DNA from: Prochlorococcus sp. AG-347-I06
Lineage (GTDB): Bacteria > Cyanobacteriota > Cyanobacteriia > PCC-6307 > Cyanobiaceae
Reading direction: 5' to 3'
Length of the DNA: 64,000 nt
Assembly: GCA_003281605.1 (NCBI GenBank)
Contig: QCBM01000001.1
Span: 186,001-250,000, forward strand
Below, piece by piece: positions 1-64,000 of the stretch; position 1 is the stretch's first letter; each line of letters begins with the position of its first letter. Position numbers and translations under genes: made by a program. Under the pieces are notes generated by a model that was given only the letters and a program-made list of their open reading frames with translations, ran no database searches and was not told where the DNA came from.

Positions 1-46
1 GATAATTCTGTCTCAGAAATTTATTTAAATCAATTATTTACACCCT

Positions 47-1687
47 CTAAGTCTTTTTAATATTTAAACAGGCTCTTCTACTTAAGGCCATCATTGTTAA
101 TGTGGGGCTTTGCCAAGATGATGTGGGCCAGCATGCTCCATCTAGAACCAGTACATTCTTACATCTCCACAATCTATTAAATTTATCAACTACGCTATTT
201 TCTTCATTTAACCCCATTGGTGCTCCCCCTACTTCATGAATGTAATATCCAGGAGGTGGAGGACTATCTGAAAGTGCAATCAAATTTTTTGTAAATAAAC
301 TCCCAAATGGGATATTAATTAGTTCATCAATATTTTTAATTTCTCCATTTGCAGCTTTTATTGATTTTCTTATTGTGTTTTCCATATGTTTTGACATATT
401 TAACTCATTCTCGCTCCATTCGAATTCAATGTAGGGAATTGGGATACCCCATTCATCTGTTTTTTTTGATAGAGAAACTGAGTTTTTCTCTCTAGGAAGG
501 ACTTCGCCATGAGCAATAAGAAAGCCAATGGATTTGTTTTTGTCTTTTTGCAAAAATTCAGGGATTCCCAATCTATCAATTGCCCCCCAGATTCCATAAC
601 CTCTTAGGAAATTCAAGTCGTCAATTTCTGGTAAATTTGAACCAAATGGAATAAAGAAGCTGCCTGCTCCAGAAAGATCGGGAGGATAACTTGTTGGTTT
701 ATCTGAGTTTTTAGTTTTTGGGACTGAAAAAAATCTACAGATAGATATGTGGTCCATGAGGTATTTGCCTAATTTCCCAGAAATATCTTTAAACCCTGAG
801 GAATTTGATTTGTATTCTGAGTTAAGGAGTATTCTCAGCGTTGAAATTGTTGATGCGCAGAGAAGAATTAAATCACAATTCAATACTTCTTTTTGTCTAT
901 TTTCTAGGTTTACGATCGTTAGTTTTGAGGCAAGCTCTGTTGCCTTGTTGATCACAAAAGACTCCACTAGGTAATTAGAGATTATTTGTACATTTCCAGT
1001 ATCTAAAGCTTTTTTTAAAGAGCTTCCTAAGCTAGAGGACTTGGGCCATTTTTTTTCTTTTACTGATGAATTACGGTCAAATCCTCTTGATTGGATAAAT
1101 GGATAGTTTAATTTTGATTTTACTTTGCTGCCAAAAACATTTTCGTTTTCTGTAAGAGGTATTTCGCCAATATATTTACCGTTCGGAACTTCTTTAATAT
1201 CATCTTTTCGTCCATAGATGCCGCAGAAATTTTCAATGAAATCATAGTGAGGGGATAGGTCATCGTATGAAATAGGCCAGTTTGGTCCGAATCCGTCTTT
1301 TTTAGCAGGATGAAAGTCTTCTGAGGAAAGTCTTAATGTGATACCTCCCCACGTTAATGACCTCCCCCCATATTGTTTTGCTTGAGTCCAAAGAAATGGC
1401 TTTTTTTTTGGGAAGTCATAAGGATGCTTCAATTCATTTGAATATAAGTCAGGATTATTTTTCCAATAACCAGGATGTTGGCATTGATTGGCATGTTTTT
1501 TTGTTAAAACTCCTGATAGTCTTTTTAATGTACTTTTAGGCTCATGATTGCTAGCTTCATACCTTTTAACTTGAGGCCCTGCTTCTATTACTAAAACTTT
1601 TATCCCCTTTTCTGCCAATGTAAGTGCTGCTATTCCTCCTGTAGCTCCAGAACCTACAACAATTGCATCATAAGGACTTAAATCCAA
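47..1687 (-). CDS. GMC family FAD-dependent oxidoreductase
   Basis: A 546-residue flavoprotein of the glucose-methanol-choline oxidoreductase family, which oxidises alcohol groups on small molecules using FAD; the substrate cannot be read from the sequence. The N-terminus carries the FAD-binding Rossmann motif VVGSGATGG (about residues 11-19) followed by an acidic strand end (VLVIEAG). The C-terminus has the family HEVGGAPMG segment (about 484-492) and a conserved tail with DGACWPTS and SPTLTMMALSRRA. No signal peptide is visible, so a cytoplasmic location is likely. Length is normal. It is a single gene, divergent from the pentapeptide gene. Confidence 0.9.
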   Translation of the reverse strand: MDLSPYDAIVVGSGATGGIAALTLAEKGIKVLVIEAGPQVKRYEASNHEPKSTLKRLSGVLTKKHANQCQHPGYWKNNPDLYSNELKHPYDFPKKKPFLWTQAKQYGGRSLTWGGITLRLSSEDFHPAKKDGFGPNWPISYDDLSPHYDFIENFCGIYGRKDDIKEVPNGKYIGEIPLTENENVFGSKVKSKLNYPFIQSRGFDRNSSVKEKKWPKSSSLGSSLKKALDTGNVQIISNYLVESFVINKATELASKLTIVNLENRQKEVLNCDLILLCASTISTLRILLNSEYKSNSSGFKDISGKLGKYLMDHISICRFFSVPKTKNSDKPTSYPPDLSGAGSFFIPFGSNLPEIDDLNFLRGYGIWGAIDRLGIPEFLQKDKNKSIGFLIAHGEVLPREKNSVSLSKKTDEWGIPIPYIEFEWSENELNMSKHMENTIRKSIKAANGEIKNIDELINIPFGSLFTKNLIALSDSPPPPGYYIHEVGGAPMGLNEENSVVDKFNRLWRCKNVLVLDGACWPTSSWQSPTLTMMALSRRACLNIKKT

Positions 1688-1794
1688 AACTTAGTTTGTG
1701 ATTTACTATTTCAATAAATATAGCATTCAGTAAATAATAAATTTTTAGATTTCAACTTAAGAAGTTAGAATTTATTGAAATACTACTCAAACAA

Positions 1795-2268
1795 ATGAGA
1801 TTTATATTTTTAACTTTTTTAATAATTGTTTTAACCCTTCCTTCTATAAGCTTTGCTGCGTTGGATTATGGTAAACAATCTTTGGTAGGAGCTGATTTTT
1901 CTGGATCTGATTTAAAAGGAGCAACTTTCTATTTGACTGATTTACAAGACGCAAATTTATCAGGTTGTGAGCTTCAAAATGCGACTCTATATGGAGCAAA
2001 ATTGAAAGATACTAATTTAAGTAACTCCAACTTAAGAGAAGTAACTTTAGACTCAGCTGTTTTAGATGGAACTGATTTATCAAATACTAATTTGGAGGAT
2101 TCTTTTGCTTATAGTACCCAGTTTGAAAATGTAAAAATACAAGGTGCAGACTTCACAAATGTTTTTTTGCCAAAAGATATTATTAGGAAATTTTGTGAAA
2201 GTGCTACAGGAACTAATCCAATTACTAATAGAGAAACCAGAGAAACTTTAGAGTGCGATTACATTTAA
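1795..2268 (+). CDS. Secreted (probably lumenal) pentapeptide-repeat protein
   Basis: 157 residues. A signal peptide (about 1-22, ending SISFA) precedes tandem A(D/N)LXX repeats from about residue 33 to 122 (for example ADFSG, ATFYL, ANLSG, TNLSN), which fold as a right-handed quadrilateral beta-helix. The C-terminal tail has two cysteines about 21 residues apart and a TGTNPITNRET segment, as in cyanobacterial thylakoid-lumen pentapeptide proteins, where a disulfide caps the helix. Molecular function is unknown. The neighbours are not functionally linked. Confidence 0.88.
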   Translation: MRFIFLTFLIIVLTLPSISFAALDYGKQSLVGADFSGSDLKGATFYLTDLQDANLSGCELQNATLYGAKLKDTNLSNSNLREVTLDSAVLDGTDLSNTNLEDSFAYSTQFENVKIQGADFTNVFLPKDIIRKFCESATGTNPITNRETRETLECDYI

Positions 2269-2270
2269 TT

Positions 2271-2663
2271 TTAAGCACATACAAGTTCTTTTTTAATCTT
2301 TCTTTGTTTATAAAGTGATCTTCCAACAGGCCAACCTAAAGTAGATAAATGTTTCATTAAAGTACTTGAGTATTTGAAATAAAAATTGTCTGAATATTTG
2401 ATACCAAGTTCTTTTAGAGTAGTAATTAATAAAAATACATCTTTCTTGTTGCCTTTTTTCATATCTAATAATATCAACGATTCACTTGATAATTTTTTTT
2501 CTAGAACCCTATTATTCTCAGCAAAACCAACTTTAAGTGAATTAAATTCATCAGAATAAAGAGTATAAATTATTCCATCTTTGAATTTACCCCTTAAAGT
2601 ACCTACATTAAACCTTGATGATATTAATGTTTTGTATCCTTTTATGATTTTTCTGTTATTCAT
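2271..2663 (-). CDS. Hypothetical protein, possible GIY-YIG/T5orf172-like fold
   Basis: 130 residues. The segment GIIYTLYSDEF..LKVGFAENNRVLEKKL (about 30-57) resembles the opening strand pair and following helix of T5orf172/MUG113-type GIY-YIG domains, and the C-terminus has W-x2-GR-x-LY. The match is by eye and weak; no catalytic set can be confirmed. The start lies 2 nt after the stop of the upstream RHH gene, so the two are almost certainly cotranscribed. The order (DNA-binding RHH first, small second protein) resembles a toxin-antitoxin or regulator-effector pair, which is inference only. Confidence 0.7.
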   Translation of the reverse strand: MNNRKIIKGYKTLISSRFNVGTLRGKFKDGIIYTLYSDEFNSLKVGFAENNRVLEKKLSSESLILLDMKKGNKKDVFLLITTLKELGIKYSDNFYFKYSSTLMKHLSTLGWPVGRSLYKQRKIKKELVCA

Positions 2664-2665
2664 AA

Positions 2666-3163
2666 TTATTTGATCTCTCTCTGAGCTATTTCATATTTCT
2701 CCAATAGATTGTTTACTTCTGCTAATGCAATCCTCTTTTGACAGGCCGAGTCATATCTATTTACTGCTATTGAAGGTATTGAACCTTTGCTTTTCATTTC
2801 CCTTATACCAGTTTCTAAACATTGAAAAGCAACACTTGATAGATCTCTTCCTTCTGCTGCTGCCCAAACTTTCAAAAGATAAGTAAGATTTGATGGTACT
2901 GAGATCTGAACTTTGTTTGAATTTGAAGTATTTAATGCAATATCATCGAGACTAATTTCTTTAGAAGAAATAGTTTCTTTAACCTTTTTTTTTAAAAATT
3001 TTACTTGGCTTATAACATCCTCTTTATTCTTTATTTTTTGTTCTATTTCAAATAAATCTTCTTCAGAATTAATTAAAGCTTCTAATGCCCATTTAGCATC
3101 ATCTTTCTTAACAGCGGTTCTATCAAGCCACTCATCTCTTATTTTTGACCAATTACTAGGCAT
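2666..3163 (-). CDS. Ribbon-helix-helix (CopG-like) domain protein
   Basis: 165 residues. A helical, charged N-terminal half (WSKIRDEWLDR..., likely coiled coil to about residue 70) precedes an RHH-like segment (about 82-112: VQISVPSNLTYLLKVWAAAEGRDLSSVAFQCL) with the strand-helix-helix spacing of CopG/MetJ DNA-binding dimers. A second helical region with two Arg/Lys-rich stretches ends the protein. It heads a two-gene unit with the gene ending at 2271. Two direct repeats (3199-3209 and 3232-3242) lie just upstream of its start, suggesting autoregulation. Specific function unknown. Confidence 0.75.
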   Translation of the reverse strand: MPSNWSKIRDEWLDRTAVKKDDAKWALEALINSEEDLFEIEQKIKNKEDVISQVKFLKKKVKETISSKEISLDDIALNTSNSNKVQISVPSNLTYLLKVWAAAEGRDLSSVAFQCLETGIREMKSKGSIPSIAVNRYDSACQKRIALAEVNNLLEKYEIAQREIK

Positions 3164-3198
3164 TAGATTTATGCGTTAATTCTATGATAGAGAAATCT

Positions 3199-3242
3199 AA
3201 ACAGATTGTCTATATAATCTAAATTGATTTGAAACAGATTGT
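3199..3242 (-). promoter_or_regulatory. Direct repeats AAACAGATTGT upstream of the RHH gene
   Basis: AAACAGATTGT occurs at 3199-3209 and again at 3232-3242, 33 bp apart (about three helical turns), 36-79 bp upstream of the RHH start codon. RHH proteins commonly bind tandem sites in their own promoter, so this is a candidate operator. The repeats are seen directly; the function is inferred. Confidence 0.4.
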
Positions 3243-3430
3243 ATAAAAATATTATTTAATTTTTAATAATTTCTCATCTTAGAAATAATCTTTTATAGCA
3301 ATTGAAACTGCAGAATCTATCCAACATACATTTATAGATATTTTTTCGTTAATTGAAAACGATATATTAGATAATTCAATCTTTATAAAATTTTAGTTAA
3401 TTGTTTATTTAATTACAGACTTCTGATCTT

Positions 3431-3820
3431 TTAATCTCTCTCAATAAGTTCAATTTTATAACCATCAGGATCCTCAACAAAAGCCAAGACAGTAGTACTG
3501 TTTTTCATTGTTTTAGGTTTGGTTGTTATTTTACAACCATTATTTTCTAATCCTTGGCAAATTAGATTAATATCTTTTACTCCAATGGCTATATGACCAT
3601 ATTTATCTCCAAGCTCATAGTCTTCAGACTTTTTGTCCCAGTTATAAGTTAATTCAATTACTGTGTTTTCTTTTTCTGAGCCATAACCAACAAATGCCAA
3701 AGTGAATTTTCCATGAGGGTAATCCTTTTTTCTTAATAAATTCATCCCTAATCTATTGACGTAGAAATCAATGGATTTATCTAAATCTCCAACCCTCAAC
3801 ATTGTATGTAGGATACGCAT
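3431..3820 (-). CDS. gloA: Lactoylglutathione lyase (glyoxalase I)
   Basis: 129 residues, the usual length of bacterial glyoxalase I, which isomerises the methylglyoxal-glutathione hemithioacetal to S-lactoylglutathione in the cytoplasm. The protein is a VOC-fold tandem of two beta-alpha-beta3 units. The four expected metal ligands are in place: His near residue 5 ([13 protein letters not shown]), Glu in [10 protein letters not shown], His in KYGHIAIGV and Glu in YKIELIERD at the C-terminus. It is a single gene on the minus strand. Confidence 0.92.
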
Positions 3821-3953
3821 TTTGAATTATGAACCTTAATTAATTATCTAATATTTAATAACCATCTGCCAAAGTTGATTTTTTCGAGGCTAAGTCTTTT
3901 ATTAAGTTTAGAAAAATTAGGGTAAAATACGAATAAGAAATTTCAATAATATA

Positions 3954-4388
3954 TTGAATCTGATATTCCAGAGACTCTCATCAGTATTTCTGTATACTTT
4001 GCCATTAAAGGCTTCATTACCTTTTGGATATTATTTGTTCTATAAATATTCATTTTTAAAAATACTTTTATTACTTACTTATCCGATAGCAATAATTGAA
4101 AAATCTTTGCCTTTTGGTAGTTTTTTATTATTTATAATTTTGTTTGCTGGATTAGCAAGAAATCCAAATGTTCCCTATTTCGTTAGATATAACGCATGCC
4201 AAGCATTACTTATTGATATTGCGTTGATAATAATTTCATATTTCTTGAGAATATTTCCCATAGTTGAATTAGGCTCAATAATTTTTATACTTACACTATG
4301 TATTTTTATTTATTCGATTTCTCAATGTATTTATGGAGTTGAACCTGAAATTCCCTTAATTAGTAAATCTGTAAGAATGCAAATTTAA
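3954..4388 (+). CDS. Tic20 family membrane protein
   Basis: 144 residues with about four hydrophobic segments and the Tic20-type core PNVPYFVRYNACQALLIDI, followed by a helix and a C-terminal GVEPEIPLIS segment. In chloroplasts Tic20 is a protein-import channel component; the role of cyanobacterial homologues is unsettled. The reading frame opens with TTG at 3954; no ATG is available upstream, and this start keeps the N-terminal F-x-R segment before the first hydrophobic stretch. Confidence 0.82.
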   Translation: MNLIFQRLSSVFLYTLPLKASLPFGYYLFYKYSFLKILLLLTYPIAIIEKSLPFGSFLLFIILFAGLARNPNVPYFVRYNACQALLIDIALIIISYFLRIFPIVELGSIIFILTLCIFIYSISQCIYGVEPEIPLISKSVRMQI

Positions 4389-4415
4389 AAAGATTTATAG
4401 ATTTACTGACTTTCT

Positions 4416-4745
4416 TTAGCACTCATTCAGAATAGATTCCCATCTTTGTTGACTTGCCTTTATTGCTTGCATTGGCGGATTAGCCCCCTCTATTTCAAAG
4501 GCTTTAATTAATGATTTATTAGCTAATAGTCCTAATCTTGCAGCCTCTCTTTGCCTAGAGCATACTTTTTTTCTTGATCCCTCTTTTAAACTATTTTCGA
4601 TTTCTTTAAGAATCTGGCTAGCTTCATTTGATTTAGAATAAAAATCATTCATGTAAACATCAAGTGCCGTATCAGCAAAGATTTCAACTGGAGAGATTAT
4701 CGCGACTAAACACACTATAAAACTTACAAATACAAATATTTTCAT
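4416..4745 (-). CDS. Small secreted helical protein of unknown function
   Basis: 109 residues. The N-terminus is a signal peptide (about 1-24, cleavage near EIFADT). The mature part is helical and has two Cys (KKVCSRQREAARLG and the C-terminal LNEC), which could form a disulfide in the lumen or periplasm. Not assigned to a family. It starts 7 nt after the stop of the membrane protein that ends at 4753, so the two probably form one transcript. Confidence 0.7.
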   Translation of the reverse strand: MKIFVFVSFIVCLVAIISPVEIFADTALDVYMNDFYSKSNEASQILKEIENSLKEGSRKKVCSRQREAARLGLLANKSLIKAFEIEGANPPMQAIKASQQRWESILNEC

Positions 4746-4752
4746 AAAAACC

Positions 4753-5337
4753 TTAAGTAAATTTTTTTTCCGATCTCTTCAATACTAAATAAAAGGTAAG
4801 AACGCTAATTGTTCCAGATGGGCCTATTAAAACATGCCAAAATTGATTGCCACTAATTGAGAGCCTTGTTCCAAAGAAAGTCGTAAATAAAATACCAAAT
4901 ATTGGGTAAAGTATAAAAAGCCAATCTTTAAAAACTCTTTGCCAATTTACAATTAGAAGGATACTTATTACTACTTGAAAAAGGAGAGCAATAGTTTTAT
5001 CAAATAAAAAATATGAGATTATTGAACATAAAGAAATGCAAAAATTAGCTTTTTGAATAAATTTATTTTTTATAACTGATGTTGATAAACATGTTAGACC
5101 TAAAGATAGGAAAGAATAAAATAACCAATTAAATAAAGAGGAGTGATCCACATAAATCCAAGATGTTTGGGTATGATCTATCATTTCAGAAATCGATGCC
5201 AATCCTAAAAAAATAAAACCGAAAGGTATCAATTTGTTTTTGCGAAGGTGATTGAATTTTTTGATCGATCTAATACCTAATAATATTGGGATGATTGCCG
5301 CCTGAAAATGAGCTATTAATAAAATTGAAAAAAACAA
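4753..5337 (-). CDS. Polytopic membrane protein of unknown function
   Basis: 194 residues with about six to seven hydrophobic helices and short loops. The segment SEMIDHTQTSWIYVDHSSLFNW carries His and Asp residues between helices, and RLSISGNQFWHVLIGPSGT sits before the last helix, so several polar residues (His, Asn, Gln) line loops as in some heme or metal membrane proteins. No family recognised. Upstream of the small secreted protein gene on the same strand. Confidence 0.7.
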   Translation of the reverse strand: MFFSILLIAHFQAAIIPILLGIRSIKKFNHLRKNKLIPFGFIFLGLASISEMIDHTQTSWIYVDHSSLFNWLFYSFLSLGLTCLSTSVIKNKFIQKANFCISLCSIISYFLFDKTIALLFQVVISILLIVNWQRVFKDWLFILYPIFGILFTTFFGTRLSISGNQFWHVLIGPSGTISVLTFYLVLKRSEKKFT

Positions 5338-5391
5338 AATAAATTCTCAAACTTAATTCATCCTAATTTAAATAAAAAAAACAGTTTCGGG

Positions 5392-5592
5392 TCACTTCAG
5401 TAGAGAAAGGTACCATTGCCCGGTTACTATAATCAATATTGTAAGAACAAAAGGGAAAGCAGGATATCGTTTCTGAAAATTAGCAGGTGGCCAAGGAGAC
5501 CAAGATATTAATCTTCCTTGCGGTTCATTTGAAATAACTTTTTTTTTCGATTTTTTAGATATTAAATTTTCTGCAGCAAAACCTTTACTCAT
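5392..5592 (-). CDS. Small single-helix membrane protein
   Basis: 66 residues: a basic N-terminal half (KKSKKK), a tryptophan/proline patch (SWSPWPPANFQKRYPAFP) and one C-terminal transmembrane helix (FVLTILIIVTGQWYLSLL). The pattern suggests cytoplasmic N-terminus with a C-terminal membrane anchor. Family and function unknown. Located just downstream of the tRNA-Ser gene on the same strand. Confidence 0.65.
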   Translation of the reverse strand: MSKGFAAENLISKKSKKKVISNEPQGRLISWSPWPPANFQKRYPAFPFVLTILIIVTGQWYLSLLK

Positions 5593-5667
5593 AATCTAAA
5601 TAATGTTTATCTTAACAAGAACGTTTTAAAAGGGCGATTTATATTATTCGGTTCTTTTTTATTTGAA

Positions 5668-5754
5668 CGGAGGGGGTGGGATTCGAACCCACGGTGCCCT
5701 TGCAGACACGCTAGTTTTCAAGACTAGAGCCTTAAACCACTCGACCACCCCTCC
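5668..5754 (-). tRNA. trnS-UGA: tRNA-Ser (anticodon UGA)
   Basis: 87 nt on the minus strand. The 7-bp acceptor stem pairs GGAGGGG at the 5' end with CCCCTCC near the 3' end, followed by a G discriminator base. The anticodon arm CTAGT-CTTGAAA-ACTAG puts TGA in the loop. A long variable arm (GCGTGTCTGCAAGGGCAC) is present, as expected of a class II serine tRNA, and the T loop reads GGTTCGAATCC. CCA is not encoded. Confidence 0.97.
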
Positions 5755-5947
5755 AGAGGCTATTCACTTTTGTTTAACTTCAAAACTATAACATAAGAAA
5801 TTAGTCATAGTCTATAAATTCAAAGATTAAAAATTTATTTCAAGAAACTTGTCTGAGAGAGGAATTTTATTTAAAAATGACGGGTTAAGTCGTTATAACA
5901 GTTAATTATTGGTCACGTTTAGTCCAAAAATTTACGCTACAAAAAAA

Positions 5948-6097
5948 TCACCCAAAGTTGACATTTTGTTGAAATAAACCAAATAAGTTATTCCCAACTA
6001 TGGCAGCGATTATTAAAACGAAGGCAACTATGGCGAAAAGAGCACTAACATCTTTTATGTCATATGGTGCTTTAAATAAAGGTTTTTGGTCTGCCAT
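5948..6097 (-). CDS. 49-residue single-helix membrane protein
   Basis: A short minus-strand gene read directly from the sequence: ATG at 6097, TGA at 5948. It begins MADQKPLFKAPYDIKDV and continues with one long hydrophobic helix (SALFAIVAFVLIIAAIVG), then a short polar tail NNLFGLFQQNVNFG. Codon choice and composition match the neighbours. It resembles the one-helix accessory proteins of photosynthetic complexes in size only; no family is recognised. Confidence 0.65.
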   Translation of the reverse strand: MADQKPLFKAPYDIKDVSALFAIVAFVLIIAAIVGNNLFGLFQQNVNFG

Positions 6098-6186
6098 TGT
6101 TATCTAATATATAAATGCAATTGAATCATATTATTTTAATGCTTGTGAGAAGTATTAAGTTATTGTTTAGTCTAAAAATGGATAAT

Positions 6187-6213
6187 AAAAAAGCCACTGA
6201 AAGTGGCTTTTTT
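6187..6213 (-). terminator. Rho-independent terminator after the DUF4278 gene
   Basis: A near-perfect hairpin: AAAAAAGCCACT, a 3-nt loop, then AGTGGCTTTTTT. It lies 18 nt past the stop of the minus-strand DUF4278 gene, with a T run on both strands, so it could also end plus-strand transcripts. Confidence 0.8.
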
Positions 6214-6230
6214 ATAAATGGTTAAATAAA

Positions 6231-6332
6231 CTAGCTTGTGTAAGTTTTTCCTCTATAAGTTAGTTCATTGTGCTGCTTTTTAGCTGCTTCTTTGTTCTGG
6301 ACGTACTTTTGTCCTCTGTAAATTAGAGTCAT
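6231..6332 (-). CDS. DUF4278 family microprotein
   Basis: 33 residues, ATG at 6332 and TAG at 6231. Two copies of the TYRG-type motif define the family: LIYRGQKY at the N-terminus and LTYRGKTY at the C-terminus, with a charged linker. DUF4278 proteins are small cyanobacterial proteins of unknown function. A GGAG motif 8 nt before the ATG is a good ribosome-binding site. A terminator follows, and the 5' side carries a conspicuous GC-rich structured leader (6333-6430), so this gene appears to be regulated after transcription starts. Confidence 0.75.
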   Translation of the reverse strand: MTLIYRGQKYVQNKEAAKKQHNELTYRGKTYTS

Positions 6333-6430
6333 TTTTTTAGCTCCGGTTTCGCTTAAGTCCCCGTTCCATGGCTTAAGTCGATTTGCGGCTTGCTACACGC
6401 AAGTTGAACGTTTTGGTAGCGGTTGCTACA
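6333..6430 (-). promoter_or_regulatory. Structured GC-rich leader of the DUF4278 gene
   Basis: On the minus strand this stretch is far richer in GC than its surroundings and folds into successive hairpins: GTAGC-AACC-GCTAC (6416-6429), CTTGC-GTGTA-GCAAG (6389-6403), and two CTTAAG hexamers (6372-6377 and 6352-6357) that can pair with each other. GACTTAAGC is also an exact direct repeat spaced 20 bp. A 10-codon arginine-rich upstream ORF (MERGLKRNRS, 6337-6369) ends 4 nt before the DUF4278 start. It could be a cis-regulatory leader or an independent sRNA; the RNA class is not recognised. Confidence 0.45.
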
Positions 6431-6637
6431 AATTTATATTAACATCCATTAAAATTATTTGTCTAGGTTTTTAATAAATAAACTTAATACATTAATGATA
6501 GATTAGGTTTCTGATATAAATATTTATCATAATCCCGGCTTAATTTCTCACAGGTTACATTTTGTTCGTTTTTGAGAAGTATTTTTTATTTAATGAACTT
6601 TTAAATGTAAAATTCTTAAGATTATAAAATTTGTTTT

Positions 6638-6832
6638 ATGTTTTCTAGAAGCAAAAAACCTACAGTAAAAAAATCTGCAATAGTTGAAGAGACTCCATTA
6701 TTTGCTCAATTATTACCATTCGCAAACAGAATGAATGATAAGGTCCAATTGGTAAATGCTTTGGCGTTTACTTTTATTATGGGATTCTCAATTTTTGGAA
6801 TTGCTCTATGGAAACTATCAGGGCTGACCTAA
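6638..6832 (+). CDS. Small single-helix membrane protein
   Basis: 64 residues: a basic N-terminal tail (RSKKPTVKKS), a short amphipathic stretch (LFAQLLPFANRMNDKVQ) and one C-terminal membrane helix (ALAFTFIMGFSIFGIALWKL). The N-to-helix arrangement is faintly like one-helix Hli proteins, but the ExxNGR chlorophyll-binding motif is missing, so it is not called Hli. About 200 bp of upstream AT-rich sequence separates it from the DUF4278 leader, transcribed in the opposite direction. Confidence 0.7.
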   Translation: MFSRSKKPTVKKSAIVEETPLFAQLLPFANRMNDKVQLVNALAFTFIMGFSIFGIALWKLSGLT

Positions 6833-6837
6833 ATATT

Positions 6838-7095
6838 TTATTTTTGCAAAGCATCAATTTTTGATTCTTTGTTTTCAATTATGGTTATTAACCATCTAGA
6901 TGCTAGCCCTCTGGATATTGATCTATTTTTTAGAAATCTACATATATATACGTGTAGATTTTTTTCGTTTTTGGAGTTAAATTTTTCCTCAAAATCTAAG
7001 ATATCCTCTTCTGATGTTCTTTTTCTTAGCTCATCCACCAATGCATGACTGGAGGAATCATTAAACAAGTTCCCAATATCTAAGCTTAATGTCAT
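6838..7095 (-). CDS. Hypothetical helical protein
   Basis: 85 residues, soluble and predicted helical, with an acidic first half (TSEEDILDFEEKFNSKNEKN) and a more basic second half (FLKNRSISRGLASRWLITII). No motif recognised. The gene lies tail to tail with the small membrane protein gene (5 nt between stops) and 88 bp downstream of the nrdJ stop on the same strand. Confidence 0.65.
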   Translation of the reverse strand: MTLSLDIGNLFNDSSSHALVDELRKRTSEEDILDFEEKFNSKNEKNLHVYICRFLKNRSISRGLASRWLITIIENKESKIDALQK

Positions 7096-7183
7096 AAATA
7101 ATTTATGTCCCTATTTAAGAGGTAGCCATAAATTAAATTTTTAAAAACTAATTTATATTTTTTATTTACAAATTATTCAAAAT

Positions 7184-9517
7184 TTAATCTTTTGGTTTAG
7201 CAAGAGGAAGCAAGCACTTATCTGAATCACAACCTGCTGGTCCTGCTTCAGATAGTTCTCCAACATCATATTTATTAAGAGCGTCAAAGAAATCATTATT
7301 TACTTTCCTTTCTATTACTTTATTCTGCAATGATATATATTCCTCTTTACTTATTGGTTCAAAGGGCAATCTCGGGAAAGTAGCATTAGCACTAAATCTA
7401 GCCAGCAATGCTGCTGAAATATATCCCTCATTATTTTCTATAGCATTATGAATAGCCTTAGCTAAATCCTCGATTTCATTTTCTCTAAATTCTACGGTTG
7501 CAGAGGTATTATGCTCTGTGTAAAATTTCTGCACTTGCATGTAAAAATCAAATTGAGCTAATGCTGAGAAATTATTGATGTCTATTTGGTCTGCGCCGTC
7601 TATATTTGCCCAACTAACTTCTGTAGGGATTTCAACTAACCATTCTGTACATCTTGGATCAAATGGATTATCGAGCAAGCAACCATTTTCATCTTTATCA
7701 GATTGAGATGGAACAACTGAGTAACCATAATCCATGCAAGCTAAAGCGATTGGGTCATTTTTCCTGAAAGTTATTCTTCTTATGAATCTTTGAGCCTTTG
7801 GAGGATGCCAACCTGGAGCTGCTCCTGTAAGAAGACTTTTAGTTCCAGCTGGCTGGACTGTTGTGCATCTATTTGGTCTCCTTAGATTATGCTTATCACA
7901 ATATTCCCATACAGTTTCTTTTACTATTTTTCTCCAAGAATCTAAGAATTTAGCTTCCTTTTCTTTGAAGGCCTTCCCTTCTTCGCTATTTGGCCTTCCT
8001 GCTTCCCACCATTTCAACCATGGCGTCCCAAAGGCATGGACACAAAAATCAAATAATCCAGTGAAACTTACTCCTACGATAGGATCATATTCCCTACTTT
8101 TTCTGTAACGCTCAACTTCAAATTCATGATTAAGTAAGCATGCTACAGAAAGAGCGGCTGCTTTAAAAGCTTTTTTTTGCTCTTCAAAATTTCCTGGATC
8201 AATCTGATTTAAATGAACTTCAGCCAAATTGCAATGGAAATCATTTCCCAAGATCTCCCCACAAGGGTTAAGTCCATATCGGCTCATCCTGTGGTCTAAC
8301 TCTTCTTCTGAAAAAGGACCATAACTACTATTTATCCAATTTCTCGCTTCATCCTTGCCTTGTTCTGAGTAGATTTCAATAAATTCCTTTCTCAATTCAT
8401 CATCTTTGAGAATATCTGCATTTGACCTTGCGATTGCTTCTGGTGCAAATTGAATGGCCCCCTCACCTGAATGGAATTGTTTTGTTACTGCATCCAAAAC
8501 AGTTTGGTAAGTGGGTTTTGTATGGTAAACCCTTGTATGATTGGCCATTCTGAGGGCATCTTTTTCAGGATCTATTCTCCAATTACCATTCTCATCTTGA
8601 CTCCATAAATTTTCTTTTGCTGATGCGGCTTCTTTATCATCTGAAGCAAATTGTCTCATTCCAGCACTTCTTCTTATATTCCCAGCAACTATGGTTACTG
8701 CAGCTTCATCAATTAATAAACAACACTCTACTGTACTTAATTTCCTGCCAATTGCCTTTCCAAGAAGTGATGCGACTCTAGAGTAAAGATCTTTCAATTT
8801 GATAGGATTTGCCATACCACCAAAACCTTTTAATGATTCTCCTGCAGGCCTAATATCTTCCAAATCAATATAAACATCAATTTCTCTTTCAAGACTCTCG
8901 TTACTTGATGCCTCAAGAAGATATTTATAGCTATCTACCCATCCTCTTCTGCTATCTCCAACTTTGATATGAAGATCTTTTCCTTTAATTTCTAATGATG
9001 ACTTTTCTTCTCTTTGATCTTTAGGAGTTATTCCAACTTCACTGACTGATTTAATGTTTATTTTGTTAATTACCGTAGGTAGATTATTTATAAAATGAGG
9101 CTCAATTATTGCACCTGTTCCACATCCCATCATTGCTAAGTCCATCATTAATGCGAAGGCTTCCCAATCAATTAAGTTTGTTGAGGTACAGTTGTATGCT
9201 CCCGAGAAATTTTGGTTCTTATTAATCCAAGGGGTTCCGCCTATCCATAACCATCTTCCTGAAGGTTGAGCTTTTTGGTTACTTTGCATCTCTCTCATTA
9301 GGATTAATTCTTCTTCAGAAAGTTTTCCTAATTCTTTTAATCCCGATAAATTCCTTTCGCCTACTTCGCTCCAGTTCTCCCTTTTGCCAGATGAAGTTTT
9401 TCTACTATAAGATCTGAAAAAAACTGGGTAAGCAGCTGGCGCAGTCTTTGGAAAATCATCTTTTTTAAGATTATTGGAATTGCTCTCTGAAGAAGCTTTA
9501 TTTGGTGCAACAGTCAC
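7184..9517 (-). CDS. nrdJ: B12-dependent ribonucleotide reductase, class II
   Basis: Adenosylcobalamin-dependent ribonucleotide reductase, making deoxynucleotides for DNA synthesis. The protein has the monomeric class II layout with the ten-stranded barrel, the NPCGEI active-site motif in the middle, a catalytic cysteine region around SFSG/GAYNCTSTN near the N-terminus, and redox cysteines at the C-terminus (CDSDKCLLP). I chose GTG at 9517, giving 777 residues starting with TVAPNKASS. The frame stays open to a GTG at 9592, adding a basic 25-residue extension of doubtful reality. No cobalamin riboswitch is visible upstream, where the gap to the next gene is short. Confidence 0.93.
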   Translation of the reverse strand: MTVAPNKASSESNSNNLKKDDFPKTAPAAYPVFFRSYSRKTSSGKRENWSEVGERNLSGLKELGKLSEEELILMREMQSNQKAQPSGRWLWIGGTPWINKNQNFSGAYNCTSTNLIDWEAFALMMDLAMMGCGTGAIIEPHFINNLPTVINKINIKSVSEVGITPKDQREEKSSLEIKGKDLHIKVGDSRRGWVDSYKYLLEASSNESLEREIDVYIDLEDIRPAGESLKGFGGMANPIKLKDLYSRVASLLGKAIGRKLSTVECCLLIDEAAVTIVAGNIRRSAGMRQFASDDKEAASAKENLWSQDENGNWRIDPEKDALRMANHTRVYHTKPTYQTVLDAVTKQFHSGEGAIQFAPEAIARSNADILKDDELRKEFIEIYSEQGKDEARNWINSSYGPFSEEELDHRMSRYGLNPCGEILGNDFHCNLAEVHLNQIDPGNFEEQKKAFKAAALSVACLLNHEFEVERYRKSREYDPIVGVSFTGLFDFCVHAFGTPWLKWWEAGRPNSEEGKAFKEKEAKFLDSWRKIVKETVWEYCDKHNLRRPNRCTTVQPAGTKSLLTGAAPGWHPPKAQRFIRRITFRKNDPIALACMDYGYSVVPSQSDKDENGCLLDNPFDPRCTEWLVEIPTEVSWANIDGADQIDINNFSALAQFDFYMQVQKFYTEHNTSATVEFRENEIEDLAKAIHNAIENNEGYISAALLARFSANATFPRLPFEPISKEEYISLQNKVIERKVNNDFFDALNKYDVGELSEAGPAGCDSDKCLLPLAKPKD

Positions 9518-9650
9518 GATAAAAAAACGTTTGTAAATAACCCGTACTGGAAGAATAACTCTACCTGTGGCGTCTGCAACTATTCTTACCACTATTTAAC
9601 GGTTTGTGTAGAATTATGTTTATTATGAAATCTTTGTTTCAAGAAAGGAT

Positions 9651-10346
9651 ATGGAAAGAGTCCCCGAACCTGAATTAATGGAAGGAAAAGAGCAGGTCAT
9701 TTCTTATGACGAAGCTGATTTTTCAGAAGGGGAAGTTAATCTAATTAATCAAATAAATCAATATCTTTTGAAAAAAAATATTTCTTTAGGTGAAAAAGAT
9801 TTAATAGTTGATTTAGGATGTGGCCCAGGAAATATTTCTGAGAAGTTAGCAATAAAATGGCCTAATACTGCAGTCGTAGGAATAGATGGTTCTAAAGAGA
9901 TGATTTTGAGAGCAGAATATAATAAGAGTATTTCTAATAATCAAAAAAAATTAAAAAATTTACGCTACATTTGTTCTGACATCAAAGACATTAAATCAAA
10001 TAATTTTTTATTTAAAAAAAGAATTAGTTTACTTGTAAGCAACAGTTTGATTCATCACATTACCAATCTTGAAGATTTCTTCAACTCAATAAGAATTTTA
10101 TCTAGTAATACTACAGTAAATTTTCACAAGGACTTAAAAAGGCCATTAGATGAAAAGTCTGCTTTAGAACTCAAAGCACAATGCTCAACTAAATATAATG
10201 AGATTTTAACTAATGATTATTATGCCTCTTTAAGAGCTTCTTATACTTTTAAAGAGTTAAAAAATTTCATCTTAGAGAATGATCTATCCTCTTTAGATGT
10301 GTTTGAGGAAGGTGCAAATTATTTAATAGTCTATGGTAATGTTTAA
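9651..10346 (+). CDS. Class I SAM-dependent methyltransferase
   Basis: 231 residues. The SAM-binding motif I is clear (IVDLGCGPGNIS, about residues 63-74), followed by motif II acidic strand end VVGIDGS and motif III-like region RYICSDIKDI. The second half, with LLVSNSLIHHI, matches the motif IV/V area of small-molecule methyltransferases. Substrate unknown. It lies 32 nt upstream of prfC on the same strand and could share a transcript. Confidence 0.85.
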   Translation: MERVPEPELMEGKEQVISYDEADFSEGEVNLINQINQYLLKKNISLGEKDLIVDLGCGPGNISEKLAIKWPNTAVVGIDGSKEMILRAEYNKSISNNQKKLKNLRYICSDIKDIKSNNFLFKKRISLLVSNSLIHHITNLEDFFNSIRILSSNTTVNFHKDLKRPLDEKSALELKAQCSTKYNEILTNDYYASLRASYTFKELKNFILENDLSSLDVFEEGANYLIVYGNV

Positions 10347-10377
10347 GAATTAAGTGAAAGGCCCTTATATTATATAA

Positions 10378-12015
10378 ATGAGCTTAGGTACTAAAATTCT
10401 AAATAATAAAGAAATACTGGATGCGGTAAATAAAAGAAGAAATTTTGCTATTATTTCACATCCAGATGCTGGGAAAACGACTCTTACCGAGAAGCTTCTT
10501 TTGTATGGAGGTGCCATTCAACAGGCAGGAGCAGTAAAAGCTAGGGGTAATCAGAGAAAAGCTACCTCAGACTGGATGGAACTTGAGAAACAAAGAGGTA
10601 TTTCTATTACATCAACTGTATTGCAATTTGAATATGAAAGATCTGTAATTAATCTATTAGATACCCCAGGACACCAAGATTTCTCCGAAGATACTTATAG
10701 AACATTAGCTGCTGCTGATAATGCAGTTATGTTGGAAGATGCTGCTAAAGGACTAGAACCTCAAACTAGAAAATTGTTTGAAGTTTGTAAGATGCGAAAA
10801 ATACCAATATTTACTTTCATAAATAAAATGGATAGACCAGGAAGAGAGCCATTTTCTTTACTTGATGAAATTGAATCAGAACTTGGATTAAATACCCTAC
10901 CTATAAACTGGCCAATTGGGAGTGGCGAGGAATTTAGAGGGGTTATTGATAGATTTTCGAGAGAGGTGATTTTATTTGATAAAGCAGTGAGAGGGAAACA
11001 ATCGAATGAGAAAAGATTAAGTCTTGAAGATAAAGAGCTATCAAAATATGTAGAGAGAGATTTACTTGAAAACTCACTTGAAGAATTGGAGGTTCTTGAT
11101 GAGGCAGGATCTAAATTTGAAAAAGAAAAAGTTTTTAATGGCTCTTTAACCCCAGTTTTCTTTGGATCTGCCATGACTAATTTTGGCGTAAGGCCATTTT
11201 TAGATAGTTTTTTAAAAATGGCACAAAAACCAACTTCAAGAAATAGTAATAAAGGGGATATTGAACCTGCAAGCGATGAATTTAGTGGGTTTGTTTTTAA
11301 GCTTCAGGCAAATATGGATCCAAAGCACAGAGATAGGGTTGCTTTTATAAGAGTTTGTAGTGGCAAATTTGAGAAGGATATGTCAGTTAAACATTCCAGA
11401 ACTGGGAAAACAATTAGATTATCAAGACCACAAAAAATATTTGGGCAAGATAGAGAAGTAGTTGATGATGCCTATCCTGGAGATGTTATTGGTTTAAATA
11501 ATCCAGGGATGTTTTCTATTGGAGATACTCTTTATACGGGTGCGCATCTGGAATATGAGGGCATACCATCCTTTAGCCCTGAAATATTCAGCTGGTTAAG
11601 AAATCCAAATCCTTCAGCATTTAAAAATTTTAGAAAGGGTGTTAATGAACTTAGAGAAGAAGGAGCTGTTCAGATTCTTTATGACTTTGATGAGAGTAAA
11701 AGAGACCCCATACTCGCAGCCGTTGGTCAATTGCAGCTGGAGGTAGTAACTCACAGATTAAAAAGTGAATATGGTGTAGATGCAAATCTTGAAGCAATGC
11801 CATATCAATTGGCTAGATGGATTTCTGGTGGATGGCCGGTCATTGAAAAACTAGGCAGAATATTCAACTGTAAAATAGTAAAAGATTGTTGGAATAGGCC
11901 AGTTATTCTTTTCAAAAATGAGTGGAATCTAAATCAGTTTGTTGAAGACAATAATCAATTAAATTTAAACAAAGTTGCGCCCGTTGTTAGTGGAGTCGAA
12001 CCAATTGTTTTATAA
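10378..12015 (+). CDS. prfC: Peptide chain release factor 3
   Basis: 545 residues. RF3 is a translational GTPase that removes RF1/RF2 from the ribosome after termination. The G domain shows G1 [15 protein letters not shown], switch region QRGISIT, G3 LDTPGHQDF and G4 INKMDR. The adjacent [19 protein letters not shown] segment is diagnostic for RF3 against EF-G. The C-terminal domain III is present and complete. Length is normal. Confidence 0.97.
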
Positions 12016-12066
12016 AGTCTTAATGGATTATAAAATTAGTTAATCTGTTAGTATTGGAAAAAAATT

Positions 12067-12741
12067 TTGGATTCAAACAGTAATAAAAGTAATAACGAAA
12101 AATCACCTTATGAAATTTTAGGTGTAAAAGAAGGTGCTGCTTTTGAGGATATTCAGAAGGCTAGAGATTTTAAAGTTAAAGAGGCTGGTGAAGACTTAAT
12201 TTTAAAAGCGAAAATAGAATCTTCCTTTGATCAATTACTCATGGGTAGTTTGAAAGCCAGGCAATCAGGAAATGTAAGCTATGAAGCTGTGAGTGCCTCA
12301 AAAAAAGAAAAACAAATTAATCAATTTACCAATAATAACTTCCCTCTTCTTTCTAAGATAAAAAATTTAAATAATAACTCTAACAATTCAAGTCAGTATA
12401 GTCTGCCAAAAATAACTACCCCTTCATTTGATAATCTTTCAATAAAAATATCTGTTGGGCTATTATTTTTAATTTTGTTATTTATCAGTCCAGACTCTAA
12501 TAATAGACTTTTTCTCTCTATCTCAACTTTAATACTTACTTATACTCAAATTAAATCAGGGAAAAGATTTATAGGTTCTCTGGGTTGGAGTGTTACCTTT
12601 CTCTCGATAGGATTAATATTTGGTGGATTGCTTGAAAATAATTCTTTCATTCAGGAATTATCAAACAACTCTTTATCAATACAAAAAATTCAAAGTATTC
12701 CGGCAATGGTTATTTTATGGCTAGGCGTAATTTTTTTATGA
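12067..12741 (+). CDS. CPP1-like (J-domain-like) membrane protein
   Basis: 224 residues. The N-terminus ([20 protein letters not shown]) is a J-like domain without the HPD tripeptide, followed by a coiled linker rich in Asn/Ser and about four membrane helices in the C-terminal half. This is the layout of CPP1/CDF1-like proteins, which in plants act as chaperones of protochlorophyllide oxidoreductase. The start is TTG at 12067. Its last 6 nt overlap the convergent hslO gene. Confidence 0.82.
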
Positions 12742-13644
12742 TTGATTTTCTATCATAGATTTAATTTCTTCAAAATTTATAAGATATTTATTTTTACAAA
12801 ATTCACAAACCAACTCTGCTTTGCCATCTTTCTTGAGGATGTCCTCTAACTCGCTCTTATCAAGCATTTTCATCGCATTTAAACTTCTTTGTTTGGAACA
12901 CTTGCATTTAAAACTCACTTCTTGAGAACGAGCTTTTTCAGAGATTGATTTATCGTCAATATCGGGAAATATATTTCTAATTAACTCAAGAAGATTATCT
13001 TTTGACTTAAATAGATCTTCGCTGAAAGAATTAATTTCTTTGCATCTTTCTTCAAGTAGTGAGACTAGCAGAGGGTCAGTATCTTTTTTAGGTAAAACTT
13101 GAGCTAATAAGCCACCACTACAAATAACACTTTTATTTTGAATTTTTTCTCCAATAAATACAGCAGAGGGAGTTTGCTCTGAATGATATAAATATGAAGC
13201 TAAGTCTTCAGCAATATTCCCATTTACTAATTCAACAGTGCTTGTAAAGGGTTCTCCAAATCCACTATCTCTAATTACATTTAAATACCCTGTACCTAAT
13301 GCTTTTGTGAAATCAAAAGAATATTTATTATTATCTATTTTGACTAGGTCCAATTCTAAATTAGGATTACCTACATAACCCCTAACTTTCCCGTCTCTAC
13401 CTGCATCAACTAGTAATCCCTTTAAAGGTCCGTCAGATCTAACTCTAAAAGTGACTCTGCCATGCATTATTTTCATCGAGCTTGCTAAAAGCAGTGAAGC
13501 ACTAAATGCTCTGCCTAAGATACAGGTGGTTAAGTAAGAAAGGCCGTGTCTTTTTTTTGCTTCTAAAGAAGATTCTGTTGTTAAGACAGCAACTAATCTT
13601 ATTCCTCCATTGGCTGCAGTAGCCCGAACTATCCTATCCTGCAT
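12736..13644 (-). CDS. hslO: Hsp33 redox-regulated chaperone
   Basis: 302 residues. Hsp33 is a cytoplasmic holdase turned on by oxidation of a four-cysteine zinc site. The C-terminal site is intact: CKC (near residue 248) and CEFC (near 281), the usual CXC...CXXC. The N-terminal domain begins [17 protein letters not shown] and has the typical [17 protein letters not shown] helix. Its start overlaps the upstream ABC ATPase gene by 11 nt, so the pair is translationally coupled. Confidence 0.96.
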
Positions 13645-14281
13645 GATTTTCTTTCATGAAATTTTTGATTTTCCCTTTTTCCAAGAATAATATCCTAGAA
13701 GGAATTCCCTCAAATAAGGCAGGTTCATGAGTAACAATAATAATTGTATTTTTATTTTTTAAATCAAGAATTAAATTCTTTACATCATTTCTCATTGAAT
13801 AGTCTAATCCAGCAGTTGGTTCATCAAGTAAAAGAATTGAGGGGTTTCTAAGTAGTTGAACTGCTACAGCTAACCGCCTTTGTTGTCCGCCACTTAGCTG
13901 TTCTGGTGGTTGAGTCAGATTAATTTTTTTCAAACCAACTTTATTTAAAACTATCTCTAAATTTTTTTCTCTTAAAGATTTATGGCCTATTTTTAATTCT
14001 TTACCGATGGTTGTACCTATGAAGTATCTTTCAGGGAATTGGAATACAACTCCACAAAACCATCTTCTTTGTCTAGAAGACAAAATTTTATTCTTCCAAG
14101 TAATTTTTCCCTTTTGCGGATTTGTTAATCCGCTTATTATTTCGAGTAGTGTTGTTTTCCCAGAACCACTACTGCCGCAAATCAAAATGATTTCATTTTC
14201 ATGAACTTTTAAATTTAAATTGTCTATTATTTTTCTTTCACCAGTTTGGGGTTGATAAGATATTTCTTTTAAATCAAGCAT
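13634..14281 (-). CDS. ABC transporter ATP-binding protein
   Basis: 215 residues, a lone nucleotide-binding subunit. Walker [14 protein letters not shown] (about 35-47), Q-loop [10 protein letters not shown], signature [15 protein letters not shown], Walker [13 protein letters not shown] and the H-loop VTHEP are all intact. The Q-loop with FPE is typical of ECF/CbiO-type ATPases, suggesting partnership with a membrane component encoded elsewhere (compare plastid ABCI10/11-type subunits). It is coupled to hslO by an 11-nt overlap. Substrate unknown. Confidence 0.88.
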
Positions 14282-14365
14282 TATTAATTAAATTTATAGG
14301 TATGAATTTGAATCTAGTAATAACTTACTTATAATAGCTTTAGATCAAAAAAGATATTAGTCAAT

Positions 14366-14809
14366 ATGAATATTATTTTTAGGGAAGTTGATCCTTTTAA
14401 TTGTTGGATATGGATCAGGTTTTCAGAATCACCAACTCAAGACGAAAAAAATTATTTAGATGGTGTTTTTGATAGTTGGTACGTTTTAGGAAGGTTAGGT
14501 GGATTTAATTCTGAAAATTTGCAAACTCATGAAGAGGGTTCCGATCTAAGTTGGATGTCCTATGATAATGACCAAAAAAATGCATCTCTTCCAGCCTTAA
14601 TGCATAATTTAGGAATTATGGAATATCAAAATCTTTGGGGAAGATGTTGGGTTGATTTTGGAACTTCAGACTCCATTTCAATAGATATATTAATTAATTC
14701 TTTGAATGAGATATCAAATAATTATGTAAAAATTGAAGAGTTAATTATTGGGGGTGAAAATAATGATTGGTCAGTTGAAGAACATGAAGATTTAGTTTTC
14801 AAAGATTAA
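14366..14809 (+). CDS. DUF3531 family protein
   Basis: 147 residues, acidic and soluble. The N-terminal FREVDPFNCWIWIRF and central VLGRLGGFNSENLQ segments are typical of DUF3531, a family restricted to cyanobacteria and plastids. No catalytic motif or membrane segment is visible; function unknown. It ends 9 nt before rsmE on the same strand, so they are probably cotranscribed. Confidence 0.85.
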   Translation: MNIIFREVDPFNCWIWIRFSESPTQDEKNYLDGVFDSWYVLGRLGGFNSENLQTHEEGSDLSWMSYDNDQKNASLPALMHNLGIMEYQNLWGRCWVDFGTSDSISIDILINSLNEISNNYVKIEELIIGGENNDWSVEEHEDLVFKD

Positions 14810-14818
14810 GTGTTTTAG

Positions 14819-15592
14819 ATGGAAGACTTAACAAGATTAATTATTTCCCATGAAAGAATTGAAAATATTAAGAACAATAATTTAGAACTTTCTAAACAAG
14901 AGGCTCATTATTTAAATAAAGTAATGAGGATAAAAAATGGTAAAAAAATATTTATTGCTAACGGAGAGGGTTCATTATGGAAAGCTATAAAAGTTAAAAA
15001 TGATTGCTTAGAAATAATTAAATCAAAAAAACCTTACTTATTTCAAGAACAAGAAATTCACTTATTAGGAATAGCTGTTGTCATACCAAAAAGTGGTTTT
15101 GAGGATATTTTAAAAATGTGTACTGAAATAGGAATTGATTATATACAGCCATTATTTTCAGAAAGACAGGTAAACAAAAATTTAAATTTTTCTAGAAAAC
15201 TTTTGAGATGGAATTTAATTATCAATGAAGCTGTTGAGCAAAGTGAGAGATTATGGAAACCATCTATTTTAAATGGAATGGATATTATTGAATGGCTAAA
15301 AAGTAGAGATAATCAAGAAAGAGTTTCAATTTCAATAACAAGAGAAGAAACAATATATGACTTAAATCAATGGTTAAGAAAACAACAAGAATTTGGAAAT
15401 AAAAAAGGAGGTATTTTTTGGAATGTAATTGGTCCTGAAGGAGGTTGGTCCGCTAAAGAAATTGACTTTTTTAAAAAAAATAATATTACCTTTGTTAAGC
15501 TTTCCGACACTATCTTGAGAACTTCAACGGCTAGTATTAATGCATCATCAATTCTAAATCAGTGGAGAATTGATTTGAAATTAACGAATTAA
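14819..15592 (+). CDS. rsmE: 16S rRNA (uracil-1498-N3)-methyltransferase
   Basis: 257 residues. RsmE methylates U1498 of 16S rRNA. The N-terminal PUA-like domain (about 1-80, with EAHYLNKVMRIKNGKKIFI) precedes a SPOUT-fold knotted domain. The knot region has NVIGPEGGWSAKEIDFF and the C-terminal LSDTILRTSTASINASSIL motif, both diagnostic of the family; EQSERLWKPSI is the conserved helix before it. It is followed 6 nt later by the DUF92 gene. Confidence 0.94.
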   Translation: MEDLTRLIISHERIENIKNNNLELSKQEAHYLNKVMRIKNGKKIFIANGEGSLWKAIKVKNDCLEIIKSKKPYLFQEQEIHLLGIAVVIPKSGFEDILKMCTEIGIDYIQPLFSERQVNKNLNFSRKLLRWNLIINEAVEQSERLWKPSILNGMDIIEWLKSRDNQERVSISITREETIYDLNQWLRKQQEFGNKKGGIFWNVIGPEGGWSAKEIDFFKKNNITFVKLSDTILRTSTASINASSILNQWRIDLKLTN

Positions 15593-15598
15593 ATAAAT

Positions 15599-16342
15599 AT
15601 GGATTTAATTAGAAATCAATTTTTAATAGGTTTTTGTATTAATTTTATTTTGATTTATATATTTTGTAAGATTCCTTTGATGACGAAAAGTGGTTGGGTA
15701 AGTGCAGGCATCTTAGGCACAATTTTGTGGGGATGTCTGTCTTGGCAGGGATGGATGTCAGTTGTAATTTATTTATTATTTGGATCTCTCGTTACAAAAA
15801 TAGGTTTTAAATTTAAAAAAGCACAAGGAATTGCTGAAAAAAGAGGCGGGAGAAGAGGTCCTGAGAATGTATGGGGCTCTGCCGCTACAGGATTATTTCT
15901 TGCCATTATGACCAAATTTAATGCTGCCAACTTAGTGGTGTATAAAGTAGGTTTTGCTGCAAGTTTTGCTGCAAAGTTGGCGGATACTTTTGGTAGCGAA
16001 ATTGGGAAAAGATTTGGTAAAGACACATACTTAATTACTTCACTTAAAAAGGTGGATAGAGGAACTGAAGGAGGAATAAGTATAGAAGGAACATTAGCTA
16101 GTGTTTTGGGATCAATATTTATGGCTTTTATAATGCTTCGTCTATCAATTGTTTCTACAAAATATCATTTTATAGTAGTTGTAGTTTCTGGATTCTTTGC
16201 AACACTTTCTGAAAGTATTATTGGTGCTAAATTTCAAAACAAATATAAATTAAGTAATGAATTGGTAAATGCTATTCAGACAAGTATTGCTTCTGTTTTT
16301 GCTATCTTTGCTATTGCTTTATATTCATATTTTTTAAATTAA
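15599..16342 (+). CDS. DUF92 (TIGR00297) membrane protein, VTE6-like
   Basis: 247 residues with about six to seven membrane helices. The loop GGRRGPENVWGSAATGLFLA and the segment KLADTFGSEIGKRFGKDTYLI are hallmark DUF92 sequences, and KKVDRGTEGGISIEGTL follows. DUF92 includes plant VTE6, a phytyl-phosphate kinase that recycles phytol for tocopherol and phylloquinone; the same role here is inference from family. It forms a short-gap run with DUF3531 and rsmE. Confidence 0.87.
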   Translation: MDLIRNQFLIGFCINFILIYIFCKIPLMTKSGWVSAGILGTILWGCLSWQGWMSVVIYLLFGSLVTKIGFKFKKAQGIAEKRGGRRGPENVWGSAATGLFLAIMTKFNAANLVVYKVGFAASFAAKLADTFGSEIGKRFGKDTYLITSLKKVDRGTEGGISIEGTLASVLGSIFMAFIMLRLSIVSTKYHFIVVVVSGFFATLSESIIGAKFQNKYKLSNELVNAIQTSIASVFAIFAIALYSYFLN

Positions 16343-16357
16343 TAATATTTGAAAGAC

Positions 16358-17002
16358 CTAGGATTCCTTCCATTTTGTAAGAATCTCCCAGCTTTTAAGT
16401 CTTTGGAAAAGCCAGAAATGACCTTCGGAATTTAGATGAATTCCATCATGCGTAATCCAATTTTTACTCCTTTTATCAGAGTACATTTCTCTAAAAGTAG
16501 GAAGAAATGGGACATTCTGATTGAGGCATACTTCCTCCATCCTCCTTTCATAAGAATTACAAAAATCATTTGAGTACCATAGACATCCTGCGAACGGCAT
16601 TTTGCTTTCGTCAACTGGTGTCAGACCAATAACAAATACATTTGTTTGAGAGTTCATTTCATTAATTAGCCTCTCTAATCCATATTCAAATCCATCTATA
16701 TCTAATTGATGTCTTCCATTTATCTGACCAATTGCTGCAGTGTCGTTAAGACCTACATTTAGTAGGATTCCTCTAGGTTTATTTCTTCTCGTTTCTCCTC
16801 TAGATGACCATTCTTTTTCCCATCTAGATGAAACTTTTTCTATCCCATCTCCCCTAACGCCAAGTTGATAAATAACTGGCCCATTCTGGATATTGCACCA
16901 ATCTTTTCTAAGCCTCTCACACCATCCACCACACTCATTATCTCCCCATCCATAAACTGAGCTATCTCCAATTACAACCAGCTGTTTTGGTAAACTAATC
17001 AC
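16358..17002 (-). CDS. SGNH/GDSL-family hydrolase
   Basis: 214 residues. Block I has the serine nucleophile (VVIGDSSVYGWGD, about residues 9-21), block III has GLND, and block V has the D-x2-H pair (HDGIHLNSEGH) near the C-terminus, so the esterase catalytic set is complete. No signal peptide, so it is cytoplasmic. Substrate unknown. It lies 48 nt downstream of phnE on the same strand and may be part of that run; a role with the transporter is only contextual. Confidence 0.88.
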   Translation of the reverse strand: MISLPKQLVVIGDSSVYGWGDNECGGWCERLRKDWCNIQNGPVIYQLGVRGDGIEKVSSRWEKEWSSRGETRRNKPRGILLNVGLNDTAAIGQINGRHQLDIDGFEYGLERLINEMNSQTNVFVIGLTPVDESKMPFAGCLWYSNDFCNSYERRMEEVCLNQNVPFLPTFREMYSDKRSKNWITHDGIHLNSEGHFWLFQRLKSWEILTKWKES

Positions 17003-17050
17003 TATAACCGGAAAAAATAATTACTTGATTTAACAAATTATTCTTACAAA

Positions 17051-18553
17051 TCAAGTTAAACTATTTTTGATTTTACCATTTATTAATTCGCCAACTATTG
17101 CGATGGAGCTATAAGCTATCAAAACTATTGTAACTTCTTGCCATGCGAAGGAACTTAGTGATTCTTGCAATTGCCAACCTAGACCAACACTTCCAATAAC
17201 CCCAACAATTGCAGTTTCTCTAAAAATAATGTCAGATCTATAAGCGCAATATGCTAAGTAACTTTTTGCTTGTTGAGAAAATAAACCTAAAAGCCAACTA
17301 GTCTTTTTTGAGATTCCTAGAGATTTCATCGCAATATAATTTCTCTTGTCTTGGCTATCTAGATTTGTAAAAAGTAATTTGCTAGTAATACCGGCGTTGT
17401 GGAGACCTAATGTTAAAGCTGCTAAAGATACAGAAGGATTATTAAAAGTTAATAGAGTTAGAAGTATTAAAGGTGTAGGTATTAAACGTAATAAAAATCC
17501 AAAAATTTTTATAAAAATTTTAGAAGTATTGTTGTTAAAAATTCCTATTACTAATGGAGGTAAACTAATTGCAATTCCTGTTGATAAAAGACTTAAAATT
17601 ATTGTTTCTAATATAAGTTTTAAGAAATCAAATAATCCTAAATCTGAGCTTGATTTAAATAGAGAACTAACGGAATTAAAATTTTCAAAATTATTATTAA
17701 AAATAAAATAAAGAAAATATGAAAAAGAAAATAAAATTGTTATCAAAAAAACTGAAATAAAAAAAATAGATAGAATTTTATTTGTAGTTTTAAATTTTAT
17801 TTTTTTTAATATTAATCCAGAAAGAATTATCAAAATTGCTAAGGACCATAAATAAGTCCATAACTCTTTAAAATTCAAAGTTTGGAAAGATAAAAAAATA
17901 CTGGTACCTATTCCTCCAATACCAAAAAGTCCTAAAATCACTGTACTTCTTATTGAACACTCTAATCGATATAAACCAAAGTTTTTAAATGTATTTATTA
18001 TTGGATTCCATATTAAAGTTAGTAAAGAAGAAAATTTAGGTGCATTTATTTGATTTATAGATTCAAATCTTTTGTAGTCAATAGTTTCTAATTGTTCAGC
18101 AAAAACTTTTGAATTTACAGCAATATAAGGAATACATATAGCTATTATTCCTATCGAAAAATTTATTCCATATATTTGCATTAATAGTATTCCCCAAACC
18201 ACTTCATGAATAGATCTAATTATTGTTAGAAAAAACCTTATTATGCGGTAGAAAAAATTTGGAATATTAAAGATTTTATAAAAAATATTTGAGGATATTA
18301 TTCCAAAAATTGCTCCAAAAATAATACTTACTAACCAACTAAAAAAACCAATTAAGATAGTTTCATTTAATCGCTTAATAACGGAAATAATAATTTCATT
18401 ATCAATCTTTGGATTAAATGCAGAAATTAAGAATTCTTGGAATAATTTAAATCCTCCAAAATGAATATTGTTTATTAATTGATACCCTAGAGGTATGGAT
18501 ACCAAAATTGGAATAAAAGATAATGAGGTATAGTTTAATTTTAATTTGTTCAA
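17051..18553 (-). CDS. phnE: Phosphonate/phosphite-type ABC transporter permease, fused double domain
   Basis: 500 residues, about twice the length of a single PhnE. Two homologous permease halves are visible: the first (about 60-240) with FGAIFGIISS and an EAA-type loop near QINAPKFSSLLTLIW, the second (about 305-495) with LATGIA-like helix, MKSLGISKKTSWLLGLF as the EAA loop and FRETAIVGVIGSVGLGW near the end. About twelve membrane helices in total. One chain therefore forms the whole membrane pore. Only 4 nt separate it from phnC. Confidence 0.9.
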   Translation of the reverse strand: MNKLKLNYTSLSFIPILVSIPLGYQLINNIHFGGFKLFQEFLISAFNPKIDNEIIISVIKRLNETILIGFFSWLVSIIFGAIFGIISSNIFYKIFNIPNFFYRIIRFFLTIIRSIHEVVWGILLMQIYGINFSIGIIAICIPYIAVNSKVFAEQLETIDYKRFESINQINAPKFSSLLTLIWNPIINTFKNFGLYRLECSIRSTVILGLFGIGGIGTSIFLSFQTLNFKELWTYLWSLAILIILSGLILKKIKFKTTNKILSIFFISVFLITILFSFSYFLYFIFNNNFENFNSVSSLFKSSSDLGLFDFLKLILETIILSLLSTGIAISLPPLVIGIFNNNTSKIFIKIFGFLLRLIPTPLILLTLLTFNNPSVSLAALTLGLHNAGITSKLLFTNLDSQDKRNYIAMKSLGISKKTSWLLGLFSQQAKSYLAYCAYRSDIIFRETAIVGVIGSVGLGWQLQESLSSFAWQEVTIVLIAYSSIAIVGELINGKIKNSLT

Positions 18554-18557
18554 CTAT

Positions 18558-19298
18558 TTAATATATTTTGTCTAAATGAATCTTCTTTAAGTTATTTCTT
18601 TTGATATTGAAAAAAATTTTACCATCCCTGATTCCAACAACTTTATCGAAATCCTTCAGTAAATCTAATCGATGTAATGCAACTAATGCCGTCTTTGGGG
18701 ATTTTTTTGTATTATTTTTATCGACACTTTCTAGAATTAGGTTTTTAATTGTTGTTATCAATTTGGGATCTAGATTATTAAAAGGCTCATCTGCAAGTAA
18801 TATATTTGATCCTTGAATTAATGATCTTGCTATAGCTACCCTTTGTTTTTGTCCCCCCGATAGTTTTCTGATTTTTTTGTCGTAAATAGAGTTATGAAGT
18901 CTACATAGTTGCATATATTTATGCGCCTTATTAAAAGAACTTATATTTAGTAAATTTTTAAAAGCGAAATAAAAATTGTTTTCCGCTAGTAGTCCACAAT
19001 TGACATTTTGTTCTGCAGAGAGATCATCTATTAATCTTAAATCTTGCCAAATAGTTGTTATCTTACTTTTCTGCTTTCTATCCAATTCCTCAAAACTTTT
19101 ATTAAATAATTTTACCTCACCTTGAGTTGGCTTGATAGTGCCATTAAGTACTGATATAAGTGTGGTTTTTCCTGAACCGCTTTTACCTAATAGTGCAATT
19201 TTCTCCCCTGAATTTATTTTTAAATTTACATTATTTAGAATCAGATTATTTTTGTATTCATAAGATATATTTTTTAATTCTAAGAGAGTATTATTCAT
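18558..19298 (-). CDS. phnC: Phosphonate/phosphite-type ABC transporter ATP-binding protein
   Basis: 246 residues. Walker [16 protein letters not shown]-loop TIWQDLRLIDDLSAEQNV, signature LSGGQKQRVAIARSL, Walker B ILLADEPFNNLD and the H-loop LVALHRLDLL are intact. The Q-loop and the sequence after it match PhnC. It energises uptake by PhnE with the binding protein PhnD. The start overlaps the phnD stop by 4 nt (ATGA type) and its own stop is 4 nt from phnE, a tight three-gene operon. Confidence 0.93.
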   Translation of the reverse strand: MNNTLLELKNISYEYKNNLILNNVNLKINSGEKIALLGKSGSGKTTLISVLNGTIKPTQGEVKLFNKSFEELDRKQKSKITTIWQDLRLIDDLSAEQNVNCGLLAENNFYFAFKNLLNISSFNKAHKYMQLCRLHNSIYDKKIRKLSGGQKQRVAIARSLIQGSNILLADEPFNNLDPKLITTIKNLILESVDKNNTKKSPKTALVALHRLDLLKDFDKVVGIRDGKIFFNIKRNNLKKIHLDKIY

Positions 19299-20188
19299 CT
19301 AATTTTATTTAATTTCCTCCCTATTGACTCTATATTTTTATACTGTTTTGCTTCTGCATTTATAAATCTTTTTGCATTGAACATATCTAAAATCTGTTTA
19401 TGTGCATTTTGATTTATATCTAAATTTAGAATTACTGATTTAAGTTTTTTTGTAAAACCTTCACCGAATCTATTTTCAAGATCCCCTTGAGCTAACCAAT
19501 GATAGTCAACATATTCTGGGGTGATCCAGAATAACTCTAAATTACTTGTTCTTTTGGGATTATTTTTAAGATTTTTTTCCCAAACTTGTTTATTTAAAGC
19601 TCCAGCATCAAATGCCCCACTATTTACTAAAGCTATAGTGGTATCATGACTCCCACTAAAGCCTGCTTTTTTTCCTTTAAAATGTTTAATTTCTACCCCT
19701 GCTTGATTTAAAAAATATTCTGGCATCAATCTTCCAGAAGTTGAGTTTTCAGAGCCAAAAGTAAATCTTAAATTCTTTAGTTTTTTAAGTCCTTTAATAT
19801 TTGAAATTGAGTTAAGTTCTAAATTTTTGTTTACTATAAAAACACTTTTAAATTCCTTATCGATATCTCTTTGAGCAATAACAATTGAATTAGGATTTTG
19901 TAATCTTGCTTGAACTCCTGATAAACCGCCAAACCAAACTAAATCTAAATCATTAGTTCTAAATCCAGTTACTGCTGCAACATAATTAATAACAGGAATG
20001 TATTTAACTTCTACATCAAGTTGTTTGGATAATTCTTTTGAAAATAAATTAAATCTTTTGTCTAAAACATCTTGGTTTTGATCAGGTATTGCTCCAACTT
20101 TTAAAACTTTGGGATTTGAAAATACAGGTGATGAAAAAATAGAAAATAATAGAGATGAACTTAGTAGGAGATTTTTTAAATTAAACAT
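19295..20188 (-). CDS. phnD: Phosphonate/phosphite-type ABC substrate-binding protein
   Basis: 297 residues. Signal peptide about 1-24 (LLSSSLLFSIFSSPVFS). The mature part has the PhnD signature VGAIPDQNQ and the ligand-site segments FRTNDLDLVWFGG and TFGSENSTSGRL, so it binds a small phosphorus oxyanion in the periplasm. From memory, Prochlorococcus PhnD1 homologues bind phosphite and methylphosphonate; the ligand here is not proven. The gene starts only 10 nt after the aspC stop, so aspC, phnD, phnC and phnE look like one transcript. No C-P lyase gene is in the window. Confidence 0.92.
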   Translation of the reverse strand: MFNLKNLLLSSSLLFSIFSSPVFSNPKVLKVGAIPDQNQDVLDKRFNLFSKELSKQLDVEVKYIPVINYVAAVTGFRTNDLDLVWFGGLSGVQARLQNPNSIVIAQRDIDKEFKSVFIVNKNLELNSISNIKGLKKLKNLRFTFGSENSTSGRLMPEYFLNQAGVEIKHFKGKKAGFSGSHDTTIALVNSGAFDAGALNKQVWEKNLKNNPKRTSNLELFWITPEYVDYHWLAQGDLENRFGEGFTKKLKSVILNLDINQNAHKQILDMFNAKRFINAEAKQYKNIESIGRKLNKIR

Positions 20189-20198
20189 AATTGAATAA

Positions 20199-21395
20199 TC
20201 AATAATATTTACAAATTGTTTTTTTGAGTCTTTTTAGCCCATCTTTTATTTTCACTTCTGAAGCGGCACAAGATATTCTTATACATTCGTCAGCTCCAAA
20301 AGCTTTTCCAGGTACAACAACTAATCCATAATCTTGAAGAGCTTTATTGCAGAAATCAACGGAAGTAATTGAAGAGTTAGGTAATTTTGGAAATGCGTAA
20401 AATGCTCCATTGGGTTCTTCAATATGTATTCCATTTATATCCTTAAGGCCCTCATAGAGAAGACTTCTTCTTTGATCATAATGTCTATTTATCATTGAGA
20501 AAAATTCATTATTAATTGTTAAAGCCTCTAAAGCACCTTTTTGAACAAAAGAGCAAACATTACTTGTACTTTGACTTTGTAATGCTGAGGATGCTTTGAT
20601 TACATCTTTTGGACCTACTAAATAACCTATCCTCCAGCCAGTCATAGCCCAACCTTTCGCAAATCCATTTATTATAAAAATCCTATCTTTTAAGTCATTT
20701 GCTAATGAAGATAAACTGTAGTGTTTAAATTCTTTTTTAAGAATTAGTTCGTAAATCTCATCAGATAGAATATTGATATTTGGATTTTCTCTAGCTAAAT
20801 CGGCAATTTGTAATAATTCTTCCTTTGACATAACTCTTCCAGTAGGGTTATTAGGAGAATTGATAATTATAAATTTAGTTTTTGAAGAGACTTTAGACTT
20901 CAAATCTTTTATATTTATTTTGAATCCATCTTCTGCAGAAGAATTTGTAAAAATCGGCTTCCCACCCGCCAATCTAACCATCTGGGGATAACTTAACCAA
21001 TATGGAGAAGGAATAATAACTTCATCTCCAGTATTTAAAAAGACTTGGAAAAGATTATATATTGCTTGCTTAGCACCATTTGTTACCATTACATTTTCAA
21101 ATTCATAATCTAAATCGTTTTGAATTCGAAGTTTATTCGCAATTGCTTTTCGGAGATCTAAATTCCCCGCTGCGGGCCCGTACTTTGTAAATCCATCAAA
21201 TATAGCTTTACTTGTAGCCTCTATAACTTCTTTTGGGGCATCAAAATCAGGTTCTCCTGCACTTAAATTGCAAATATCTACACCTTCTGCAGATAATTGA
21301 TTTGCTTTAGCACTTATCTGCAATGTAAGAGAAGGCTCAATTGAAAGTGCCCGATCAGATAAATTAACTTGACTCATTGACTTATGACTTTTCAA
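20199..21395 (-). CDS. aspC: Aspartate aminotransferase family (PLP, class I)
   Basis: 398 residues, a cytoplasmic PLP enzyme that transfers amino groups between aspartate and 2-oxoglutarate. Class I motifs are present: NSPNNPTGRVMS (substrate/PLP pocket), LSDEIYELIL (Asp holding the PLP pyridine nitrogen), FAKGWAMTGWRIGYLVGP (catalytic lysine in FAKG) and the arginine motif RISCAAS near the C-terminus. Length fits the subgroup Ib enzymes, some of which also use prephenate. It is first in the run leading to phnDCE. Confidence 0.93.
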   Translation of the reverse strand: MKSHKSMSQVNLSDRALSIEPSLTLQISAKANQLSAEGVDICNLSAGEPDFDAPKEVIEATSKAIFDGFTKYGPAAGNLDLRKAIANKLRIQNDLDYEFENVMVTNGAKQAIYNLFQVFLNTGDEVIIPSPYWLSYPQMVRLAGGKPIFTNSSAEDGFKINIKDLKSKVSSKTKFIIINSPNNPTGRVMSKEELLQIADLARENPNINILSDEIYELILKKEFKHYSLSSLANDLKDRIFIINGFAKGWAMTGWRIGYLVGPKDVIKASSALQSQSTSNVCSFVQKGALEALTINNEFFSMINRHYDQRRSLLYEGLKDINGIHIEEPNGAFYAFPKLPNSSITSVDFCNKALQDYGLVVVPGKAFGADECIRISCAASEVKIKDGLKRLKKTICKYY

Positions 21396-21539
21396 ATATA
21401 ACTTTTTAATAATGACAAATGCATAAATTAAGAATAAATAAAATTATCACACTATGGTTTAATTTGGTTCATTTTCTTAATCTATTTTATTTTCATGTTT
21501 TGAGTTCTTAAGATAAAAATATTTAAAGTTTTATTTTCG

Positions 21540-22043
21540 GTGAAAAGGTTAGTAATTGGGAGAGGAAGTGTATTTGCAGATTTGTTAATAATTGGAGAGG
21601 CACCTGGAGCACAGGAAGATTTAGAAGGAAAACCTTATGTAGGCAAATCTGGTAAGTTATTAAACGAATTATTAATACAAGCTGGTATTGACTATAAGCG
21701 GGATGTTTATTTTTGTAATGTAATTAAATGTCGTCCACCAAATAATAGAAAACCCACTGCTAGAGAAATTAATATTCATAAACCTTGGTTATTACAGCAA
21801 ATAAAGCTAGTTGATCCAAAATTTATATTACTTACTGGTTCTACTGCTATGAGAGCTATTTTAGAAGTTAAAGATCCTATAAGTAATTTAAGAGGTCAAT
21901 GGATTAAAAAAGATGGGAGAGAAATTATGGTAATTTTTCATCCATCTTATTTGTTGAGATTTCCTTCAAAAGAAATCAATAAACCTTACCATCTAACTTT
22001 GAAAGACCTAGAGAATGTAAGTGGTAAACTATATGCCGTATAA
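21540..22043 (+). CDS. Family 4-like uracil-DNA glycosylase, Fe-S cysteines apparently lost
   Basis: 167 residues. Motif A GEAPGAQEDLEGKPYVG and the C-terminal FHPSYLLRFP are those of family 4 UDGs, which excise uracil from DNA. The family normally binds a 4Fe-4S cluster through four cysteines. Here the protein starts right at the VIGRGSVFADLLIIGEAPG segment, so the two N-terminal cysteines are absent, and the fourth site (E-x3-C-x2-[WY]L) reads EINIHKPWL, with no Cys. Only the CRPP cysteine remains. The frame upstream to the previous stop at 21501 contains no cysteine. Start GTG. Activity is uncertain. Confidence 0.82.
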   Translation: MKRLVIGRGSVFADLLIIGEAPGAQEDLEGKPYVGKSGKLLNELLIQAGIDYKRDVYFCNVIKCRPPNNRKPTAREINIHKPWLLQQIKLVDPKFILLTGSTAMRAILEVKDPISNLRGQWIKKDGREIMVIFHPSYLLRFPSKEINKPYHLTLKDLENVSGKLYAV

Positions 22044-22078
22044 TTTAGTGAAATCCTTTTTGAATATCAAGAATTTTA

Positions 22079-23296
22079 ATGTCATTAACTCAATCAAAAG
22101 AGGTTAATAGTCTCTCCAAAAGATATTCAACTCATATTGAGAGAAGGATAACTAGAACAGTAATGGTGGGTGATGTAGCTATTGGAAGTGATTATCCAGT
22201 AAGAGTTCAGTCGATGATAAATGAAGATACGATGGATGTCGAAAATGCTTACTTAGCTATTAAAAGACTTCATGAAGTGGGTTGTGAAATAGTAAGATTA
22301 ACTGTTCCTTCCTTAGCACATGCCAAAGCAGTAGGAGATATAAAGGCGAAATTATTAGAAAATAATATAAACACCCCCTTGGTGGCTGATGTTCACCATA
22401 ATGGTATGAAAATTGCAATGGAAGTTGCAAAACATGTTGATAAAGTAAGAATTAATCCTGGATTGTTTGTTTTTGAAAAATCAGATCCTACAAGAACTGA
22501 ATATACAGATGAGGAATTTGAAACTATTAAGCAAACAATACTTAAAAGATTTACCCCTTTAGTTGAAGTTTTAAAAGCTAAAAACAAAGCTCTAAGGATT
22601 GGAGTTAATCATGGGTCTCTATCTGAGAGGATGCTTTTTACTTATGGCGATACGCCATTAGGAATGACAGAATCTGCGATGGAGTTCGTCAAAATTTGTG
22701 ATGAGCTTGATTTTCACAACATAATTATTTCTATGAAAGCTTCTAGGGCTCCTGTCATGATGGCAGCTTACAGAATGATTGCTGATAGGCTTGACTCAGA
22801 AGGATATAACTATCCCTTACATTTGGGAGTGACCGAAGCTGGTGATGGTGATTATGGAAGGATTAAAAGTACTGCTGGAATTGGAACGCTTTTAGCAGAG
22901 GGATTAGGAGATACCATCAGGGTTTCCTTAACAGAAGCTCCAGAAAAGGAAATACCGGTATGCTATTCAATTTTGCAATCTTTAGGATTAAGAAAAACAA
23001 TGGTTGAATACATCAGTTGCCCTAGTTGTGGTAGAACACTTTTCAATCTAGAAGAAGTTGTAGATAAAGTTAGGAACGCCACTTCACATTTAACGGGTCT
23101 AGATATAGCAATAATGGGATGTATTGTTAATGGGCCAGGAGAAATGGCAGATGCTGATTATGGTTATGTTGGGAAAGGTAAAGGAACTATTGCCTTATAT
23201 AGAAGGAAAGAAGAGATAAAAAGAGTACCTGAAGATGAGGGTGTTAATGCTTTAATCCAACTTATTAAGGATGATGGCAAGTGGATTGATCCTTAA
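22079..23296 (+). CDS. ispG: 4-hydroxy-3-methylbut-2-enyl diphosphate synthase
   Basis: 405 residues. IspG reduces MEcPP to HMBPP in the plastid-type MEP isoprenoid pathway. The TIM barrel has [13 protein letters not shown] and RINPGLF; the Fe-S cluster ligands are CPSCGRTL and GCIVNGPGE in the C-terminal domain, all intact. Cyanobacterial IspG uses ferredoxin as reductant. A normal-length, cytoplasmic enzyme. Confidence 0.97.
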
Positions 23297-23357
23297 GTAT
23301 TTGTCAAATTTTTGAATTATAAATAAATTCTTTTTATAATAGAAAATATCGAATTAT

Positions 23358-24692
23358 TTGAAGATAAGAAAATTGCTTAAAAAAAAATATATATTTCTGT
23401 TTGCGACATCCTTTTCTGGGTTATTTTTAAATAATTTTGCAGAGGCAACAGTTTTAAATAATAGTTATAAAGAAGTAATTGATCATGTTTGGCAAATTGT
23501 ATATAGAGATTTTCTTGATTCAAACGGCAAATTTCAAAAGTCCAATTGGATTAATCTAAGAAAAGAAGTTTTGTCAAAAACATATTCAGACAGCAATGAA
23601 GCATATGATGCGATTAGAGATATGCTTTCTAATTTAGATGATTCTTATACAAGATTTTTAGAACCTAAAGAATTTAATCAAATGAGAATTGATACCTCTG
23701 GCGAATTAACTGGAGTTGGTATCCAAATAGTTAAGGATAAAGAATCTGATGATTTAATAATTATTTCTCCCATAGAGGGCACCCCTGCATTTGATGCTGG
23801 AATTAAAGCTAAAGATAAAATATTATCCATAGATGATATTTCTACTGAAGGTATGAATATTGAGGATGCCGTGAAATTAATAAGAGGACAAAGAGGTACA
23901 AAAGTAAAGCTTGAAATTCTTAGAGGTTCTCAATCCTTTTTTAAGACTTTATCAAGAGAAAAAATTGAAATAAAATCTGTATCAAGTAAAGTCAATCAAA
24001 CCAAAAATGGCTTATCAATTGGCTATGTAAGAATTAAACAATTTAATGCAAATGCATCCAAAGAAACTAGAGATGTTATCAAGGATTTAGAAACAAAAAA
24101 AGTCGCAGGATATGTTCTTGACTTGAGAAGTAATCCTGGAGGTTTATTAGAATCAAGCATTGATATCTCAAGGCACTTCATTAACAAAGGAGTAATAGTA
24201 AGTACTGTAAGTAAAGATGGTTTAAAAGAAACAAAAAAAGGAAATGGTCAAGCTTTAACAAAAAAGCCCTTAGTTGTATTAGTTAATGAGGGTTCTGCTA
24301 GTGCTAGTGAAATAGTCTCTGGTGCAATAAAGGACAACAAAAGAGGAAAATTAGTCGGGAAGAAAACGTTTGGGAAAGGTTTAGTTCAATCTATGAGAAC
24401 ACTAGTTGATGGTTCAGGTCTAACTGTTACAGTCGCTAAGTATTTAACTCCGAACGGCACTGACATAAACAAATCTGGAATTATTCCAGACATAGAAGTA
24501 AGAATGAATATAAAACCTATACTTCAAAGAGAGATAGGAACTAGAAAAGATAAACAATATAGAGCTGGTGAAAAAGAGCTAATAAATATAATTAATAGAA
24601 AGAATCAGATAAGCGAATTTAAGCCCGACACCACAAATCTTAATGCATTCCTAAAAATTAATAAGGAAGATAAAGTATTTTCATTAAATTAA
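23358..24692 (+). CDS. ctpA: Carboxyl-terminal processing protease (S41)
   Basis: 444 residues. CtpA-type proteases mature the C-terminus of D1 in photosystem II. A signal peptide (about 1-29) targets it to the lumen or periplasm. A PDZ domain (about 107-195, with LTGVGIQIVKD and SPIEGTPAFDAGI) precedes the S41 domain, whose catalytic serine lies in NEGSASASEIV and lysine in GKKTFGKGLVQ. Several Ctp paralogues exist in cyanobacteria, so the D1 role is likely but not certain. The start is TTG at 23358. The 3' end overlaps nadA by 4 nt, tail to tail. Confidence 0.92.
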   Translation: MKIRKLLKKKYIFLFATSFSGLFLNNFAEATVLNNSYKEVIDHVWQIVYRDFLDSNGKFQKSNWINLRKEVLSKTYSDSNEAYDAIRDMLSNLDDSYTRFLEPKEFNQMRIDTSGELTGVGIQIVKDKESDDLIIISPIEGTPAFDAGIKAKDKILSIDDISTEGMNIEDAVKLIRGQRGTKVKLEILRGSQSFFKTLSREKIEIKSVSSKVNQTKNGLSIGYVRIKQFNANASKETRDVIKDLETKKVAGYVLDLRSNPGGLLESSIDISRHFINKGVIVSTVSKDGLKETKKGNGQALTKKPLVVLVNEGSASASEIVSGAIKDNKRGKLVGKKTFGKGLVQSMRTLVDGSGLTVTVAKYLTPNGTDINKSGIIPDIEVRMNIKPILQREIGTRKDKQYRAGEKELINIINRKNQISEFKPDTTNLNAFLKINKEDKVFSLN

Positions 24693-25603
24693 TTACTCAT
24701 ATCCAGCATTCTCTTTATTGGCACATAGGCTCTTCTTATTATTTCTGGGTCTAGTTCGATAGACGGAGAATAATTTTTCAAACAATCAAGAATTTTTTCT
24801 AAAGTATTTAATTTCATATATGGACACTCGTTACATTTACAACCTTCTACATCTGGGACTTCAATAAAAATTTTATTTGGTTCTTTCTTTTTCATTTGAT
24901 GGATTATTCCAGGTTCAGTTAGTACCATGTAAGTTTTAGATGGATCTTTACTTACGAAATCAAGCAGCTTACTTGTTGATCCAATAAAGTCTGAAAGAAT
25001 TAGTAAATTTTGACTACATTCAGGATGAGCAATTACTTTTGAATCTGGATTTTGATATTTTAATTTTAGAAGGGCTTCTTCACTAAATGATTCATGAACA
25101 ATGCAGCTGCCAGGCCATAATTTAAGATCTCTTCCTGAATTTTTCTGTACCCATCTCCCAAGGTTCTGATCTGGCGCAAATATTATCTTTTTATCTTCAG
25201 GTATCTTTTTAATTAATGAGACTGCATTACTGCTTGTACATATCAAATCACTTTGAGCTTTTACTTCTGCAGTGCAATTTATATAACTTACGACATAATG
25301 ATCTGGATTTTCTTCCCTGAATTTTTGAAATTTATCTGAAGGACAATCGTCTGCTAATGAGCATCCTGCGTCAATATCTGGTAATAGGACTGTTTTATTA
25401 GGGCTAAGTATTTTTGCGGTTTCAGCCATAAAGTGCACACCGCAAAAAATTATTATATCTGCGTCATTATTTGCAGCTTTCCTAGAAAGATCTAATGAAT
25501 CTCCAATAAAATCTGCAATTTCCTGAATCTCTGGTGCTTGATAATAGTGCGCAAGAATAATTGCATTAGCTTTTTTGCAACGCTCCTTGATTTCAGAAAT
25601 CAA
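24689..25603 (-). CDS. nadA: Quinolinate synthase A
   Basis: 304 residues. NadA condenses iminoaspartate and dihydroxyacetone phosphate to quinolinate in NAD synthesis. Three cysteine sites for the 4Fe-4S cluster are visible: FCGVHFMAETAKIL, INCTAEVKA/ICTSSNAV and the C-terminal CKCNECPYM motif. The annotated start is TTG at 25603. The frame stays open upstream for another 18 codons to CTG at 25657 (TSITSTAKQK...), which may be the true N-terminus, since many relatives carry such a leader. The gene is divergent from the phosphoesterase, with a shared promoter gap. Confidence 0.94.
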   Translation of the reverse strand: MISEIKERCKKANAIILAHYYQAPEIQEIADFIGDSLDLSRKAANNDADIIIFCGVHFMAETAKILSPNKTVLLPDIDAGCSLADDCPSDKFQKFREENPDHYVVSYINCTAEVKAQSDLICTSSNAVSLIKKIPEDKKIIFAPDQNLGRWVQKNSGRDLKLWPGSCIVHESFSEEALLKLKYQNPDSKVIAHPECSQNLLILSDFIGSTSKLLDFVSKDPSKTYMVLTEPGIIHQMKKKEPNKIFIEVPDVEGCKCNECPYMKLNTLEKILDCLKNYSPSIELDPEIIRRAYVPIKRMLDMSN

Positions 25604-25706
25604 ATCCTCTTCGTTTTGAACTGATTTCTGTTTTGCAGTAGAAGTTATACTGGTCAGGATTTAGAATATCTCTAAATAGATTATATGCCTTTAAACAGAA
25701 AAAATT

Positions 25707-26540
25707 CTGACAAATTTAAAAATTGCTATTGTTGGTGACTGTCATGGTCAATGGTCTGAATTAGACTTGAAAGTTTTGTCGATTATCAAACCAAATATTG
25801 TTTTATTTGTTGGTGATATTTCTGATGGAAGTGTCAAAATAATTAAAAAAATCAATGAGATCAAAATTCCTACTTTTGTGATTTTAGGAAATCATGATAG
25901 AGGAAAAGATTCTACAGGCGAAACTCTCTCAAAGCAGATACGTGTTCTTGGTGAAAAATATTGTGCATGGGATTTGAAAGTTTTTAATAATCAAATAAAT
26001 TTATTGTCTGCTAGACCATGTAGTTCTGGCGGAGGCTATTATCTTTCAAAAGAAGTTAAAGGTGTTTATGGACCTATAACCGAACAAGATTCAATAAATA
26101 AAATTATCAAATGTTCAGAAGAGACTGTTGAAGAAATACCTCTAATAATTATGTCTCATGCTGGTCCTTCTGGTTTAGGTTCAGAACCTAAAAGCATTTG
26201 TGGGAAAGACTGGAAATTACCCTCTTTAGATTGGGGAGATAGAGATTTGTCTGCTGCTATTTCTCAAATACAAAAGAGAAGAAAAGTTGATCTTGTAATT
26301 TTTGGTCATATGCACAACCGGCTTAAAAGAAATCTTGGTTTAAGAGAGATGTTTAAAATTGATAGCAAAGGAACGATTTATTTCAACACTGCTGTGGTAC
26401 CAAGATATAAAACTGATGAAGATGGAAAATTGCTAATTAACTTTTCATGGATTGAGTTTGAAAATAAGGAATTAAGGCATGTTTCTCATCGATGGTATTC
26501 AGAGTCTGGTGTAATTCGTGAAGAAGATAAATTTTTTTAG
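25707..26540 (+). CDS. Metallophosphoesterase (TIGR04168-like) with a non-canonical start
   Basis: 277 residues if started at CTG 25707. Calcineurin-like phosphoesterase motifs in order: GDCHGQW (about 11-17), LFVGDISDG, LGNHDRG, SHAGPSG and FGHMHNR, giving the full dinuclear metal site. The first standard start codon, TTG at 25767, would delete the GDCHG metal ligands, and the stop at 25692 leaves only ATT (25704) and CTG (25707) as initiators. CTG is preferred because it gives M-TNLKIAIVGDCHG. No Shine-Dalgarno is visible. The substrate is unknown. Confidence 0.85.
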   Translation: MTNLKIAIVGDCHGQWSELDLKVLSIIKPNIVLFVGDISDGSVKIIKKINEIKIPTFVILGNHDRGKDSTGETLSKQIRVLGEKYCAWDLKVFNNQINLLSARPCSSGGGYYLSKEVKGVYGPITEQDSINKIIKCSEETVEEIPLIIMSHAGPSGLGSEPKSICGKDWKLPSLDWGDRDLSAAISQIQKRRKVDLVIFGHMHNRLKRNLGLREMFKIDSKGTIYFNTAVVPRYKTDEDGKLLINFSWIEFENKELRHVSHRWYSESGVIREEDKFF

Positions 26541-26563
26541 GATTAAATATCTCTGATCATATT

Positions 26564-27361
26564 TTAAGTATTTTTGGGCTTTTCATATCTTGAAAATAAT
26601 GTTTGAGATAAGATATAACCCGCAATTCCTGCGGCTGTAAAAGCTAAACCATTTTTAAATAAAGGTAATAAATCATTTGTTCTGGATATTATCGGTGCCA
26701 AACCAAAAATTCCAAATAACATTCCCCATAAAGGAGAAAGAAGAGCTAAAAATCCAATTGATATGACTTGACCTTCTTTTCTTGGGGCAGATGCGAAACC
26801 TGCTACTAAACCTCCAAGAATCGATGTACATAAAGTCCATATATATTGCTCTTTGGGTAGGCCAGGGACAACTTGGCATCCTCCTCTTTCGAGGCAAATC
26901 TTTACTGAATCAATTGCATCTAATACTGCACCATCCTCACCATGATCTTTAACATAGTATTGGTTGCCAAATCTTGTTTGAAGTTCAACCCAAAATAACC
27001 TTGGCATAAAATTAAAATAAGCCTCTCCTACGTTAAAGTTCAGCAAATTTCCCCCTCTAGGATCCGCAACTATCAACAAACTTGTCTCATCTAAATCCCA
27101 ATAGTCCTTTATTGCACTACCAGGAGAACTTTCAAACTGAGATAAATATTTAATTTTCCACCCACTTTCAATTTCTAGATTGTTGAGCTTTTCCTCTAAA
27201 GATTTTTTCTGATTAGGGCTTAATGTTTTAGCTAAATCAATTACTGGTGTTTTTTCTTCTGGTAAGAGATTTGGATTATTTATAGCGAAAACGGGTTTAT
27301 GTGAAATTAAAACTAATATAGATAGAAATATTCCTAATAAATAGTTAATCTTTGAAGGCAT
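26564..27361 (-). CDS. TPM-domain protein, Psb32/TLP18.3-like
   Basis: 265 residues. Signal peptide about 1-26 (ends KPVFA). A TPM domain follows (about 40-160: VIDLAKTLSPNQKKSLEEKL, WDLDETSLLIVADPRGGNLLNF). Unlike a soluble lumen protein, two or three membrane helices follow in the C-terminal part (about 175-250). In Synechocystis and plants this family protects and repairs photosystem II; the same role here is inferred. It is divergent from the neighbouring methyltransferase gene (31 bp gap). Confidence 0.87.
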   Translation of the reverse strand: MPSKINYLLGIFLSILVLISHKPVFAINNPNLLPEEKTPVIDLAKTLSPNQKKSLEEKLNNLEIESGWKIKYLSQFESSPGSAIKDYWDLDETSLLIVADPRGGNLLNFNVGEAYFNFMPRLFWVELQTRFGNQYYVKDHGEDGAVLDAIDSVKICLERGGCQVVPGLPKEQYIWTLCTSILGGLVAGFASAPRKEGQVISIGFLALLSPLWGMLFGIFGLAPIISRTNDLLPLFKNGLAFTAAGIAGYILSQTLFSRYEKPKNT

Positions 27362-27392
27362 AAATAAGTTTTGTCTCTTTATATTTTCGCCG

Positions 27393-28583
27393 ATGAATAG
27401 CTTACCCGCGAATAATCCAGATTGGTTAGTAAAAAAAATAATAAAAATGGGTGGGACTATAAGTTTTTATGACTTTATGAATTTTGCATTAAATGATCCT
27501 ATTAATGGTTATTACGGCAGCGGTAAAGCTGAGTTAGGCGTTCGAGGAGATTTTGTCACATCACCATCTTTATCTGATGATTTTGCTTTTTTAGTTGGTA
27601 AACAAATAGAAGATTGGTTGATTCAGTTCAAAAGTAGTTTTTTATCTAATGAGACATTATCTGTAACTGAATTTGGAGCTGGAGATGGAAGCTTTATGAG
27701 TGGATTAATTAAATACTTTTTAGAAAACAGCAAGAATCTTTTAGAAGGTATTTCTTTTGTAATTATTGAACCTAATGAAGGGATGGTAGAAAAACAAAAA
27801 AATAAATTGGAGGAATTTTTGAACTTAGGTATTGATATTTTATGGAAAGGTTTGGATGAAGTAGAGGAAAATAATATAAATGGAATAGTTCTAGCCAATG
27901 AAGTTTTGGATGCTTTGCCAGTAGAAAGAATAACCTTCTCAAAGGGAAAACTAATTCGACAAGCAGTTTCTATAGACAAAAAATCTCATAAATTATTTTT
28001 TGATAAAATGCCAATTATTCGTGAATTGGAAAAAAGTTTTGAACTTGCTAAAAGTGACTTGGGAATAACTATTCCGCCTGAAGATGCTCTTGAAGGATGG
28101 ACGACAGAATGGCATGTAGATAACTCAAAATGGTTAGAAGCTATTTATGGAAAAATTAACAATGGTATTTTATTGATAATTGATTACGCTAAGGAAGCTA
28201 AAAAATACTACTCCTCTAAAAATTCTGATGGGACGATAGTTTCATATGAAAATCAAAAAATGAAGAATAATGTCCTAGATTCTCCTGGAAATTGCGATTT
28301 AACATCTCATGTGTGCATAGAAACTTTAATTAATGATGCTGAGACTCTTGGATTTGATACTGTTGGAATAACTAAACAAGGCGAGGCTTTGTTGGCGCTT
28401 GGATTAGCAGAGAGACTTTATGGGATTCAGAAAGAATTTAAGGAGAATTTATCAAATGCTCTTTTAAGAAGAGAGGCATTACTTAGACTCGTAGATCCTG
28501 TTTGTTTAGGTGATTTTAAGTGGTTTGTTTTTAAAAAGTTTAATGAGAAGAAAATGAATATAAATTCAACCTGTTTACGTTAA
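27393..28583 (+). CDS. SAM-dependent methyltransferase, MidA/NDUFAF7 family (DUF185)
   Basis: 396 residues. The N-terminal [22 protein letters not shown] segment and [13 protein letters not shown] motif are typical of the NDUFAF7/MidA family, whose mitochondrial member methylates an arginine of complex I subunit NDUFS2. In cyanobacteria the likely partner would be the NDH-1 complex, which is inference. The 3' end overlaps the aroB 3' end by 4 nt, tail to tail. Confidence 0.88.
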
Positions 28584-29671
28584 GAAAATAACTTTAAAAA
28601 TAATGAATCTTCTACGTCATCATATATATCAACAGCACCAATTTCTTTCGGTAATACAAATCTCATTTTGCCATCACGAACTTTTTTATCGCCCATAAGT
28701 ATTGTTAGAACTTCTTCTTTATTTATTTTGGGGATCTCGGTAGGAAGATCATAACTCTCTAAGAGAATTCGCTGTCTCTCTAATTCTTCTTTAGACCATA
28801 ACCCTTTTTCAATTGCTATTTTCCCAGCAATATTCATACCAATTGATATTGCCTCACCATGCAGAAATTTGCCGTATCCACATAAATTTTCAATAACGTG
28901 ACCAAAAGAATGACCATAATTCAATATTGCTCTAACACCATTTTCATGTTCGTCTTGAGAAACAACTTGAGACTTTGTTTTAATTGAACTATTAATTATT
29001 TTAATTAGATATTCATTTTTGAGATTTATAAGTTCATTTTTGTTTTTTTCAATTTCTAAGTATTCGAAAAGCTCTTTATCTCTTATTACTCCGTATTTTA
29101 TTACTTCGGCCATGCCTGCACTAAATTCTCTTTTGGGCAAACTTTTTAAAGTTTCTGGATCAATAAAAACTGCTTTAGGTTGATTAAAAGCTCCAATTAA
29201 ATTCTTACCTTTTGGATGATTTACTCCTGTTTTCCCTCCCACAGATGAATCAACCATTGATAATAATGTTGTTGGAATCTGAATATATTCGATACCTCTC
29301 AGCCAAGTCGCAGCTGCAAAACCACTTACATCTCCAACAATTCCTCCTCCAAGGGCAATAATTATTGAATTTCTATCTAAGCCAAATTCAAATGCTACAT
29401 CATATATTTCACTTAAGGTTTTTAAGTTTTTATATGATTCTCCAGCCTTGATAAGGAACATTTTGGCCTGAAATTTATTATCTTTTAAATTATTTAAAAA
29501 TTTTTCTCCATACAAATTTGATATTTCTTCATTTGAAATCACAAGTATTTTTCTATTCTTTGTTATTCCAATTTTTAAAAGTTCTTCGCTGATATTATTC
29601 AGTATCCCTGCTTCTAGAGTTACTTCGTATGACTTATCACCTAATGGGACTAATATTTTTCTCTTATTCAC
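28580..29671 (-). CDS. aroB: 3-dehydroquinate synthase
   Basis: 363 residues. AroB converts DAHP to dehydroquinate, the second step of the shikimate pathway, with NAD and a divalent metal. Seen: [19 protein letters not shown] (NAD-binding glycine-rich segment), [28 protein letters not shown], and the metal-binding [12 protein letters not shown] and [11 protein letters not shown]. Full length. It is convergent with the MidA-like gene. Confidence 0.97.
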
Positions 29672-29796
29672 AATTGATTACCTAGTTAAAATTTATAAAT
29701 ATTTGGTATTAAATACTTTATATATTAGCAAAATCTAAGCTCTAGATCCTTAAAAATTCAGTTGTTAAGAATTAGAAATGGTAATAAAATCATGCT

Positions 29797-30987
29797 ATGA
29801 GTTTTAAAAAAAGTATAAAAGATATTAAGAAAAATTATTCCCTAGGAATAATTGGAGGTGGTCAACTGGCTTTGATGTTAACCGAGGCAGCAAAAAAAAG
29901 AGATCTAGAAGTATGTGTGCAAACAAAATCTTGTGATGATCCTGCTGGTTTAAAAGCAGATCATGTCATAGAAGCTGATCCTTTAAAGATAAGAGGTAAT
30001 AAATCATTAATTAATGAGTGTGAAAAAATAATTTTTGAAAATGAATGGATAAAAATTGATAAATTAAATTTAATTGACAATAAAGATATTTTTGTTCCAA
30101 GCCTTAATTCAATTAAGCCATTAGTAAATAGGTTTTCTCAAAAAAAATTAATAGACAGAATGAATATCCCCTGCCCAAAATGGATAAGTATTGAGGATTT
30201 TAAAAATCTCTCGGATGAGGAAGTCAATAATTGGACTTTTCCTCTAATGGCAAAATCAAATAAAGGTGGATATGACGGCAAAGGGAACAGAAAAATAAAG
30301 ACAAAAGAAGATTTAGATTCTTTTTTAACAGAGAATAGTTCTAATGAATGGCTAATAGAAGAATGGATAGAGTATGAAAAAGAACTGGCTCTTGTTGGTT
30401 CGAGAGATAGGACCGGTAAGATAAGATTTTTTCCAATAGTTGAGACGTTCCAATCAAATCATATTTGTGATTGGGTTCTTGCACCTGGAACAAATGAATA
30501 TGATTTGAAATTATTTGCAATAAATATTTTCTCTTCAATAGTCAATGAACTTAATTACGTTGGAGTTTTAGCTATTGAATTCTTCTATGGAGATAATGGT
30601 CTTTTAATCAATGAAATAGCTCCTAGAACACATAATTCAGCTCATTTCTCTATTGAAGCTTGCACTTCAAGTCAGTTTGATCAATATGTTTGCATCTCTT
30701 CTGGGATAATGCCACCAGAGATCAAAATGAACTGTGAAGGGGCAATTATGATAAATTTACTGGGGTTGAAAAAGAATTTCCCATTCTCAATGGAAACAAG
30801 AATTAAAATGTTATCTGAAATTGAGGGTTCTAATATTCATTGTTATGGCAAATCTCGAGAAATTCTGGGAAGAAAAATGGCTCACATTACATTTTTATTA
30901 AATGGTAAAACGCATTCAGAAAGATATGATGAAGCTCAAATTTTATTAACTATGGTAAGAGACATTTGGCCATCTCCAAATGCTTAA
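29797..30987 (+). CDS. purK: 5-(carboxyamino)imidazole ribonucleotide synthase
   Basis: 396 residues. PurK makes N5-CAIR from AIR, bicarbonate and ATP in purine synthesis. An ATP-grasp fold is visible: IGGGQLALMLTEAA at the N-terminus, FPLMAKSNKGGYDGKGN (ATP-binding lysine loop), LIEEWIEYEKELALV and the metal loop LLINEIAPRTHNSAH. The 6S RNA gene follows directly, the conserved cyanobacterial arrangement, and read-through from purK may contribute 6S RNA. Confidence 0.96.
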   Translation: MSFKKSIKDIKKNYSLGIIGGGQLALMLTEAAKKRDLEVCVQTKSCDDPAGLKADHVIEADPLKIRGNKSLINECEKIIFENEWIKIDKLNLIDNKDIFVPSLNSIKPLVNRFSQKKLIDRMNIPCPKWISIEDFKNLSDEEVNNWTFPLMAKSNKGGYDGKGNRKIKTKEDLDSFLTENSSNEWLIEEWIEYEKELALVGSRDRTGKIRFFPIVETFQSNHICDWVLAPGTNEYDLKLFAINIFSSIVNELNYVGVLAIEFFYGDNGLLINEIAPRTHNSAHFSIEACTSSQFDQYVCISSGIMPPEIKMNCEGAIMINLLGLKKNFPFSMETRIKMLSEIEGSNIHCYGKSREILGRKMAHITFLLNGKTHSERYDEAQILLTMVRDIWPSPNA

Positions 30988-31006
30988 AAAAATAAGTTAG
31001 AGTTAG

Positions 31007-31187
31007 ATTACTGGATCTTTGGTTAAGTTCTTCTTTATGTGCTCTGATCTGACTCTCTTTCGACATGAGGAGACTGTCGTGATGCGGTAGTAAACCGATC
31101 TTGTAATCGGAAACGAAAGCCCACTTTGAATCCTCTTCTGGCATTTCCAGGTCGATGCAGCAGAGAACTGACGGGGATCCGGTATTA
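31007..31187 (+). ncRNA. ssrS: 6S RNA (Yfr7/ssaA)
   Basis: A GC-richer stretch, not protein coding, directly downstream of purK on the same strand, exactly where cyanobacterial 6S RNA genes sit. The ends pair: TACTGGATC (31009-31017) with GATCCGGTA (31176-31184) forms the closing stem (one G-U), and the interior gives the long rod with a central bulge expected of 6S RNA, including GATCTTGTAATCGG. 6S RNA sequesters RNA polymerase holoenzyme. End points are accurate to about 5 nt. Confidence 0.88.
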
Positions 31188-31295
31188 CCTATCAAACTGC
31201 ATGTTATTACACGCTTTTGGTAGTTATTTTATTTTATTGGAATAACTGAGCTGTTTTTTTCTCTATCAGTGTAAATAATTTATTTGCCAAAATAC

Positions 31296-31345
31296 TTGAC
31301 GATCCATTTCTTATGTATTTATATTAGTAGTACACATGTATTACT
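31296..31345 (+). promoter_or_regulatory. Promoter and inverted-repeat operator of DUF1651 gene 1
   Basis: TTGACG (31296-31301), an 18-bp spacer and TATATT (31320-31325) form a good sigma-70 type promoter. Immediately downstream, AGTAGTACA-CA-TGTATTACT (31326-31345) is a near-perfect inverted repeat, 8 of 9 bp pairing. The same block, with the same order, precedes the second DUF1651 gene. The repeat covers the likely transcription start, so a repressor is the simplest reading (inferred). Confidence 0.55.
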
Positions 31346-31350
31346 AAGTA

Positions 31351-31650
31351 ATGACTTTAGGAGGAGCTAATGTTTGGACTAATTTTTCTTACGGTTATCG
31401 TAATGAGTCCCCAAGTGGTTGGTTGCTTAGCCCAGACCGCAGCAGATTAATTTTATTTGTAAGGAATAAAAAATCTCCAAGAAATAGTATGAGAATTTTT
31501 GCTCATACATATTATGCAAATGATCTTGGTGAGCCAATGGCAATTAAATCATCCACTCAAATGTATTTGGATAATGCTTGGGATAAATGGCATGACCTTC
31601 AATTAGAAGGTTGGACTTTTGAAGAACTTGAATTACCTGAATCTGTATGA
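31351..31650 (+). CDS. DUF1651 family protein, copy 1
   Basis: 99 residues. DUF1651 is a small marine picocyanobacterial family of unknown function. The family core PSGWLLSPDRSRLILFVR is at about residues 21-38, followed by HTYYANDLGEPM and DKWHDLQLEGWTFEEL, which match the second copy at 33794 in order. First gene of a tight run: its stop overlaps the next ORF start (ATGA at 31647). The first 33 codons also encode a second frame (31370-31450). It starts only 5 nt after the operator. Confidence 0.82.
   Translation: MTLGGANVWTNFSYGYRNESPSGWLLSPDRSRLILFVRNKKSPRNSMRIFAHTYYANDLGEPMAIKSSTQMYLDNAWDKWHDLQLEGWTFEELELPESV
31370..31450 (+). CDS. Overlapping 26-codon ORF, signal-peptide-like, copy 1
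   Basis: Out-of-frame ATG at 31370 inside DUF1651 copy 1, with a strong Shine-Dalgarno GGAGGAG at the right distance. The product MFGLIFLTVIVMSPQVVGCL plus six residues is hydrophobic and has a lipobox-like VVGC. The second DUF1651 locus has the same-offset, same-length ORF. Much of the sequence is also under constraint from the DUF1651 frame, so coding is not proven. Confidence 0.3.
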   Translation: MFGLIFLTVIVMSPQVVGCLAQTAAD

Positions 31651-31787
31651 CTAACTTAAATCCAATCAAAAAGAAATTATCAAAAGTAGATAGAAAAATA
31701 TCTATGCAAGACCCATCAAAATTATTAGCAGAATTTTTTAATGGTGTTGTCATTGAACTTGATGAAGAATATAAATATGACTCATAA
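31647..31787 (+). CDS. Small hypothetical protein, coupled to DUF1651
   Basis: 46 residues, ATG at 31647 overlapping the DUF1651 stop as ATGA, so translation is likely coupled. Basic first half (NPIKKKLSKVDRKI) and acidic C-terminus (ELDEEYKYDS). No family recognised. Its end overlaps the next ORF by 11 nt. Confidence 0.55.
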   Translation: MTNLNPIKKKLSKVDRKISMQDPSKLLAEFFNGVVIELDEEYKYDS

Positions 31788-31929
31788 AGAATTGATAGAT
31801 CAAGTTTCCTCAAATTTATTTAAACAAAGTGGAAAGTTAGAAAGTAGAAGATCTTGGTTGGCAATGAGAAATTATCTTGAACAATTAGATACCGAACAAC
31901 TTAAATCCATGCTTAAGGACCACGGATGA
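31777..31929 (+). CDS. Small helical hypothetical protein
   Basis: 50 residues from ATG at 31777 (MTHKELIDQV). An upstream in-frame ATG at 31741 would add 12 residues inside the previous gene and is less likely. The protein is helical and charged, with RRSWLAMRNYLEQLDTEQLKSML, and lacks a membrane segment. It is third in the DUF1651 run, overlapping its neighbour by 11 nt. Confidence 0.6.
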   Translation: MTHKELIDQVSSNLFKQSGKLESRRSWLAMRNYLEQLDTEQLKSMLKDHG

Positions 31930-31939
31930 TTTAAAAACT

Positions 31940-32053
31940 TTATTTAGTTTTTATTTTTTTCTTAATTCTCAGAAAACCGTAAGTTGCAAAGCCAACCAAA
32001 AACATATCCAAGTAAATATGCCAAGTAGGAAAAATCTGGTGTATTAATTCCAT
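31940..32053 (-). CDS. 37-residue membrane microprotein
   Basis: Minus-strand ORF, ATG at 32053, TAA at 31940: MELIHQIFPTWHIYLDMF then a single helix (LVGFATYGFLRI) and a lysine-rich tail (KKKIKTK). Its ATG shares one base with the stop of the ligase-domain gene, so the two overlap head to tail and are probably cotranscribed. Unknown function. Confidence 0.55.
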   Translation of the reverse strand: MELIHQIFPTWHIYLDMFLVGFATYGFLRIKKKIKTK

Positions 32054-32802
32054 TAACGTTTTATTGCCACTTGCCAATAAGGATAATCTAAATTTGATTT
32101 TTCTCTAATCAATTGTAATTTTCTAGAATTTATTTTTACTACTATTCCATCTGTTGGATATTTACTAAAAAGCTTCCCTTCTAGCCATTGTTTTCTAAAT
32201 AATTCAACTTGGCTCGTAAAGTTGCATGAAATATCCTGAGGGATCGTGAAGCCAAGCTTTGAAAGACTTTTTTTGGACTCATATTGGTTAAGCGTTGAAT
32301 TAAGTATTTGAAATGCGCAGAAGCTAAGACTTTCAGAAAATCCTTCTTTAGCTCTTAGAAATCCAGAGGCGATTCTCTGGGAGATATTTGGAATTTGGTT
32401 GGGTGCATATAATTCACCTCTAACTTGAAGAACTCCTCGTAAAGGGAGATTATTGGGAATGTCTTGGACTTTAATAAGTTTATTAGTAACGTCTGCCCCT
32501 TTTCTTGAAATTGCTTTCTCAAAGGTTCCATCCCTATATTGCAAAGCAATAGCACAACCATCAATTTTTGGTTCAATTAATAATCTGGTATCTACTAATA
32601 ATCCTTTCAAAAATTCATCTATTGAATCCTTTTCTAATGAAGGTAAAACTAGTTTAGTTTTCTTTTTAAAGTAATCACAATTAGGGTTTGTTCTTAATAA
32701 ATTTTTTTCAAGTTTGTCGAACTGCTTATCAGAGATTAAAGCATTACCATTTCTATAATTGTCGTCATACCATTCAATTCGTTCTTCTAAATAAGTCTTC
32801 AT
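32053..32802 (-). CDS. Stand-alone NAD-dependent DNA ligase adenylation domain
   Basis: 249 residues. The fold is that of the LigA nucleotidyltransferase core: a short N-terminal helical part (YYDDNYRNGNALISDKQFDKLE), the active-site lysine motif EPKIDGCAIAL (KxDG; Lys about residue 98), VRGELYAPNQ, DGIVVKINSRKLQ and the ending YWQVAIKR. OB, zinc, HhH and BRCT domains of full LigA (about 670-700 residues) are all missing. It could adenylate itself and a partner, or nick-seal poorly. Not a broken gene: frame, start and length are clean. Confidence 0.85.
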   Translation of the reverse strand: MKTYLEERIEWYDDNYRNGNALISDKQFDKLEKNLLRTNPNCDYFKKKTKLVLPSLEKDSIDEFLKGLLVDTRLLIEPKIDGCAIALQYRDGTFEKAISRKGADVTNKLIKVQDIPNNLPLRGVLQVRGELYAPNQIPNISQRIASGFLRAKEGFSESLSFCAFQILNSTLNQYESKKSLSKLGFTIPQDISCNFTSQVELFRKQWLEGKLFSKYPTDGIVVKINSRKLQLIREKSNLDYPYWQVAIKR

Positions 32803-32994
32803 TTAATACGATGGCTTAAGTGTTTGGTCAGGTATCCAACTTGGTTTATCTACAATCCATTTTTCTCTATCTTCATATTCAACAGTCCATAAAAGAAATA
32901 AAGAAATTTCTTTTAGAGTTATGCCAACCAAATATCTTGTTTTTGGGCTTATTGACATAAATCCAAATAATAATATTAATATAAGTTTAAACAA
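32803..32994 (-). CDS. Small membrane protein
   Basis: 63 residues. A hydrophobic N-terminal segment (MFKLILILLFGFMSIS) is followed by a second partly hydrophobic stretch (LVGITLKEISLFLLWTV) and a polar C-terminus (DREKWIVDKPSWIPDQ). Its stop lies immediately before the ATG of the ligase-domain gene (zero-base gap), so it is probably in the same transcript. Confidence 0.6.
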   Translation of the reverse strand: MFKLILILLFGFMSISPKTRYLVGITLKEISLFLLWTVEYEDREKWIVDKPSWIPDQTLKPSY

Positions 32995-33037
32995 ACCTTT
33001 AATAATTTAAAAACTCAGCGTAATTTTTGCGAACTTT

Positions 33038-33295
33038 TTAATTAATGCAATTCTTATAACCTTCAATCTTTGCTAGTTCATCAATATTCAAACCTGTTTC
33101 TTCTAGTAAAGTTTCTCCTATAGCGTCCTTTTTGAATTTAGTTAAAGCTCCTTTAGTAGAGTACTTAATACATTGGTTTTTGTATTTTGCTTCTTTGACA
33201 ACAGGAGATAAATAAAAACCAAACAAGATGATAAAAGCCCCATAAGTTACAACTTTTCTGTGGTTTTTCCACCATTCATAAAATTTATTGGACAC
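33038..33295 (-). CDS. Small membrane-anchored hypothetical protein
   Basis: 85 residues. One membrane helix near the N-terminus (VVTYGAFIILFGFYLSPVV) after a basic tail, then a soluble C-terminal part with two Cys (NQCIKYSTKG and GYKNCIN) that could face the lumen or periplasm. No family recognised. A similar anchor-plus-two-Cys layout is seen in the gene ending at 61561 (KLDCEAI...NFCYGGEEI). Confidence 0.65.
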   Translation of the reverse strand: MSNKFYEWWKNHRKVVTYGAFIILFGFYLSPVVKEAKYKNQCIKYSTKGALTKFKKDAIGETLLEETGLNIDELAKIEGYKNCIN

Positions 33296-33364
33296 GAAAA
33301 ATAAATGACTATTTTCTATAGTAAATTGACTGTCAACAAATTACTTAAGAAATTTTAGGATTGG

Positions 33365-33673
33365 TTAATTTATTGTTTTATCATTAATAGATTTAACCCA
33401 AGAATAATATCTTGATTTTCTAATTCTTTGCTCTTTCGAGACTAATCTATCCGCAGATTCTAGGGGTGATTCTCCTTTCTCGACTTTTGTTGTAATAGAA
33501 ATACCAAAACCTTTTGCTTCAATTTTTGCAATGCCACCCTCTAAAAAAAATAAAAAAGACCAACCTTTATTCCATCCTAAATAGAAGGGATTTCGATACA
33601 TTGCATTCTTTTGGAGATACTCTTTAAATGATATTTTCCTTTTCAAAGAGTTACTTGTATTCACTATTACCAA
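33365..33673 (-). CDS. Hypothetical protein
   Basis: 102 residues, basic, with aromatic segments (NPFYLGWNKGWSFLFFLEGG) and a charged C-terminus (RLVSKEQRIRKSRYYSW). No obvious membrane helix or catalytic motif. Divergent from the second DUF1651 gene, so the 33674-33793 gap contains promoters for both. Confidence 0.6.
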   Translation of the reverse strand: MVIVNTSNSLKRKISFKEYLQKNAMYRNPFYLGWNKGWSFLFFLEGGIAKIEAKGFGISITTKVEKGESPLESADRLVSKEQRIRKSRYYSWVKSINDKTIN

Positions 33674-33741
33674 ATAAGAAGTTTACGGTTGATTATTTCT
33701 AGAAAGTAATTTTAGTATTTAAATAATTAACAGAGGAATAC

Positions 33742-33790
33742 TTGACGTCTACGAGTAGTACATTTATATTAATAGTACAACTGTATTATC
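33742..33790 (+). promoter_or_regulatory. Promoter and inverted-repeat operator of DUF1651 gene 2
   Basis: TTGACG (33742-33747), 17-bp spacer, TATATT (33765-33770), then AATAGTACA-AC-TGTATTATC (33771-33790), an inverted repeat with 7 of 9 bp pairing. The order and sequence match the block before DUF1651 copy 1. An additional AGTAGTACA half-site lies in the spacer (33754-33762). Confidence 0.55.
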
Positions 33791-33793
33791 TTT

Positions 33794-34084
33794 ATGACTT
33801 CAGGAGTCGCTAATGTTCGGACTTATTTTTATCGTGGCAGCCTTATTGACCCCCCAACTGGCTGGTTGTTTAACAAAAAAAGTGGTTTATTAATTTTTTT
33901 TGAGAGTTATAAGAAATCTGTATCTAATAACTTAAAAGTATATACTCATCTTTTCTATGCAAATGAATTAGGTGAACCAGCCCAAATTAAAAATTCAAGA
34001 CTTCATTCTATTGAGTGTGCTTGTGAAACATGGAATGAATTAATTTCAGGAGGTTGGCAAATTGTTACTCATAAATTCCAGTAA
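33794..34084 (+). CDS. DUF1651 family protein, copy 2
   Basis: 96 residues, a paralogue of the protein at 31351: PPTGWLFNKKSGLLIFFES aligns with the copy 1 core, and HLFYANELGEPAQIKNS and ETWNELISGGW align with the later segments. It is followed 2 nt later by the zinc-ribbon-like gene. The two DUF1651 loci share promoter, operator, leader and first 33 codons but have different downstream genes, so the duplicated part is the front of the operon. Confidence 0.82.
   Translation: MTSGVANVRTYFYRGSLIDPPTGWLFNKKSGLLIFFESYKKSVSNNLKVYTHLFYANELGEPAQIKNSRLHSIECACETWNELISGGWQIVTHKFQ
33813..33893 (+). CDS. Overlapping 26-codon ORF, signal-peptide-like, copy 2
   Basis: Same 19-nt offset from the DUF1651 start and same 26 codons as the ORF at 31370. 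Shine-Dalgarno AGGAG precedes ATG. MFGLIF, PQ and GC are retained (product MFGLIFIVAALLTPQLAGCL plus six residues, lipobox-like LAGC) and third positions of F2, L4 and C19 change silently. Coding is a hypothesis. Confidence 0.3.
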   Translation: MFGLIFIVAALLTPQLAGCLTKKVVY

Positions 34085-34086
34085 TC

Positions 34087-34320
34087 ATGATCAAGGTAAA
34101 TCCGTCAAAATGGGAATATCTAAAAGAATCTACCTTAAAACGAAAACGAACAAAGATTTGTATTTCTTGCAATCACTTTCGCTACAGCACTACAGAAACT
34201 TTTGCTACTATCTTGATCTGTCCAAAATACGAAAAACTCATACCACAGGGTGATCATTTACTTAAAGGCTGTGAGTATTGGCAAAAAAATAGGACGATAT
34301 TTTCTCCTGAAGCATCTTAA
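34087..34320 (+). CDS. Zinc-ribbon-like small protein
   Basis: 77 residues. Basic N-terminal half (LKESTLKRKRTK) then CISC-NHF, a cysteine at ILICPKY and a further cysteine at KGCEYW: a C-x2-C plus two single Cys pattern, with His between, compatible with a structural zinc site. Cotranscribed with DUF1651 copy 2 (2 nt gap). Function unknown. Confidence 0.65.
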   Translation: MIKVNPSKWEYLKESTLKRKRTKICISCNHFRYSTTETFATILICPKYEKLIPQGDHLLKGCEYWQKNRTIFSPEAS

Positions 34321-34419
34321 TTATTCTCTAATTAAACTTTCTATTTATTGATATTTAATTATGTAAACAAAGCATTATTTTATACAACTTAAAAAATTCT
34401 TTTTAAGTACTTTTAAAGC

Positions 34420-34521
34420 ATGGTTCAATTCTACTTTTCCATATTTTTATTAGTTGTGCTTACATTTTTTGCACTTTTATTAGATGCACCAGAATTGGCA
34501 TCATTAATTCAAACATTTTAG
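34420..34521 (+). CDS. 33-residue single-helix membrane microprotein
   Basis: ATG at 34420, TAG at 34519-34521. MVQFYFSIFLLVVLTFFALL is one membrane helix, then a short acidic tail (DAPELASLIQTF). A hairpin (34530-34551) follows the stop. No ribosome-binding site stands out. Its size and topology are like small photosystem subunits, but it matches none that I know. Confidence 0.5.
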   Translation: MVQFYFSIFLLVVLTFFALLLDAPELASLIQTF

Positions 34522-34529
34522 AAAATAAT

Positions 34530-34551
34530 AAATCAGCATTTTTACTGATTT
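34530..34551 (+). terminator. Weak hairpin terminator
   Basis: AAATCAG-cattttta-CTGATTT, 7 bp, followed by a modest T-rich run (ACTTTCTTA). Ends the microprotein gene at 34420. Confidence 0.4.
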
Positions 34552-34603
34552 ACTTTCTTAATAAGTAAGGCGTAGGTTTAACTTGTTGAATAGGAGGGAT
34601 CTA

Positions 34604-34645
34604 ATGATTGACAGTCCACCAGAGGAGTTAAATTATAAAATTTAA
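34604..34645 (+). CDS. 13-codon ORF with strong ribosome-binding site
   Basis: AGGAGGGAT precedes ATG at 34604 by the optimal spacing; the ORF encodes MIDSPPEELNYKI and ends at TAA 34643-34645. The transcript would end at the perfect hairpin at 34672-34701. It is either a micropeptide gene or the coding part of a small RNA. Confidence 0.3.
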   Translation: MIDSPPEELNYKI

Positions 34646-34671
34646 ATCTAGATAAAACTAATGCTAAATCT

Positions 34672-34701
34672 GGAATGAATCTTTTATTTGAGATTCATTC
34701 C
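34672..34701 (+). terminator. Perfect 11-bp terminator hairpin
   Basis: GGAATGAATCT, an 8-nt loop, AGATTCATTCC, followed by TTATTTAATTT. Located 26 nt after the 13-codon ORF. Confidence 0.6.
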
Positions 34702-34816
34702 TTATTTAATTTCTTTCTAAAAAATGTAAATAACAAGTATTAAATTCTAAAAGTTAAAAATCTGTTCATATTAAAATGATTTTAGGCTTAAGTCTCTTTT
34801 TAGATAGTTGCTAACC

Positions 34817-34999
34817 TTACCTGAATCCAAAACTAGTTTTTTGTTCTTCTTTTTCTTCCCATTCATTAATAATTAGTTTTAGTAAACTTTTAAGTTCTGA
34901 ATTCGAAGCATCAGTATCTTTTTGAAGATTTATACAAATGTTTTTTATTTCCTCAAAAGCATTATCAATTAATATTGTTTTTTGATCTGGATTAGCCAT
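34817..34999 (-). CDS. Small helical hypothetical protein
   Basis: 60 residues, acidic and helical (MANPDQKTILIDNAFEEIKN, LKSLLKLIINEWEEKEEQ). No membrane segment, no motif. It sits 6 nt downstream of the stop of the small membrane protein gene (35006-35215) on the same strand. Confidence 0.6.
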   Translation of the reverse strand: MANPDQKTILIDNAFEEIKNICINLQKDTDASNSELKSLLKLIINEWEEKEEQKTSFGFR

Positions 35000-35005
35000 A
35001 GAATT

Positions 35006-35215
35006 TTAAAATGCTCCATTACAGTTGAACCCACTGCAGTTAATAACCCTGAAAATATTCATTACAAAGTTGTGGAATCTTTCATCATAAAAAAATGCCC
35101 AGGTTGTAAAAATAGCAAAACCAGAGACAGCAAAAGCAACATATTGAAGCCAATGTATTCCATAGATATCCAATCCATTTTTATCAAAATCAGAATTACT
35201 CAATTGCTTTTTCAC
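35006..35215 (-). CDS. Small membrane protein
   Basis: 69 residues. A polar N-terminus (MKKQLSNSDFDKNGLDIYGI) is followed by one membrane helix (WLQYVAFAVSGFAIFTTWAFF) and a C-terminal part with two Cys (VINCSGFNCNGAF). Possible cysteine ligands or a disulfide. Not assigned. Confidence 0.6.
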   Translation of the reverse strand: MKKQLSNSDFDKNGLDIYGIHWLQYVAFAVSGFAIFTTWAFFYDERFHNFVMNIFRVINCSGFNCNGAF

Positions 35216-35298
35216 TTATAATAAAAATTTTTTTTTTAAAAGGAGAGTTTGTTTTGAACAAGAAATTTTTTTTTTTAAGACCTTAATGTATTGATAGT

Positions 35299-35553
35299 TT
35301 AAATAAAACCAGGTATTATCCATCCAAAAAAACCGTAGTTTATTATCAAAGCTAAAAAACCAATCATAGCTAATCTCCCATTTGTTATTTCGGCATTTTT
35401 CCAAAATTTACCCATATAGTTTTTATTTTTTTTCGAATTTTTATCTATCAAATAATTTGGTTCTAAAGGTTCCTGCAACCTTTTGATGGCGTATAAAGAG
35501 AATTGAAACGTAATTGCGATTATAACAACTATAAAACTAGTAAGTGCATCCAT
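35299..35553 (-). CDS. High-light-inducible (Hli) protein with an extra N-terminal helix
   Basis: 84 residues. The C-terminal half is a one-helix LHC-like domain with the chlorophyll-binding motif EITNGRLAMIGF (about 55-66), which protects photosystems from excess light. In front is another hydrophobic helix (LTSFIVVIIAITFQFSLYAI, about 4-23) not found in plain Hli proteins, making a two-helix layout. Prochlorococcus carries many hli genes, often in accessory regions like this one. Confidence 0.85.
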   Translation of the reverse strand: MDALTSFIVVIIAITFQFSLYAIKRLQEPLEPNYLIDKNSKKNKNYMGKFWKNAEITNGRLAMIGFLALIINYGFFGWIIPGFI

Positions 35554-35904
35554 TTTTAGATTTCATATGTGGTCAATTAGTAAGCCAAAGAATAAATGAC
35601 ATTTTAAACATCAAACATTTCCTATTTTCTGCTTTATTGACAGAGGAAACCTTAACTTGAATTATTAAAGAATGTAACATATTTAAAAAAAATTAGTATG
35701 AATTCTTACTTTTTCTTTGGATTTCACACTTTTAAGTACTTTACTGTTACATTTATGTGTCATTAACATCCTAAGACTAGTCTTGATTGAATTACAGAAT
35801 TAGATTTAAGGTTTTTACTTTAAATCAGATAAAATATTGAAAAATTTTTATAAGGAATATATTTTCAATTACATTTATTTAAGTATTTTAATAACTAGAA
35901 ATTA
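35554..35904. other. AT-rich intergenic stretch without a convincing gene
   Basis: About 350 bp between the Hli gene and the next small gene, both on the minus strand. Only stop-interrupted reading frames are present (longest about 22 codons). It must contain the Hli promoter; no clear repeat, tRNA or terminator is seen. Confidence 0.6.
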
Positions 35905-36024
35905 TTATTTTTGTTTGATTTCCGGAAGGTAGAATTTATTGCCTAATGTATATCCAATTGACATCAGAACGAAACCTATAAGTTGAGGTAAATGAGAATT
36001 TGCTAGAGAGATTTTTTCAATCAT
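35905..36024 (-). CDS. 39-residue membrane microprotein
   Basis: ATG at 36024, TAA at 35905. MIEKISLANSHLPQ leads into one helix (LIGFVLMSIGYTLGN) and a basic tail KFYLPEIKQK. No family recognised. Codon use and position fit the run of small minus-strand genes here. Confidence 0.5.
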   Translation of the reverse strand: MIEKISLANSHLPQLIGFVLMSIGYTLGNKFYLPEIKQK

Positions 36025-36075
36025 TTCTCAATATATAAATTTCTATAATAATAAAATATTTTAAATACTGTAAGT

Positions 36076-36246
36076 CTATTTTCTTTTTGATTCTTTAATT
36101 TCCCCAGATTTTTTTAGAGAATTAACAAGTCTTTTATTTTCTGTTTTTAAATTTTCTAATGCAGATTTTGTGAATTGTTCTTTAGCCTCAAATTTTGCTG
36201 AACTTATAACTTTTTTATTAGGGAGTTTTTTCTTTGGTTCTGACAT
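36076..36246 (-). CDS. Small lysine-rich coiled-coil protein, paralogue of 40062 gene
   Basis: 56 residues from the third ATG (MSEPKKKLPNK); earlier ATGs at 36249 and 36261 are possible. Highly basic, with a C-terminal helical tail LENLKTENKRLVNSLKKSG that recurs, diverged, in the gene at 40062 (LEVLTNENDYLVKNLKKAG). Probably nucleic-acid or protein binding, which is inference. Confidence 0.6.
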   Translation of the reverse strand: MSEPKKKLPNKKVISSAKFEAKEQFTKSALENLKTENKRLVNSLKKSGEIKESKRK

Positions 36247-36348
36247 CATATTGAACAGCAATTTAGAAAATTTTAGAAGTTATTTTTTTTTAGTCAGGTA
36301 TTATTTTTTACAGTTTTCTGGTTAATAATATTTGTTTACATAGACAAA

Positions 36349-36561
36349 TTAATCTTTATCTTTTGGGAGCCTTAACCATCCAGTAGTCCATTCTGTTTTT
36401 AGTTTTGCCCACGAAATTCTTTTAATATCTTTTTTATTTTTGGTAGGAAAAATATCAACCCATCTATCTTCATTTTTTCCACCATATGCTTTAACTTGAA
36501 AATGCCTATTACCATTAATTGTTTTTGGTGCTGTCCAACACAAAGTAGGAGGCCATTTCAT
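36349..36561 (-). CDS. TIGR02450-type tryptophan-rich conserved protein
   Basis: 70 residues with the family pattern KWPPTLCWTAPKTINGNRHFQVKAY at the N-terminus and ISWAKLKTEWTTGWLRLP at the C-terminus. Tryptophan-rich and basic, soluble. The family is widespread in cyanobacteria but has no known function. Confidence 0.75.
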   Translation of the reverse strand: MKWPPTLCWTAPKTINGNRHFQVKAYGGKNEDRWVDIFPTKNKKDIKRISWAKLKTEWTTGWLRLPKDKD

Positions 36562-36585
36562 GAGAAATTTTTAAAATTTAAAAAA

Positions 36586-36672
36586 CTAAAAGTTGCTTTG
36601 CCCAGTTAACACTAAACCATAATATGCAATCGTACCAAGGATAAGTACGATTCCTAGTATTCTAATAATCAT
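36586..36672 (-). CDS. 28-residue single-helix membrane microprotein
   Basis: ATG at 36672, TAG at 36586: MIIRILGIVLILGTIAYYGL plus a short polar tail (VLTGQSNF). Almost entirely one membrane helix with a single Arg at the N-terminal end, indicating cytoplasmic N-terminus. Confidence 0.5.
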   Translation of the reverse strand: MIIRILGIVLILGTIAYYGLVLTGQSNF

Positions 36673-36740
36673 GATTTAATATTTTAAATTCAAATTATAT
36701 TAGAGAAACTTTATAAATTTGAGTGAAAATTTAATATTTT

Positions 36741-36950
36741 CTAATTTTTCCTTTTTTTATTTCTAACTATAGAGTGGCAAGATTCAGGATGCCATTCATT
36801 CTGAATCTTGCCAATAAAATCATAAATAAATGAATCAGGACATCCAGTTTTTTTTTGAAGTTCTGCAAGTTCTTCTCTAATGAATTCATATACACTCGTT
36901 ATTACCCCTAAATTTTCTTCTTGAGAGGGCGCCCATTTTTTATTCTCCAT
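36741..36950 (-). CDS. Hypothetical protein
   Basis: 69 residues from ATG at 36950 (MENKKWAPSQEENLG). An in-frame start at 36977 would add nine residues (MWKIIEKIL) but overlap the upstream gene by 17 nt. Helical with two Cys (KKTGCPDSFI, ESCHSIVRN) and a basic tail. No family recognised. Confidence 0.6.
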   Translation of the reverse strand: MENKKWAPSQEENLGVITSVYEFIREELAELQKKTGCPDSFIYDFIGKIQNEWHPESCHSIVRNKKRKN

Positions 36951-36960
36951 TAATATTTTT

Positions 36961-37131
36961 TCAATTATTTTCCACAATATCGTAATAGGTTATGTCTCCA
37001 TAATCAGCATCTGAACAACATAAATCTCCATATACTTCCTCTAACAAATCGTACGCATCTGAATAATTATCAAAACTTTGAGCTGTTAATTCGTCATCTT
37101 TCCCATCAATTCTGATTATTTTGTAGGTCAT
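36961..37131 (-). CDS. Small acidic hypothetical protein
   Basis: 56 residues, ATG at 37131, TGA at 36961: MTYKIIRIDGKDDELTAQSF followed by NYSDAYDLLEEVYGDLCCSD and a C-terminal YYDIVENN. Acidic and soluble with a CC pair. It precedes the gene at 36741-36950 by about 10 nt, so they form a pair. Confidence 0.65.
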   Translation of the reverse strand: MTYKIIRIDGKDDELTAQSFDNYSDAYDLLEEVYGDLCCSDADYGDITYYDIVENN

Positions 37132-37193
37132 ATTTTACTTAGATGATAAAAGTATTTTTTTTGATACATTAGTTCATCTTATAAATAAAAATC

Positions 37194-37400
37194 TTATTTA
37201 GGAGTATTAGTTGGGTAAAGCTTCTGAATTTTATTTTTCTGAATTTCTATTTTTCTTCTTTCATATTTTTTTGCCATTATTTTTCTGATAAATAATTGTG
37301 GGATAAGCCAAACTAACGCGATAGCTATAGCCATGAAAGCGGGATTTCTCCACGTTAACCTAATAAACTCTTCTATAAATGCTTGATTGAAAATTTCCAT
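37194..37400 (-). CDS. Small membrane protein
   Basis: 68 residues. One membrane helix (AFMAIAIALVWLIPQLFI, about 21-38) and a strongly basic C-terminal half (IRKIMAKKYERRKIEIQKNKIQK). Unknown function. Confidence 0.6.
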   Translation of the reverse strand: MEIFNQAFIEEFIRLTWRNPAFMAIAIALVWLIPQLFIRKIMAKKYERRKIEIQKNKIQKLYPTNTPK

Positions 37401-37574
37401 ACATTAAATTTTGATGATAAAAATATCTTTGCTTTCTTTTATAGAATCTTTTAAGTTACATAATTCATCATAACCTTAAAAAATCTAATAAGGAATTTTA
37501 TAAATTTTTTCTTTTTCTAGTTCGTTTTCTTTTATATTTGGATTTAGATTAATTTTTTATTTTTTAGTTTAGAG

Positions 37575-38240
37575 ATGTCGACTTATCTAATTACAGGATC
37601 AAATAGGGGTATTGGATTAGAACTATGTAGGCAAATTCATAAGAGGGGAGATAATGTAATTGCAACGTGTAGGAAAGCTTCAAAAGAACTTAGAGATTTA
37701 GGAGTGAGAATTGAAGAGAATATAGAAATTTCTTCTGATGAGTCGATAACAAATTTGTGTAAAAAACTATCTGGAGTTAATTTAGATTGCTTAATTCATA
37801 ATGCAGGAATTTATGAATTTAATTCTTTCGAAAACTTAGAAAAGAAAAGTATTTTGCGTCAATTTGTAGTCAATGCATTGAGCCCAATATGTATGACTCA
37901 ATCACTTAAACATCTTTTAAAAAGATCTTCTAAAGTTGCTTTTATCACAAGTAGAATGGGATCTATTGAAGATAATACATCAGGAAGTTCTTATGGTTAC
38001 AGGATGTCTAAAGTCGCTTTGTCCATGGCAGCAAAATCACTTTCCATAGATTTATCAAGAGAAGATATTTATGTAGCTATTTTGCATCCTGGGTTAGTGA
38101 GTACAAGAATGACTGGCTTTACAAGAAATGGAATTAGTCCTGAAGAATCAGCAAATGGCCTTTTAAAACGTATAGATGCTTTAAATAAAAATAACTCGGG
38201 TACGTTCTGGCATGCCAAAGGAGAAGTTTTGCCTTGGTAA
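37575..38240 (+). CDS. Short-chain dehydrogenase/reductase
   Basis: 221 residues. NAD(P)-binding motif TGSNRGIGLELCRQI (about 7-21), NAG motif (LIHNAGIYEF), catalytic serine in AFITSRMGSI and the YGYRMSK tetrad pair (Y-x3-K). Full SDR set, classical length slightly short. The substrate cannot be read; its nearest general type is the C-factor/sniffer-like carbonyl reductases (inference). Confidence 0.9.
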   Translation: MSTYLITGSNRGIGLELCRQIHKRGDNVIATCRKASKELRDLGVRIEENIEISSDESITNLCKKLSGVNLDCLIHNAGIYEFNSFENLEKKSILRQFVVNALSPICMTQSLKHLLKRSSKVAFITSRMGSIEDNTSGSSYGYRMSKVALSMAAKSLSIDLSREDIYVAILHPGLVSTRMTGFTRNGISPEESANGLLKRIDALNKNNSGTFWHAKGEVLPW

Positions 38241-38372
38241 TATCAATACATTTATTTTCAAGAGATTTATATCCTTAATTTGTTAAAAAACTTTTAAATT
38301 TTTATCGAATTTCTTTCCTTGTTTAATTCTTTTAGTTATCTTTAAAAAAACATTAGTAAAGGAGGTGATTCA

Positions 38373-38495
38373 TTGTCGTATCTACCGGAAAATGCGGTTA
38401 TCATAGGGGCCGTGAATACAGTATCTTCATCATATTCATCGGTCTCTTTTTCTTTGATTAAGAAAAAAGGTTTTATAATCAACAGATTTATATAA
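38373..38495 (+). CDS. 40-codon ORF with a perfect ribosome-binding site
   Basis: AGGAGGTGA (a perfect anti-SD complement, unusual for this AT-rich genome) precedes TTG at 38373. The product, MSYLPENAVIIGAVNTVSSS..., ends in a basic hydrophobic tail (LIKKKGFIINRFI). A strong terminator lies 18 nt downstream. Such a strong signal on a tiny gene points to high expression. No family recognised. Confidence 0.55.
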   Translation: MSYLPENAVIIGAVNTVSSSYSSVSFSLIKKKGFIINRFI

Positions 38496-38513
38496 ATCTG
38501 TTACTCAATAATT

Positions 38514-38551
38514 AAAAGCTCTGCATCTCATGAAGTTGTAGAGCTTTTTTT
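38514..38551 (+). terminator. Rho-independent terminator
   Basis: AAAAGCTCT pairs with AGAGCTTTT across a loop, followed by a T run. It closes the 38373 gene. A separate perfect palindrome CAGATTTATATAAATCTG overlaps that gene's stop (38483-38500). Confidence 0.8.
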
Positions 38552-38581
38552 GTGAATTTAAATAGTCTTTCAAAAGTTACT

Positions 38582-38683
38582 CTATCTTTTTTGGCCGAAG
38601 TAAATTAAGGCTAAAAAAGATAAAGTGCTTACCAAAGCGATTAAGTACCATCCAGTAGAGGAGTTGCTAGTTACTTCGGTCAT
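38582..38683 (-). CDS. 33-residue membrane microprotein
   Basis: ATG at 38683, TAG at 38582: a polar start (MTEVTSNSSTG), one helix (WYLIALVSTLSFLALIYFG) and QKR. Its start directly abuts the stop of the next upstream microprotein. Confidence 0.55.
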   Translation of the reverse strand: MTEVTSNSSTGWYLIALVSTLSFLALIYFGQKR

Positions 38684-38773
38684 TTATTTTGATTTATCGG
38701 ACGAATTTATTATTTGAGTGAAAATCACAATTGATATCATTAAAAAAACTAAAAGGATGTAAGTTACGTTCAT
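38684..38773 (-). CDS. 29-residue membrane microprotein
   Basis: ATG at 38773, TAA at 38684: MNVTYILLVFLMISIVIFTQ then IINSSDKSK. One helix. The stop abuts the next gene's ATG and its own ATG abuts the stop of the 38774 gene, so four genes (39255 down to 38582) are stacked with no gaps. Confidence 0.55.
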   Translation of the reverse strand: MNVTYILLVFLMISIVIFTQIINSSDKSK

Positions 38774-39028
38774 TTATAGAAAAATGCTAATTATCAAAAA
38801 GATTATTCCTAGAACTACCGCAACAATTGCTCCATCAACTAATAAGTCTTTCCATGTATAACTTTTAAGCATTCTTTTTTTATCTTCTTCACTCATAAGG
38901 TTGTTCAACCAGGTCCAATCTAAAAGCTGTGTCAATGCAACACCAAAAATTAAATGACCAATCAAAATACCAATCAGATCAATTCTAGAAATATCTTTAG
39001 TGAGACTTGTGATAATAAAAAAGTCCAC
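38774..39028 (-). CDS. Two-helix membrane protein
   Basis: 84 residues: a membrane helix near the N-terminus (LIGILIGHLIFGVALTQLL), a charged loop (MSEEDKKRMLKSYTWKDLLVD) and a C-terminal helix (GAIVAVVLGIIFLIISIFL). Overlaps the neighbouring upstream gene by one base. Function unknown. Confidence 0.65.
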   Translation of the reverse strand: MDFFIITSLTKDISRIDLIGILIGHLIFGVALTQLLDWTWLNNLMSEEDKKRMLKSYTWKDLLVDGAIVAVVLGIIFLIISIFL

Positions 39029-39255
39029 TAGCTTTTGTCTTTATTAGATAAGGCACCGCCTTCTTCTTTGTATTTTTCCCAAGCTTCGCTTATTTTTGCT
39101 TTAGAGAAATTTTGTTTTCCCTCAGAGAATTTATTTTTGAGGTTATTTAAACTATTACTAAGTTCTTTTTTTGTTGGTTCATCAAGAAAGTTTGATGTTA
39201 ATTTCCATAAATACCAGCTACTAGCTAGAAGAAGAATTAATCCGAGTAATTGCAT
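39028..39255 (-). CDS. Membrane-anchored coiled-coil protein
   Basis: 75 residues: one N-terminal membrane helix (MQLLGLILLLASSWYLWKL) and a long charged helix (LSNSLNNLKNKFSEGKQNFSK...). Starts the gap-free block of small membrane proteins. Function unknown. Confidence 0.65.
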   Translation of the reverse strand: MQLLGLILLLASSWYLWKLTSNFLDEPTKKELSNSLNNLKNKFSEGKQNFSKAKISEAWEKYKEEGGALSNKDKS

Positions 39256-39347
39256 ATTAGTTTTTTACCATCCTACAACTTTTCAAATGGTTTCGATAAA
39301 TTAATTTATTTAATACCTGCAGAAATCTTTTTTGACCTAAATAAAAA

Positions 39348-39503
39348 TTAAAACTTTAACCAGTGGAAAAATATTCTATCCAGCAGCCATATAGTTAGAC
39401 CACCTTCCAGGAAAGCTAACCAATACATCCCATAATCGGAAAATCCCATTTGTTCTTTTACTGTTTTGATTAATTTTTTGTGAGCTTGAATGAGATCTTT
39501 CAT
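39348..39503 (-). CDS. Small membrane protein
   Basis: 51 residues, ATG at 39503, TAA at 39348: a basic amphipathic helix (MKDLIQAHKKLIKTVKEQMG) then FSDYGMYWLAFLEGG and a helix (LTIWLLDRIFFHWLKF). Not assigned to a family. Same strand as the block below it. Confidence 0.6.
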   Translation of the reverse strand: MKDLIQAHKKLIKTVKEQMGFSDYGMYWLAFLEGGLTIWLLDRIFFHWLKF

Positions 39504-39518
39504 GAGCAATTAAATTTT

Positions 39519-39770
39519 TTAAACCTGCTGAATTTCTTTAGTTAAAAAACCCTTTCCGTAGCAAGATAGACATGTTTTAGTCTCATCTAGTGAAATTCTT
39601 AGAAAACCTGCTCCATTACATCTAAAGCAATTTACTTTTGTGTTTGAATAGATTTTTGATTTAATTTTTGCAGCACGATTTAAGTAAGAAACAGTTTCTT
39701 TACGGCCGTTTGCTTTGGCAGCTTTGTTTAAAAGCTCTTTGTAGTTGACTTTAAGTTCTTGAATATTCAT
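39519..39770 (-). CDS. DnaJ-type zinc-ribbon small protein
   Basis: 83 residues. A helical N-terminal half is followed by two DnaJ-like zinc-finger repeats, CFRCNGAGF and CLSCYGKGF, giving one four-Cys zinc site. It lacks a J domain. Small free-standing proteins of this type are known in cyanobacteria, with likely disulfide-isomerase or chaperone partner roles (inference). Confidence 0.8.
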   Translation of the reverse strand: MNIQELKVNYKELLNKAAKANGRKETVSYLNRAAKIKSKIYSNTKVNCFRCNGAGFLRISLDETKTCLSCYGKGFLTKEIQQV

Positions 39771-40061
39771 CTTTTATAAATCTAAGATGCGAATGCAGGA
39801 AAACTGGATGTTTTAATAAATTAAAGAATCTTGGATTTTCCCGTTTATATTTCTAACCTGATCTCTTACTGAGATTAGGCTAATATAACTAGGATTTGTT
39901 TTATATGTTTGGTATAAAGAGTATTAATTTGTATATTTAATAGAAATTTTATATTTGATAAAGTAAAAATTTGTGGGAGATTATTCAAGAAATATTTTTT
40001 TGTCTTTGAAAAGAAGCTTAAATAATTTATTGTTTGAGAAGTATTTAAAAGCTCTAGTAGA

Positions 40062-40187
40062 TCATCCAGCTTTTTTGAGGTTTTTAACTAAATAATCATT
40101 TTCATTAGTAAGAACTTCGAGCTTGGATTTTTCCAACTCTTTTTTTATTTCGGGATTAAAATCCTTTTTTGTCTCAATTGGATTCAT
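40062..40187 (-). CDS. Small coiled-coil protein, paralogue of 36076 gene
   Basis: 41 residues from ATG at 40187 (MNPIETKKDFNPEIKKEL). The frame is open to 40304 but the upstream part is not helical and reads like non-coding. The tail KLEVLTNENDYLVKNLKKAG matches the tail of the gene at 36076 (LENLKTENKRLVNSLKKSG). Confidence 0.55.
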   Translation of the reverse strand: MNPIETKKDFNPEIKKELEKSKLEVLTNENDYLVKNLKKAG

Positions 40188-40247
40188 AGGATTTGGACTT
40201 GAAGTTTTTAAAATTAAGTGATTATCATAGTGATCCCAAAACAAATT

Positions 40248-40359
40248 TGTGGATAGTTTTTTCTTAAAAGAAGATAATATTTTATTTTGCACATAGAAAT
40301 CCAAATTTAATCAACATATTGTGGAAAACCCTGTTGAAAAACACTTAAAAAGTGGATAA
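40248..40359. other. Cluster of DnaA-box-like 9-mers
   Basis: TGTGGATAG (40248-40256), TGTGGAAAA (40320-40328), TGTTGAAAA (40332-40340) and AGTGGATAA (40351-40359) are all variants of the reverse complement of TTWTCCACA, all in the same orientation, within 112 bp. The 40320 site is the cyanobacterial consensus. AT-rich sequence follows (40480-40640). A chromosomal origin normally has more boxes and neighbouring dnaN or dnaA; neither is seen. Confidence 0.35.
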
Positions 40360-40719
40360 CTCTTCGGGAGCATTATCAAAACAAGCTTTTCTGGAAAAAT
40401 ATTTAAGTATTAATACTTCATCAAAAAAAATTAAATGTAGTTTAAAAAGTACCATAATCTCTTGTTATAACTGTGGGATCATTACTTTTTTAAAAAAGAA
40501 AAAAATCTATTCCAAGAGCACATGTTGATAAAGAATTTTAAAAAATTTTTTTCATGATGTATCAATTTGAAAATTAAAGTGAAGAAAAATCAATCTAAAC
40601 TTGAAATTTTTAATTTTTGCCTTAAGTGGTCAAAAAATATTTAATTCGGTTTTCTCTATGCAAATATTTCTCAAACCTAAAACTTATCAAATAGGGTTGG
40701 CTAAGTTTATAGATTTTAA
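40305..40719. other. Long AT-rich intergenic region
   Basis: About 415 bp with no credible protein-coding gene except a possible 21-codon ORF (40658-40723, MQIFLKPKTYQIGLAKFIDF...) that overlaps the next gene start as ATGA. The DnaA-box-like sites lie at its left end. Long T and A runs occur around 40490-40550. Confidence 0.5.
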
Positions 40720-40956
40720 ATGACAGAAGAAAAAAAGGATTCAAAAAAATGTTCTGGAAAGAAAAACATTATGTTTGCTTATGGTTTTATACAACTTGGT
40801 TCTAGTTTCGTATCTGCAATAGCTTTAGCTGCAATCGCTTTTGGATTCTGTTCAGTAAAAAAAGAGTCTAAACTTTTTAATAAATGTGTTGCAGAAATTA
40901 TTGAAGATGGTGGTACCAGTTCTGAGGCCGTAAGGTATTGCAACGGGGGCAATTAA
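40720..40956 (+). CDS. Small membrane protein
   Basis: 78 residues. Lysine-rich N-terminus with one Cys (DSKKCSGKKN), one membrane helix (SSFVSAIALAAIAFGFCSV), then a C-terminal part with two Cys (NKCVAEIIEDGG, RYCNGGN) likely in the lumen or periplasm. Unknown function. Confidence 0.65.
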   Translation: MTEEKKDSKKCSGKKNIMFAYGFIQLGSSFVSAIALAAIAFGFCSVKKESKLFNKCVAEIIEDGGTSSEAVRYCNGGN

Positions 40957-40977
40957 AATTTCTCTCAGAATAATTAA

Positions 40978-41220
40978 GTGGACTCGACCTGTGATTTGAT
41001 TATTGACTCTTTAAAAGAGGAGCCAATTGGAGAAACTGATCATTTTATTTGGTTCATAACAGATATTGGTATCGTTGCTCTATTTAAAAGAGAGGAAAAC
41101 TTTGAAACTTATAGTTCGAATGTCGAAATTGAGGCAAATAAAATTGCTTTAGATATAACTAAAGAAGAGAAAGAGTACCTCAAAATAAAAGATAGACAGG
41201 TTTTCTTGTTTTATTCATAA
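40978..41220 (+). CDS. Hypothetical protein
   Basis: 80 residues, starting at GTG 40978, 21 nt after the previous stop. The sequence (LIIDSLKEEPIGETDHFIWF, then ITDIGIVALFKREENF) suggests a small alpha/beta soluble protein with no clear family. Likely cotranscribed with the membrane protein before it. Confidence 0.6.
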   Translation: MDSTCDLIIDSLKEEPIGETDHFIWFITDIGIVALFKREENFETYSSNVEIEANKIALDITKEEKEYLKIKDRQVFLFYS

Positions 41221-41240
41221 TCTAGGATTTAGTTCTTGAT

Positions 41241-41432
41241 TTAGTAAGATGGCTCAAGGTTAAAGGCCGGCTCCATAATATTGCTTTCGCTAATTAATTC
41301 GTAGGTTAGCTCTTTATTTAGGGCATTTATATAAGATGTATAAAGTTTTCCCCAAACAAATTCAAATTCATCTTTACTTAAATTCTTGAAAAGAATTTCT
41401 CCTTTGAAGTAAATGTGATAAGAATCATTCAT
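41241..41432 (-). CDS. Hypothetical protein conserved in Prochlorococcus
   Basis: 63 residues from ATG at 41432 (MNDSYHIYFKGEILFKNLSK); a second ATG one codon earlier is possible. The beginning resembles a small family common in Prochlorococcus, recognised from memory without certainty. Soluble, with KDEFEFVWGKL helix. Confidence 0.65.
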   Translation of the reverse strand: MNDSYHIYFKGEILFKNLSKDEFEFVWGKLYTSYINALNKELTYELISESNIMEPAFNLEPSY

Positions 41433-41530
41433 CATGGAAAATTAATCTTATCCTTTTTAACGCAGTGAAATATGTATGTAGTATTAGGTGCTACTAAAAA
41501 GAAATTTATATGTAGAAGTTAGAAATACTT

Positions 41531-41842
41531 TTAGACTATCCGTGTATTCATTTTTTGTTTTTTGAATAATCCGACTGTCTCATCAAGATCCATACAAGGC
41601 TGAATGCTTATATCCATTAACCTTCTCCATGGATGCCATTGCTTCCAAATTGTCTCAAGAGAATCTGCACTCACTACAGAATGTCCAATCCCATTTTGAA
41701 CCATAAAAATCCAAGAATGAACCTCATAGTTTTCAGGTCTATTTTGGGGGCCACCTGATTCATACCAATTAATTAGCATTTCTGCCCCTTCTTCTTGATC
41801 CTCGCCATCAGTAAATTCGTAGGAAATCAAATACCTTTGCAT
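41531..41842 (-). CDS. DUF3303-like protein
   Basis: 103 residues. MQRYLISYEFTDGED, YESGGPQNRPENYEVHSWIFMVQNG and WHPWRRLMDISIQP match the short alpha/beta layout of DUF3303 (ferredoxin-like, dimeric alpha-beta barrel). No catalytic assignment. It is a single gene on the minus strand. Confidence 0.75.
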   Translation of the reverse strand: MQRYLISYEFTDGEDQEEGAEMLINWYESGGPQNRPENYEVHSWIFMVQNGIGHSVVSADSLETIWKQWHPWRRLMDISIQPCMDLDETVGLFKKQKMNTRIV

Positions 41843-41943
41843 ATAGATTATTATTAAATTCTCTAAACTATTTTAACTCTAGATTTAGATATTGCCTCCG
41901 AATTTAATTAATGCTATGAAGTTTATAGAAGTGATTGTTTTAA

Positions 41944-42048
41944 ATGACAGAAAGATTTGGGAAAATTAAAAAGAATATTTTGACTAATTTATCTTTTATA
42001 AATAAGACAATCTTGAAGTATTTTCAAAACCATGATCTGTTCGTATAG
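41944..42048 (+). CDS. Possible 34-codon ORF
   Basis: ATG at 41944, TAG at 42046-42048: MTERFGKIKKNILTNLSFIN then KTILKYFQNHDLFV. Basic and amphipathic. No ribosome-binding site and no family, so it may be chance. Confidence 0.25.
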   Translation: MTERFGKIKKNILTNLSFINKTILKYFQNHDLFV

Positions 42049-42125
42049 CTCCCTTTAACAGATAAAATTTGATACTTTTTAAAATACCCTAAATTAGTTA
42101 CCATATTTGTACTGTATAGATACCG

Positions 42126-42509
42126 ATGATAAATAAAAAGGATCAAAGCGATCCAATTGATAATTTAGAGTATGAAAAAGTTCTAGAAGAAGAAATAATT
42201 AATTCGTACGAAAGTAAATTTCAGAAAGATACTGAAGAAGATATTAAAAAGATTAAATTCTACAGACTTAAAAGAACTCCATTAGAAATATTAAATAGGT
42301 CATTATTCTTCTTCTTTGTTGGAAGTTTTCTTTTCTCTTTGTTTTTAGCTTATTCAGAGAGTAAGTTATGGTTCATACTTTATGTAATAAGTGCATTGTC
42401 ATGTGTTTTCTATACTCCTAATAGAAAGGCACTAAAAGAATTAATAGCAGCTTGGCCAAATATAGAGGATCTCATCAAAGGGAGGAGTATGTGGAGAAAA
42501 GGCAAGTAA
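42126..42509 (+). CDS. Two-helix membrane protein
   Basis: 127 residues: an acidic N-terminal half, two membrane helices (LFFFFVGSFLFSLFLAY and LWFILYVISALSCVFY), and a C-terminal cytoplasmic part ending PNIEDLIKGRSMWRKGK. It heads a small run with the two microproteins that follow (7-nt gap, then an ATGA overlap). Unknown function. Confidence 0.7.
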   Translation: MINKKDQSDPIDNLEYEKVLEEEIINSYESKFQKDTEEDIKKIKFYRLKRTPLEILNRSLFFFFVGSFLFSLFLAYSESKLWFILYVISALSCVFYTPNRKALKELIAAWPNIEDLIKGRSMWRKGK

Positions 42510-42516
42510 ATAGATT

Positions 42517-42609
42517 ATGAAACCTTTAAGTGCATTTAAAAAATGGTTATTAAATATCCTTGTGCCATATATAGAAGGCACCAACAAGAAAAAAGAGGAT
42601 AAAAAATGA
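42517..42609 (+). CDS. 30-residue microprotein
   Basis: ATG at 42517, TGA at 42607-42609: MKPLSAFKKWLLNILVPYIE followed by GTNKKKEDKK. Amphipathic helix with a lysine-rich tail. Its stop overlaps the next start as ATGA. Confidence 0.5.
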   Translation: MKPLSAFKKWLLNILVPYIEGTNKKKEDKK

Positions 42610-42743
42610 GCCTTATACAGCTTGGAATTATTCTTGAAATTTTTTTGTTTGTGGGAGTTTTTTTATGGGTTCGGAAACTAAATAGTAAACAAAGTAGGCA
42701 ACCATCTTTATCAAAAAAAATAATAAAAAATCTCAAATTTTAG
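42606..42743 (+). CDS. 45-residue single-helix membrane protein
   Basis: ATG at 42606 (ATGA overlap with the previous stop). One helix (LIQLGIILEIFLFVGVFLWV) then a basic tail (RKLNSKQSRQPSLSKK). Third gene of the 42126 run. Topology: N-terminus out, basic tail in the cytoplasm. Confidence 0.5.
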   Translation: MSLIQLGIILEIFLFVGVFLWVRKLNSKQSRQPSLSKKIIKNLKF

Positions 42744-42863
42744 AATTTTGATTACAAAATAAGGAATCTTTATAAAGAGATCAAATTTATGGGGAAATTC
42801 TTTACTTTTTTCTCTCACTTTGTATGTGAAATCGGTTAGAACATCTATATCTTTTTTAAAAAT

Positions 42864-43217
42864 ATGGTTTCCTCCATTCAAGGTCTTGCTCCAATAACTA
42901 ATCCATTAAATAGTGTCTTAATAGAAAAGAAACTAATTAATGTTGATCAAAAGTTCATTCAACTTGTTTCTCTAGCAGAAGGATTACCTCGTACAGAAGT
43001 TATTGAAAGTGGTAGAAGTTATTGGAGAGGTGTTTGTAGAAGCTTAATTTTTAGATTCCCTGATGATCTTGAAATTTTAAAACTTGATGTAAGAAGTTAT
43101 GTAGATAGATCAAAAGGAATTATTCAGATAAGATCCGCAGCAAGATTAGGCCAATCAGATTTAGGTGTAAATCTTAGAAGAGTGGAATACTTGTTTAATC
43201 AATTAGAGAAATTTTAA
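42864..43217 (+). CDS. DUF1499 family protein
   Basis: 117 residues. The family motif is RSAARLGQSDLGVNLRRVEYL (about 91-111), preceded by a segment (LIFRFPDDLEILKLDV) typical of DUF1499. Such proteins are widespread in cyanobacteria and plants, function unknown. No signal peptide. Confidence 0.82.
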   Translation: MVSSIQGLAPITNPLNSVLIEKKLINVDQKFIQLVSLAEGLPRTEVIESGRSYWRGVCRSLIFRFPDDLEILKLDVRSYVDRSKGIIQIRSAARLGQSDLGVNLRRVEYLFNQLEKF

Positions 43218-43294
43218 TTAATCTATTTTTTATAAATTTAAGGTTCTTTTTACTAAATAGGTGTGCTTTAATTCATAAGAATATTTGAATTGCC

Positions 43295-43426
43295 ATGGTA
43301 AAGATAATCTTAGTTGGAATTATTGTCGCACTTGTATATTCTCAACCTGACCTTCGTCTTACAGTAGCTGATTGGTTAAAAGCAGCTTCTGATTTTCTAA
43401 TTGAATCAGTACAAGTAAAACCTTGA
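43295..43426 (+). CDS. 43-residue small protein
   Basis: ATG at 43295, TGA at 43424-43426. A hydrophobic N-terminus (MVKIILVGIIVALVYS) is followed by QPDLRLTVADWLKAASDFLI and a short tail. Could be a small membrane subunit or a signal peptide with a short mature peptide. Confidence 0.55.
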   Translation: MVKIILVGIIVALVYSQPDLRLTVADWLKAASDFLIESVQVKP

Positions 43427-43609
43427 ATTAATTTTTAATAAAGCATTAAATAAGACCTGAAACAGTAATCATTTGTTTAATGCATACAGCTACGAAAATA
43501 AATATTATTATCCTGCTTAATATGTATTTCACTTAAACAAATAAATAGTTTTAGGAACATAATAGAAAATTTTTTTGAAATTTTTGAATAGTTAACGATA
43601 ATAAGGGAT

Positions 43610-44665
43610 ATGAAGCTTAGATTATTTGAGTTCTATTTTATTAAAGACTATTTAAGGCCTTGGTTTGGTCTTATTTATTCTTTATTCTTTCTGTTTTTTT
43701 TAGGTGCAATTGGCTATCGAATAACAGAAGGATGGGAATGGAGTGATTGCTTATGGATGGTTCTAATCACAATAACCACTATTGGTTTTGGAGAAGTTCA
43801 ACCTTTAAGTCCTGAAGGCAGGATCGTAACTGTTTTAGTAATCGTTGGCGGATTGATCTTTATTCAATTTACCTTTCAAAAAGCTGTTAGATTGTTCGAA
43901 TCCGGCTATTTTCAAAGAGTAAACGAATTACGTTTTAAAAGAATTCTTAGAAAAATGGAAAATCATGTAATTTTGTGTGGATATGGGAGGGTTGGTCAGG
44001 AAATATCTAACCAGATAAAAACGCAAAATATTCCAATTATTGTTGTTGAGAGTGACGAAGATAGAAAAAAGATTGCAGAAGAAAATGGTTTAGAAGTGCT
44101 TTGTGCTGATGCAACTCTTGATGAGACTTTAAAACTGGCAGGATTAGAAAAATGCAAAAGTTTGGTTGTTACCCTACCTAATGATGCTGCAAATTTATAT
44201 GTGGTTTTAAGTGCTAAAGGGATAAGAAGTTCTATAAGAGTAATAGCAAGAGCTGGAACGGAAGAAGCCGCAAGTAAGTTGAGATTAGCTGGAGCAAGTA
44301 TAGTAGTAAGTCCTTATATTGCAGCAGGGAGAGCTATGGCATCAATGGCTTTAAGACCAATAGCCATTGATTTTCTAGATCTTTTAGCAGGAAGTGAATG
44401 TGAAATTGAAGAATTTGAATTAAGTAATGATATTAGTCTTTTTGAAACTGCAGAGAAAAGATCACTATCTGAACTTGGAATAGGCAAAAAGAGTGGTGCA
44501 AAAATTTTGGCTATAAAAGAGAACGAAAAATTATTTACCAACCCTGGCGGTAATTTCATTCTTCAACCAGGTCAGGTATTAATAGCTTTTGGTAGTAAAG
44601 AACAACTAAATATTTTGAATGGTTTGTTGGGTAATCTTGTTGTAGCAGTAGAGCTATTAAAATAG
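43610..44665 (+). CDS. Potassium channel with RCK (TrkA-N/TrkA-C) domain
   Basis: 351 residues. Two membrane helices (about 17-38 and 78-100) flank the selectivity filter TITTIGFGEVQPL, the signature of K+ channels. The cytosolic part is an RCK domain: NAD-type motif GYGRVGQEI, then VVESDEDR and ADATLDETL, followed by a TrkA-C domain at the C-terminus (about 260-345). It resembles MthK/Kch-type channels gated by ligands. Starts a same-strand run toward pst genes. Confidence 0.9.
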   Translation: MKLRLFEFYFIKDYLRPWFGLIYSLFFLFFLGAIGYRITEGWEWSDCLWMVLITITTIGFGEVQPLSPEGRIVTVLVIVGGLIFIQFTFQKAVRLFESGYFQRVNELRFKRILRKMENHVILCGYGRVGQEISNQIKTQNIPIIVVESDEDRKKIAEENGLEVLCADATLDETLKLAGLEKCKSLVVTLPNDAANLYVVLSAKGIRSSIRVIARAGTEEAASKLRLAGASIVVSPYIAAGRAMASMALRPIAIDFLDLLAGSECEIEEFELSNDISLFETAEKRSLSELGIGKKSGAKILAIKENEKLFTNPGGNFILQPGQVLIAFGSKEQLNILNGLLGNLVVAVELLK

Positions 44666-44719
44666 ATAGATCGAGATTCAGAATTAATTTCTAAATTAAT
44701 TGTGGGTGAAATAATTCAA

Positions 44720-45073
44720 ATGAAAATATTTAAATTTCTATTTGTAATTCCTGTAATAACTTTAATAATTATTTTTCAAACCTCTTTGCAAAATAGATAT
44801 CTAATGGCTTCTGATATTAGAGATGGAGAGACAATTTTTAGAAATGTTTGTGCAGGCTGCCATGTAAGAGGTGGATCAGTTGTTCTTAAAGGATCCAAAT
44901 CATTAAAACTTTCCGATCTTGAAAAAAGGGGAATAGCTGATGTAAATTCAATAACAAAAATTGCTAATGATGGGATTGGTTTTATGAAAGGTTATAAAAA
45001 TAAATTGAAGGATGCAGAGGATAAGGTTCTTGCACAATGGATTATTCAAAATGCAGAAAAGGGTTGGGAGTAA
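44720..45073 (+). CDS. petJ: Cytochrome c6
   Basis: 117 residues from ATG at 44720; an in-frame GTG at 44702 is possible. A signal peptide (about 1-31, ending near LQNRYLMA) exports it to the thylakoid lumen. The heme is bound by CAGCH, with the distal Met in IGFMKGYKNKL. It carries electrons from cytochrome b6f to photosystem I in place of plastocyanin. It abuts the next gene with no gap, suggesting cotranscription with the LptA-like gene. Confidence 0.9.
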   Translation: MKIFKFLFVIPVITLIIIFQTSLQNRYLMASDIRDGETIFRNVCAGCHVRGGSVVLKGSKSLKLSDLEKRGIADVNSITKIANDGIGFMKGYKNKLKDAEDKVLAQWIIQNAEKGWE

Positions 45074-45442
45074 ATGAAAAGCTTATTGTTTGCATTTTTT
45101 TTATTTTTATTAGCTGAATATTCTTTTGCTGAAGAATTAATTAATTACACAATTACATCTGATTCTCAAATAAATACTTTAGAAGGCGATTTAGAGGCTG
45201 TTGGAAATGTAGTTGTTAAAAGCAATAGTGGTAATTTTGAGGCTTATTCTGACAAGCTTTCTTTTAACAAGGATGATAAATCACTAAAACTTCTAGGTAA
45301 TGTTTATGTAAAAAATTTAGAGTCTGAGGGTATTGCAATTGAAGAAACATCTGGAGATGAGTTGACCATATATACTGATACAGGAATTTTTGAATTCAAA
45401 TCTCAAAATAAAAATAGAGTAAAAACAAAAATTAAATTCTAA
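45074..45442 (+). CDS. LptA/OstA-like lipopolysaccharide export protein
   Basis: 122 residues. Signal peptide about 1-19 (cleavage SFAEE). The mature part has the LptA-like beta strands: SQINTLEGDLEAVGNVVVKS and DKLSFNKDDKSLKLLGNVYVKN. It would bridge inner and outer membranes in LPS or outer-membrane lipid transport. Its start is immediately after the petJ stop. Confidence 0.8.
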   Translation: MKSLLFAFFLFLLAEYSFAEELINYTITSDSQINTLEGDLEAVGNVVVKSNSGNFEAYSDKLSFNKDDKSLKLLGNVYVKNLESEGIAIEETSGDELTIYTDTGIFEFKSQNKNRVKTKIKF

Positions 45443-45610
45443 ATAAAAAGTTGATTGTTAATTGAAAATTTTAATTTCTAGCTGAGTTCTTAATACCGAT
45501 ATATACATAATTATTTTTTATATCAAAATAATTTGATTTATATATCTTTAAATTTTTAAATTACCTTTTGGCTGTAATTTATATTTAACAAACTTTTTTC
45601 TCATTACAAA

Positions 45611-46582
45611 GTGGGCATTTTCAAAAAAGTCCTTATTTTTTCTTCTGCTATCTCATTAGTTGTCTCTCAGGAAGCGATTGCTTCAAAAAGATTGAGCGGA
45701 GCAGGTGCTACATTTCCCTCGAAAATTTATACCAGGTGGTTTTTTGACTTAGCTAAATCTGGAGGCCCTAGAGTTAATTATCAAGCAGTAGGCTCTGGAT
45801 CTGGAAGAAAAGCTTTCATAGACGAAACTGTGAATTTTGGTGCATCAGATGATCCTATGAAAGATTCTGATATAGAGAAAGTTAAAAGAGGACTTGCTCA
45901 AATACCTATGGTAGGTGGCACAATTGCCTTTGGATATAACTACGATTGCGATTTAAAACTTACTCAAGAGCAAGCAGTACGAGTCGCTATGGGTATGGTT
46001 AAAAACTGGAAAGAATTAGGCTGTAAATCAGGTAAGTTAACTTGGACACATCGTTCTGATGGTTCAGGCACGACTAAAGCTTTTACAAATTCTATGGAGG
46101 CTTTCTCTAAAACTTGGAATTTAGGTACTGGTAAATCTGTTAAATGGCCTTCGGGAGTTGGAGCAAAAGGAAATTCTGGTGTTGCAGGTGTTATTCAAAA
46201 TACTCCAGGTGCAATTGGTTATTTAAACCAGTCATACGTAAAAGGTAATGTTAAGGCTGCTGCACTTCAAAATCTTTCTGGTGAATTCGTAACCCCCAAT
46301 ACTGAATCAGGCGCAATAGCTTTAAATGGAATAAAGCTTGATAATAACTTGGCCGGTAAAAATCCGAATCCTACTGCTAAGGGAGCTTATCCAATAGCAA
46401 CCTTAACTTGGATACTTGCTTATGAAAAAGGTAATGGTAGAAACACTAAAGCAATCAAACAAGCCCTTAATGCAATGTTAAGTGATGATTATCAAGATAA
46501 GGCTTCATCCCTTGGATTTATCCCCTTAAAAGGGAATATCCTTTTGAAATCAAGAGCTGCCGTTGAAAAAATAGGCAGTTGA
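45611..46582 (+). CDS. pstS: Phosphate ABC transporter substrate-binding protein
   Basis: 323 residues. Signal peptide about 1-24 (ends EAIAS). Phosphate-site segments are present: GAGATFPSKIY, AVGSGSGRKAF, FGASDDPM and THRSDGSGTTKAF. Binds periplasmic phosphate for the pst importer. The start is GTG at 45611. No clear tandem Pho-box is seen upstream. It is 106 bp from pstC, so the cluster may have an internal promoter. Confidence 0.96.
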   Translation: MGIFKKVLIFSSAISLVVSQEAIASKRLSGAGATFPSKIYTRWFFDLAKSGGPRVNYQAVGSGSGRKAFIDETVNFGASDDPMKDSDIEKVKRGLAQIPMVGGTIAFGYNYDCDLKLTQEQAVRVAMGMVKNWKELGCKSGKLTWTHRSDGSGTTKAFTNSMEAFSKTWNLGTGKSVKWPSGVGAKGNSGVAGVIQNTPGAIGYLNQSYVKGNVKAAALQNLSGEFVTPNTESGAIALNGIKLDNNLAGKNPNPTAKGAYPIATLTWILAYEKGNGRNTKAIKQALNAMLSDDYQDKASSLGFIPLKGNILLKSRAAVEKIGS

Positions 46583-46688
46583 ATTTTTTTAATAGATGTC
46601 AAATTATCATGACTTTCATATACCTTTAACCCCTCTTAAAGTCTTTTACAACATTTAGTAGTAGATTTATAGAGATATTCTTTTTTTA

Positions 46689-47636
46689 ATGGAAGAGAAA
46701 TTAACTCTTTTCAAGAATCGTAAAAGATTCGGTATCGAAAAAAATATAGATATTATCTTCAAGAATACTGCCCTAGTCTTGTCTAGTTTAGTAGCAATAA
46801 TACTTTTAGGAATTATTTTAGTAGTTTTTTTTCAGTCATTTGAATCCTTTTCAAGGTATGGATTGAAGTTTATCGTAACCTCTGAATGGAATCCAGTAAA
46901 AGATGAATACGGAGCTTTTACTGCAATTTATGGCACATTAGTGACCTCATTTCTTTCGTTATTAATAACTATCCCTTTGGGAGTTGGAACTGCAATATTT
47001 ATTACCGAGGACTTTGTGCCGAAAGTTTTTAGAGAAATAATAGGTTCTTTTGTTGAATTACTTGCTGCTATACCATCAGTTGTATTAGGGCTTTGGGCAA
47101 TATTTGTAATGGAACCTTTTTTTAGAGCATTTTTTGTCTTTTTACATAATTTTTTTGGATGGATACCTTTATTCAGTACTGAACCTACAGGTAGGAATTC
47201 CTTGTTAGCAATATTAATTTTAGTAGTGATGCTTTTGCCTATTGTGACCTCCATTGCAAGAGATTCACTCAATCAGGTTCCTAAAAAGCTTAGAAATGCA
47301 GCATATGGAATTGGAGCAAGTAGATGGAAAACAATATTTTCAGTAATTTTGCCGGCAGCATTGTCAGGAATTATGGCAGGTGTTTTATTAGCTTTAGGCA
47401 GAGCGATGGGAGAAACTATGGCTGTGACAATGATTATTGGAAATTCCAATGCATTTAGTTGGTCTCTATTATCTCCTGGATATACCATTTCTTCCATGCT
47501 TGCAAACCAGTTTGGTGAAGCTGATGGAAGTCAGGTTTCATCACTGTTTTATGCGGCTTTTGTACTTATGATCCTATCTTTAGTGGTCAATATCTTTGCG
47601 CAATGGCTAGTTAAGAAATTTAGTCTCAAATATTAG
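46689..47636 (+). CDS. pstC: Phosphate ABC transporter permease PstC
   Basis: 315 residues with six membrane helices. The EAA loop NAAYGIGASRWKTIFSVILP and the final GRAMGETMAVTMIIGN helix are those of PstC. Works with PstA as the membrane channel of the high-affinity phosphate importer. The next gene pstA starts 6 nt after its stop. Confidence 0.95.
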   Translation: MEEKLTLFKNRKRFGIEKNIDIIFKNTALVLSSLVAIILLGIILVVFFQSFESFSRYGLKFIVTSEWNPVKDEYGAFTAIYGTLVTSFLSLLITIPLGVGTAIFITEDFVPKVFREIIGSFVELLAAIPSVVLGLWAIFVMEPFFRAFFVFLHNFFGWIPLFSTEPTGRNSLLAILILVVMLLPIVTSIARDSLNQVPKKLRNAAYGIGASRWKTIFSVILPAALSGIMAGVLLALGRAMGETMAVTMIIGNSNAFSWSLLSPGYTISSMLANQFGEADGSQVSSLFYAAFVLMILSLVVNIFAQWLVKKFSLKY

Positions 47637-47642
47637 ATAATT

Positions 47643-48536
47643 ATGAATTCACTTTATTATCAGAAAAGATTATCAAGAAATATAGGAGATAAATTCTTTA
47701 CTTCTTTATCAGTAATTTGTGCATTGATCGCAACACTTCCTTTGATTTTTCTGGTGACTTATATTCTTATCAAAGGTGGATCTCAAATTACACCAGAACT
47801 ATTTACATTAGAGCCAAATCCTCCTGGAGATGATTTAGATGCAGGCGGTATTAATCCTGCATTGATCGGGACATTAATAATAACTACCATTGCTTCAATT
47901 ATTGCCATACCTGTAGGTGTAGGTGGCGGCATATATCTGGCGGAATACTCTAAAGGCGGTGCTTTTTCAAGATTTATCAGATTTGGGGTAAATGTTTTAG
48001 CTGGAGTCCCTTCAATTATTGCCGGTGTATTTATTTATGCCTTAATCGTTTCAACAAAGATCTTATTTGGAAGTATGTACAGTGGCTTGGCAGGAGGTAT
48101 TGCACTTTCAATATTGATGTTGCCTACTGTGATAAAGACGACTGATGAAGGTTTAAAGTTAGTTCCTAACGAATTAAGATATGCTTCTCTTGGTGTTGGA
48201 GCAAGTATGTATACAACCATATTGAAAGTTACTTTGCCCTCTGCCTTTAGGTCTATTGCTACTGGCGTTGTACTTGGAATCGCAAGAGCTGCAGGTGAAA
48301 CAGCCCCTTTGATATTTACGGCTTTATTCTCTTATTACTACATAACAGGCTTTGGAGACTTATTTTATGAGATGGGTTCTTTGGCTGTATTGATATATAA
48401 CTTTGCTCTTGAACCCTACGATGCCCAGAATAAACTTGCTTGGGCAGCTTCCTTTATTCTTGTTTTATCGATACTATCAGTAAATATATTTTCAAGGATA
48501 TTAGCCGCTTTTACTGAGAAAACTAAGAGAGTATAA
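47643..48536 (+). CDS. pstA: Phosphate ABC transporter permease PstA
   Basis: 297 residues, six membrane helices. The N-terminal TPELFTLEPNPPGDDLDAGG region, EAA loop RYASLGVGASMYTTILKVTLP and GIARAAGETAPLIFTALFS are diagnostic of PstA. It abuts pstB with no gap, so pstC-pstA-pstB is one transcript. Confidence 0.95.
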   Translation: MNSLYYQKRLSRNIGDKFFTSLSVICALIATLPLIFLVTYILIKGGSQITPELFTLEPNPPGDDLDAGGINPALIGTLIITTIASIIAIPVGVGGGIYLAEYSKGGAFSRFIRFGVNVLAGVPSIIAGVFIYALIVSTKILFGSMYSGLAGGIALSILMLPTVIKTTDEGLKLVPNELRYASLGVGASMYTTILKVTLPSAFRSIATGVVLGIARAAGETAPLIFTALFSYYYITGFGDLFYEMGSLAVLIYNFALEPYDAQNKLAWAASFILVLSILSVNIFSRILAAFTEKTKRV

Positions 48537-49346
48537 ATGATTAAAACTAATAAAAAAACACCAAAGAATATAATTCTATCTCTTGAGAATGTCTCTATTA
48601 GTTATGGAACTTTTGAAGCAGTAAGAAATGTTTTTTGTGATTTTAAAAAAGGAAATATAACCTCTCTTATTGGACCTTCAGGATGTGGTAAATCTACTGT
48701 TCTTAGATCTTTAAATAGGATGAACGATTTAATTCCTAATTGTTCGTTAAAAGGTACCGTCTTGTTTGATGGAACTAATATTTATGACAAAAGAGTAGAT
48801 CCAGTTGAAGTAAGAAGAAGAATTGGAATGGTTTTTCAACAACCAAATCCTTTCCCAAAATCTATCTACGAAAATATTGCATTTGGGGCAAGAATTAATG
48901 GCTTTACTGGAGATATGGATGAATTGGTCGAAAGTTCACTAAGAAAAGCTGCCTTGTGGGACGAATGTAAGGATAAATTAAATGACAGTGGTTACTCTTT
49001 ATCTGGAGGACAACAACAAAGATTATGTATTGCTCGAACCATTGCAATCGAACCTGAAATAATTCTAATGGATGAGCCATGCTCAGCATTAGATCCAATC
49101 TCTACCTTAAAAATAGAAGAGACGATGCATGAACTTAAGAATAATTACACAATAATAATAGTTACTCATAATATGCAACAGGCATTAAGAGTTAGCGATA
49201 TGACTGCATTTTTTAATGCTATTGAACATGAAGATGGTGATGGAGGAAAGGTTGGTTATCTTGCAGAATTTAATTCGACAAAGAAAATTTTTAACTCTCC
49301 AAAAGAAAAAACTACTCAGGAATACATATCTGGTAAATTTGGTTAA
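48537..49346 (+). CDS. pstB: Phosphate ABC transporter ATP-binding protein
   Basis: 269 residues. Walker [23 protein letters not shown]-loop [12 protein letters not shown], signature [16 protein letters not shown], Walker [14 protein letters not shown] and the H-loop VTHNMQQ. Powers phosphate uptake. No phoU gene follows within the window. Confidence 0.96.
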
Positions 49347-49453
49347 TGTTTAATTTTTACTTTATAAAGGAAAATTTTTACCTTTAAGAGAGGCAAGGGG
49401 TAGACAAACAGTATAAATACCTATATAGTTATTTCGAATTAGTAAGTTTATCT

Positions 49454-49543
49454 TTGAAAAACTACCCTTTTCTACCTTTCTTGATTTTTGCAGGGGCTCT
49501 CATAACAACTGCAACAATAGGATTGCCTGTATTTACTTCATAA
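49454..49543 (+). CDS. 29-residue membrane microprotein
   Basis: TTG at 49454, TAA at 49541-49543: MKNYPFLPFLIFAGALITTA then TIGLPVFTS. One hydrophobic helix. Without an ATG or a strong ribosome-binding site the call is tentative, although length and topology recall small photosynthetic subunits. Confidence 0.35.
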   Translation: MKNYPFLPFLIFAGALITTATIGLPVFTS

Positions 49544-49573
49544 TTTAAGAGTATTTCTATTTTAAGTAATCTT

Positions 49574-49729
49574 ATGGTCTCAATATTAAATAAAGAATTA
49601 ATTGGAAGTCCTCATAAAACCTTAATAAAAGGAAATTTATTTGACTTTATAAAAAAAAGAGAGAATATGAATCTGTGTGGGAGTGAAAAATCTGTATTAA
49701 AACCATTTTTAAAAGTGGTTAATTTCTAA
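49574..49729 (+). CDS. Small hypothetical protein
   Basis: 51 residues, ATG at 49574, TAA at 49727-49729: MVSILNKELIGSPHKTLIKG and a basic C-terminal part (FDFIKKRENMNLCGSEKS). No membrane helix and no motif. It precedes the next gene by 10 nt on the same strand. Confidence 0.45.
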   Translation: MVSILNKELIGSPHKTLIKGNLFDFIKKRENMNLCGSEKSVLKPFLKVVNF

Positions 49730-49739
49730 TTTATTTATC

Positions 49740-49886
49740 ATGGATAAAACTAAAGAACAGTTAGAAAAACTAAGAGAAGTAGCAGAAGCATCTCTTACAA
49801 AAACGGATGAACTTCAAAAAGTTCTTGCTCAAATCGAAGCTTTAATGTCTAGAGAAGAATCACAAACATTATCAAAGAAGAAATAA
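49740..49886 (+). CDS. Small coiled-coil protein
   Basis: 48 residues, ATG at 49740, TAA at 49884-49886: MDKTKEQLEKLREVAEASLT then KTDELQKVLAQIEALMSREES. Heptad-like leucines suggest a two-helix coiled coil. Followed by the sRNA candidate. Confidence 0.6.
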   Translation: MDKTKEQLEKLREVAEASLTKTDELQKVLAQIEALMSREESQTLSKKK

Positions 49887-49904
49887 TTATTTAAAAGATA
49901 ATTT

Positions 49905-50038
49905 TAGTTTTTGTACTTTTAATCACACCTCTACAATGCCAATGTAGTTATTAATTGGGTATGCAGAACCCGTTCCAAAGTTTTCTGTTAGGTCTCGAGG
50001 TCTTACCTTCTTTAAGTAAAAGACCTCTTTAATTTTTT
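49905..50038 (+). ncRNA. Candidate small RNA with terminator
   Basis: No coding frame here. Three stem-loops line up on the plus strand: CTACA-atgccaa-TGTAG (49931-49947), GGGT-atgcaga-ACCC (49957-49971) and GAGGTCTT...AAGACCTC (49997-50027), the last followed by a T-rich tail, a proper terminator. That layout is typical of a trans-acting sRNA. It could also be the 3' UTR of the preceding gene. Not a known RNA family to me. Confidence 0.35.
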
Positions 50039-50068
50039 GTTTTTATTATATTTTTATAATCTGCTTAA

Positions 50069-50371
50069 TTAGTTGATAACTTTGTAGATTTCTTTCAAGC
50101 AGACATTTACATCGAAATATTCAGTATTTACAACCTCTAATCCTGTTTTTTCTGTAACTTCAACAGTTGCATTACATTCGTCTTGTTTAAGAGCCATATA
50201 ACTTGGCTTTATCTCTTCAATATCTAATTCAACACTTGATTCAGTTTCTTCTTTATATTGCTCCATTACTAGTGTAAGTGCTTCTATTTCAACAGAAAAA
50301 TTATCATTTGCTTTTGCCCCAAATGGCATGAAAAGAAATGGAAATAAAATCAAGGATATTACTTTTTTCAT
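50069..50371 (-). CDS. Small secreted protein of unknown function
   Basis: 100 residues. Signal peptide about 1-21 (ends GAKAND). Acidic mature part with two cysteines (KQDECNATVEV and FDVNVCLKEIY), probably a disulfide. No family recognised. Confidence 0.7.
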   Translation of the reverse strand: MKKVISLILFPFLFMPFGAKANDNFSVEIEALTLVMEQYKEETESSVELDIEEIKPSYMALKQDECNATVEVTEKTGLEVVNTEYFDVNVCLKEIYKVIN

Positions 50372-50578
50372 TTCTATAAAATATGTTTATTTTTTTTATA
50401 ACGTGGATTGTCTGCTAAAGAAAGGGTCATTAGCTTTATAAATTTTTTATTATCTATATCTACTAGTAGAAATTGATTAATAGACACAAAATAATAGATA
50501 AATAAAATAAACGAGACTTTTAAGTATAAATTGCTATATCTAAATGAAAAATTTAAGTCACTTCAATAGGACTTTTTT

Positions 50579-51229
50579 TCAAGATTTTATTTCGATAATT
50601 TCTTCTTCAGAAACAATTGCCCATTTTTTAAATGACTTTTTGCAGGGATATCCTCCTGTTAAGTCTCCAAATGCAGGTAAAAATAAAATATTTTTATTCT
50701 TATCCATTGCAAAGCACCTAAATGATAATTTATCTCCATTGTTTTTTATATAGATTTTTGGATGATAATGTCCACAAATATTCAATGTTTTATTATCGCC
50801 TAAATCAACTGGTTCATGACTAAAAGTAATATTTTTAGTTTTTCTAATATCAAAAATTTTAATATTTTTAATATTGCAACCTAAATCGTGATTCCCTAGG
50901 ACTAGTTCAACGTTAGTTTTTAGTAGTTCAGGAAGATCCTCAACTTTTTTTTGAAGAGTTTTATCTATTGAATATTTGCTGTGGAATAAATCTCCTAATA
51001 TTATTAACTTTTCAGGACTATATTTTTTTACTATTTTTTTTATTCTTGCGAAATTGTTTTTATCTGAATTATTAGTAAGAGGTATACCATTTTGTTGAAA
51101 ATACTCAGCTTTCCCAAGATGAATATCGCATATTAACAATTCTTTTGTATCCGGGAGAAATAACGCTCTTGAAGGAAGCATCTCTAATAATGTATCTTCC
51201 CAACAAAATTTAAAAGAACTTTTTTTCAT
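50579..51229 (-). CDS. pdeM: Ligase-associated DNA damage response phosphoesterase PdeM-like
   Basis: 216 residues. Calcineurin-like metal motifs: DIHLGKAEYFQ, LGDLFHSK, LGNHD and CGHYHPK. This is the TIGR04123-type phosphoesterase found in the four-gene ligase-associated operon, thought to act as a nuclease or phosphatase in DNA repair. Its start is at 51229, immediately after the helicase stop at 51230. Last gene of the operon. Confidence 0.9.
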   Translation of the reverse strand: MKKSSFKFCWEDTLLEMLPSRALFLPDTKELLICDIHLGKAEYFQQNGIPLTNNSDKNNFARIKKIVKKYSPEKLIILGDLFHSKYSIDKTLQKKVEDLPELLKTNVELVLGNHDLGCNIKNIKIFDIRKTKNITFSHEPVDLGDNKTLNICGHYHPKIYIKNNGDKLSFRCFAMDKNKNILFLPAFGDLTGGYPCKKSFKKWAIVSEEEIIEIKS

Positions 51230-53716
51230 TTAATCACTATATTTTTTTATAAGTTTTTCTACTCTTTTTTCTATTGGTTCATTGCTTAAAGTATTTTTAA
51301 GTCTTTCAACTAGTAAAGGGAAAGCAAAAGGAGTTGGAGTTTTTATCTCGTTTAGTAGCATTTTTAAATTTTTTAATCTTTCTAATGATCTAGATATTCT
51401 TTTATTTTCTAATTGATATTCTTTAACTTCTTGATGCGATTGTTTTATCAAAAGATGACCTTTTTCATATTTAGTAAAGACATCGTAGAAAAGACTTGAA
51501 CTTATTTGAAGTTGGGAAGAAGTTTTTGTTTTAGTTGGATTATTTTGATTTACCAGTCCACTTATTTGGGCAATATTTTTAAATCTACGTTTGGTTAATT
51601 CTGAAAAATTAATTGCATTTTCAAGATCTTCTTCTAATTTTTTGTTATTCAAAAAGTAATTAGTTTCTTTTTTTATTATGGAAAAATCATAATCTTCTGC
51701 AGTAGTTAAGCTGAATCCAAAATCATTAGCAGTAATACTAAATGTAGATTGTTTTAATTTTGCCAATCTCAAAGCCCATAAAAATGCAATTCCTTCATTT
51801 ACAAATTTGCCATCAAGTGTAAAAACAAAAAGATTTGATAACTCCTTTGTTTTATATATCTCTATAAGAAATTCATCTTTCTTTGGAATATTTGAAAGAA
51901 CTTTTTGTTTCTTCAATATTGGTCGTAATGAATTTAGTTCAGGATTTAAGCAATCATAATTTTCTAGTTCGTTGCATATATGTATTTCTTTTCTCAAACT
52001 CTCACAAAGTAGATCAGAAATTGCCATTTGACCTCCAACCCATGCAGGAATTAGAGAACTTCTTTTTGTTGATTTTTTAACATATAAAATCATATCTCTT
52101 ATTCTTACAAATTGAAGCATTTTGCCAGCGAAGTAAAATGTATCTCCAGGATTTAATTTTGAAGCAAAATTCTCCTCTAAATTACCTAAAGATTTACCTT
52201 TCAAATATTTGACATTCACAAATTTGTCACTTGTAATTGTCCCAATGTTGAACTTATGCATTCTTATTAAAGATTTGTCTTTTACAAAATATTTAAAGTT
52301 TTCATTATTATTTTGTGATTCTTCTTTAACTATCTTTTTATATTTTGGGTATGCTTTAAGACATTTTCCTCCAAATTCTAAAAAGTCAAGGCACCAATTC
52401 CAATCTTGATCTTTTAAGTTTCTATAACTCCAGCAATTTTTAATTCTTTCTTTCTCAATTTTCGGATCAAAGCCATTTCCACATGCCAAACTTATTAGAT
52501 GTTGTAGAAGCACATCATAAGATAATTCAGGAAGTCTAATTTCCTCAGATATACCACTTTTTATTATTCTTCTCATTGCACTAATCTCTAATAACTCTAG
52601 AGAATTAGTAGGCATAAAAATTATTTTTGATTTTCCACCTGGTCTATGAGCACTTCTTCCCGCTCTTTGGATAAGTCTTGCTAAATTCTTTGCACTACCA
52701 ATTTGAACTATTTGATCTACGGGTTGGAAGTCAACTCCCAAATCTAACGAGCTGGTACAAACTACCCATTTTATTAATCCGTCTTTAACCCCTTCTTCAA
52801 CTCTTTTTCTATCTTCTTTATCCAGGGAACCGTGATGAAGTGCAATTTTGTCTTCCATCTCTGGGAGAAAAAATTTAAGACATTGATACCATCTTTCAGA
52901 TTGATTTCTCGTATTGGTGAATAATAAGGTACTTTTATTTTTATCTAGGATTTTTAATAGTGAAGAATGACTTCTAATCCCAAGATGCCCACTCCATGGA
53001 AAGGTAGTTTCCTCTTCTGGTAAAACACTTAAAATTTCGATCTCTTTTTGAATATTTGTACTTATAATTTTGGGTTTAATAGCGCTCATCCCAACTATTG
53101 CTCTTGCTGCTTCTTCAATATTTCCAATAGTTGCAGACATTGCCCAAATTTGTAAATTTTTTATATTACCTCTTAGCCAACTTAAAGATAACTCGCACTG
53201 GTTTCCTCTTTTACTACCCATCAATTCATGCCATTCATCAATAATTATTGATGACAACTCCTTAAATAGATTATTAGATTCTTTATTAGAAAGTAAAAGA
53301 GATAAAGACTCTGGAGTAGTAATAAGAATATTAGGTGGTTTAGCTAGTTGCTTTTTCTTTTCATATGGGGTTGTATCCCCGTTCCTAATTTCAACAGTGA
53401 TCTCTTTATTAAAATGCAAAGCTGCTAATTGTATGGAATTTTTTAGATCTCTAGTTAGTGCTTTTAAAGGGGTTATTAATAATATATTCACACTTTTATT
53501 ATTTTTGGGATCTTCTATCTTTGATAGAGGTCCCATTAATGCAGCATAAGTTTTGCCGCATCCAGTAGGAACTTGTATTATTCCACTCTCTCCATTTAAA
53601 AATGCTTTCCAAGATTCGATCTGATAGGGTAGTGGCTCCCATCCATTTGTGGAGAAAAACTGTTTAATTTTAGAAATTAAATTATTTTGCTTATTATTTT
53701 TCGTAATATTTTTCAT
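51230..53716 (-). CDS. Ligase-associated DNA damage response DEXH helicase (Lhr-type)
   Basis: 828 residues. SF2 motifs: PTGCGKTYAALMGPL (I), DEWHE (II), MSATIGN (III), and QRAGRSAHR (VI). The remainder has the Lhr-type winged-helix and C-terminal region of the TIGR04121 family, which partners with a ligase in DNA repair. It overlaps the ligase gene by 4 nt (ATGA-type), so translation is coupled. Confidence 0.92.
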   Translation of the reverse strand: MKNITKNNKQNNLISKIKQFFSTNGWEPLPYQIESWKAFLNGESGIIQVPTGCGKTYAALMGPLSKIEDPKNNKSVNILLITPLKALTRDLKNSIQLAALHFNKEITVEIRNGDTTPYEKKKQLAKPPNILITTPESLSLLLSNKESNNLFKELSSIIIDEWHELMGSKRGNQCELSLSWLRGNIKNLQIWAMSATIGNIEEAARAIVGMSAIKPKIISTNIQKEIEILSVLPEEETTFPWSGHLGIRSHSSLLKILDKNKSTLLFTNTRNQSERWYQCLKFFLPEMEDKIALHHGSLDKEDRKRVEEGVKDGLIKWVVCTSSLDLGVDFQPVDQIVQIGSAKNLARLIQRAGRSAHRPGGKSKIIFMPTNSLELLEISAMRRIIKSGISEEIRLPELSYDVLLQHLISLACGNGFDPKIEKERIKNCWSYRNLKDQDWNWCLDFLEFGGKCLKAYPKYKKIVKEESQNNNENFKYFVKDKSLIRMHKFNIGTITSDKFVNVKYLKGKSLGNLEENFASKLNPGDTFYFAGKMLQFVRIRDMILYVKKSTKRSSLIPAWVGGQMAISDLLCESLRKEIHICNELENYDCLNPELNSLRPILKKQKVLSNIPKKDEFLIEIYKTKELSNLFVFTLDGKFVNEGIAFLWALRLAKLKQSTFSITANDFGFSLTTAEDYDFSIIKKETNYFLNNKKLEEDLENAINFSELTKRRFKNIAQISGLVNQNNPTKTKTSSQLQISSSLFYDVFTKYEKGHLLIKQSHQEVKEYQLENKRISRSLERLKNLKMLLNEIKTPTPFAFPLLVERLKNTLSNEPIEKRVEKLIKKYSD

Positions 53717-55353
53717 GATATTTTTTTCATTAGTTCATAAGCATTATCTAGGCTATCTGCATCATTAATTTTTTTATCTTTTCTCCATTTTGTTATTCTT
53801 GGAAATCGTACTGCTATTCCTGACTTATGACGTTTAGAAATTTGTATTTTCTCAAAAGATATTTCGAATACCATTTCTGGTTTTAACGATCGAACAGGAC
53901 CAAATTTTTCTATAGTATTTTTTCTTATCCATTTATCTAGCTCTTTAATCTCAAAATTCGTTAAACCAGAATAAGCACTTGCAAATTTAATTAACTCTTT
54001 GTCTTTCCATAATGCAAAACTGTAATCTGTATACAGACCAGCTCTTCTACCGCTACCGCCCTTAGCGTAAATTAGAACAGCATCCAGTTGCATAGGATCA
54101 ACTTTATATTTCCACCAAATACCTTTCTTTCTACCAGAGGAGTATATAGAAGTCTTTTTCTTTATTATTAATCCTTCAGTATTATTTTCTCGAGATTTTT
54201 CTTTATAAGTTAAAGCATCAGGCCAATCTTTAGGAAAGATTAAATCACATATTTTGAAAATATCAGAGATATTATTCTCAGTTTTAATCTGCCATTTTGA
54301 AAAATATTTTTCTAACTCAATTCTTCTATTTTCTAATTTAATTTCTCTTATATCTCTCCCATTAATCTCTAAAAGATCATAAGCAATAAAAATAATTGGA
54401 TATTTTATTTGGATTGATCTATTAGGAGACTTTCTATTTATTCTTTTTTGAAGTAAAGAAAAATCAAAGGCAATTTGTTCTTTAAAATTCCAAACTAATA
54501 ATTCCCCATCAAGAACAAAATCATCTTTTATATGTGACATTTTCTCTACTAATTCTGGGAAAGATTCATTTACTAGTTCTTGCCCTCTTGTCCATAACGA
54601 AACATTGCCTGATCTTTTAATTAATTGAATCCTTATACCGTCGTATTTCCATTCAAATTGAAAATCATTTATTGAATTTTTGAAGATTTTATCCTCAATA
54701 GTATTTGCTAGAAGAAATGGAAATGGCTTGGAATTTAACTCTTGAAGATTGATATTCTTGTTAATTAAAAATTCATATGAATCAATTGAAGGTTTGAAAT
54801 CACCCATCAACCTATGAGAAATAATCTCTTCATCAATATTAATTAGTTTTGATATTGATTTTGTGATTAATCCGATAGAGACTCCTACTCTAAAAGTTCC
54901 TGTAAGAATTTTATTAAAAATTAGATGGTTATCTTCAGGTAATGATTCCCAAAGATTTTTAATTTCTAAATTTTTCTCCTCCTCATTAAGTTTTGATATT
55001 GCAGGTATTGTTTCGCTTAGTAATTCATTGAGACTTATATTTGATAATTTCTTTTTTCTAGGATTAGTTTTATTTTTAAGTAATAACGTTATTAACTCAG
55101 CGGAATCACCAACTTTTAAATAACATGTATCAATTAACCATTGAGGATATTCATATATTTGAGAAAAAAGATTTTTTAAATATCTTCCACTAATAAACCT
55201 CTTATTACTTTTTCCAGCTAGTAAATATATTGCCCATGAATTATCGATTGGAGCATTAGATGAAAAATAATTCTTTAAAACTTCAATTTTATTATTTGTA
55301 CTATTAATTGAATCTAGATCGCCAAATAATTCTGAAAACTTATTTAAGCTCAT
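53713..55353 (-). CDS. ATP-dependent DNA ligase (ligase-associated operon type)
   Basis: 546 residues. N-terminal DNA-binding domain, then the nucleotidyltransferase core: EWKYDGIRIQL (motif I, catalytic Lys), DGELLVW (motif III), EGLIIKKK (motif IV) and WWKYKVD (motif V), and an OB domain (about 435-530). TIGR04120-like, eukaryal/archaeal-type ligase in a bacterium that also uses NAD-dependent LigA. Linked to the helicase gene by overlap; the exonuclease gene is 2 nt upstream. Confidence 0.93.
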   Translation of the reverse strand: MSLNKFSELFGDLDSINSTNNKIEVLKNYFSSNAPIDNSWAIYLLAGKSNKRFISGRYLKNLFSQIYEYPQWLIDTCYLKVGDSAELITLLLKNKTNPRKKKLSNISLNELLSETIPAISKLNEEEKNLEIKNLWESLPEDNHLIFNKILTGTFRVGVSIGLITKSISKLINIDEEIISHRLMGDFKPSIDSYEFLINKNINLQELNSKPFPFLLANTIEDKIFKNSINDFQFEWKYDGIRIQLIKRSGNVSLWTRGQELVNESFPELVEKMSHIKDDFVLDGELLVWNFKEQIAFDFSLLQKRINRKSPNRSIQIKYPIIFIAYDLLEINGRDIREIKLENRRIELEKYFSKWQIKTENNISDIFKICDLIFPKDWPDALTYKEKSRENNTEGLIIKKKTSIYSSGRKKGIWWKYKVDPMQLDAVLIYAKGGSGRRAGLYTDYSFALWKDKELIKFASAYSGLTNFEIKELDKWIRKNTIEKFGPVRSLKPEMVFEISFEKIQISKRHKSGIAVRFPRITKWRKDKKINDADSLDNAYELMKKIS

Positions 55354-55355
55354 AT

Positions 55356-56342
55356 TTATTTACCGAATAAAAGGACATTTATTGATTCCTTCTCAACTAA
55401 ATATTTACTTAAGGCTTCACTATCTCCATGATGAAAAAATACATTTTTTGCTTCAGACTTTTTTACTATTTCCAGAATTCCATCCCAATCCGCATGATCA
55501 GAGATAGCGAATCCTTTATCATATCCTGATCTTTTTCTTAAAGCTCTTATTGACATCCATCCACTTGCGAAAGCTGTTTGAATGTTTTTGAAATTTTTTA
55601 AATAAGAACCCTTACTTAAAGATGGCGGTAATAATATTAGACTTCCTTTAAGTTCATCTATCTTTTTTTTATTTTCAATTTTTATAGTATCTTTAATATC
55701 AATTCCAAGTTTCCTATAAATATTGTTCATTTTATGAATACTGCCATGGGAATAAATATTGCCTTTAAAATTTGTTTGACTAATTTCGTTTAACAATCTT
55801 TGAGCTTTTCCAAGTGAATAACAGAAAAGTAAAGAAGATTTTTCTGGTGAATTAGTTATCCATTTTGAAATATCATTTGCTACTTTATTTGATTCATCCC
55901 ACTTAAATATTGGCAAACCAAAAGTACATTCGCTTATTAAATAATCAGTTTTTACTGTTTCATATTGTTTGCAAGTCTGATCTTTTTGAAGCTTAAAGTC
56001 ACCTGAAATTAGCCATTTTTCTTCAGCAAAAATAAATCTTATTTGACTAGATCCAAGAATATGACCGGATGGATGAAAAGAAATATTAATGCCATTTATC
56101 TTAAATTCTTCTCCATATTCAAATGTATTAATTTTGATATTATCTCCAACTCTTTCTTTAAGAAGTATCGCAGTTTCCTTAGTAGAAATGTATTCTTCAC
56201 AGCCAAATGTAAAGTGATCAAAATGAGCATGAGTTATTAATGCCTTTTTTACTGGCTTGCTTGGATCAATCCAAATATCAGCAAGTTCACAATAAAGATT
56301 TCCATCTTTATATCTAATTAAATATTCTTGTTTAGTTCTCAA
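55356..56342 (-). CDS. Ligase-associated DNA damage response exonuclease (MBL fold)
   Basis: 328 residues. Metallo-beta-lactamase motif THAHFDH (about 37-43), then the beta-CASP-type features SGDFKLQ and SECTFGLP, and C-terminal SDHADWDG and FFHHGDSEAL. Matches the TIGR04122 exonuclease of this operon, related to SNM1/CPSF nucleases. First gene of the operon; the order exonuclease-ligase-helicase-phosphoesterase is the conserved one. Confidence 0.92.
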   Translation of the reverse strand: MRTKQEYLIRYKDGNLYCELADIWIDPSKPVKKALITHAHFDHFTFGCEEYISTKETAILLKERVGDNIKINTFEYGEEFKINGINISFHPSGHILGSSQIRFIFAEEKWLISGDFKLQKDQTCKQYETVKTDYLISECTFGLPIFKWDESNKVANDISKWITNSPEKSSLLFCYSLGKAQRLLNEISQTNFKGNIYSHGSIHKMNNIYRKLGIDIKDTIKIENKKKIDELKGSLILLPPSLSKGSYLKNFKNIQTAFASGWMSIRALRKRSGYDKGFAISDHADWDGILEIVKKSEAKNVFFHHGDSEALSKYLVEKESINVLLFGK

Positions 56343-56377
56343 AACTACATCTCTTACAATGAAGTTAATTTAGCTAA

Positions 56378-56791
56378 TTATGCCCACGCTTGTTTTGATA
56401 AAGCTATGGCTGAAATTGTTAGTAAAGCAATAACTACAAATTTATTACTCCAATTAATCATGAATGAACTAATTTTATTGAAAGAAACTCTATTAGATGG
56501 CATAATCTTTTTTTTATTCATAATGTAATGATTTTCATTATTTTCTATATAATTTAAATTTTTAATCTCATTTATTAATTTAGATTCGCAAGTGGAAAGT
56601 TTTTCTAATTGATTTAATAATTCAATATCTTCTGGCCTTAATAAAGAATTTAATTCTTTAATTTGTCTTTCGTTTTTCATAAGAAATTCATTAACTATCT
56701 CATCTGTACCCAACCCCTTCTTTATATTTAAAAGAATCTCATCTCTTTCCCAGGATTTTTCAAGAGAATTTAAAATTTTGCTTATGCTCAT
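56378..56791 (-). CDS. Tail-anchored hypothetical protein
   Basis: 137 residues. A long helical, charged N-terminal part (about 1-95) and a C-terminal membrane helix (KFVVIALLTISAIALSKQAW). Tail-anchored topology. No motif recognised. 35 bp upstream of the exonuclease gene, same strand, so it may belong to the same transcript. Confidence 0.65.
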   Translation of the reverse strand: MSISKILNSLEKSWERDEILLNIKKGLGTDEIVNEFLMKNERQIKELNSLLRPEDIELLNQLEKLSTCESKLINEIKNLNYIENNENHYIMNKKKIMPSNRVSFNKISSFMINWSNKFVVIALLTISAIALSKQAWA

Positions 56792-56874
56792 TTTAAGTAT
56801 TTTTACTTATGATAAATTATTATTTTTTTCTTCTGTGGCATATTCCTTTAGGTAATTAAAAAAATTATTTTTAT

Positions 56875-57156
56875 TTAAGATTTACGAATAAGTCTGTTAG
56901 CAAAATATTTTACCTTTACCTTTTCTACTATTTTTTTTGAACTACTTTTAGTTTTAACTTTATTTATATTGATCACTTCATCTGACACATTTTTGCCCGT
57001 TTCAAAATAACTTTTGATTTTTTCCAATTCTTCTTTATTTAATCTTTTTGTTGCACCTTTTGCATTGATTCCAAGTTTCTTGCAGGCTAATAATATTCTA
57101 TTACTATCGACATTAAGATCTTTGGCAATACTGAAAATAGGAGTGTTGATAGACAT
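56875..57156 (-). CDS. Stand-alone IF2_N-domain protein
   Basis: 93 residues. The first 50 residues (IFSIAKDLNVDSNRILLACKKLGINAKGATKRLNKEEL...) form the small helical IF2_N domain found at the N-terminus of translation factor IF-2. The remainder is a lysine-rich tail (KVKTKSSSKKIVEKVKVK). No GTPase domain. Could bind RNA or the ribosome. Function unknown. Confidence 0.75.
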   Translation of the reverse strand: MSINTPIFSIAKDLNVDSNRILLACKKLGINAKGATKRLNKEELEKIKSYFETGKNVSDEVININKVKTKSSSKKIVEKVKVKYFANRLIRKS

Positions 57157-57251
57157 TATTTTCTTTACTTTGAATTTATTATTTATAGTATATTTATAAG
57201 TTAGAAATTATATATATTTTTAATTATTATTAATTTTAAAAATTTTTTTAA

Positions 57252-58571
57252 TTAGGCCACTTCATCTTCAAAATTATTTAAATCATTAAACTTCTTCTTC
57301 ATGGTTGGATTATTTCTAGTTAATTTCTTTACTGTCAAATCTTGAGATTTGCTGTCAGCAGATAAAAGATGTTTTTTTGAGAGAACTAAAGCCTCTTTAG
57401 TTTTTTGTAAATGGGTTATTGATTTATCGATTTCTGAAATTGCATCATTAAATCTATCCTGGGCAAGTGAAACATTTTTACCAACTGCATTTTTGAATTG
57501 TTCAAGAGTACTTTCAAAATTAGTTATGTCAAAATTCTCACGTTTCATTAAATCAATTTGTGATTTGTATTTTAAGGTTTCCATAGATGCATTTCTTAGC
57601 AGAGAAATAATAGGCAAGAAAAATTGCGGTCTTATGACATACATTTTTGGGAATCTATGAGAAACATCTACTATCCCTGCATTATAAAGTTCACTATCTG
57701 GTTCTAGAAGCGATACGAGTACTGCATATTCACAAGATTTTTGTCTTCTATCTTTATCTAATTCTTTTAAAAAATCTTCGTTTTTTCTTTTATTAATGCC
57801 ATTTGAACTTTCATTCTTCATCTCAAACATTATAGATACGACTTCAGTTTTATTTTCATCAAATTCTCTAAATATATAGTCGCCTTTACTTCCAGAAGTG
57901 GCATCATTATCCTTTTCGAAATATGAGTTTTTAAAAGCAGAAGCACGATTAAGATTAAATTGGGTTTCGCAATGGATTTCTAATGTTTCTCCTACCATCT
58001 TTGTAGATAATTTAGATTTCATTTCTCTTAGCTCCTGAATAGTCAGGTCCCTTTCACTAATTTTGCTTTTATACTTTTCTTCAATTAATTTTTCATTAAT
58101 TGAATGTTCAAGCCTCATCTTTTCAATGGAATTTGTTAATGATGAGTTCTCTTTTTCTAAATTAGTAACAGCTTCACTTACTTTGTTTTTTAATGATAAT
58201 TCTGAAATTAAAGACTGGCTTTTGATTTCATCTTTTAACTTGATTAATTCATTATTCAGTAAATTAATTTTATTTGTTGCTTGATTTTTTAAATCATTAA
58301 GTGCATTTGTTTTCTTTTCTTCAGCTATTTTTAATTTAGATTCAAGAGTTTGGATCTCTGACTCTTTAATACGATTTTGCTCTATTAATTGTATTTTTAG
58401 CTCTCGTTTTAAAATTTCTAAAGCTTTTTTATTATCTTCTTCAGCCAGTATAAGTCTTTCTTTTATTTGTTTGTTAAATTCCTCGTCTTTTATCTGAAGA
58501 AGTATTTCTTCAAAACTACTGGGATCAATTCGGAAAGTTTTGCCGCATGAAGGACATTTAATATCTTTCAT
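57252..58571 (-). CDS. DUF2130 protein with PD-(D/E)XK-like core
   Basis: 439 residues. N-terminal zinc-ribbon-like CPSCGKTF (only one CxxC), a long coiled coil (about 30-200), then the DUF2130 domain with SGSKGDYIFRE and FEMKNES (D...ExK pattern, as in restriction-endonuclease-like folds) and RRQKSCEYAVLVSLLEPDSE. A second coiled coil ends the protein. DNA nuclease activity is plausible but inferred. Sits near the ligase operon, in the same orientation. Confidence 0.85.
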   Translation of the reverse strand: MKDIKCPSCGKTFRIDPSSFEEILLQIKDEEFNKQIKERLILAEEDNKKALEILKRELKIQLIEQNRIKESEIQTLESKLKIAEEKKTNALNDLKNQATNKINLLNNELIKLKDEIKSQSLISELSLKNKVSEAVTNLEKENSSLTNSIEKMRLEHSINEKLIEEKYKSKISERDLTIQELREMKSKLSTKMVGETLEIHCETQFNLNRASAFKNSYFEKDNDATSGSKGDYIFREFDENKTEVVSIMFEMKNESSNGINKRKNEDFLKELDKDRRQKSCEYAVLVSLLEPDSELYNAGIVDVSHRFPKMYVIRPQFFLPIISLLRNASMETLKYKSQIDLMKRENFDITNFESTLEQFKNAVGKNVSLAQDRFNDAISEIDKSITHLQKTKEALVLSKKHLLSADSKSQDLTVKKLTRNNPTMKKKFNDLNNFEDEVA

Positions 58572-58702
58572 TTTTTATTTTCAAAATTAATATTAGAAGG
58601 GATTTAATATTCGAATTATGTAAAAAGAATATTATTCTTGACTAAGAATAAGCAATGATTCAATGTTATGCATTAAAAAATAAAATAATTACTCAATAAA
58701 AG

Positions 58703-59071
58703 TCATATTAATCCTGATTCCTTAAGAATATTTATTTTATTTGCTAATTCAATATCTGCAGAAGATATTGATCGGTCTAAAGTTTTGTGAGTTGAAACTG
58801 TGTATCCACTGTCATCAACAAATTCGTCTTCATTATCTTTTAAGTGGGCATTCTCATTATGGAGATCTTTAAAATTATCTGACTTGTATATATTTGACTT
58901 ACTAATATTACTATATCCAAAATTCGCAATTCCTCTGGCATCTAATGCTTCTTCAACTAATATTCCAACTACTTTAGATCTACTTATAGATTCGCTCTTG
59001 GATATTTCATCAATAATTTCAAGTACTCTTTTTCTAGGTAGATATCCTATTCTTTTAACTTTATTTTCCAT
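58703..59071 (-). CDS. Ribbon-helix-helix DNA-binding protein
   Basis: 122 residues from ATG at 59071 (MENKVKRIGYLPRK). The N-terminal RHH segment KRIGYLPRKRVLEIIDEISKSESISRSKVVGILVEEAL fits a CopG-like dimer; the second half is polar with repeated Asp/Asn/Ser. Two TTGACA sequences (59085-59090 and 59105-59110 on the minus strand) spaced 20 bp precede the start and may be promoter and operator. Confidence 0.75.
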   Translation of the reverse strand: MENKVKRIGYLPRKRVLEIIDEISKSESISRSKVVGILVEEALDARGIANFGYSNISKSNIYKSDNFKDLHNENAHLKDNEDEFVDDSGYTVSTHKTLDRSISSADIELANKINILKESGLI

Positions 59072-59300
59072 GAGCCTATACATATGTCAATATTGTAACA
59101 CTTTTGTCAAATCAAATCAGGTTTTGATTAATAGCACTTAATTATAAATTTTAATAATGAGATTAAAGTATAATTTTAAAGAATACTCATACAAAGTTAT
59201 TTTTTTAAATAGTCATGAGGATAGCTTTAAATGCTTTTTCTAAATACTCTTTCAGATTGTGTCGGATTTCTGAAATTTTCTTTATTTAATTTCAAATATT

Positions 59301-59504
59301 ATGAAAGATAAACTGTATGATAATGCTGACAGCTTCGCAATGTCATTTGATGAGGAATGGGAAAATATTGATTGCAATGATATGCGATTGAAGATAGATA
59401 AGGTATTTGCACTCTTATCAGACCACCCTTTTTTAATATCTAATCCAGAAAATGCTAGAAAGATGGCTGAATTTAGGATATTTTCATTAAAAAAATTTCA
59501 ATAA
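59301..59504 (+). CDS. Small acidic hypothetical protein
   Basis: 67 residues, mainly helical: MKDKLYDNADSFAMSFDEEW, then IDKVFALLSDHPFLISNPEN and ARKMAEFRIFSLKKFQ. No motif. Located 217 bp upstream-divergent from the RHH gene. Confidence 0.6.
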   Translation: MKDKLYDNADSFAMSFDEEWENIDCNDMRLKIDKVFALLSDHPFLISNPENARKMAEFRIFSLKKFQ

Positions 59505-59547
59505 TTATTTTTAAATTTTATTAAAATTGAAATTAATTATAAAAGAA

Positions 59548-59721
59548 TCAAATAGTTGGTGAATTAAAAAATCCCTTACTGTATAGAAATATTATTATGC
59601 CAATAATTGGACCTATCCCAAAAACAAAAAGAATTAATTTTGCAGAATTTTTTGTTTGACCTAATTTTTGATCTTTAAAATTTGAATTAGTTTGATTTTT
59701 TTTTGATTTTTTCTTTTTCAT
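59548..59721 (-). CDS. Small basic membrane protein
   Basis: 57 residues from ATG at 59721 (MKKKKSKKNQTNSNFKDQ). The open frame extends to 59868 but the extra 49 residues overlap the divergent gene and read as non-coding. Strongly basic N-terminus and one membrane helix (LILFVFGIGPIIGIIIFLYS). Positive-inside rule gives N-terminus in the cytoplasm. Confidence 0.65.
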   Translation of the reverse strand: MKKKKSKKNQTNSNFKDQKLGQTKNSAKLILFVFGIGPIIGIIIFLYSKGFFNSPTI

Positions 59722-59858
59722 GAATGGTTTACTACTATGGAGCCATTTTAAAAGATTCTGATTTGTTGTAGAGTTCAAAATAATTTTCAGTTTAATAAAA
59801 TTTATACTGGAATCAAAAAAAAGACCGTGTTGTATAATAGAAAGACTGTTACGCAAAT

Positions 59859-60056
59859 ATGAGTGCAACTAAGAGAGAAGAGGTATGTTCTCACCTACGA
59901 TATATAAGGTTAGAGCTTAGAGAGATGCATCAAATGCTTATCAAAGAAGATTTAATGCCAGATCTTAATGAAGCAAAGGAAGTACATGCACAACTTGATG
60001 CTTTATTAAATTTATTATCAGAAAAAAGAGTAAAGAAGATAAATAGCCAATTTTGA
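59859..60056 (+). CDS. Small helical hypothetical protein
   Basis: 65 residues: MSATKREEVCSHLRYIRLEL, then REMHQMLIKEDLMPDLNEAK and a leucine-rich helix (VHAQLDALLNLLSEK). Likely helical hairpin. No family known to me. Confidence 0.65.
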   Translation: MSATKREEVCSHLRYIRLELREMHQMLIKEDLMPDLNEAKEVHAQLDALLNLLSEKRVKKINSQF

Positions 60057-60078
60057 AATTATTGTTTATTGAATAAGT

Positions 60079-60273
60079 TTAAAGATAATTTGTAGCTGAT
60101 TCTATTTTTTTACGATTGTCATGCATTTTTTCTAATTTATTGTAAATTTCTTTGATTTGGATTTGTATTAGATCAGTTGAATTTATATTGCTTAAGGCAT
60201 CTAAAGCAGAAAGGAGGCTTTCCTTGGCTTCAATTAAATGTCTACATTCTTTACTTCCTGCTTCGTAAGACAT
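60079..60273 (-). CDS. Small helical hypothetical protein
   Basis: 64 residues, helical and charged: MSYEAGSKECRHLIEAKESL then LSALDALSNINSTDLIQIQI and a lysine-rich tail. Tail to tail with the gene at 59859. Confidence 0.6.
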   Translation of the reverse strand: MSYEAGSKECRHLIEAKESLLSALDALSNINSTDLIQIQIKEIYNKLEKMHDNRKKIESATNYL

Positions 60274-60416
60274 AGGATTAATATAAAAAAATAAATTATC
60301 TCAAATATATTACTAATTCTTCCGTATTGCTTGATACTCTTATTAAATCAACGCTTATTATTGTAATTCTCAATACAGAACAAGTGATTAATTTTACTAA
60401 TATTTAAGAAAAACTC

Positions 60417-60599
60417 ATGCAAGAAAACTCCAATGATTATGAATTTTGTATTAGGTTGACTTTAGATAATGCAAAAAAAAGAATTAATTTATTAGAAGAT
60501 TCCAATAAAAAGTGCGTTATGGAAGAATATAGGGAATGGCTTAATGATGGTTTAAATAAACATACGGTTTTACTATTGAGAGATGATCCGATTATGTAA
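60417..60599 (+). CDS. Small acidic hypothetical protein
   Basis: 60 residues: MQENSNDYEFCIRLTLDNAK, KRINLLEDSNKKCVMEEYRE and WLNDGLNKHTVLLLRDDP. Helical and soluble. No motif. Confidence 0.6.
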   Translation: MQENSNDYEFCIRLTLDNAKKRINLLEDSNKKCVMEEYREWLNDGLNKHTVLLLRDDPIM

Positions 60600-60619
60600 A
60601 AATGATGTAAAAATATTTT

Positions 60620-60715
60620 CTAATTCTTTGTACTAGAGGTAACCTTAAATAAAAAATAAAGACTAAAAATAAAAATTATTGCTAAAATTATTGTTAACGA
60701 GGAAAAATTATCCAT
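60620..60715 (-). CDS. 31-residue membrane microprotein
   Basis: ATG at 60715, TAG at 60620: MDNFSSLTIILAIIFIFSLY then FLFKVTSSTKN. One helix with a short basic tail. No other evidence. Confidence 0.45.
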   Translation of the reverse strand: MDNFSSLTIILAIIFIFSLYFLFKVTSSTKN

Positions 60716-60773
60716 ACATTTATTAATTAAAAAATTAATTTAACTATAGCAGCATATTTAAGTAGATCTTAGT

Positions 60774-60902
60774 TTATTCCTCTTTGAGAAGAGAAAGAAT
60801 AAATTTATGAAAATTTTCTCTTTCTAAAAATATTTTTTTTCTCTTATAGTTTTTAAATTTGTTAAATATTGTATTAACTAAATGTTCTGATTTTGGTTTC
60901 AT
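60774..60902 (-). CDS. Small basic hypothetical protein
   Basis: 42 residues, ATG at 60902, TAA at 60774: MKPKSEHLVNTIFNKFKNYK, RKKIFLERENFHKFILSLLK and EE. Lys/Phe-rich and amphipathic. Its start lies about 9 nt after the stop of the lipoprotein gene, so it may be cotranscribed. Confidence 0.45.
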   Translation of the reverse strand: MKPKSEHLVNTIFNKFKNYKRKKIFLERENFHKFILSLLKEE

Positions 60903-60911
60903 ATATTAAAT

Positions 60912-61262
60912 TTATTTTTCTAATAAATAAATTTTTTCTTTACCTATTCTATCTGGCTTTGTTATTTTACATCCTTTATCTTTTTCCATATTACAATCTT
61001 TTGTGGCAGGAACAGATTTCCAAGTGCAAATTTTTTCTTGGGAATCTTCTTTTAAAATATTCCATCCATCATCTAAGTATTCAGAAATACCATCCTCTTC
61101 ACAGGAAAACCTTATTTCCATTCTTCTCTTTTCTGAACTTGAAATCTCATTAATATTTTTTTCCAAAATTTTTCTTTGATTCTCTTTATTTATTGATGTC
61201 CTACAAGAACTTAAGAAAATTACAATTAGAATTATTTGTAAGAATTGTTTAATTAAGTTCAT
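60912..61262 (-). CDS. Lipoprotein of unknown function
   Basis: 116 residues from ATG at 61262. MNLIKQFLQIILIVIFLSSC ends in a type II signal peptidase site (LSSC), so the Cys is the lipidated residue. The mature part has further Cys residues (RFSCEED, EKICTWK, DCNMEKDKGCKI). The open frame extends 11 codons further to 61295; the internal ATG is better because it places the lipobox correctly. Confidence 0.7.
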   Translation of the reverse strand: MNLIKQFLQIILIVIFLSSCRTSINKENQRKILEKNINEISSSEKRRMEIRFSCEEDGISEYLDDGWNILKEDSQEKICTWKSVPATKDCNMEKDKGCKITKPDRIGKEKIYLLEK

Positions 61263-61303
61263 TTCTCTAACTTTTGATAACTCCAGATTATTCAAATTAT
61301 AGT

Positions 61304-61480
61304 TTATTTTGATTCTATTAATTTTAATAGTTTATCCATTTTATTCATCAAATATTTTACATCCTCTGGATTTGGTAATATTAATTCCTCTGTAACTTCT
61401 AAATGCATTTTCTTTAATTTTTGCCTCAAATCTTTTAAATGCATTTTTACGTTTTCCTTCTTTTGTTTTGTGTCAGTCAT
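61304..61480 (-). CDS. Small basic helical protein
   Basis: 58 residues, ATG at 61480, TAA at 61304: MTDTKQKKENVKMHLKDLRQ, KLKKMHLEVTEELILPNPED and a C-terminal KYLMNKMDKLLKLIESK. Helical and lysine-rich. No family. Confidence 0.55.
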   Translation of the reverse strand: MTDTKQKKENVKMHLKDLRQKLKKMHLEVTEELILPNPEDVKYLMNKMDKLLKLIESK

Positions 61481-61560
61481 AGGATTAAAATTTAATCTTT
61501 ATTAACTTAAAGTTACTATCATAATATTTGGATGTTTATTAATAGAAAATAATTTAAGAA

Positions 61561-61998
61561 TTAATTTTTTAAATTTTCTATTTCATAAATTTCTTCGCCA
61601 CCATAACAAAAATTTGTAGATAACATTTTTATTTCCCTTTTATTAATTCCAATTGTATTTTTATTTTTAATAATATAGTTTTTGGCAATAGCTTCACAAT
61701 CTAATTTGTTATTTGCATGTTTAATAACCGGATAAAAATATGCAAATATAGTAATTACAAACAAAAATTTTATTAATGATTTTTTATCATTTATAATAAA
61801 TTCTTTATAAGTTTTTTTGGCTTTTAATATTTTTATTAGTAATTTATCTGGCAATCCTATTTGAACAAATAATAACTCTACCCACCATGGAAGATTCTTA
61901 TCTGACTTTTTCTTTAAGTTTTTGGAATTATTCATTTTTTGGGCCTCATAATTTTGCTTTCTAACATCTTTAGAATTAGTTGTTTCTTTTTTACTCAT
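61561..61998 (-). CDS. Membrane-anchored hypothetical protein
   Basis: 145 residues. A strongly basic N-terminal half (KNLKKKSDKNLPWWVELLF) and one helix (LIKFLFVITIFAYFYPVI, about 84-101), then a C-terminal part with two Cys (KLDCEAIAKNY and STNFCYGGEEI), with a similar layout to the shorter protein at 33038-33295 (CIKYSTKG...KNC). Possibly a small family in this genome; function unknown. Confidence 0.65.
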   Translation of the reverse strand: MSKKETTNSKDVRKQNYEAQKMNNSKNLKKKSDKNLPWWVELLFVQIGLPDKLLIKILKAKKTYKEFIINDKKSLIKFLFVITIFAYFYPVIKHANNKLDCEAIAKNYIIKNKNTIGINKREIKMLSTNFCYGGEEIYEIENLKN

Positions 61999-62126
61999 AT
62001 GATCGAATGATTTATTTGGAATGTAGAGGTTTTATTTTGATTTGAAAACTATATTTTTATTTTATAAGTTTTAATTTAATTTATCTATGAATTTGAGTAA
62101 TGTTAATTTGTATTTAAAAACTTTAA

Positions 62127-62396
62127 ATGACAAAAAAAAGAAGGAAGTTAAATAAAGATTTTGAGAGAAAAATATATTCATCAAAAAAAAATGTCGAATT
62201 AGTATTGGCTAAAATCTATGATATCGATGATGAAGACATACAAAAAGAATATATGAGCGCTTTTAATAAAGTGGTCTATTTATATGATGAATTAAAAGAT
62301 GATTATGAACGGCAAGGATTTACTGATAATTCCGAAGAACTTCTTATAAACTATCAAAATGCTTTAAATCTTTTCGAATCAGAATATGAAATTTAA
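62127..62396 (+). CDS. Small acidic hypothetical protein
   Basis: 89 residues: a basic start (MTKKRRKLNKDFERKIYSSK) then an acidic helical body (AKIYDIDDEDIQKEYMSAFN, KVVYLYDELKDDYERQGF). No motif. Tail to tail with the next gene. Confidence 0.6.
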   Translation: MTKKRRKLNKDFERKIYSSKKNVELVLAKIYDIDDEDIQKEYMSAFNKVVYLYDELKDDYERQGFTDNSEELLINYQNALNLFESEYEI

Positions 62397-62409
62397 ATTC
62401 AATTTTTAA

Positions 62410-62616
62410 TTACTCTTTATAAGGTTTTACAGGTATTTCAATTAATTTTCCTTTTTGGAGCTCAGATCTTTTCTCTTGTAAATTCTTTATACATAAAGAT
62501 ACCTTTTTCTCCTTTGCGCAAAATCTTTTTATTTGTAAGTCAGAAAGTGAGAATGCTTCATTACTAAATGAAAAAAAGGTTAATAAAAATAGAGAAAAAT
62601 TTAATAACAATTTCAT
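62410..62616 (-). CDS. Small secreted protein
   Basis: 68 residues. Signal peptide about 1-23 (MKLLLNFSLFLLTFFSFSNEA). The mature part is basic with two Cys (KRFCAKEKKVSLCIKN). Unknown function. Confidence 0.65.
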   Translation of the reverse strand: MKLLLNFSLFLLTFFSFSNEAFSLSDLQIKRFCAKEKKVSLCIKNLQEKRSELQKGKLIEIPVKPYKE

Positions 62617-62655
62617 TTATTCTCCCTGTTTATCTTCTAATTATCTTCAGTTTAA

Positions 62656-62934
62656 TTACTTTCTAATATAAAAATCTAAAATTTGTTTTAATTCATCTTT
62701 ACTCAAGTCTGTTGAAATAAAAACTTCTTGGGCTGTTTTACCTTTTCTTGCTATTGCTTTATATCCGTTTATCGTTTTCACTGATAATCTAATTATCAAT
62801 TTAGAAGATCTTCCCCTGGCTCTTGAAATAACAGCTGGAGTAATTGTTTTGATATTAATATCCAGTGCTAACTTTTGGAGTATGGGAATTAAACCATCTA
62901 TATTTGAACTATGATTTAAAACTAATCTTCCCAA
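62656..62934 (-). CDS. DUF2103 family protein
   Basis: 92 residues. MGRLVLNHSSNIDGLIPILQ and TITPAVISRARGRSSKLIIR, then GKTAQEVFISTDLSKDELKQ match DUF2103, described as a predicted metal-binding family (N-terminal NHS and other polar residues). Role unknown. Confidence 0.82.
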   Translation of the reverse strand: MGRLVLNHSSNIDGLIPILQKLALDINIKTITPAVISRARGRSSKLIIRLSVKTINGYKAIARKGKTAQEVFISTDLSKDELKQILDFYIRK

Positions 62935-63050
62935 TTTAAATTTTTATTTATTCTATTGAGAAAATTTTGTTTCTGAGAAATTAACTTTGGCTTAAAAATG
63001 AATAAAAAATTTTGAAGTTCTGTTATATTTGTGTTAGCGATTTAAATTTA

Positions 63051-63152
63051 ATGATCTTTCAACTAGGTTGGGCAGCATTGGCTGCAATTTTTACTTTTTC
63101 AATAGCCATGGTTGTTTGGGGAAGAAATGGTGATGGTTCCATTGATATATGA
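63051..63152 (+). CDS. petN: Cytochrome b6f complex subunit VIII (PetN)
   Basis: 33 residues, ATG at 63051, TGA at 63150-63152: [20 protein letters not shown] then [13 protein letters not shown]. The WGRNG end is the PetN hallmark. PetN is a single-helix subunit needed for assembly and stability of the b6f complex. Its stop overlaps the start of the next ORF (ATGA). Confidence 0.92.
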
Positions 63153-63289
63153 TTTCATTTTTAACAAATGAGGTCTATCTAAGTAAATTTCTTATACTAA
63201 CATCGTTCGTTTTACTCATATTTATAACATTCGCAGTAATTTATATATCCTATGTCTCTTGGAAAGATAAAAAAAGATTAAAAAAATAG
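63149..63289 (+). CDS. 46-residue membrane protein coupled to petN
   Basis: ATG at 63149 overlaps the petN stop by 4 nt, so it is translationally coupled. One helix ([20 protein letters not shown]) then [13 protein letters not shown]. Function unknown; its coupling to petN hints at a role in b6f or thylakoid membrane biogenesis (inference). Confidence 0.6.
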
Positions 63290-63292
63290 ATA

Positions 63293-63949
63293 TTATTGTT
63301 TTTGTTCTTTTTTCTTATCTTTAGTCCTGAGTTCTTCAATTAATTCTTTTGCTTGTTCCATTTTTGATATGCTGCTTTTATAAATTCCAATATCTTTCTC
63401 CGCTTTATTGGCAGATAAGTTTAATTTTTCAAAAATATTAGAAATCATCTTATTAATCCCTGATTCTTCTTTCTCTTGAACATCTTGGGCGCCTGAAATT
63501 AATATATATATCGCTAAGTTCAAAATCCTTGAGGGATAAAGTTTAGAATTGCTTTTTTCTATTAATAATTTCAAAATATCATTAGATGTTTTATTTTTGA
63601 ATTCCTTTTGAGATTTTTGAGATATTTCATTAATTTCCTTCGCTTCAAAATTTGTAGAACTGCATAATGATTCAAAAAGTAGATCTAAGTGTTTTTTAGG
63701 TTGATAGCCTTTCATTAATTCTTTGAATGTTTCGGTGAGACCGATACAAAAGAGATACTCTTGGGTAAATTCATTTTGATGGTTTAGAAGATTAAGTTCG
63801 ACAAGTATTTCATCAACTATTCTTTTATATAAACCTGGAATGACGTACGGAAATTTGTCATGGAATAACCTTTTGCTATCTGAAACAGTCAATTTTTCTT
63901 TCAATTTTTTATATGTAAACCTTAATAAGGTTAGCGTATGTTGACTCAT
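63293..63949 (-). CDS. psb29: Photosystem II biogenesis protein Psb29/Thf1
   Basis: 218 residues. Family features TVSDSKRLFHDKFPYVIPGLYKR, VDEILVELNLLNHQNEF, CIGLTETFKELMKGY and a C-terminal coiled coil (KMEQAKELIEELRTKDKKKE). Psb29/THF1 is needed for normal photosystem II repair and thylakoid biogenesis. Convergent with the petN pair; the stops lie 3 nt apart. Confidence 0.93.
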   Translation of the reverse strand: MSQHTLTLLRFTYKKLKEKLTVSDSKRLFHDKFPYVIPGLYKRIVDEILVELNLLNHQNEFTQEYLFCIGLTETFKELMKGYQPKKHLDLLFESLCSSTNFEAKEINEISQKSQKEFKNKTSNDILKLLIEKSNSKLYPSRILNLAIYILISGAQDVQEKEESGINKMISNIFEKLNLSANKAEKDIGIYKSSISKMEQAKELIEELRTKDKKKEQKQ

Positions 63950-64000
63950 TATCGTTAATATCTAATAAACAAGTAAATATTATTATGATCCCTTTAGTAC

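Follow-up and report, generated by a model that had tools for sequence, protein, structure and literature searches.

The region from 31296 to 34084 of the window (the whole stretch of 64,000 nucleotides analysed from Prochlorococcus sp. AG-347-I06) contains two DUF1651 loci with a similar promoter, palindrome and leader. This raises the question of which regulator acts on the two genes, and of what their leader encodes.

LexA-like boxes at two DUF1651 loci

The features that define the two loci are the following:

31296-31325, + strand: locus 1 promoter, TTGACG-18-TATATT, matching the consensus at 10 of 12 positions
31326-31345, strand not assigned: locus 1 putative LexA (SOS) box, with the core AGTACACATGTATT at 31329-31342
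31351-31650, + strand: locus 1 DUF1651 gene, 99 aa, PF07864 with 40.8 bits, domain from residue 23
33742-33770, + strand: locus 2 promoter, TTGACG-17-TATATT
33771-33790, strand not assigned: locus 2 putative LexA (SOS) box, with the core AGTACAACTGTATT at 33774-33787
33794-34084, + strand: locus 2 DUF1651 gene, 96 aa, PF07864 with 52.3 bits

Promoters and palindromes were found where the preliminary description had placed them, and both proteins exceed the curated PF07864 cut-off of 22 bits; NCBIfam gave only matches far below its cut-offs. The locus 1 box lies directly 3' of the -10 hexamer and covers the expected transcription start, and the -10 hexamer of locus 2 is overlain by a second LexA-like site, AGTACATTTATATT, with one mismatch (33757-33770). 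Both operators match the two forms in which the cyanobacterial LexA motif appears in the available text of published reports, AGTACWNWTGTACT and TAGTACA-N2-TGTACTA. The second half-site of AGTACACATGTATT and AGTACAACTGTATT reads GTATT instead of GTACT, and lexA sites with a TGTATT ending also appear in that text.

The operator is no product of chance: in the 1.52-Mb genome, the exact sequence AGTACNNNTGTAYT occurs at four places, of which two are locus 1 and locus 2, one belongs to recA and one to a gene whose product has 68 aa. Close variants are found before lexA and umuD of the same genome (recA in L001, lexA in L006 and umuD in L003), and its LexA shows the PF01726 (DNA-binding) and PF00717 (S24 peptidase, self-cleavage) domains. 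When one mismatch was allowed, the genome contained 28+32 box matches versus 28+30 for a reversed-pattern control, and therefore lone weak sites were given no weight.

Variation within the operators follows the palindrome. Among 118 distinct locus 1 sequences, CTTGAC shows no changes and the last G of the hexamer three, while the half-sites TAGTAC and TGTATT show 0-1 changes per site and the centre 7, 27 and 5. Among 102 distinct locus 2 sequences, the corresponding numbers are none for CTTGAC, seven for the last G, none at any site of the half-sites TAGTACA and GTATT, and 6, 14 and 6 in the centre. The suggestion that a common repressor may control both loci gains support from the occurrence of the same motif at recA, lexA and umuD, and the best reading, well supported by sequence, is that the predicted repressor is LexA.

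The repeat, which the preliminary description had proposed to seek in related strains, recurs there: of 91 same-genus genomes, many being incomplete, 65 have the promoter and box block, 49 of these 65 twice, and the block is also present in 23 of the 24 same-genus genomes of an even sample. Of 195 confirmed relatives, the best 80 were used, a set skewed to close ones; each distinct sequence counts once, and some genomes may appear under two names. Outside the window, 52 listed DUF1651 loci, one source of which was covered for 30 of its listed matches only, gave 50 hits, corresponding to 43 distinct upstream stretches; the two window loci are not among the 52. A box between -260 and +30 was found in 15 of these 43, from several other genera, versus 1.18 expected. 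The other 28 have no box under this rule; in three of them (L197, L199 and L206) a box precedes a zinc-ribbon-like gene that stands before DUF1651.

Comparison of the two loci showed 38% identity between the DUF1651 proteins, and the DNA 5' of the -35 hexamer and 3' of the genes does not exceed shuffled sequences in similarity. These two results rule out a recent tandem copy, the case which according to the preliminary description would have spoken against a regulated unit. Downstream of the leader, the rest of the DUF1651 genes shows 68% DNA identity versus 64 +/- 4% for shuffles. The two loci are diverged paralogues kept in high-light Prochlorococcus. A phage origin was rejected: a search of 50,697 phage records with the DUF1651 protein of locus 2 gave nothing at E <= 0.01, and no PHROG was matched by either protein. 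One coliphage with DUF1651 is mentioned in the available text of PMC5490813 and is absent from the matches of the 50,697-record search.

An overlapping reading frame in the leader

The shared leader reported earlier is present, but a second reading frame within it had been missed. At both loci a short open reading frame (sORF) in the +1 frame begins with MFGLIF inside the DUF1651 N-terminus, behind a good Shine-Dalgarno sequence:

31359-31364, + strand: Shine-Dalgarno sequence AGGAGG of the locus 1 sORF (AGGAGGA in 113 of 121 distinct sequences)
31370-31450, + strand: locus 1 overlapping sORF, +1 frame, 26 aa, MFGLIFLTVIVMSPQVVGCLAQTAAD, hydrophobic
33802-33806, + strand: Shine-Dalgarno sequence AGGAG of the locus 2 sORF
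33813-33893, + strand: locus 2 overlapping sORF, +1 frame, 26 aa, MFGLIFIVAALLTPQLAGCLTKKVVY, hydrophobic

The 26-codon sORF is found in nearly all of the 121 (locus 1) and 105 (locus 2) distinct sequences. At locus 1, its start is ATG in 118 and ACG in three of the 121, the latter by a natural AAT to AAC change that is silent in DUF1651, and in three sequences it ends at 19 aa. At locus 2, the sORF ATG is present in all 105 sequences, and the core is lost in one (L076). The DUF1651 ATG, for its part, is present in 121 of 121 locus 1 sequences, where it shows no Shine-Dalgarno sequence and the 5' UTR is probably short, and in 102 of 105 locus 2 sequences; the three without it, one of which may use TTG, keep the rest of the gene.

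In five variants of the peptide, the highest 19-residue hydropathy values lie between 1.99 and 2.25, and the predicted peptide is hydrophobic and may resemble a single membrane segment. Its translation as a 26-residue product is probable from the sequence evidence. A lipoprotein or lipopeptide precursor with a LAGC lipobox was discarded, since the Cys is replaced by Tyr or Phe in MED4-type variants and by Tyr in several others. Folding of the RNA was likewise rejected as the reason why the leader is conserved, because four leader stretches folded no better than shuffles (z of 0.52, 0.24, -0.16 and 0.18).

The preliminary statement that the first 33 codons are nearly collinear proved too strong: DNA of the sORF span is 65% identical between the loci, with gaps, versus 60 +/- 5% for shuffles. 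In this span, 9 of 26 residues match in the DUF1651 frame and 11 of 26 in the +1 frame, with BLOSUM scores per residue of 1.35 and 2.50, respectively. No MFGLIF-like ORF was found in 18 DUF1651 loci from 11 other genera. Out-of-frame ORFs of at least 18 codons near the start arise commonly by chance: of 19 other DUF1651 loci, 9 contain one or more, and none of these ORFs resembles the MFGLIF type.

Substitutions were counted after exclusion of rows with gaps in the DUF1651 gene (3 of 121 at locus 1 and 3 of 105 at locus 2), and alignment columns with no counterpart in the window were removed, which leaves the frameshift of L073 uncounted. At locus 2 (102 distinct sequences), substitutions track the peptide frame. 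In the first half of the sORF, DUF1651-synonymous third positions show on average 1.15 changes versus 3.08 downstream (Mann-Whitney p = 6.5e-5), and DUF1651 first positions, which are sORF third positions, show on average 4.85 versus 1.83 downstream. Furthermore, 21 of 31 alleles that change DUF1651 in this half are silent in the sORF, where 40% would be expected (p = 0.0019); the deficit of alleles silent in DUF1651 that change the sORF is not significant (p = 0.096). The second half of the locus 2 sORF shows no sORF effect (p = 0.17 and 0.91). Both the sORF ATG and the GGAG are invariant, the latter with no changes at four sites, where DUF1651 positions nearby average 8.18 per site. At locus 1 the selection evidence for the sORF is weak: synonymous conservation is absent over the whole sORF (p = 0.53) and reaches p = 0.048 in the first half, and alleles silent in DUF1651 that change the sORF are above expectation (19 vs 8.7).

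Neighbouring genes and phage-induced counterparts

Four further features adjoin the two loci:

31005-31189, + strand: 6S RNA (Yfr7), upstream neighbour of locus 1, Rfam RF00013 with 94.3 bits
31647-31787, + strand: 46-aa small protein overlapping the locus 1 DUF1651 stop, no Pfam match
31741-31929, + strand: 62-aa small protein, whose inner ATG gives MTHKELIDQ...
34087-34320, + strand: 77-aa CxxC...C...C zinc-ribbon-like gene, no Pfam family above cut-off

The 6S RNA gene is outside the locus 1 operon and serves as a syntenic anchor to MED4 PMM0684; according to the available text of PMC1242208, yfr7 sits between purK and PMM0684. When six loci were searched against Rfam at low thresholds, two yielded Cyano-1 RNAs and three matches stayed below threshold; judged by position, none coincides with the leaders of interest. 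In the genome taken for MED4, a pair like that of locus 1 and locus 2 lies at two distant places. By its sequence context, one box belongs to the DUF1651 gene adjoining yfr7, which is PMM0684; the second MED4-type DUF1651 gene is probably PMM0819. A similar 46-aa-type protein follows both MED4-type genes, a counterpart of the 62-aa protein follows the second, and a gene similar to the zinc-ribbon-like one follows PMM0684.

PMM0684 and PMM0819 are both described as phage-induced in the accessible portions of published reports. Together with SYNW1658, SYNW2106, SYNW1944 and Syncc8109_0491, they belong to the same Pfam family as the two loci, and the available text on these phage-induced genes mentions neither LexA control nor an overlapping ORF. 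DUF1651 was found in print only for its rise in cyanophage infection, in a report whose main text does not contain the term SOS, and SYNW1658, SYNW1944 and SYNW2106 are all absent from the main text of PMC3744912, a study of mitomycin C in marine Synechococcus. In addition, an antisense RNA, asMED4_07401, is reported opposite PMM0684 and rises together with its target, according to the text available. At locus 1, a minus-strand promoter-like match (9/12) lies at 31479-31450, in a region with eight such matches versus 17.1 in shuffles.

A proposed mechanism, its alternatives and known systems

In the explanation that we favour and consider likely, the two loci are SOS operons with two competing products, a DUF1651 protein and an SOS membrane peptide from an overlapping frame. 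What was computed comprises the boxes and how well they are conserved, the presence of such boxes before DUF1651 in other genera as well, the overlapping ORF and, at locus 2, the constraint in the sORF frame; LexA binding, induction, peptide translation, competition for initiation and membrane action are what we infer. A LexA dimer on the palindrome just 3' of the -10 hexamer would block transcription, and DNA damage or phage attack on host DNA would activate RecA, lead to self-cleavage of LexA and turn the operons on. The mRNA would be expected to start about 17-19 nt 5' of the DUF1651 ATG. This ATG would be used without a Shine-Dalgarno sequence, and the strong one just inside the gene would serve the +1-frame start 19 nt downstream, giving the 26-residue hydrophobic peptide. 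With a ribosome on the sORF start, the DUF1651 start would be covered, and initiation of one protein would come at the expense of the other. If the peptide is analogous to TisB, DinQ and SidA, it might work at the membrane and, while damage lasts, lower the energy state or hold back division; that it is toxin-like or serves as a checkpoint is a conjecture. More tentatively, high-light Prochlorococcus may have overprinted the start of an older SOS gene with a membrane peptide inducible through LexA and by phage; the two starts would be mutually exclusive, damage level or ribosome supply would set the ratio of DUF1651 to growth-arresting peptide, and the phage response would be partly SOS.

A simpler account, in which only DUF1651 is under LexA control and the +1 ORF is untranslated or useless, being kept open through the DUF1651 N-terminus and shared descent, appears unlikely. 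It agrees with the substitutions at locus 1, which track the DUF1651 frame, with the rare sequences lacking the sORF start or core, with the lack of a MFGLIF-like ORF in 18 loci from 11 other genera, and with the commonness of chance out-of-frame ORFs. However, the pattern at locus 2 is that of the sORF frame, GGAG and ATG are invariant there amid fast-changing neighbours, and it is the DUF1651 ATG which is missing in three of 105 sequences, the sORF ATG in none. Somewhat less probable still is that the sORF is a regulatory leader rather than a frame for a functional peptide, in which case a ribosome recruited to its Shine-Dalgarno sequence would either adjust DUF1651 translation through occlusion or shift frame into DUF1651. 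The unchanged Shine-Dalgarno sequence and sORF start at locus 2 would suit this account, as would the three sequences that lost the DUF1651 ATG and kept the gene, and natural indels in L073 and L076 place the sORF start in frame with DUF1651. At locus 2 only, a -1 slip at ACA AAA AAA GTG in the sORF could give a membrane-anchored DUF1651 form; this A-run, however, is missing at locus 1 and variable at locus 2, and locus 2 shows constraint on the residues of the peptide, for which a simple trap for ribosomes would give no reason. Binding of the palindrome by another regulator of similar specificity, for instance an oxidative-stress or phage-response factor, seems very improbable. The LexA assignment is made from sequence, and PMC2921402, in its available text, argues that lexA in PCC9511 is driven by oxidative stress rather than UV; against this stand the identical box at recA, the similar ones at lexA and umuD in this genome and the agreement with two published LexA motifs. 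These alternatives are partly compatible with each other and with parts of the favoured explanation.

The SOS operons proposed here provide DUF1651 with a candidate regulator, LexA, and turn the rise of host genes under phage into a question about SOS, in a host that is a very abundant photosynthetic organism. They also offer a candidate case of two bacterial genes that share one stretch of DNA in the same orientation, backed at one of the two loci by sequences on a population scale. In the LexA regulon of marine picocyanobacteria (recA, lexA and umuDC), genes of this very genome carry the palindrome at their promoters; here, the genes controlled would instead be DUF1651 and small proteins. 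SidA of Caulobacter is an SOS-induced small membrane inhibitor of division, and it may serve, as an idea of how the peptide could work, as an analogous LexA-controlled short membrane peptide; we know of no overlapping arrangement in SidA. TisB and DinQ of E. coli are SOS-controlled single-span peptides from type I toxin-antitoxin loci. For DinQ, SOS control and a very short hydrophobic peptide are described in the available text of PMC3567139. At the two loci, a box is present before the predicted 26-aa peptide, and the likeness would lie in predicted SOS control and a very short hydrophobic product. The antisense RNA reported opposite PMM0684 may be a counterpart of the antitoxin in such systems, though it rises together with its target. 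Unlike TisB and DinQ, the peptide frame here overlaps another conserved gene.

LexA boxes at two DUF1651 loci

Two loci of the window carry a gene of the DUF1651 family (PF07864), both above the Pfam cut-off, behind a promoter block and a palindromic operator that the preliminary description had placed at their exact positions. The features are:

31296-31325, promoter of locus 1
31326-31345, LexA box of locus 1
31351-31650 (+), DUF1651 gene of locus 1
31370-31450 (+), small open reading frame (sORF) of locus 1
33742-33770, promoter of locus 2
33771-33790, LexA box of locus 2
33794-34084 (+), DUF1651 gene of locus 2
33813-33893 (+), sORF of locus 2

The operator core, AGTACnnnTGTATT, matches the cyanobacterial LexA box AGTACWNWTGTACT of PMC3091678 and fits the Prochlorococcus form TAGTACA-N2-TGTACTA of PMC2921402, its second half reading GTATT instead of GTACT. 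Four sites in the genome match AGTACNNNTGTAYT exactly: locus 1, locus 2, recA and the gene of a 68-aa protein. The fit to published boxes and the exact pattern at recA support the common repressor earlier proposed for both loci, which would be LexA. Furthermore, slightly departing sites are found upstream of lexA (two sites) and umuD, and the LexA of this genome has both its DNA-binding and S24 domains. With one mismatch allowed, box counts in this genome equalled those of the reversed-pattern control, therefore single weak sites carry no weight. A second LexA-like site, conserved in part, lies over the -10 of locus 2 (33757-33770), and LexA-like boxes upstream of three genes of this genome mark candidate members of the SOS regulon.

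Candidate members of the SOS regulon (locus, position, feature)
L002, 1237 and 1257, two tandem LexA-like sites upstream of a 68-aa protein
L005, about 1225, LexA-like box upstream of a 70-aa protein without Pfam match
L007, about 982, LexA-like box upstream of a DUF3104 protein

Box, spacing and TAATGTTYGGACT were searched for together in 149 related genomes; 65 have the block, each belonging to the same-genus set (n=91), and 49 have it twice, many genomes being incomplete. With a looser pattern, 27 of 300 genomes of an even family sample gave a match, including 23 of the 24 of the same genus; in the remaining four, from three other genera, the matched stretches resemble chance. Parsimony changes per site, counted over 118 (locus 1) and 102 (locus 2) distinct sequences, were zero in CTTGAC at both loci, and 3 and 7, respectively, at the last G of the -35. 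The LexA half-sites showed 0-1 changes per site (TAGTAC and TGTATT in locus 1, TAGTACA and GTATT in locus 2), and the box centre 7, 27 and 5 (locus 1) and 6, 14 and 6 (locus 2).

The two DUF1651 proteins are 38% identical, and the DNA upstream of the -35 and downstream of the genes is no more alike between loci than shuffled sequences; a fresh tandem copy was therefore rejected as the origin of the pair. Between the loci, a 249-aa protein (32053-32802, -) has PF01653, the NAD-dependent DNA ligase adenylation domain, as its sole Pfam match (68.6 bits). The window also contains a Yfr17 RNA (40210-40475, +) and a glutamine-II riboswitch (6352-6413, -).

DUF1651 genes in other genomes and in phage infection

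Apart from the two window loci, 43 distinct DUF1651 loci were analyzed, including a third gene of the same genome and MED4 PMM0684. A LexA box at -260 to +30 of the domain start was present in 15, with 1.18 predicted by the background of the same loci, and absent under this rule from 28. Three of these 28 (L197, L199 and L206) show a box, then a zinc-ribbon-like gene, then DUF1651, and a similar zinc-ribbon gene lies 3' of DUF1651 at locus 2 and in MED4; thus box, DUF1651 and zinc-ribbon gene are associated, in an order that varies. The third DUF1651 gene of this genome (L013, C4:73612-73824, -) has AGTACAAACGTATC similarly placed behind TTGACA-17-TATAAT, and no sORF of the MFGLIF type seen in the window. 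In five loci of other genera (L194, L195, L196, L205 and L210), a LexA-like box and a leader of about 100 nt precede DUF1651, with an apparent terminator-like hairpin, judged by eye, at the leader end; this leader may be a small RNA or an attenuator under SOS control.

The genome taken for MED4 has boxes at 652,922 (+) and within 774,726-774,776 (-). The DUF1651 gene at 652,944-653,243 is PMM0684, since yfr7 (6S), at 652625..652844, is placed between purK and PMM0684 in a table of PMC1242208. The second box stands at another DUF1651 gene of the same type, presumably PMM0819. According to passages of PMC5490813, both genes increase in P-SSP7 infection and DUF1651 is possibly a stress gene. In PMC2518516, PMM0684 is among the phage-induced genes of the second wave and its antisense RNA increases as well; the nearby PMM0686 is named as the host mRNA with the strongest rise. 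LexA control could explain the phage induction of PMM0684 and PMM0819. PMC5490813 was the DUF1651 paper found by literature search, and its main text does not contain "SOS". The main text of PMC3091678 names none of PMM0684, PMM0819, SYNW2106 and SYNW1944; its supplements may already list LexA boxes at such genes. For marine Synechococcus, PMC3744912 describes an SOS response to mitomycin C that includes recA, lexA and umuC; its main text names none of the three SYNW DUF1651 genes.

An overlapping reading frame in the DUF1651 leader

In the +1 frame, both loci contain an ORF of 26 codons, which starts 19 bases into DUF1651, behind a Shine-Dalgarno sequence (AGGAGG or AGGAG), and ends at codon 33. 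The shared 33-codon leader of the preliminary description is upheld in part, its extent coinciding with the end of this sORF on the + strand of both loci. No Shine-Dalgarno sequence precedes the DUF1651 ATG, which, judging from the -10, lies at most about 20 nt from the expected transcript start. Among the matches listed, no report of the overlapping ORF was found in titles or abstract openings on the Prochlorococcus LexA regulon, SOS or overlapping genes.

Among 293 matches, representing 121 distinct sequences of locus 1 and 105 of locus 2, the 26-codon length is nearly always kept, and MED4-type copies keep length and hydrophobicity, not every residue. In locus 1, 3 of 121 sORFs start with ACG and 3 of 121 stop after 19 codons, two single-base gaps being present in one of the latter. 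Locus 2 shows, among 105, one 25-codon form, one core loss (L076) and three losses of the DUF1651 ATG (ATA, ATT and one with a possible TTG start). Indels in L073 and L076, draft assemblies of uncultured cells in which they may be errors, bring the sORF start into the DUF1651 frame. At 33873-33884 the locus 2 sORF reads ACA AAA AAA GTG, where ribosomes might slip by -1 into the frame of DUF1651; locus 1 lacks this run.

Of 19 further DUF1651 loci, 18 of them in other genera and one in this genome, 9 have one or more out-of-frame ORFs of ≥18 codons close to the start, none being MFGLIF-like; chance ORFs are common, and the case for the sORF rests on conservation. Substitutions were counted on a tree built solely from sequence 3' of the sORF, and all p-values are optimistic because of relatedness and recombination. 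In the first half of the locus 2 sORF (DUF codons 8-20), DUF-synonymous third positions show a mean of 1.15 changes vs 3.08 downstream (p = 6.5e-5), while the first positions of DUF codons, third in the sORF, show 4.85 vs 1.83. Furthermore, 21 of 31 DUF-changing alleles there are sORF-silent, compared with 40% expected (p = 0.0019). A corresponding shortage of DUF-silent, sORF-changing alleles did not reach significance (p = 0.096), and no sORF effect appeared in the second half. GGAG is unchanged at all four sites, compared with an average of 8.18 changes for positions nearby; the sORF ATG is likewise unchanged. In locus 1, the first half hardly changes in either frame, with 10 alleles over 39 sites, and its synonymous change is only marginally low (p = 0.048), substitutions in the second half track the DUF1651 frame, and the synonymous test over the whole sORF fails (p = 0.53). 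RNA folding does not account for the leader conservation: none of four stretches folded better than shuffled sequence. By these substitution patterns, the sORF therefore has good support as a putative gene at locus 2; at locus 1 they do no more than suggest one.

Proposed mechanism

LexA bound over the transcription start would repress both loci, and DNA damage would release it and permit transcription. On the transcript, the DUF1651 start would be weak and that of the peptide, 19 nt downstream, strong. A ribosome footprint is larger than 19 nt, therefore the two starts should compete. By hydropathy, read with no control set, the peptide is a likely membrane segment; its action would resemble that of TisB, SidA or, as described in the abstract of PMC3567139, DinQ.
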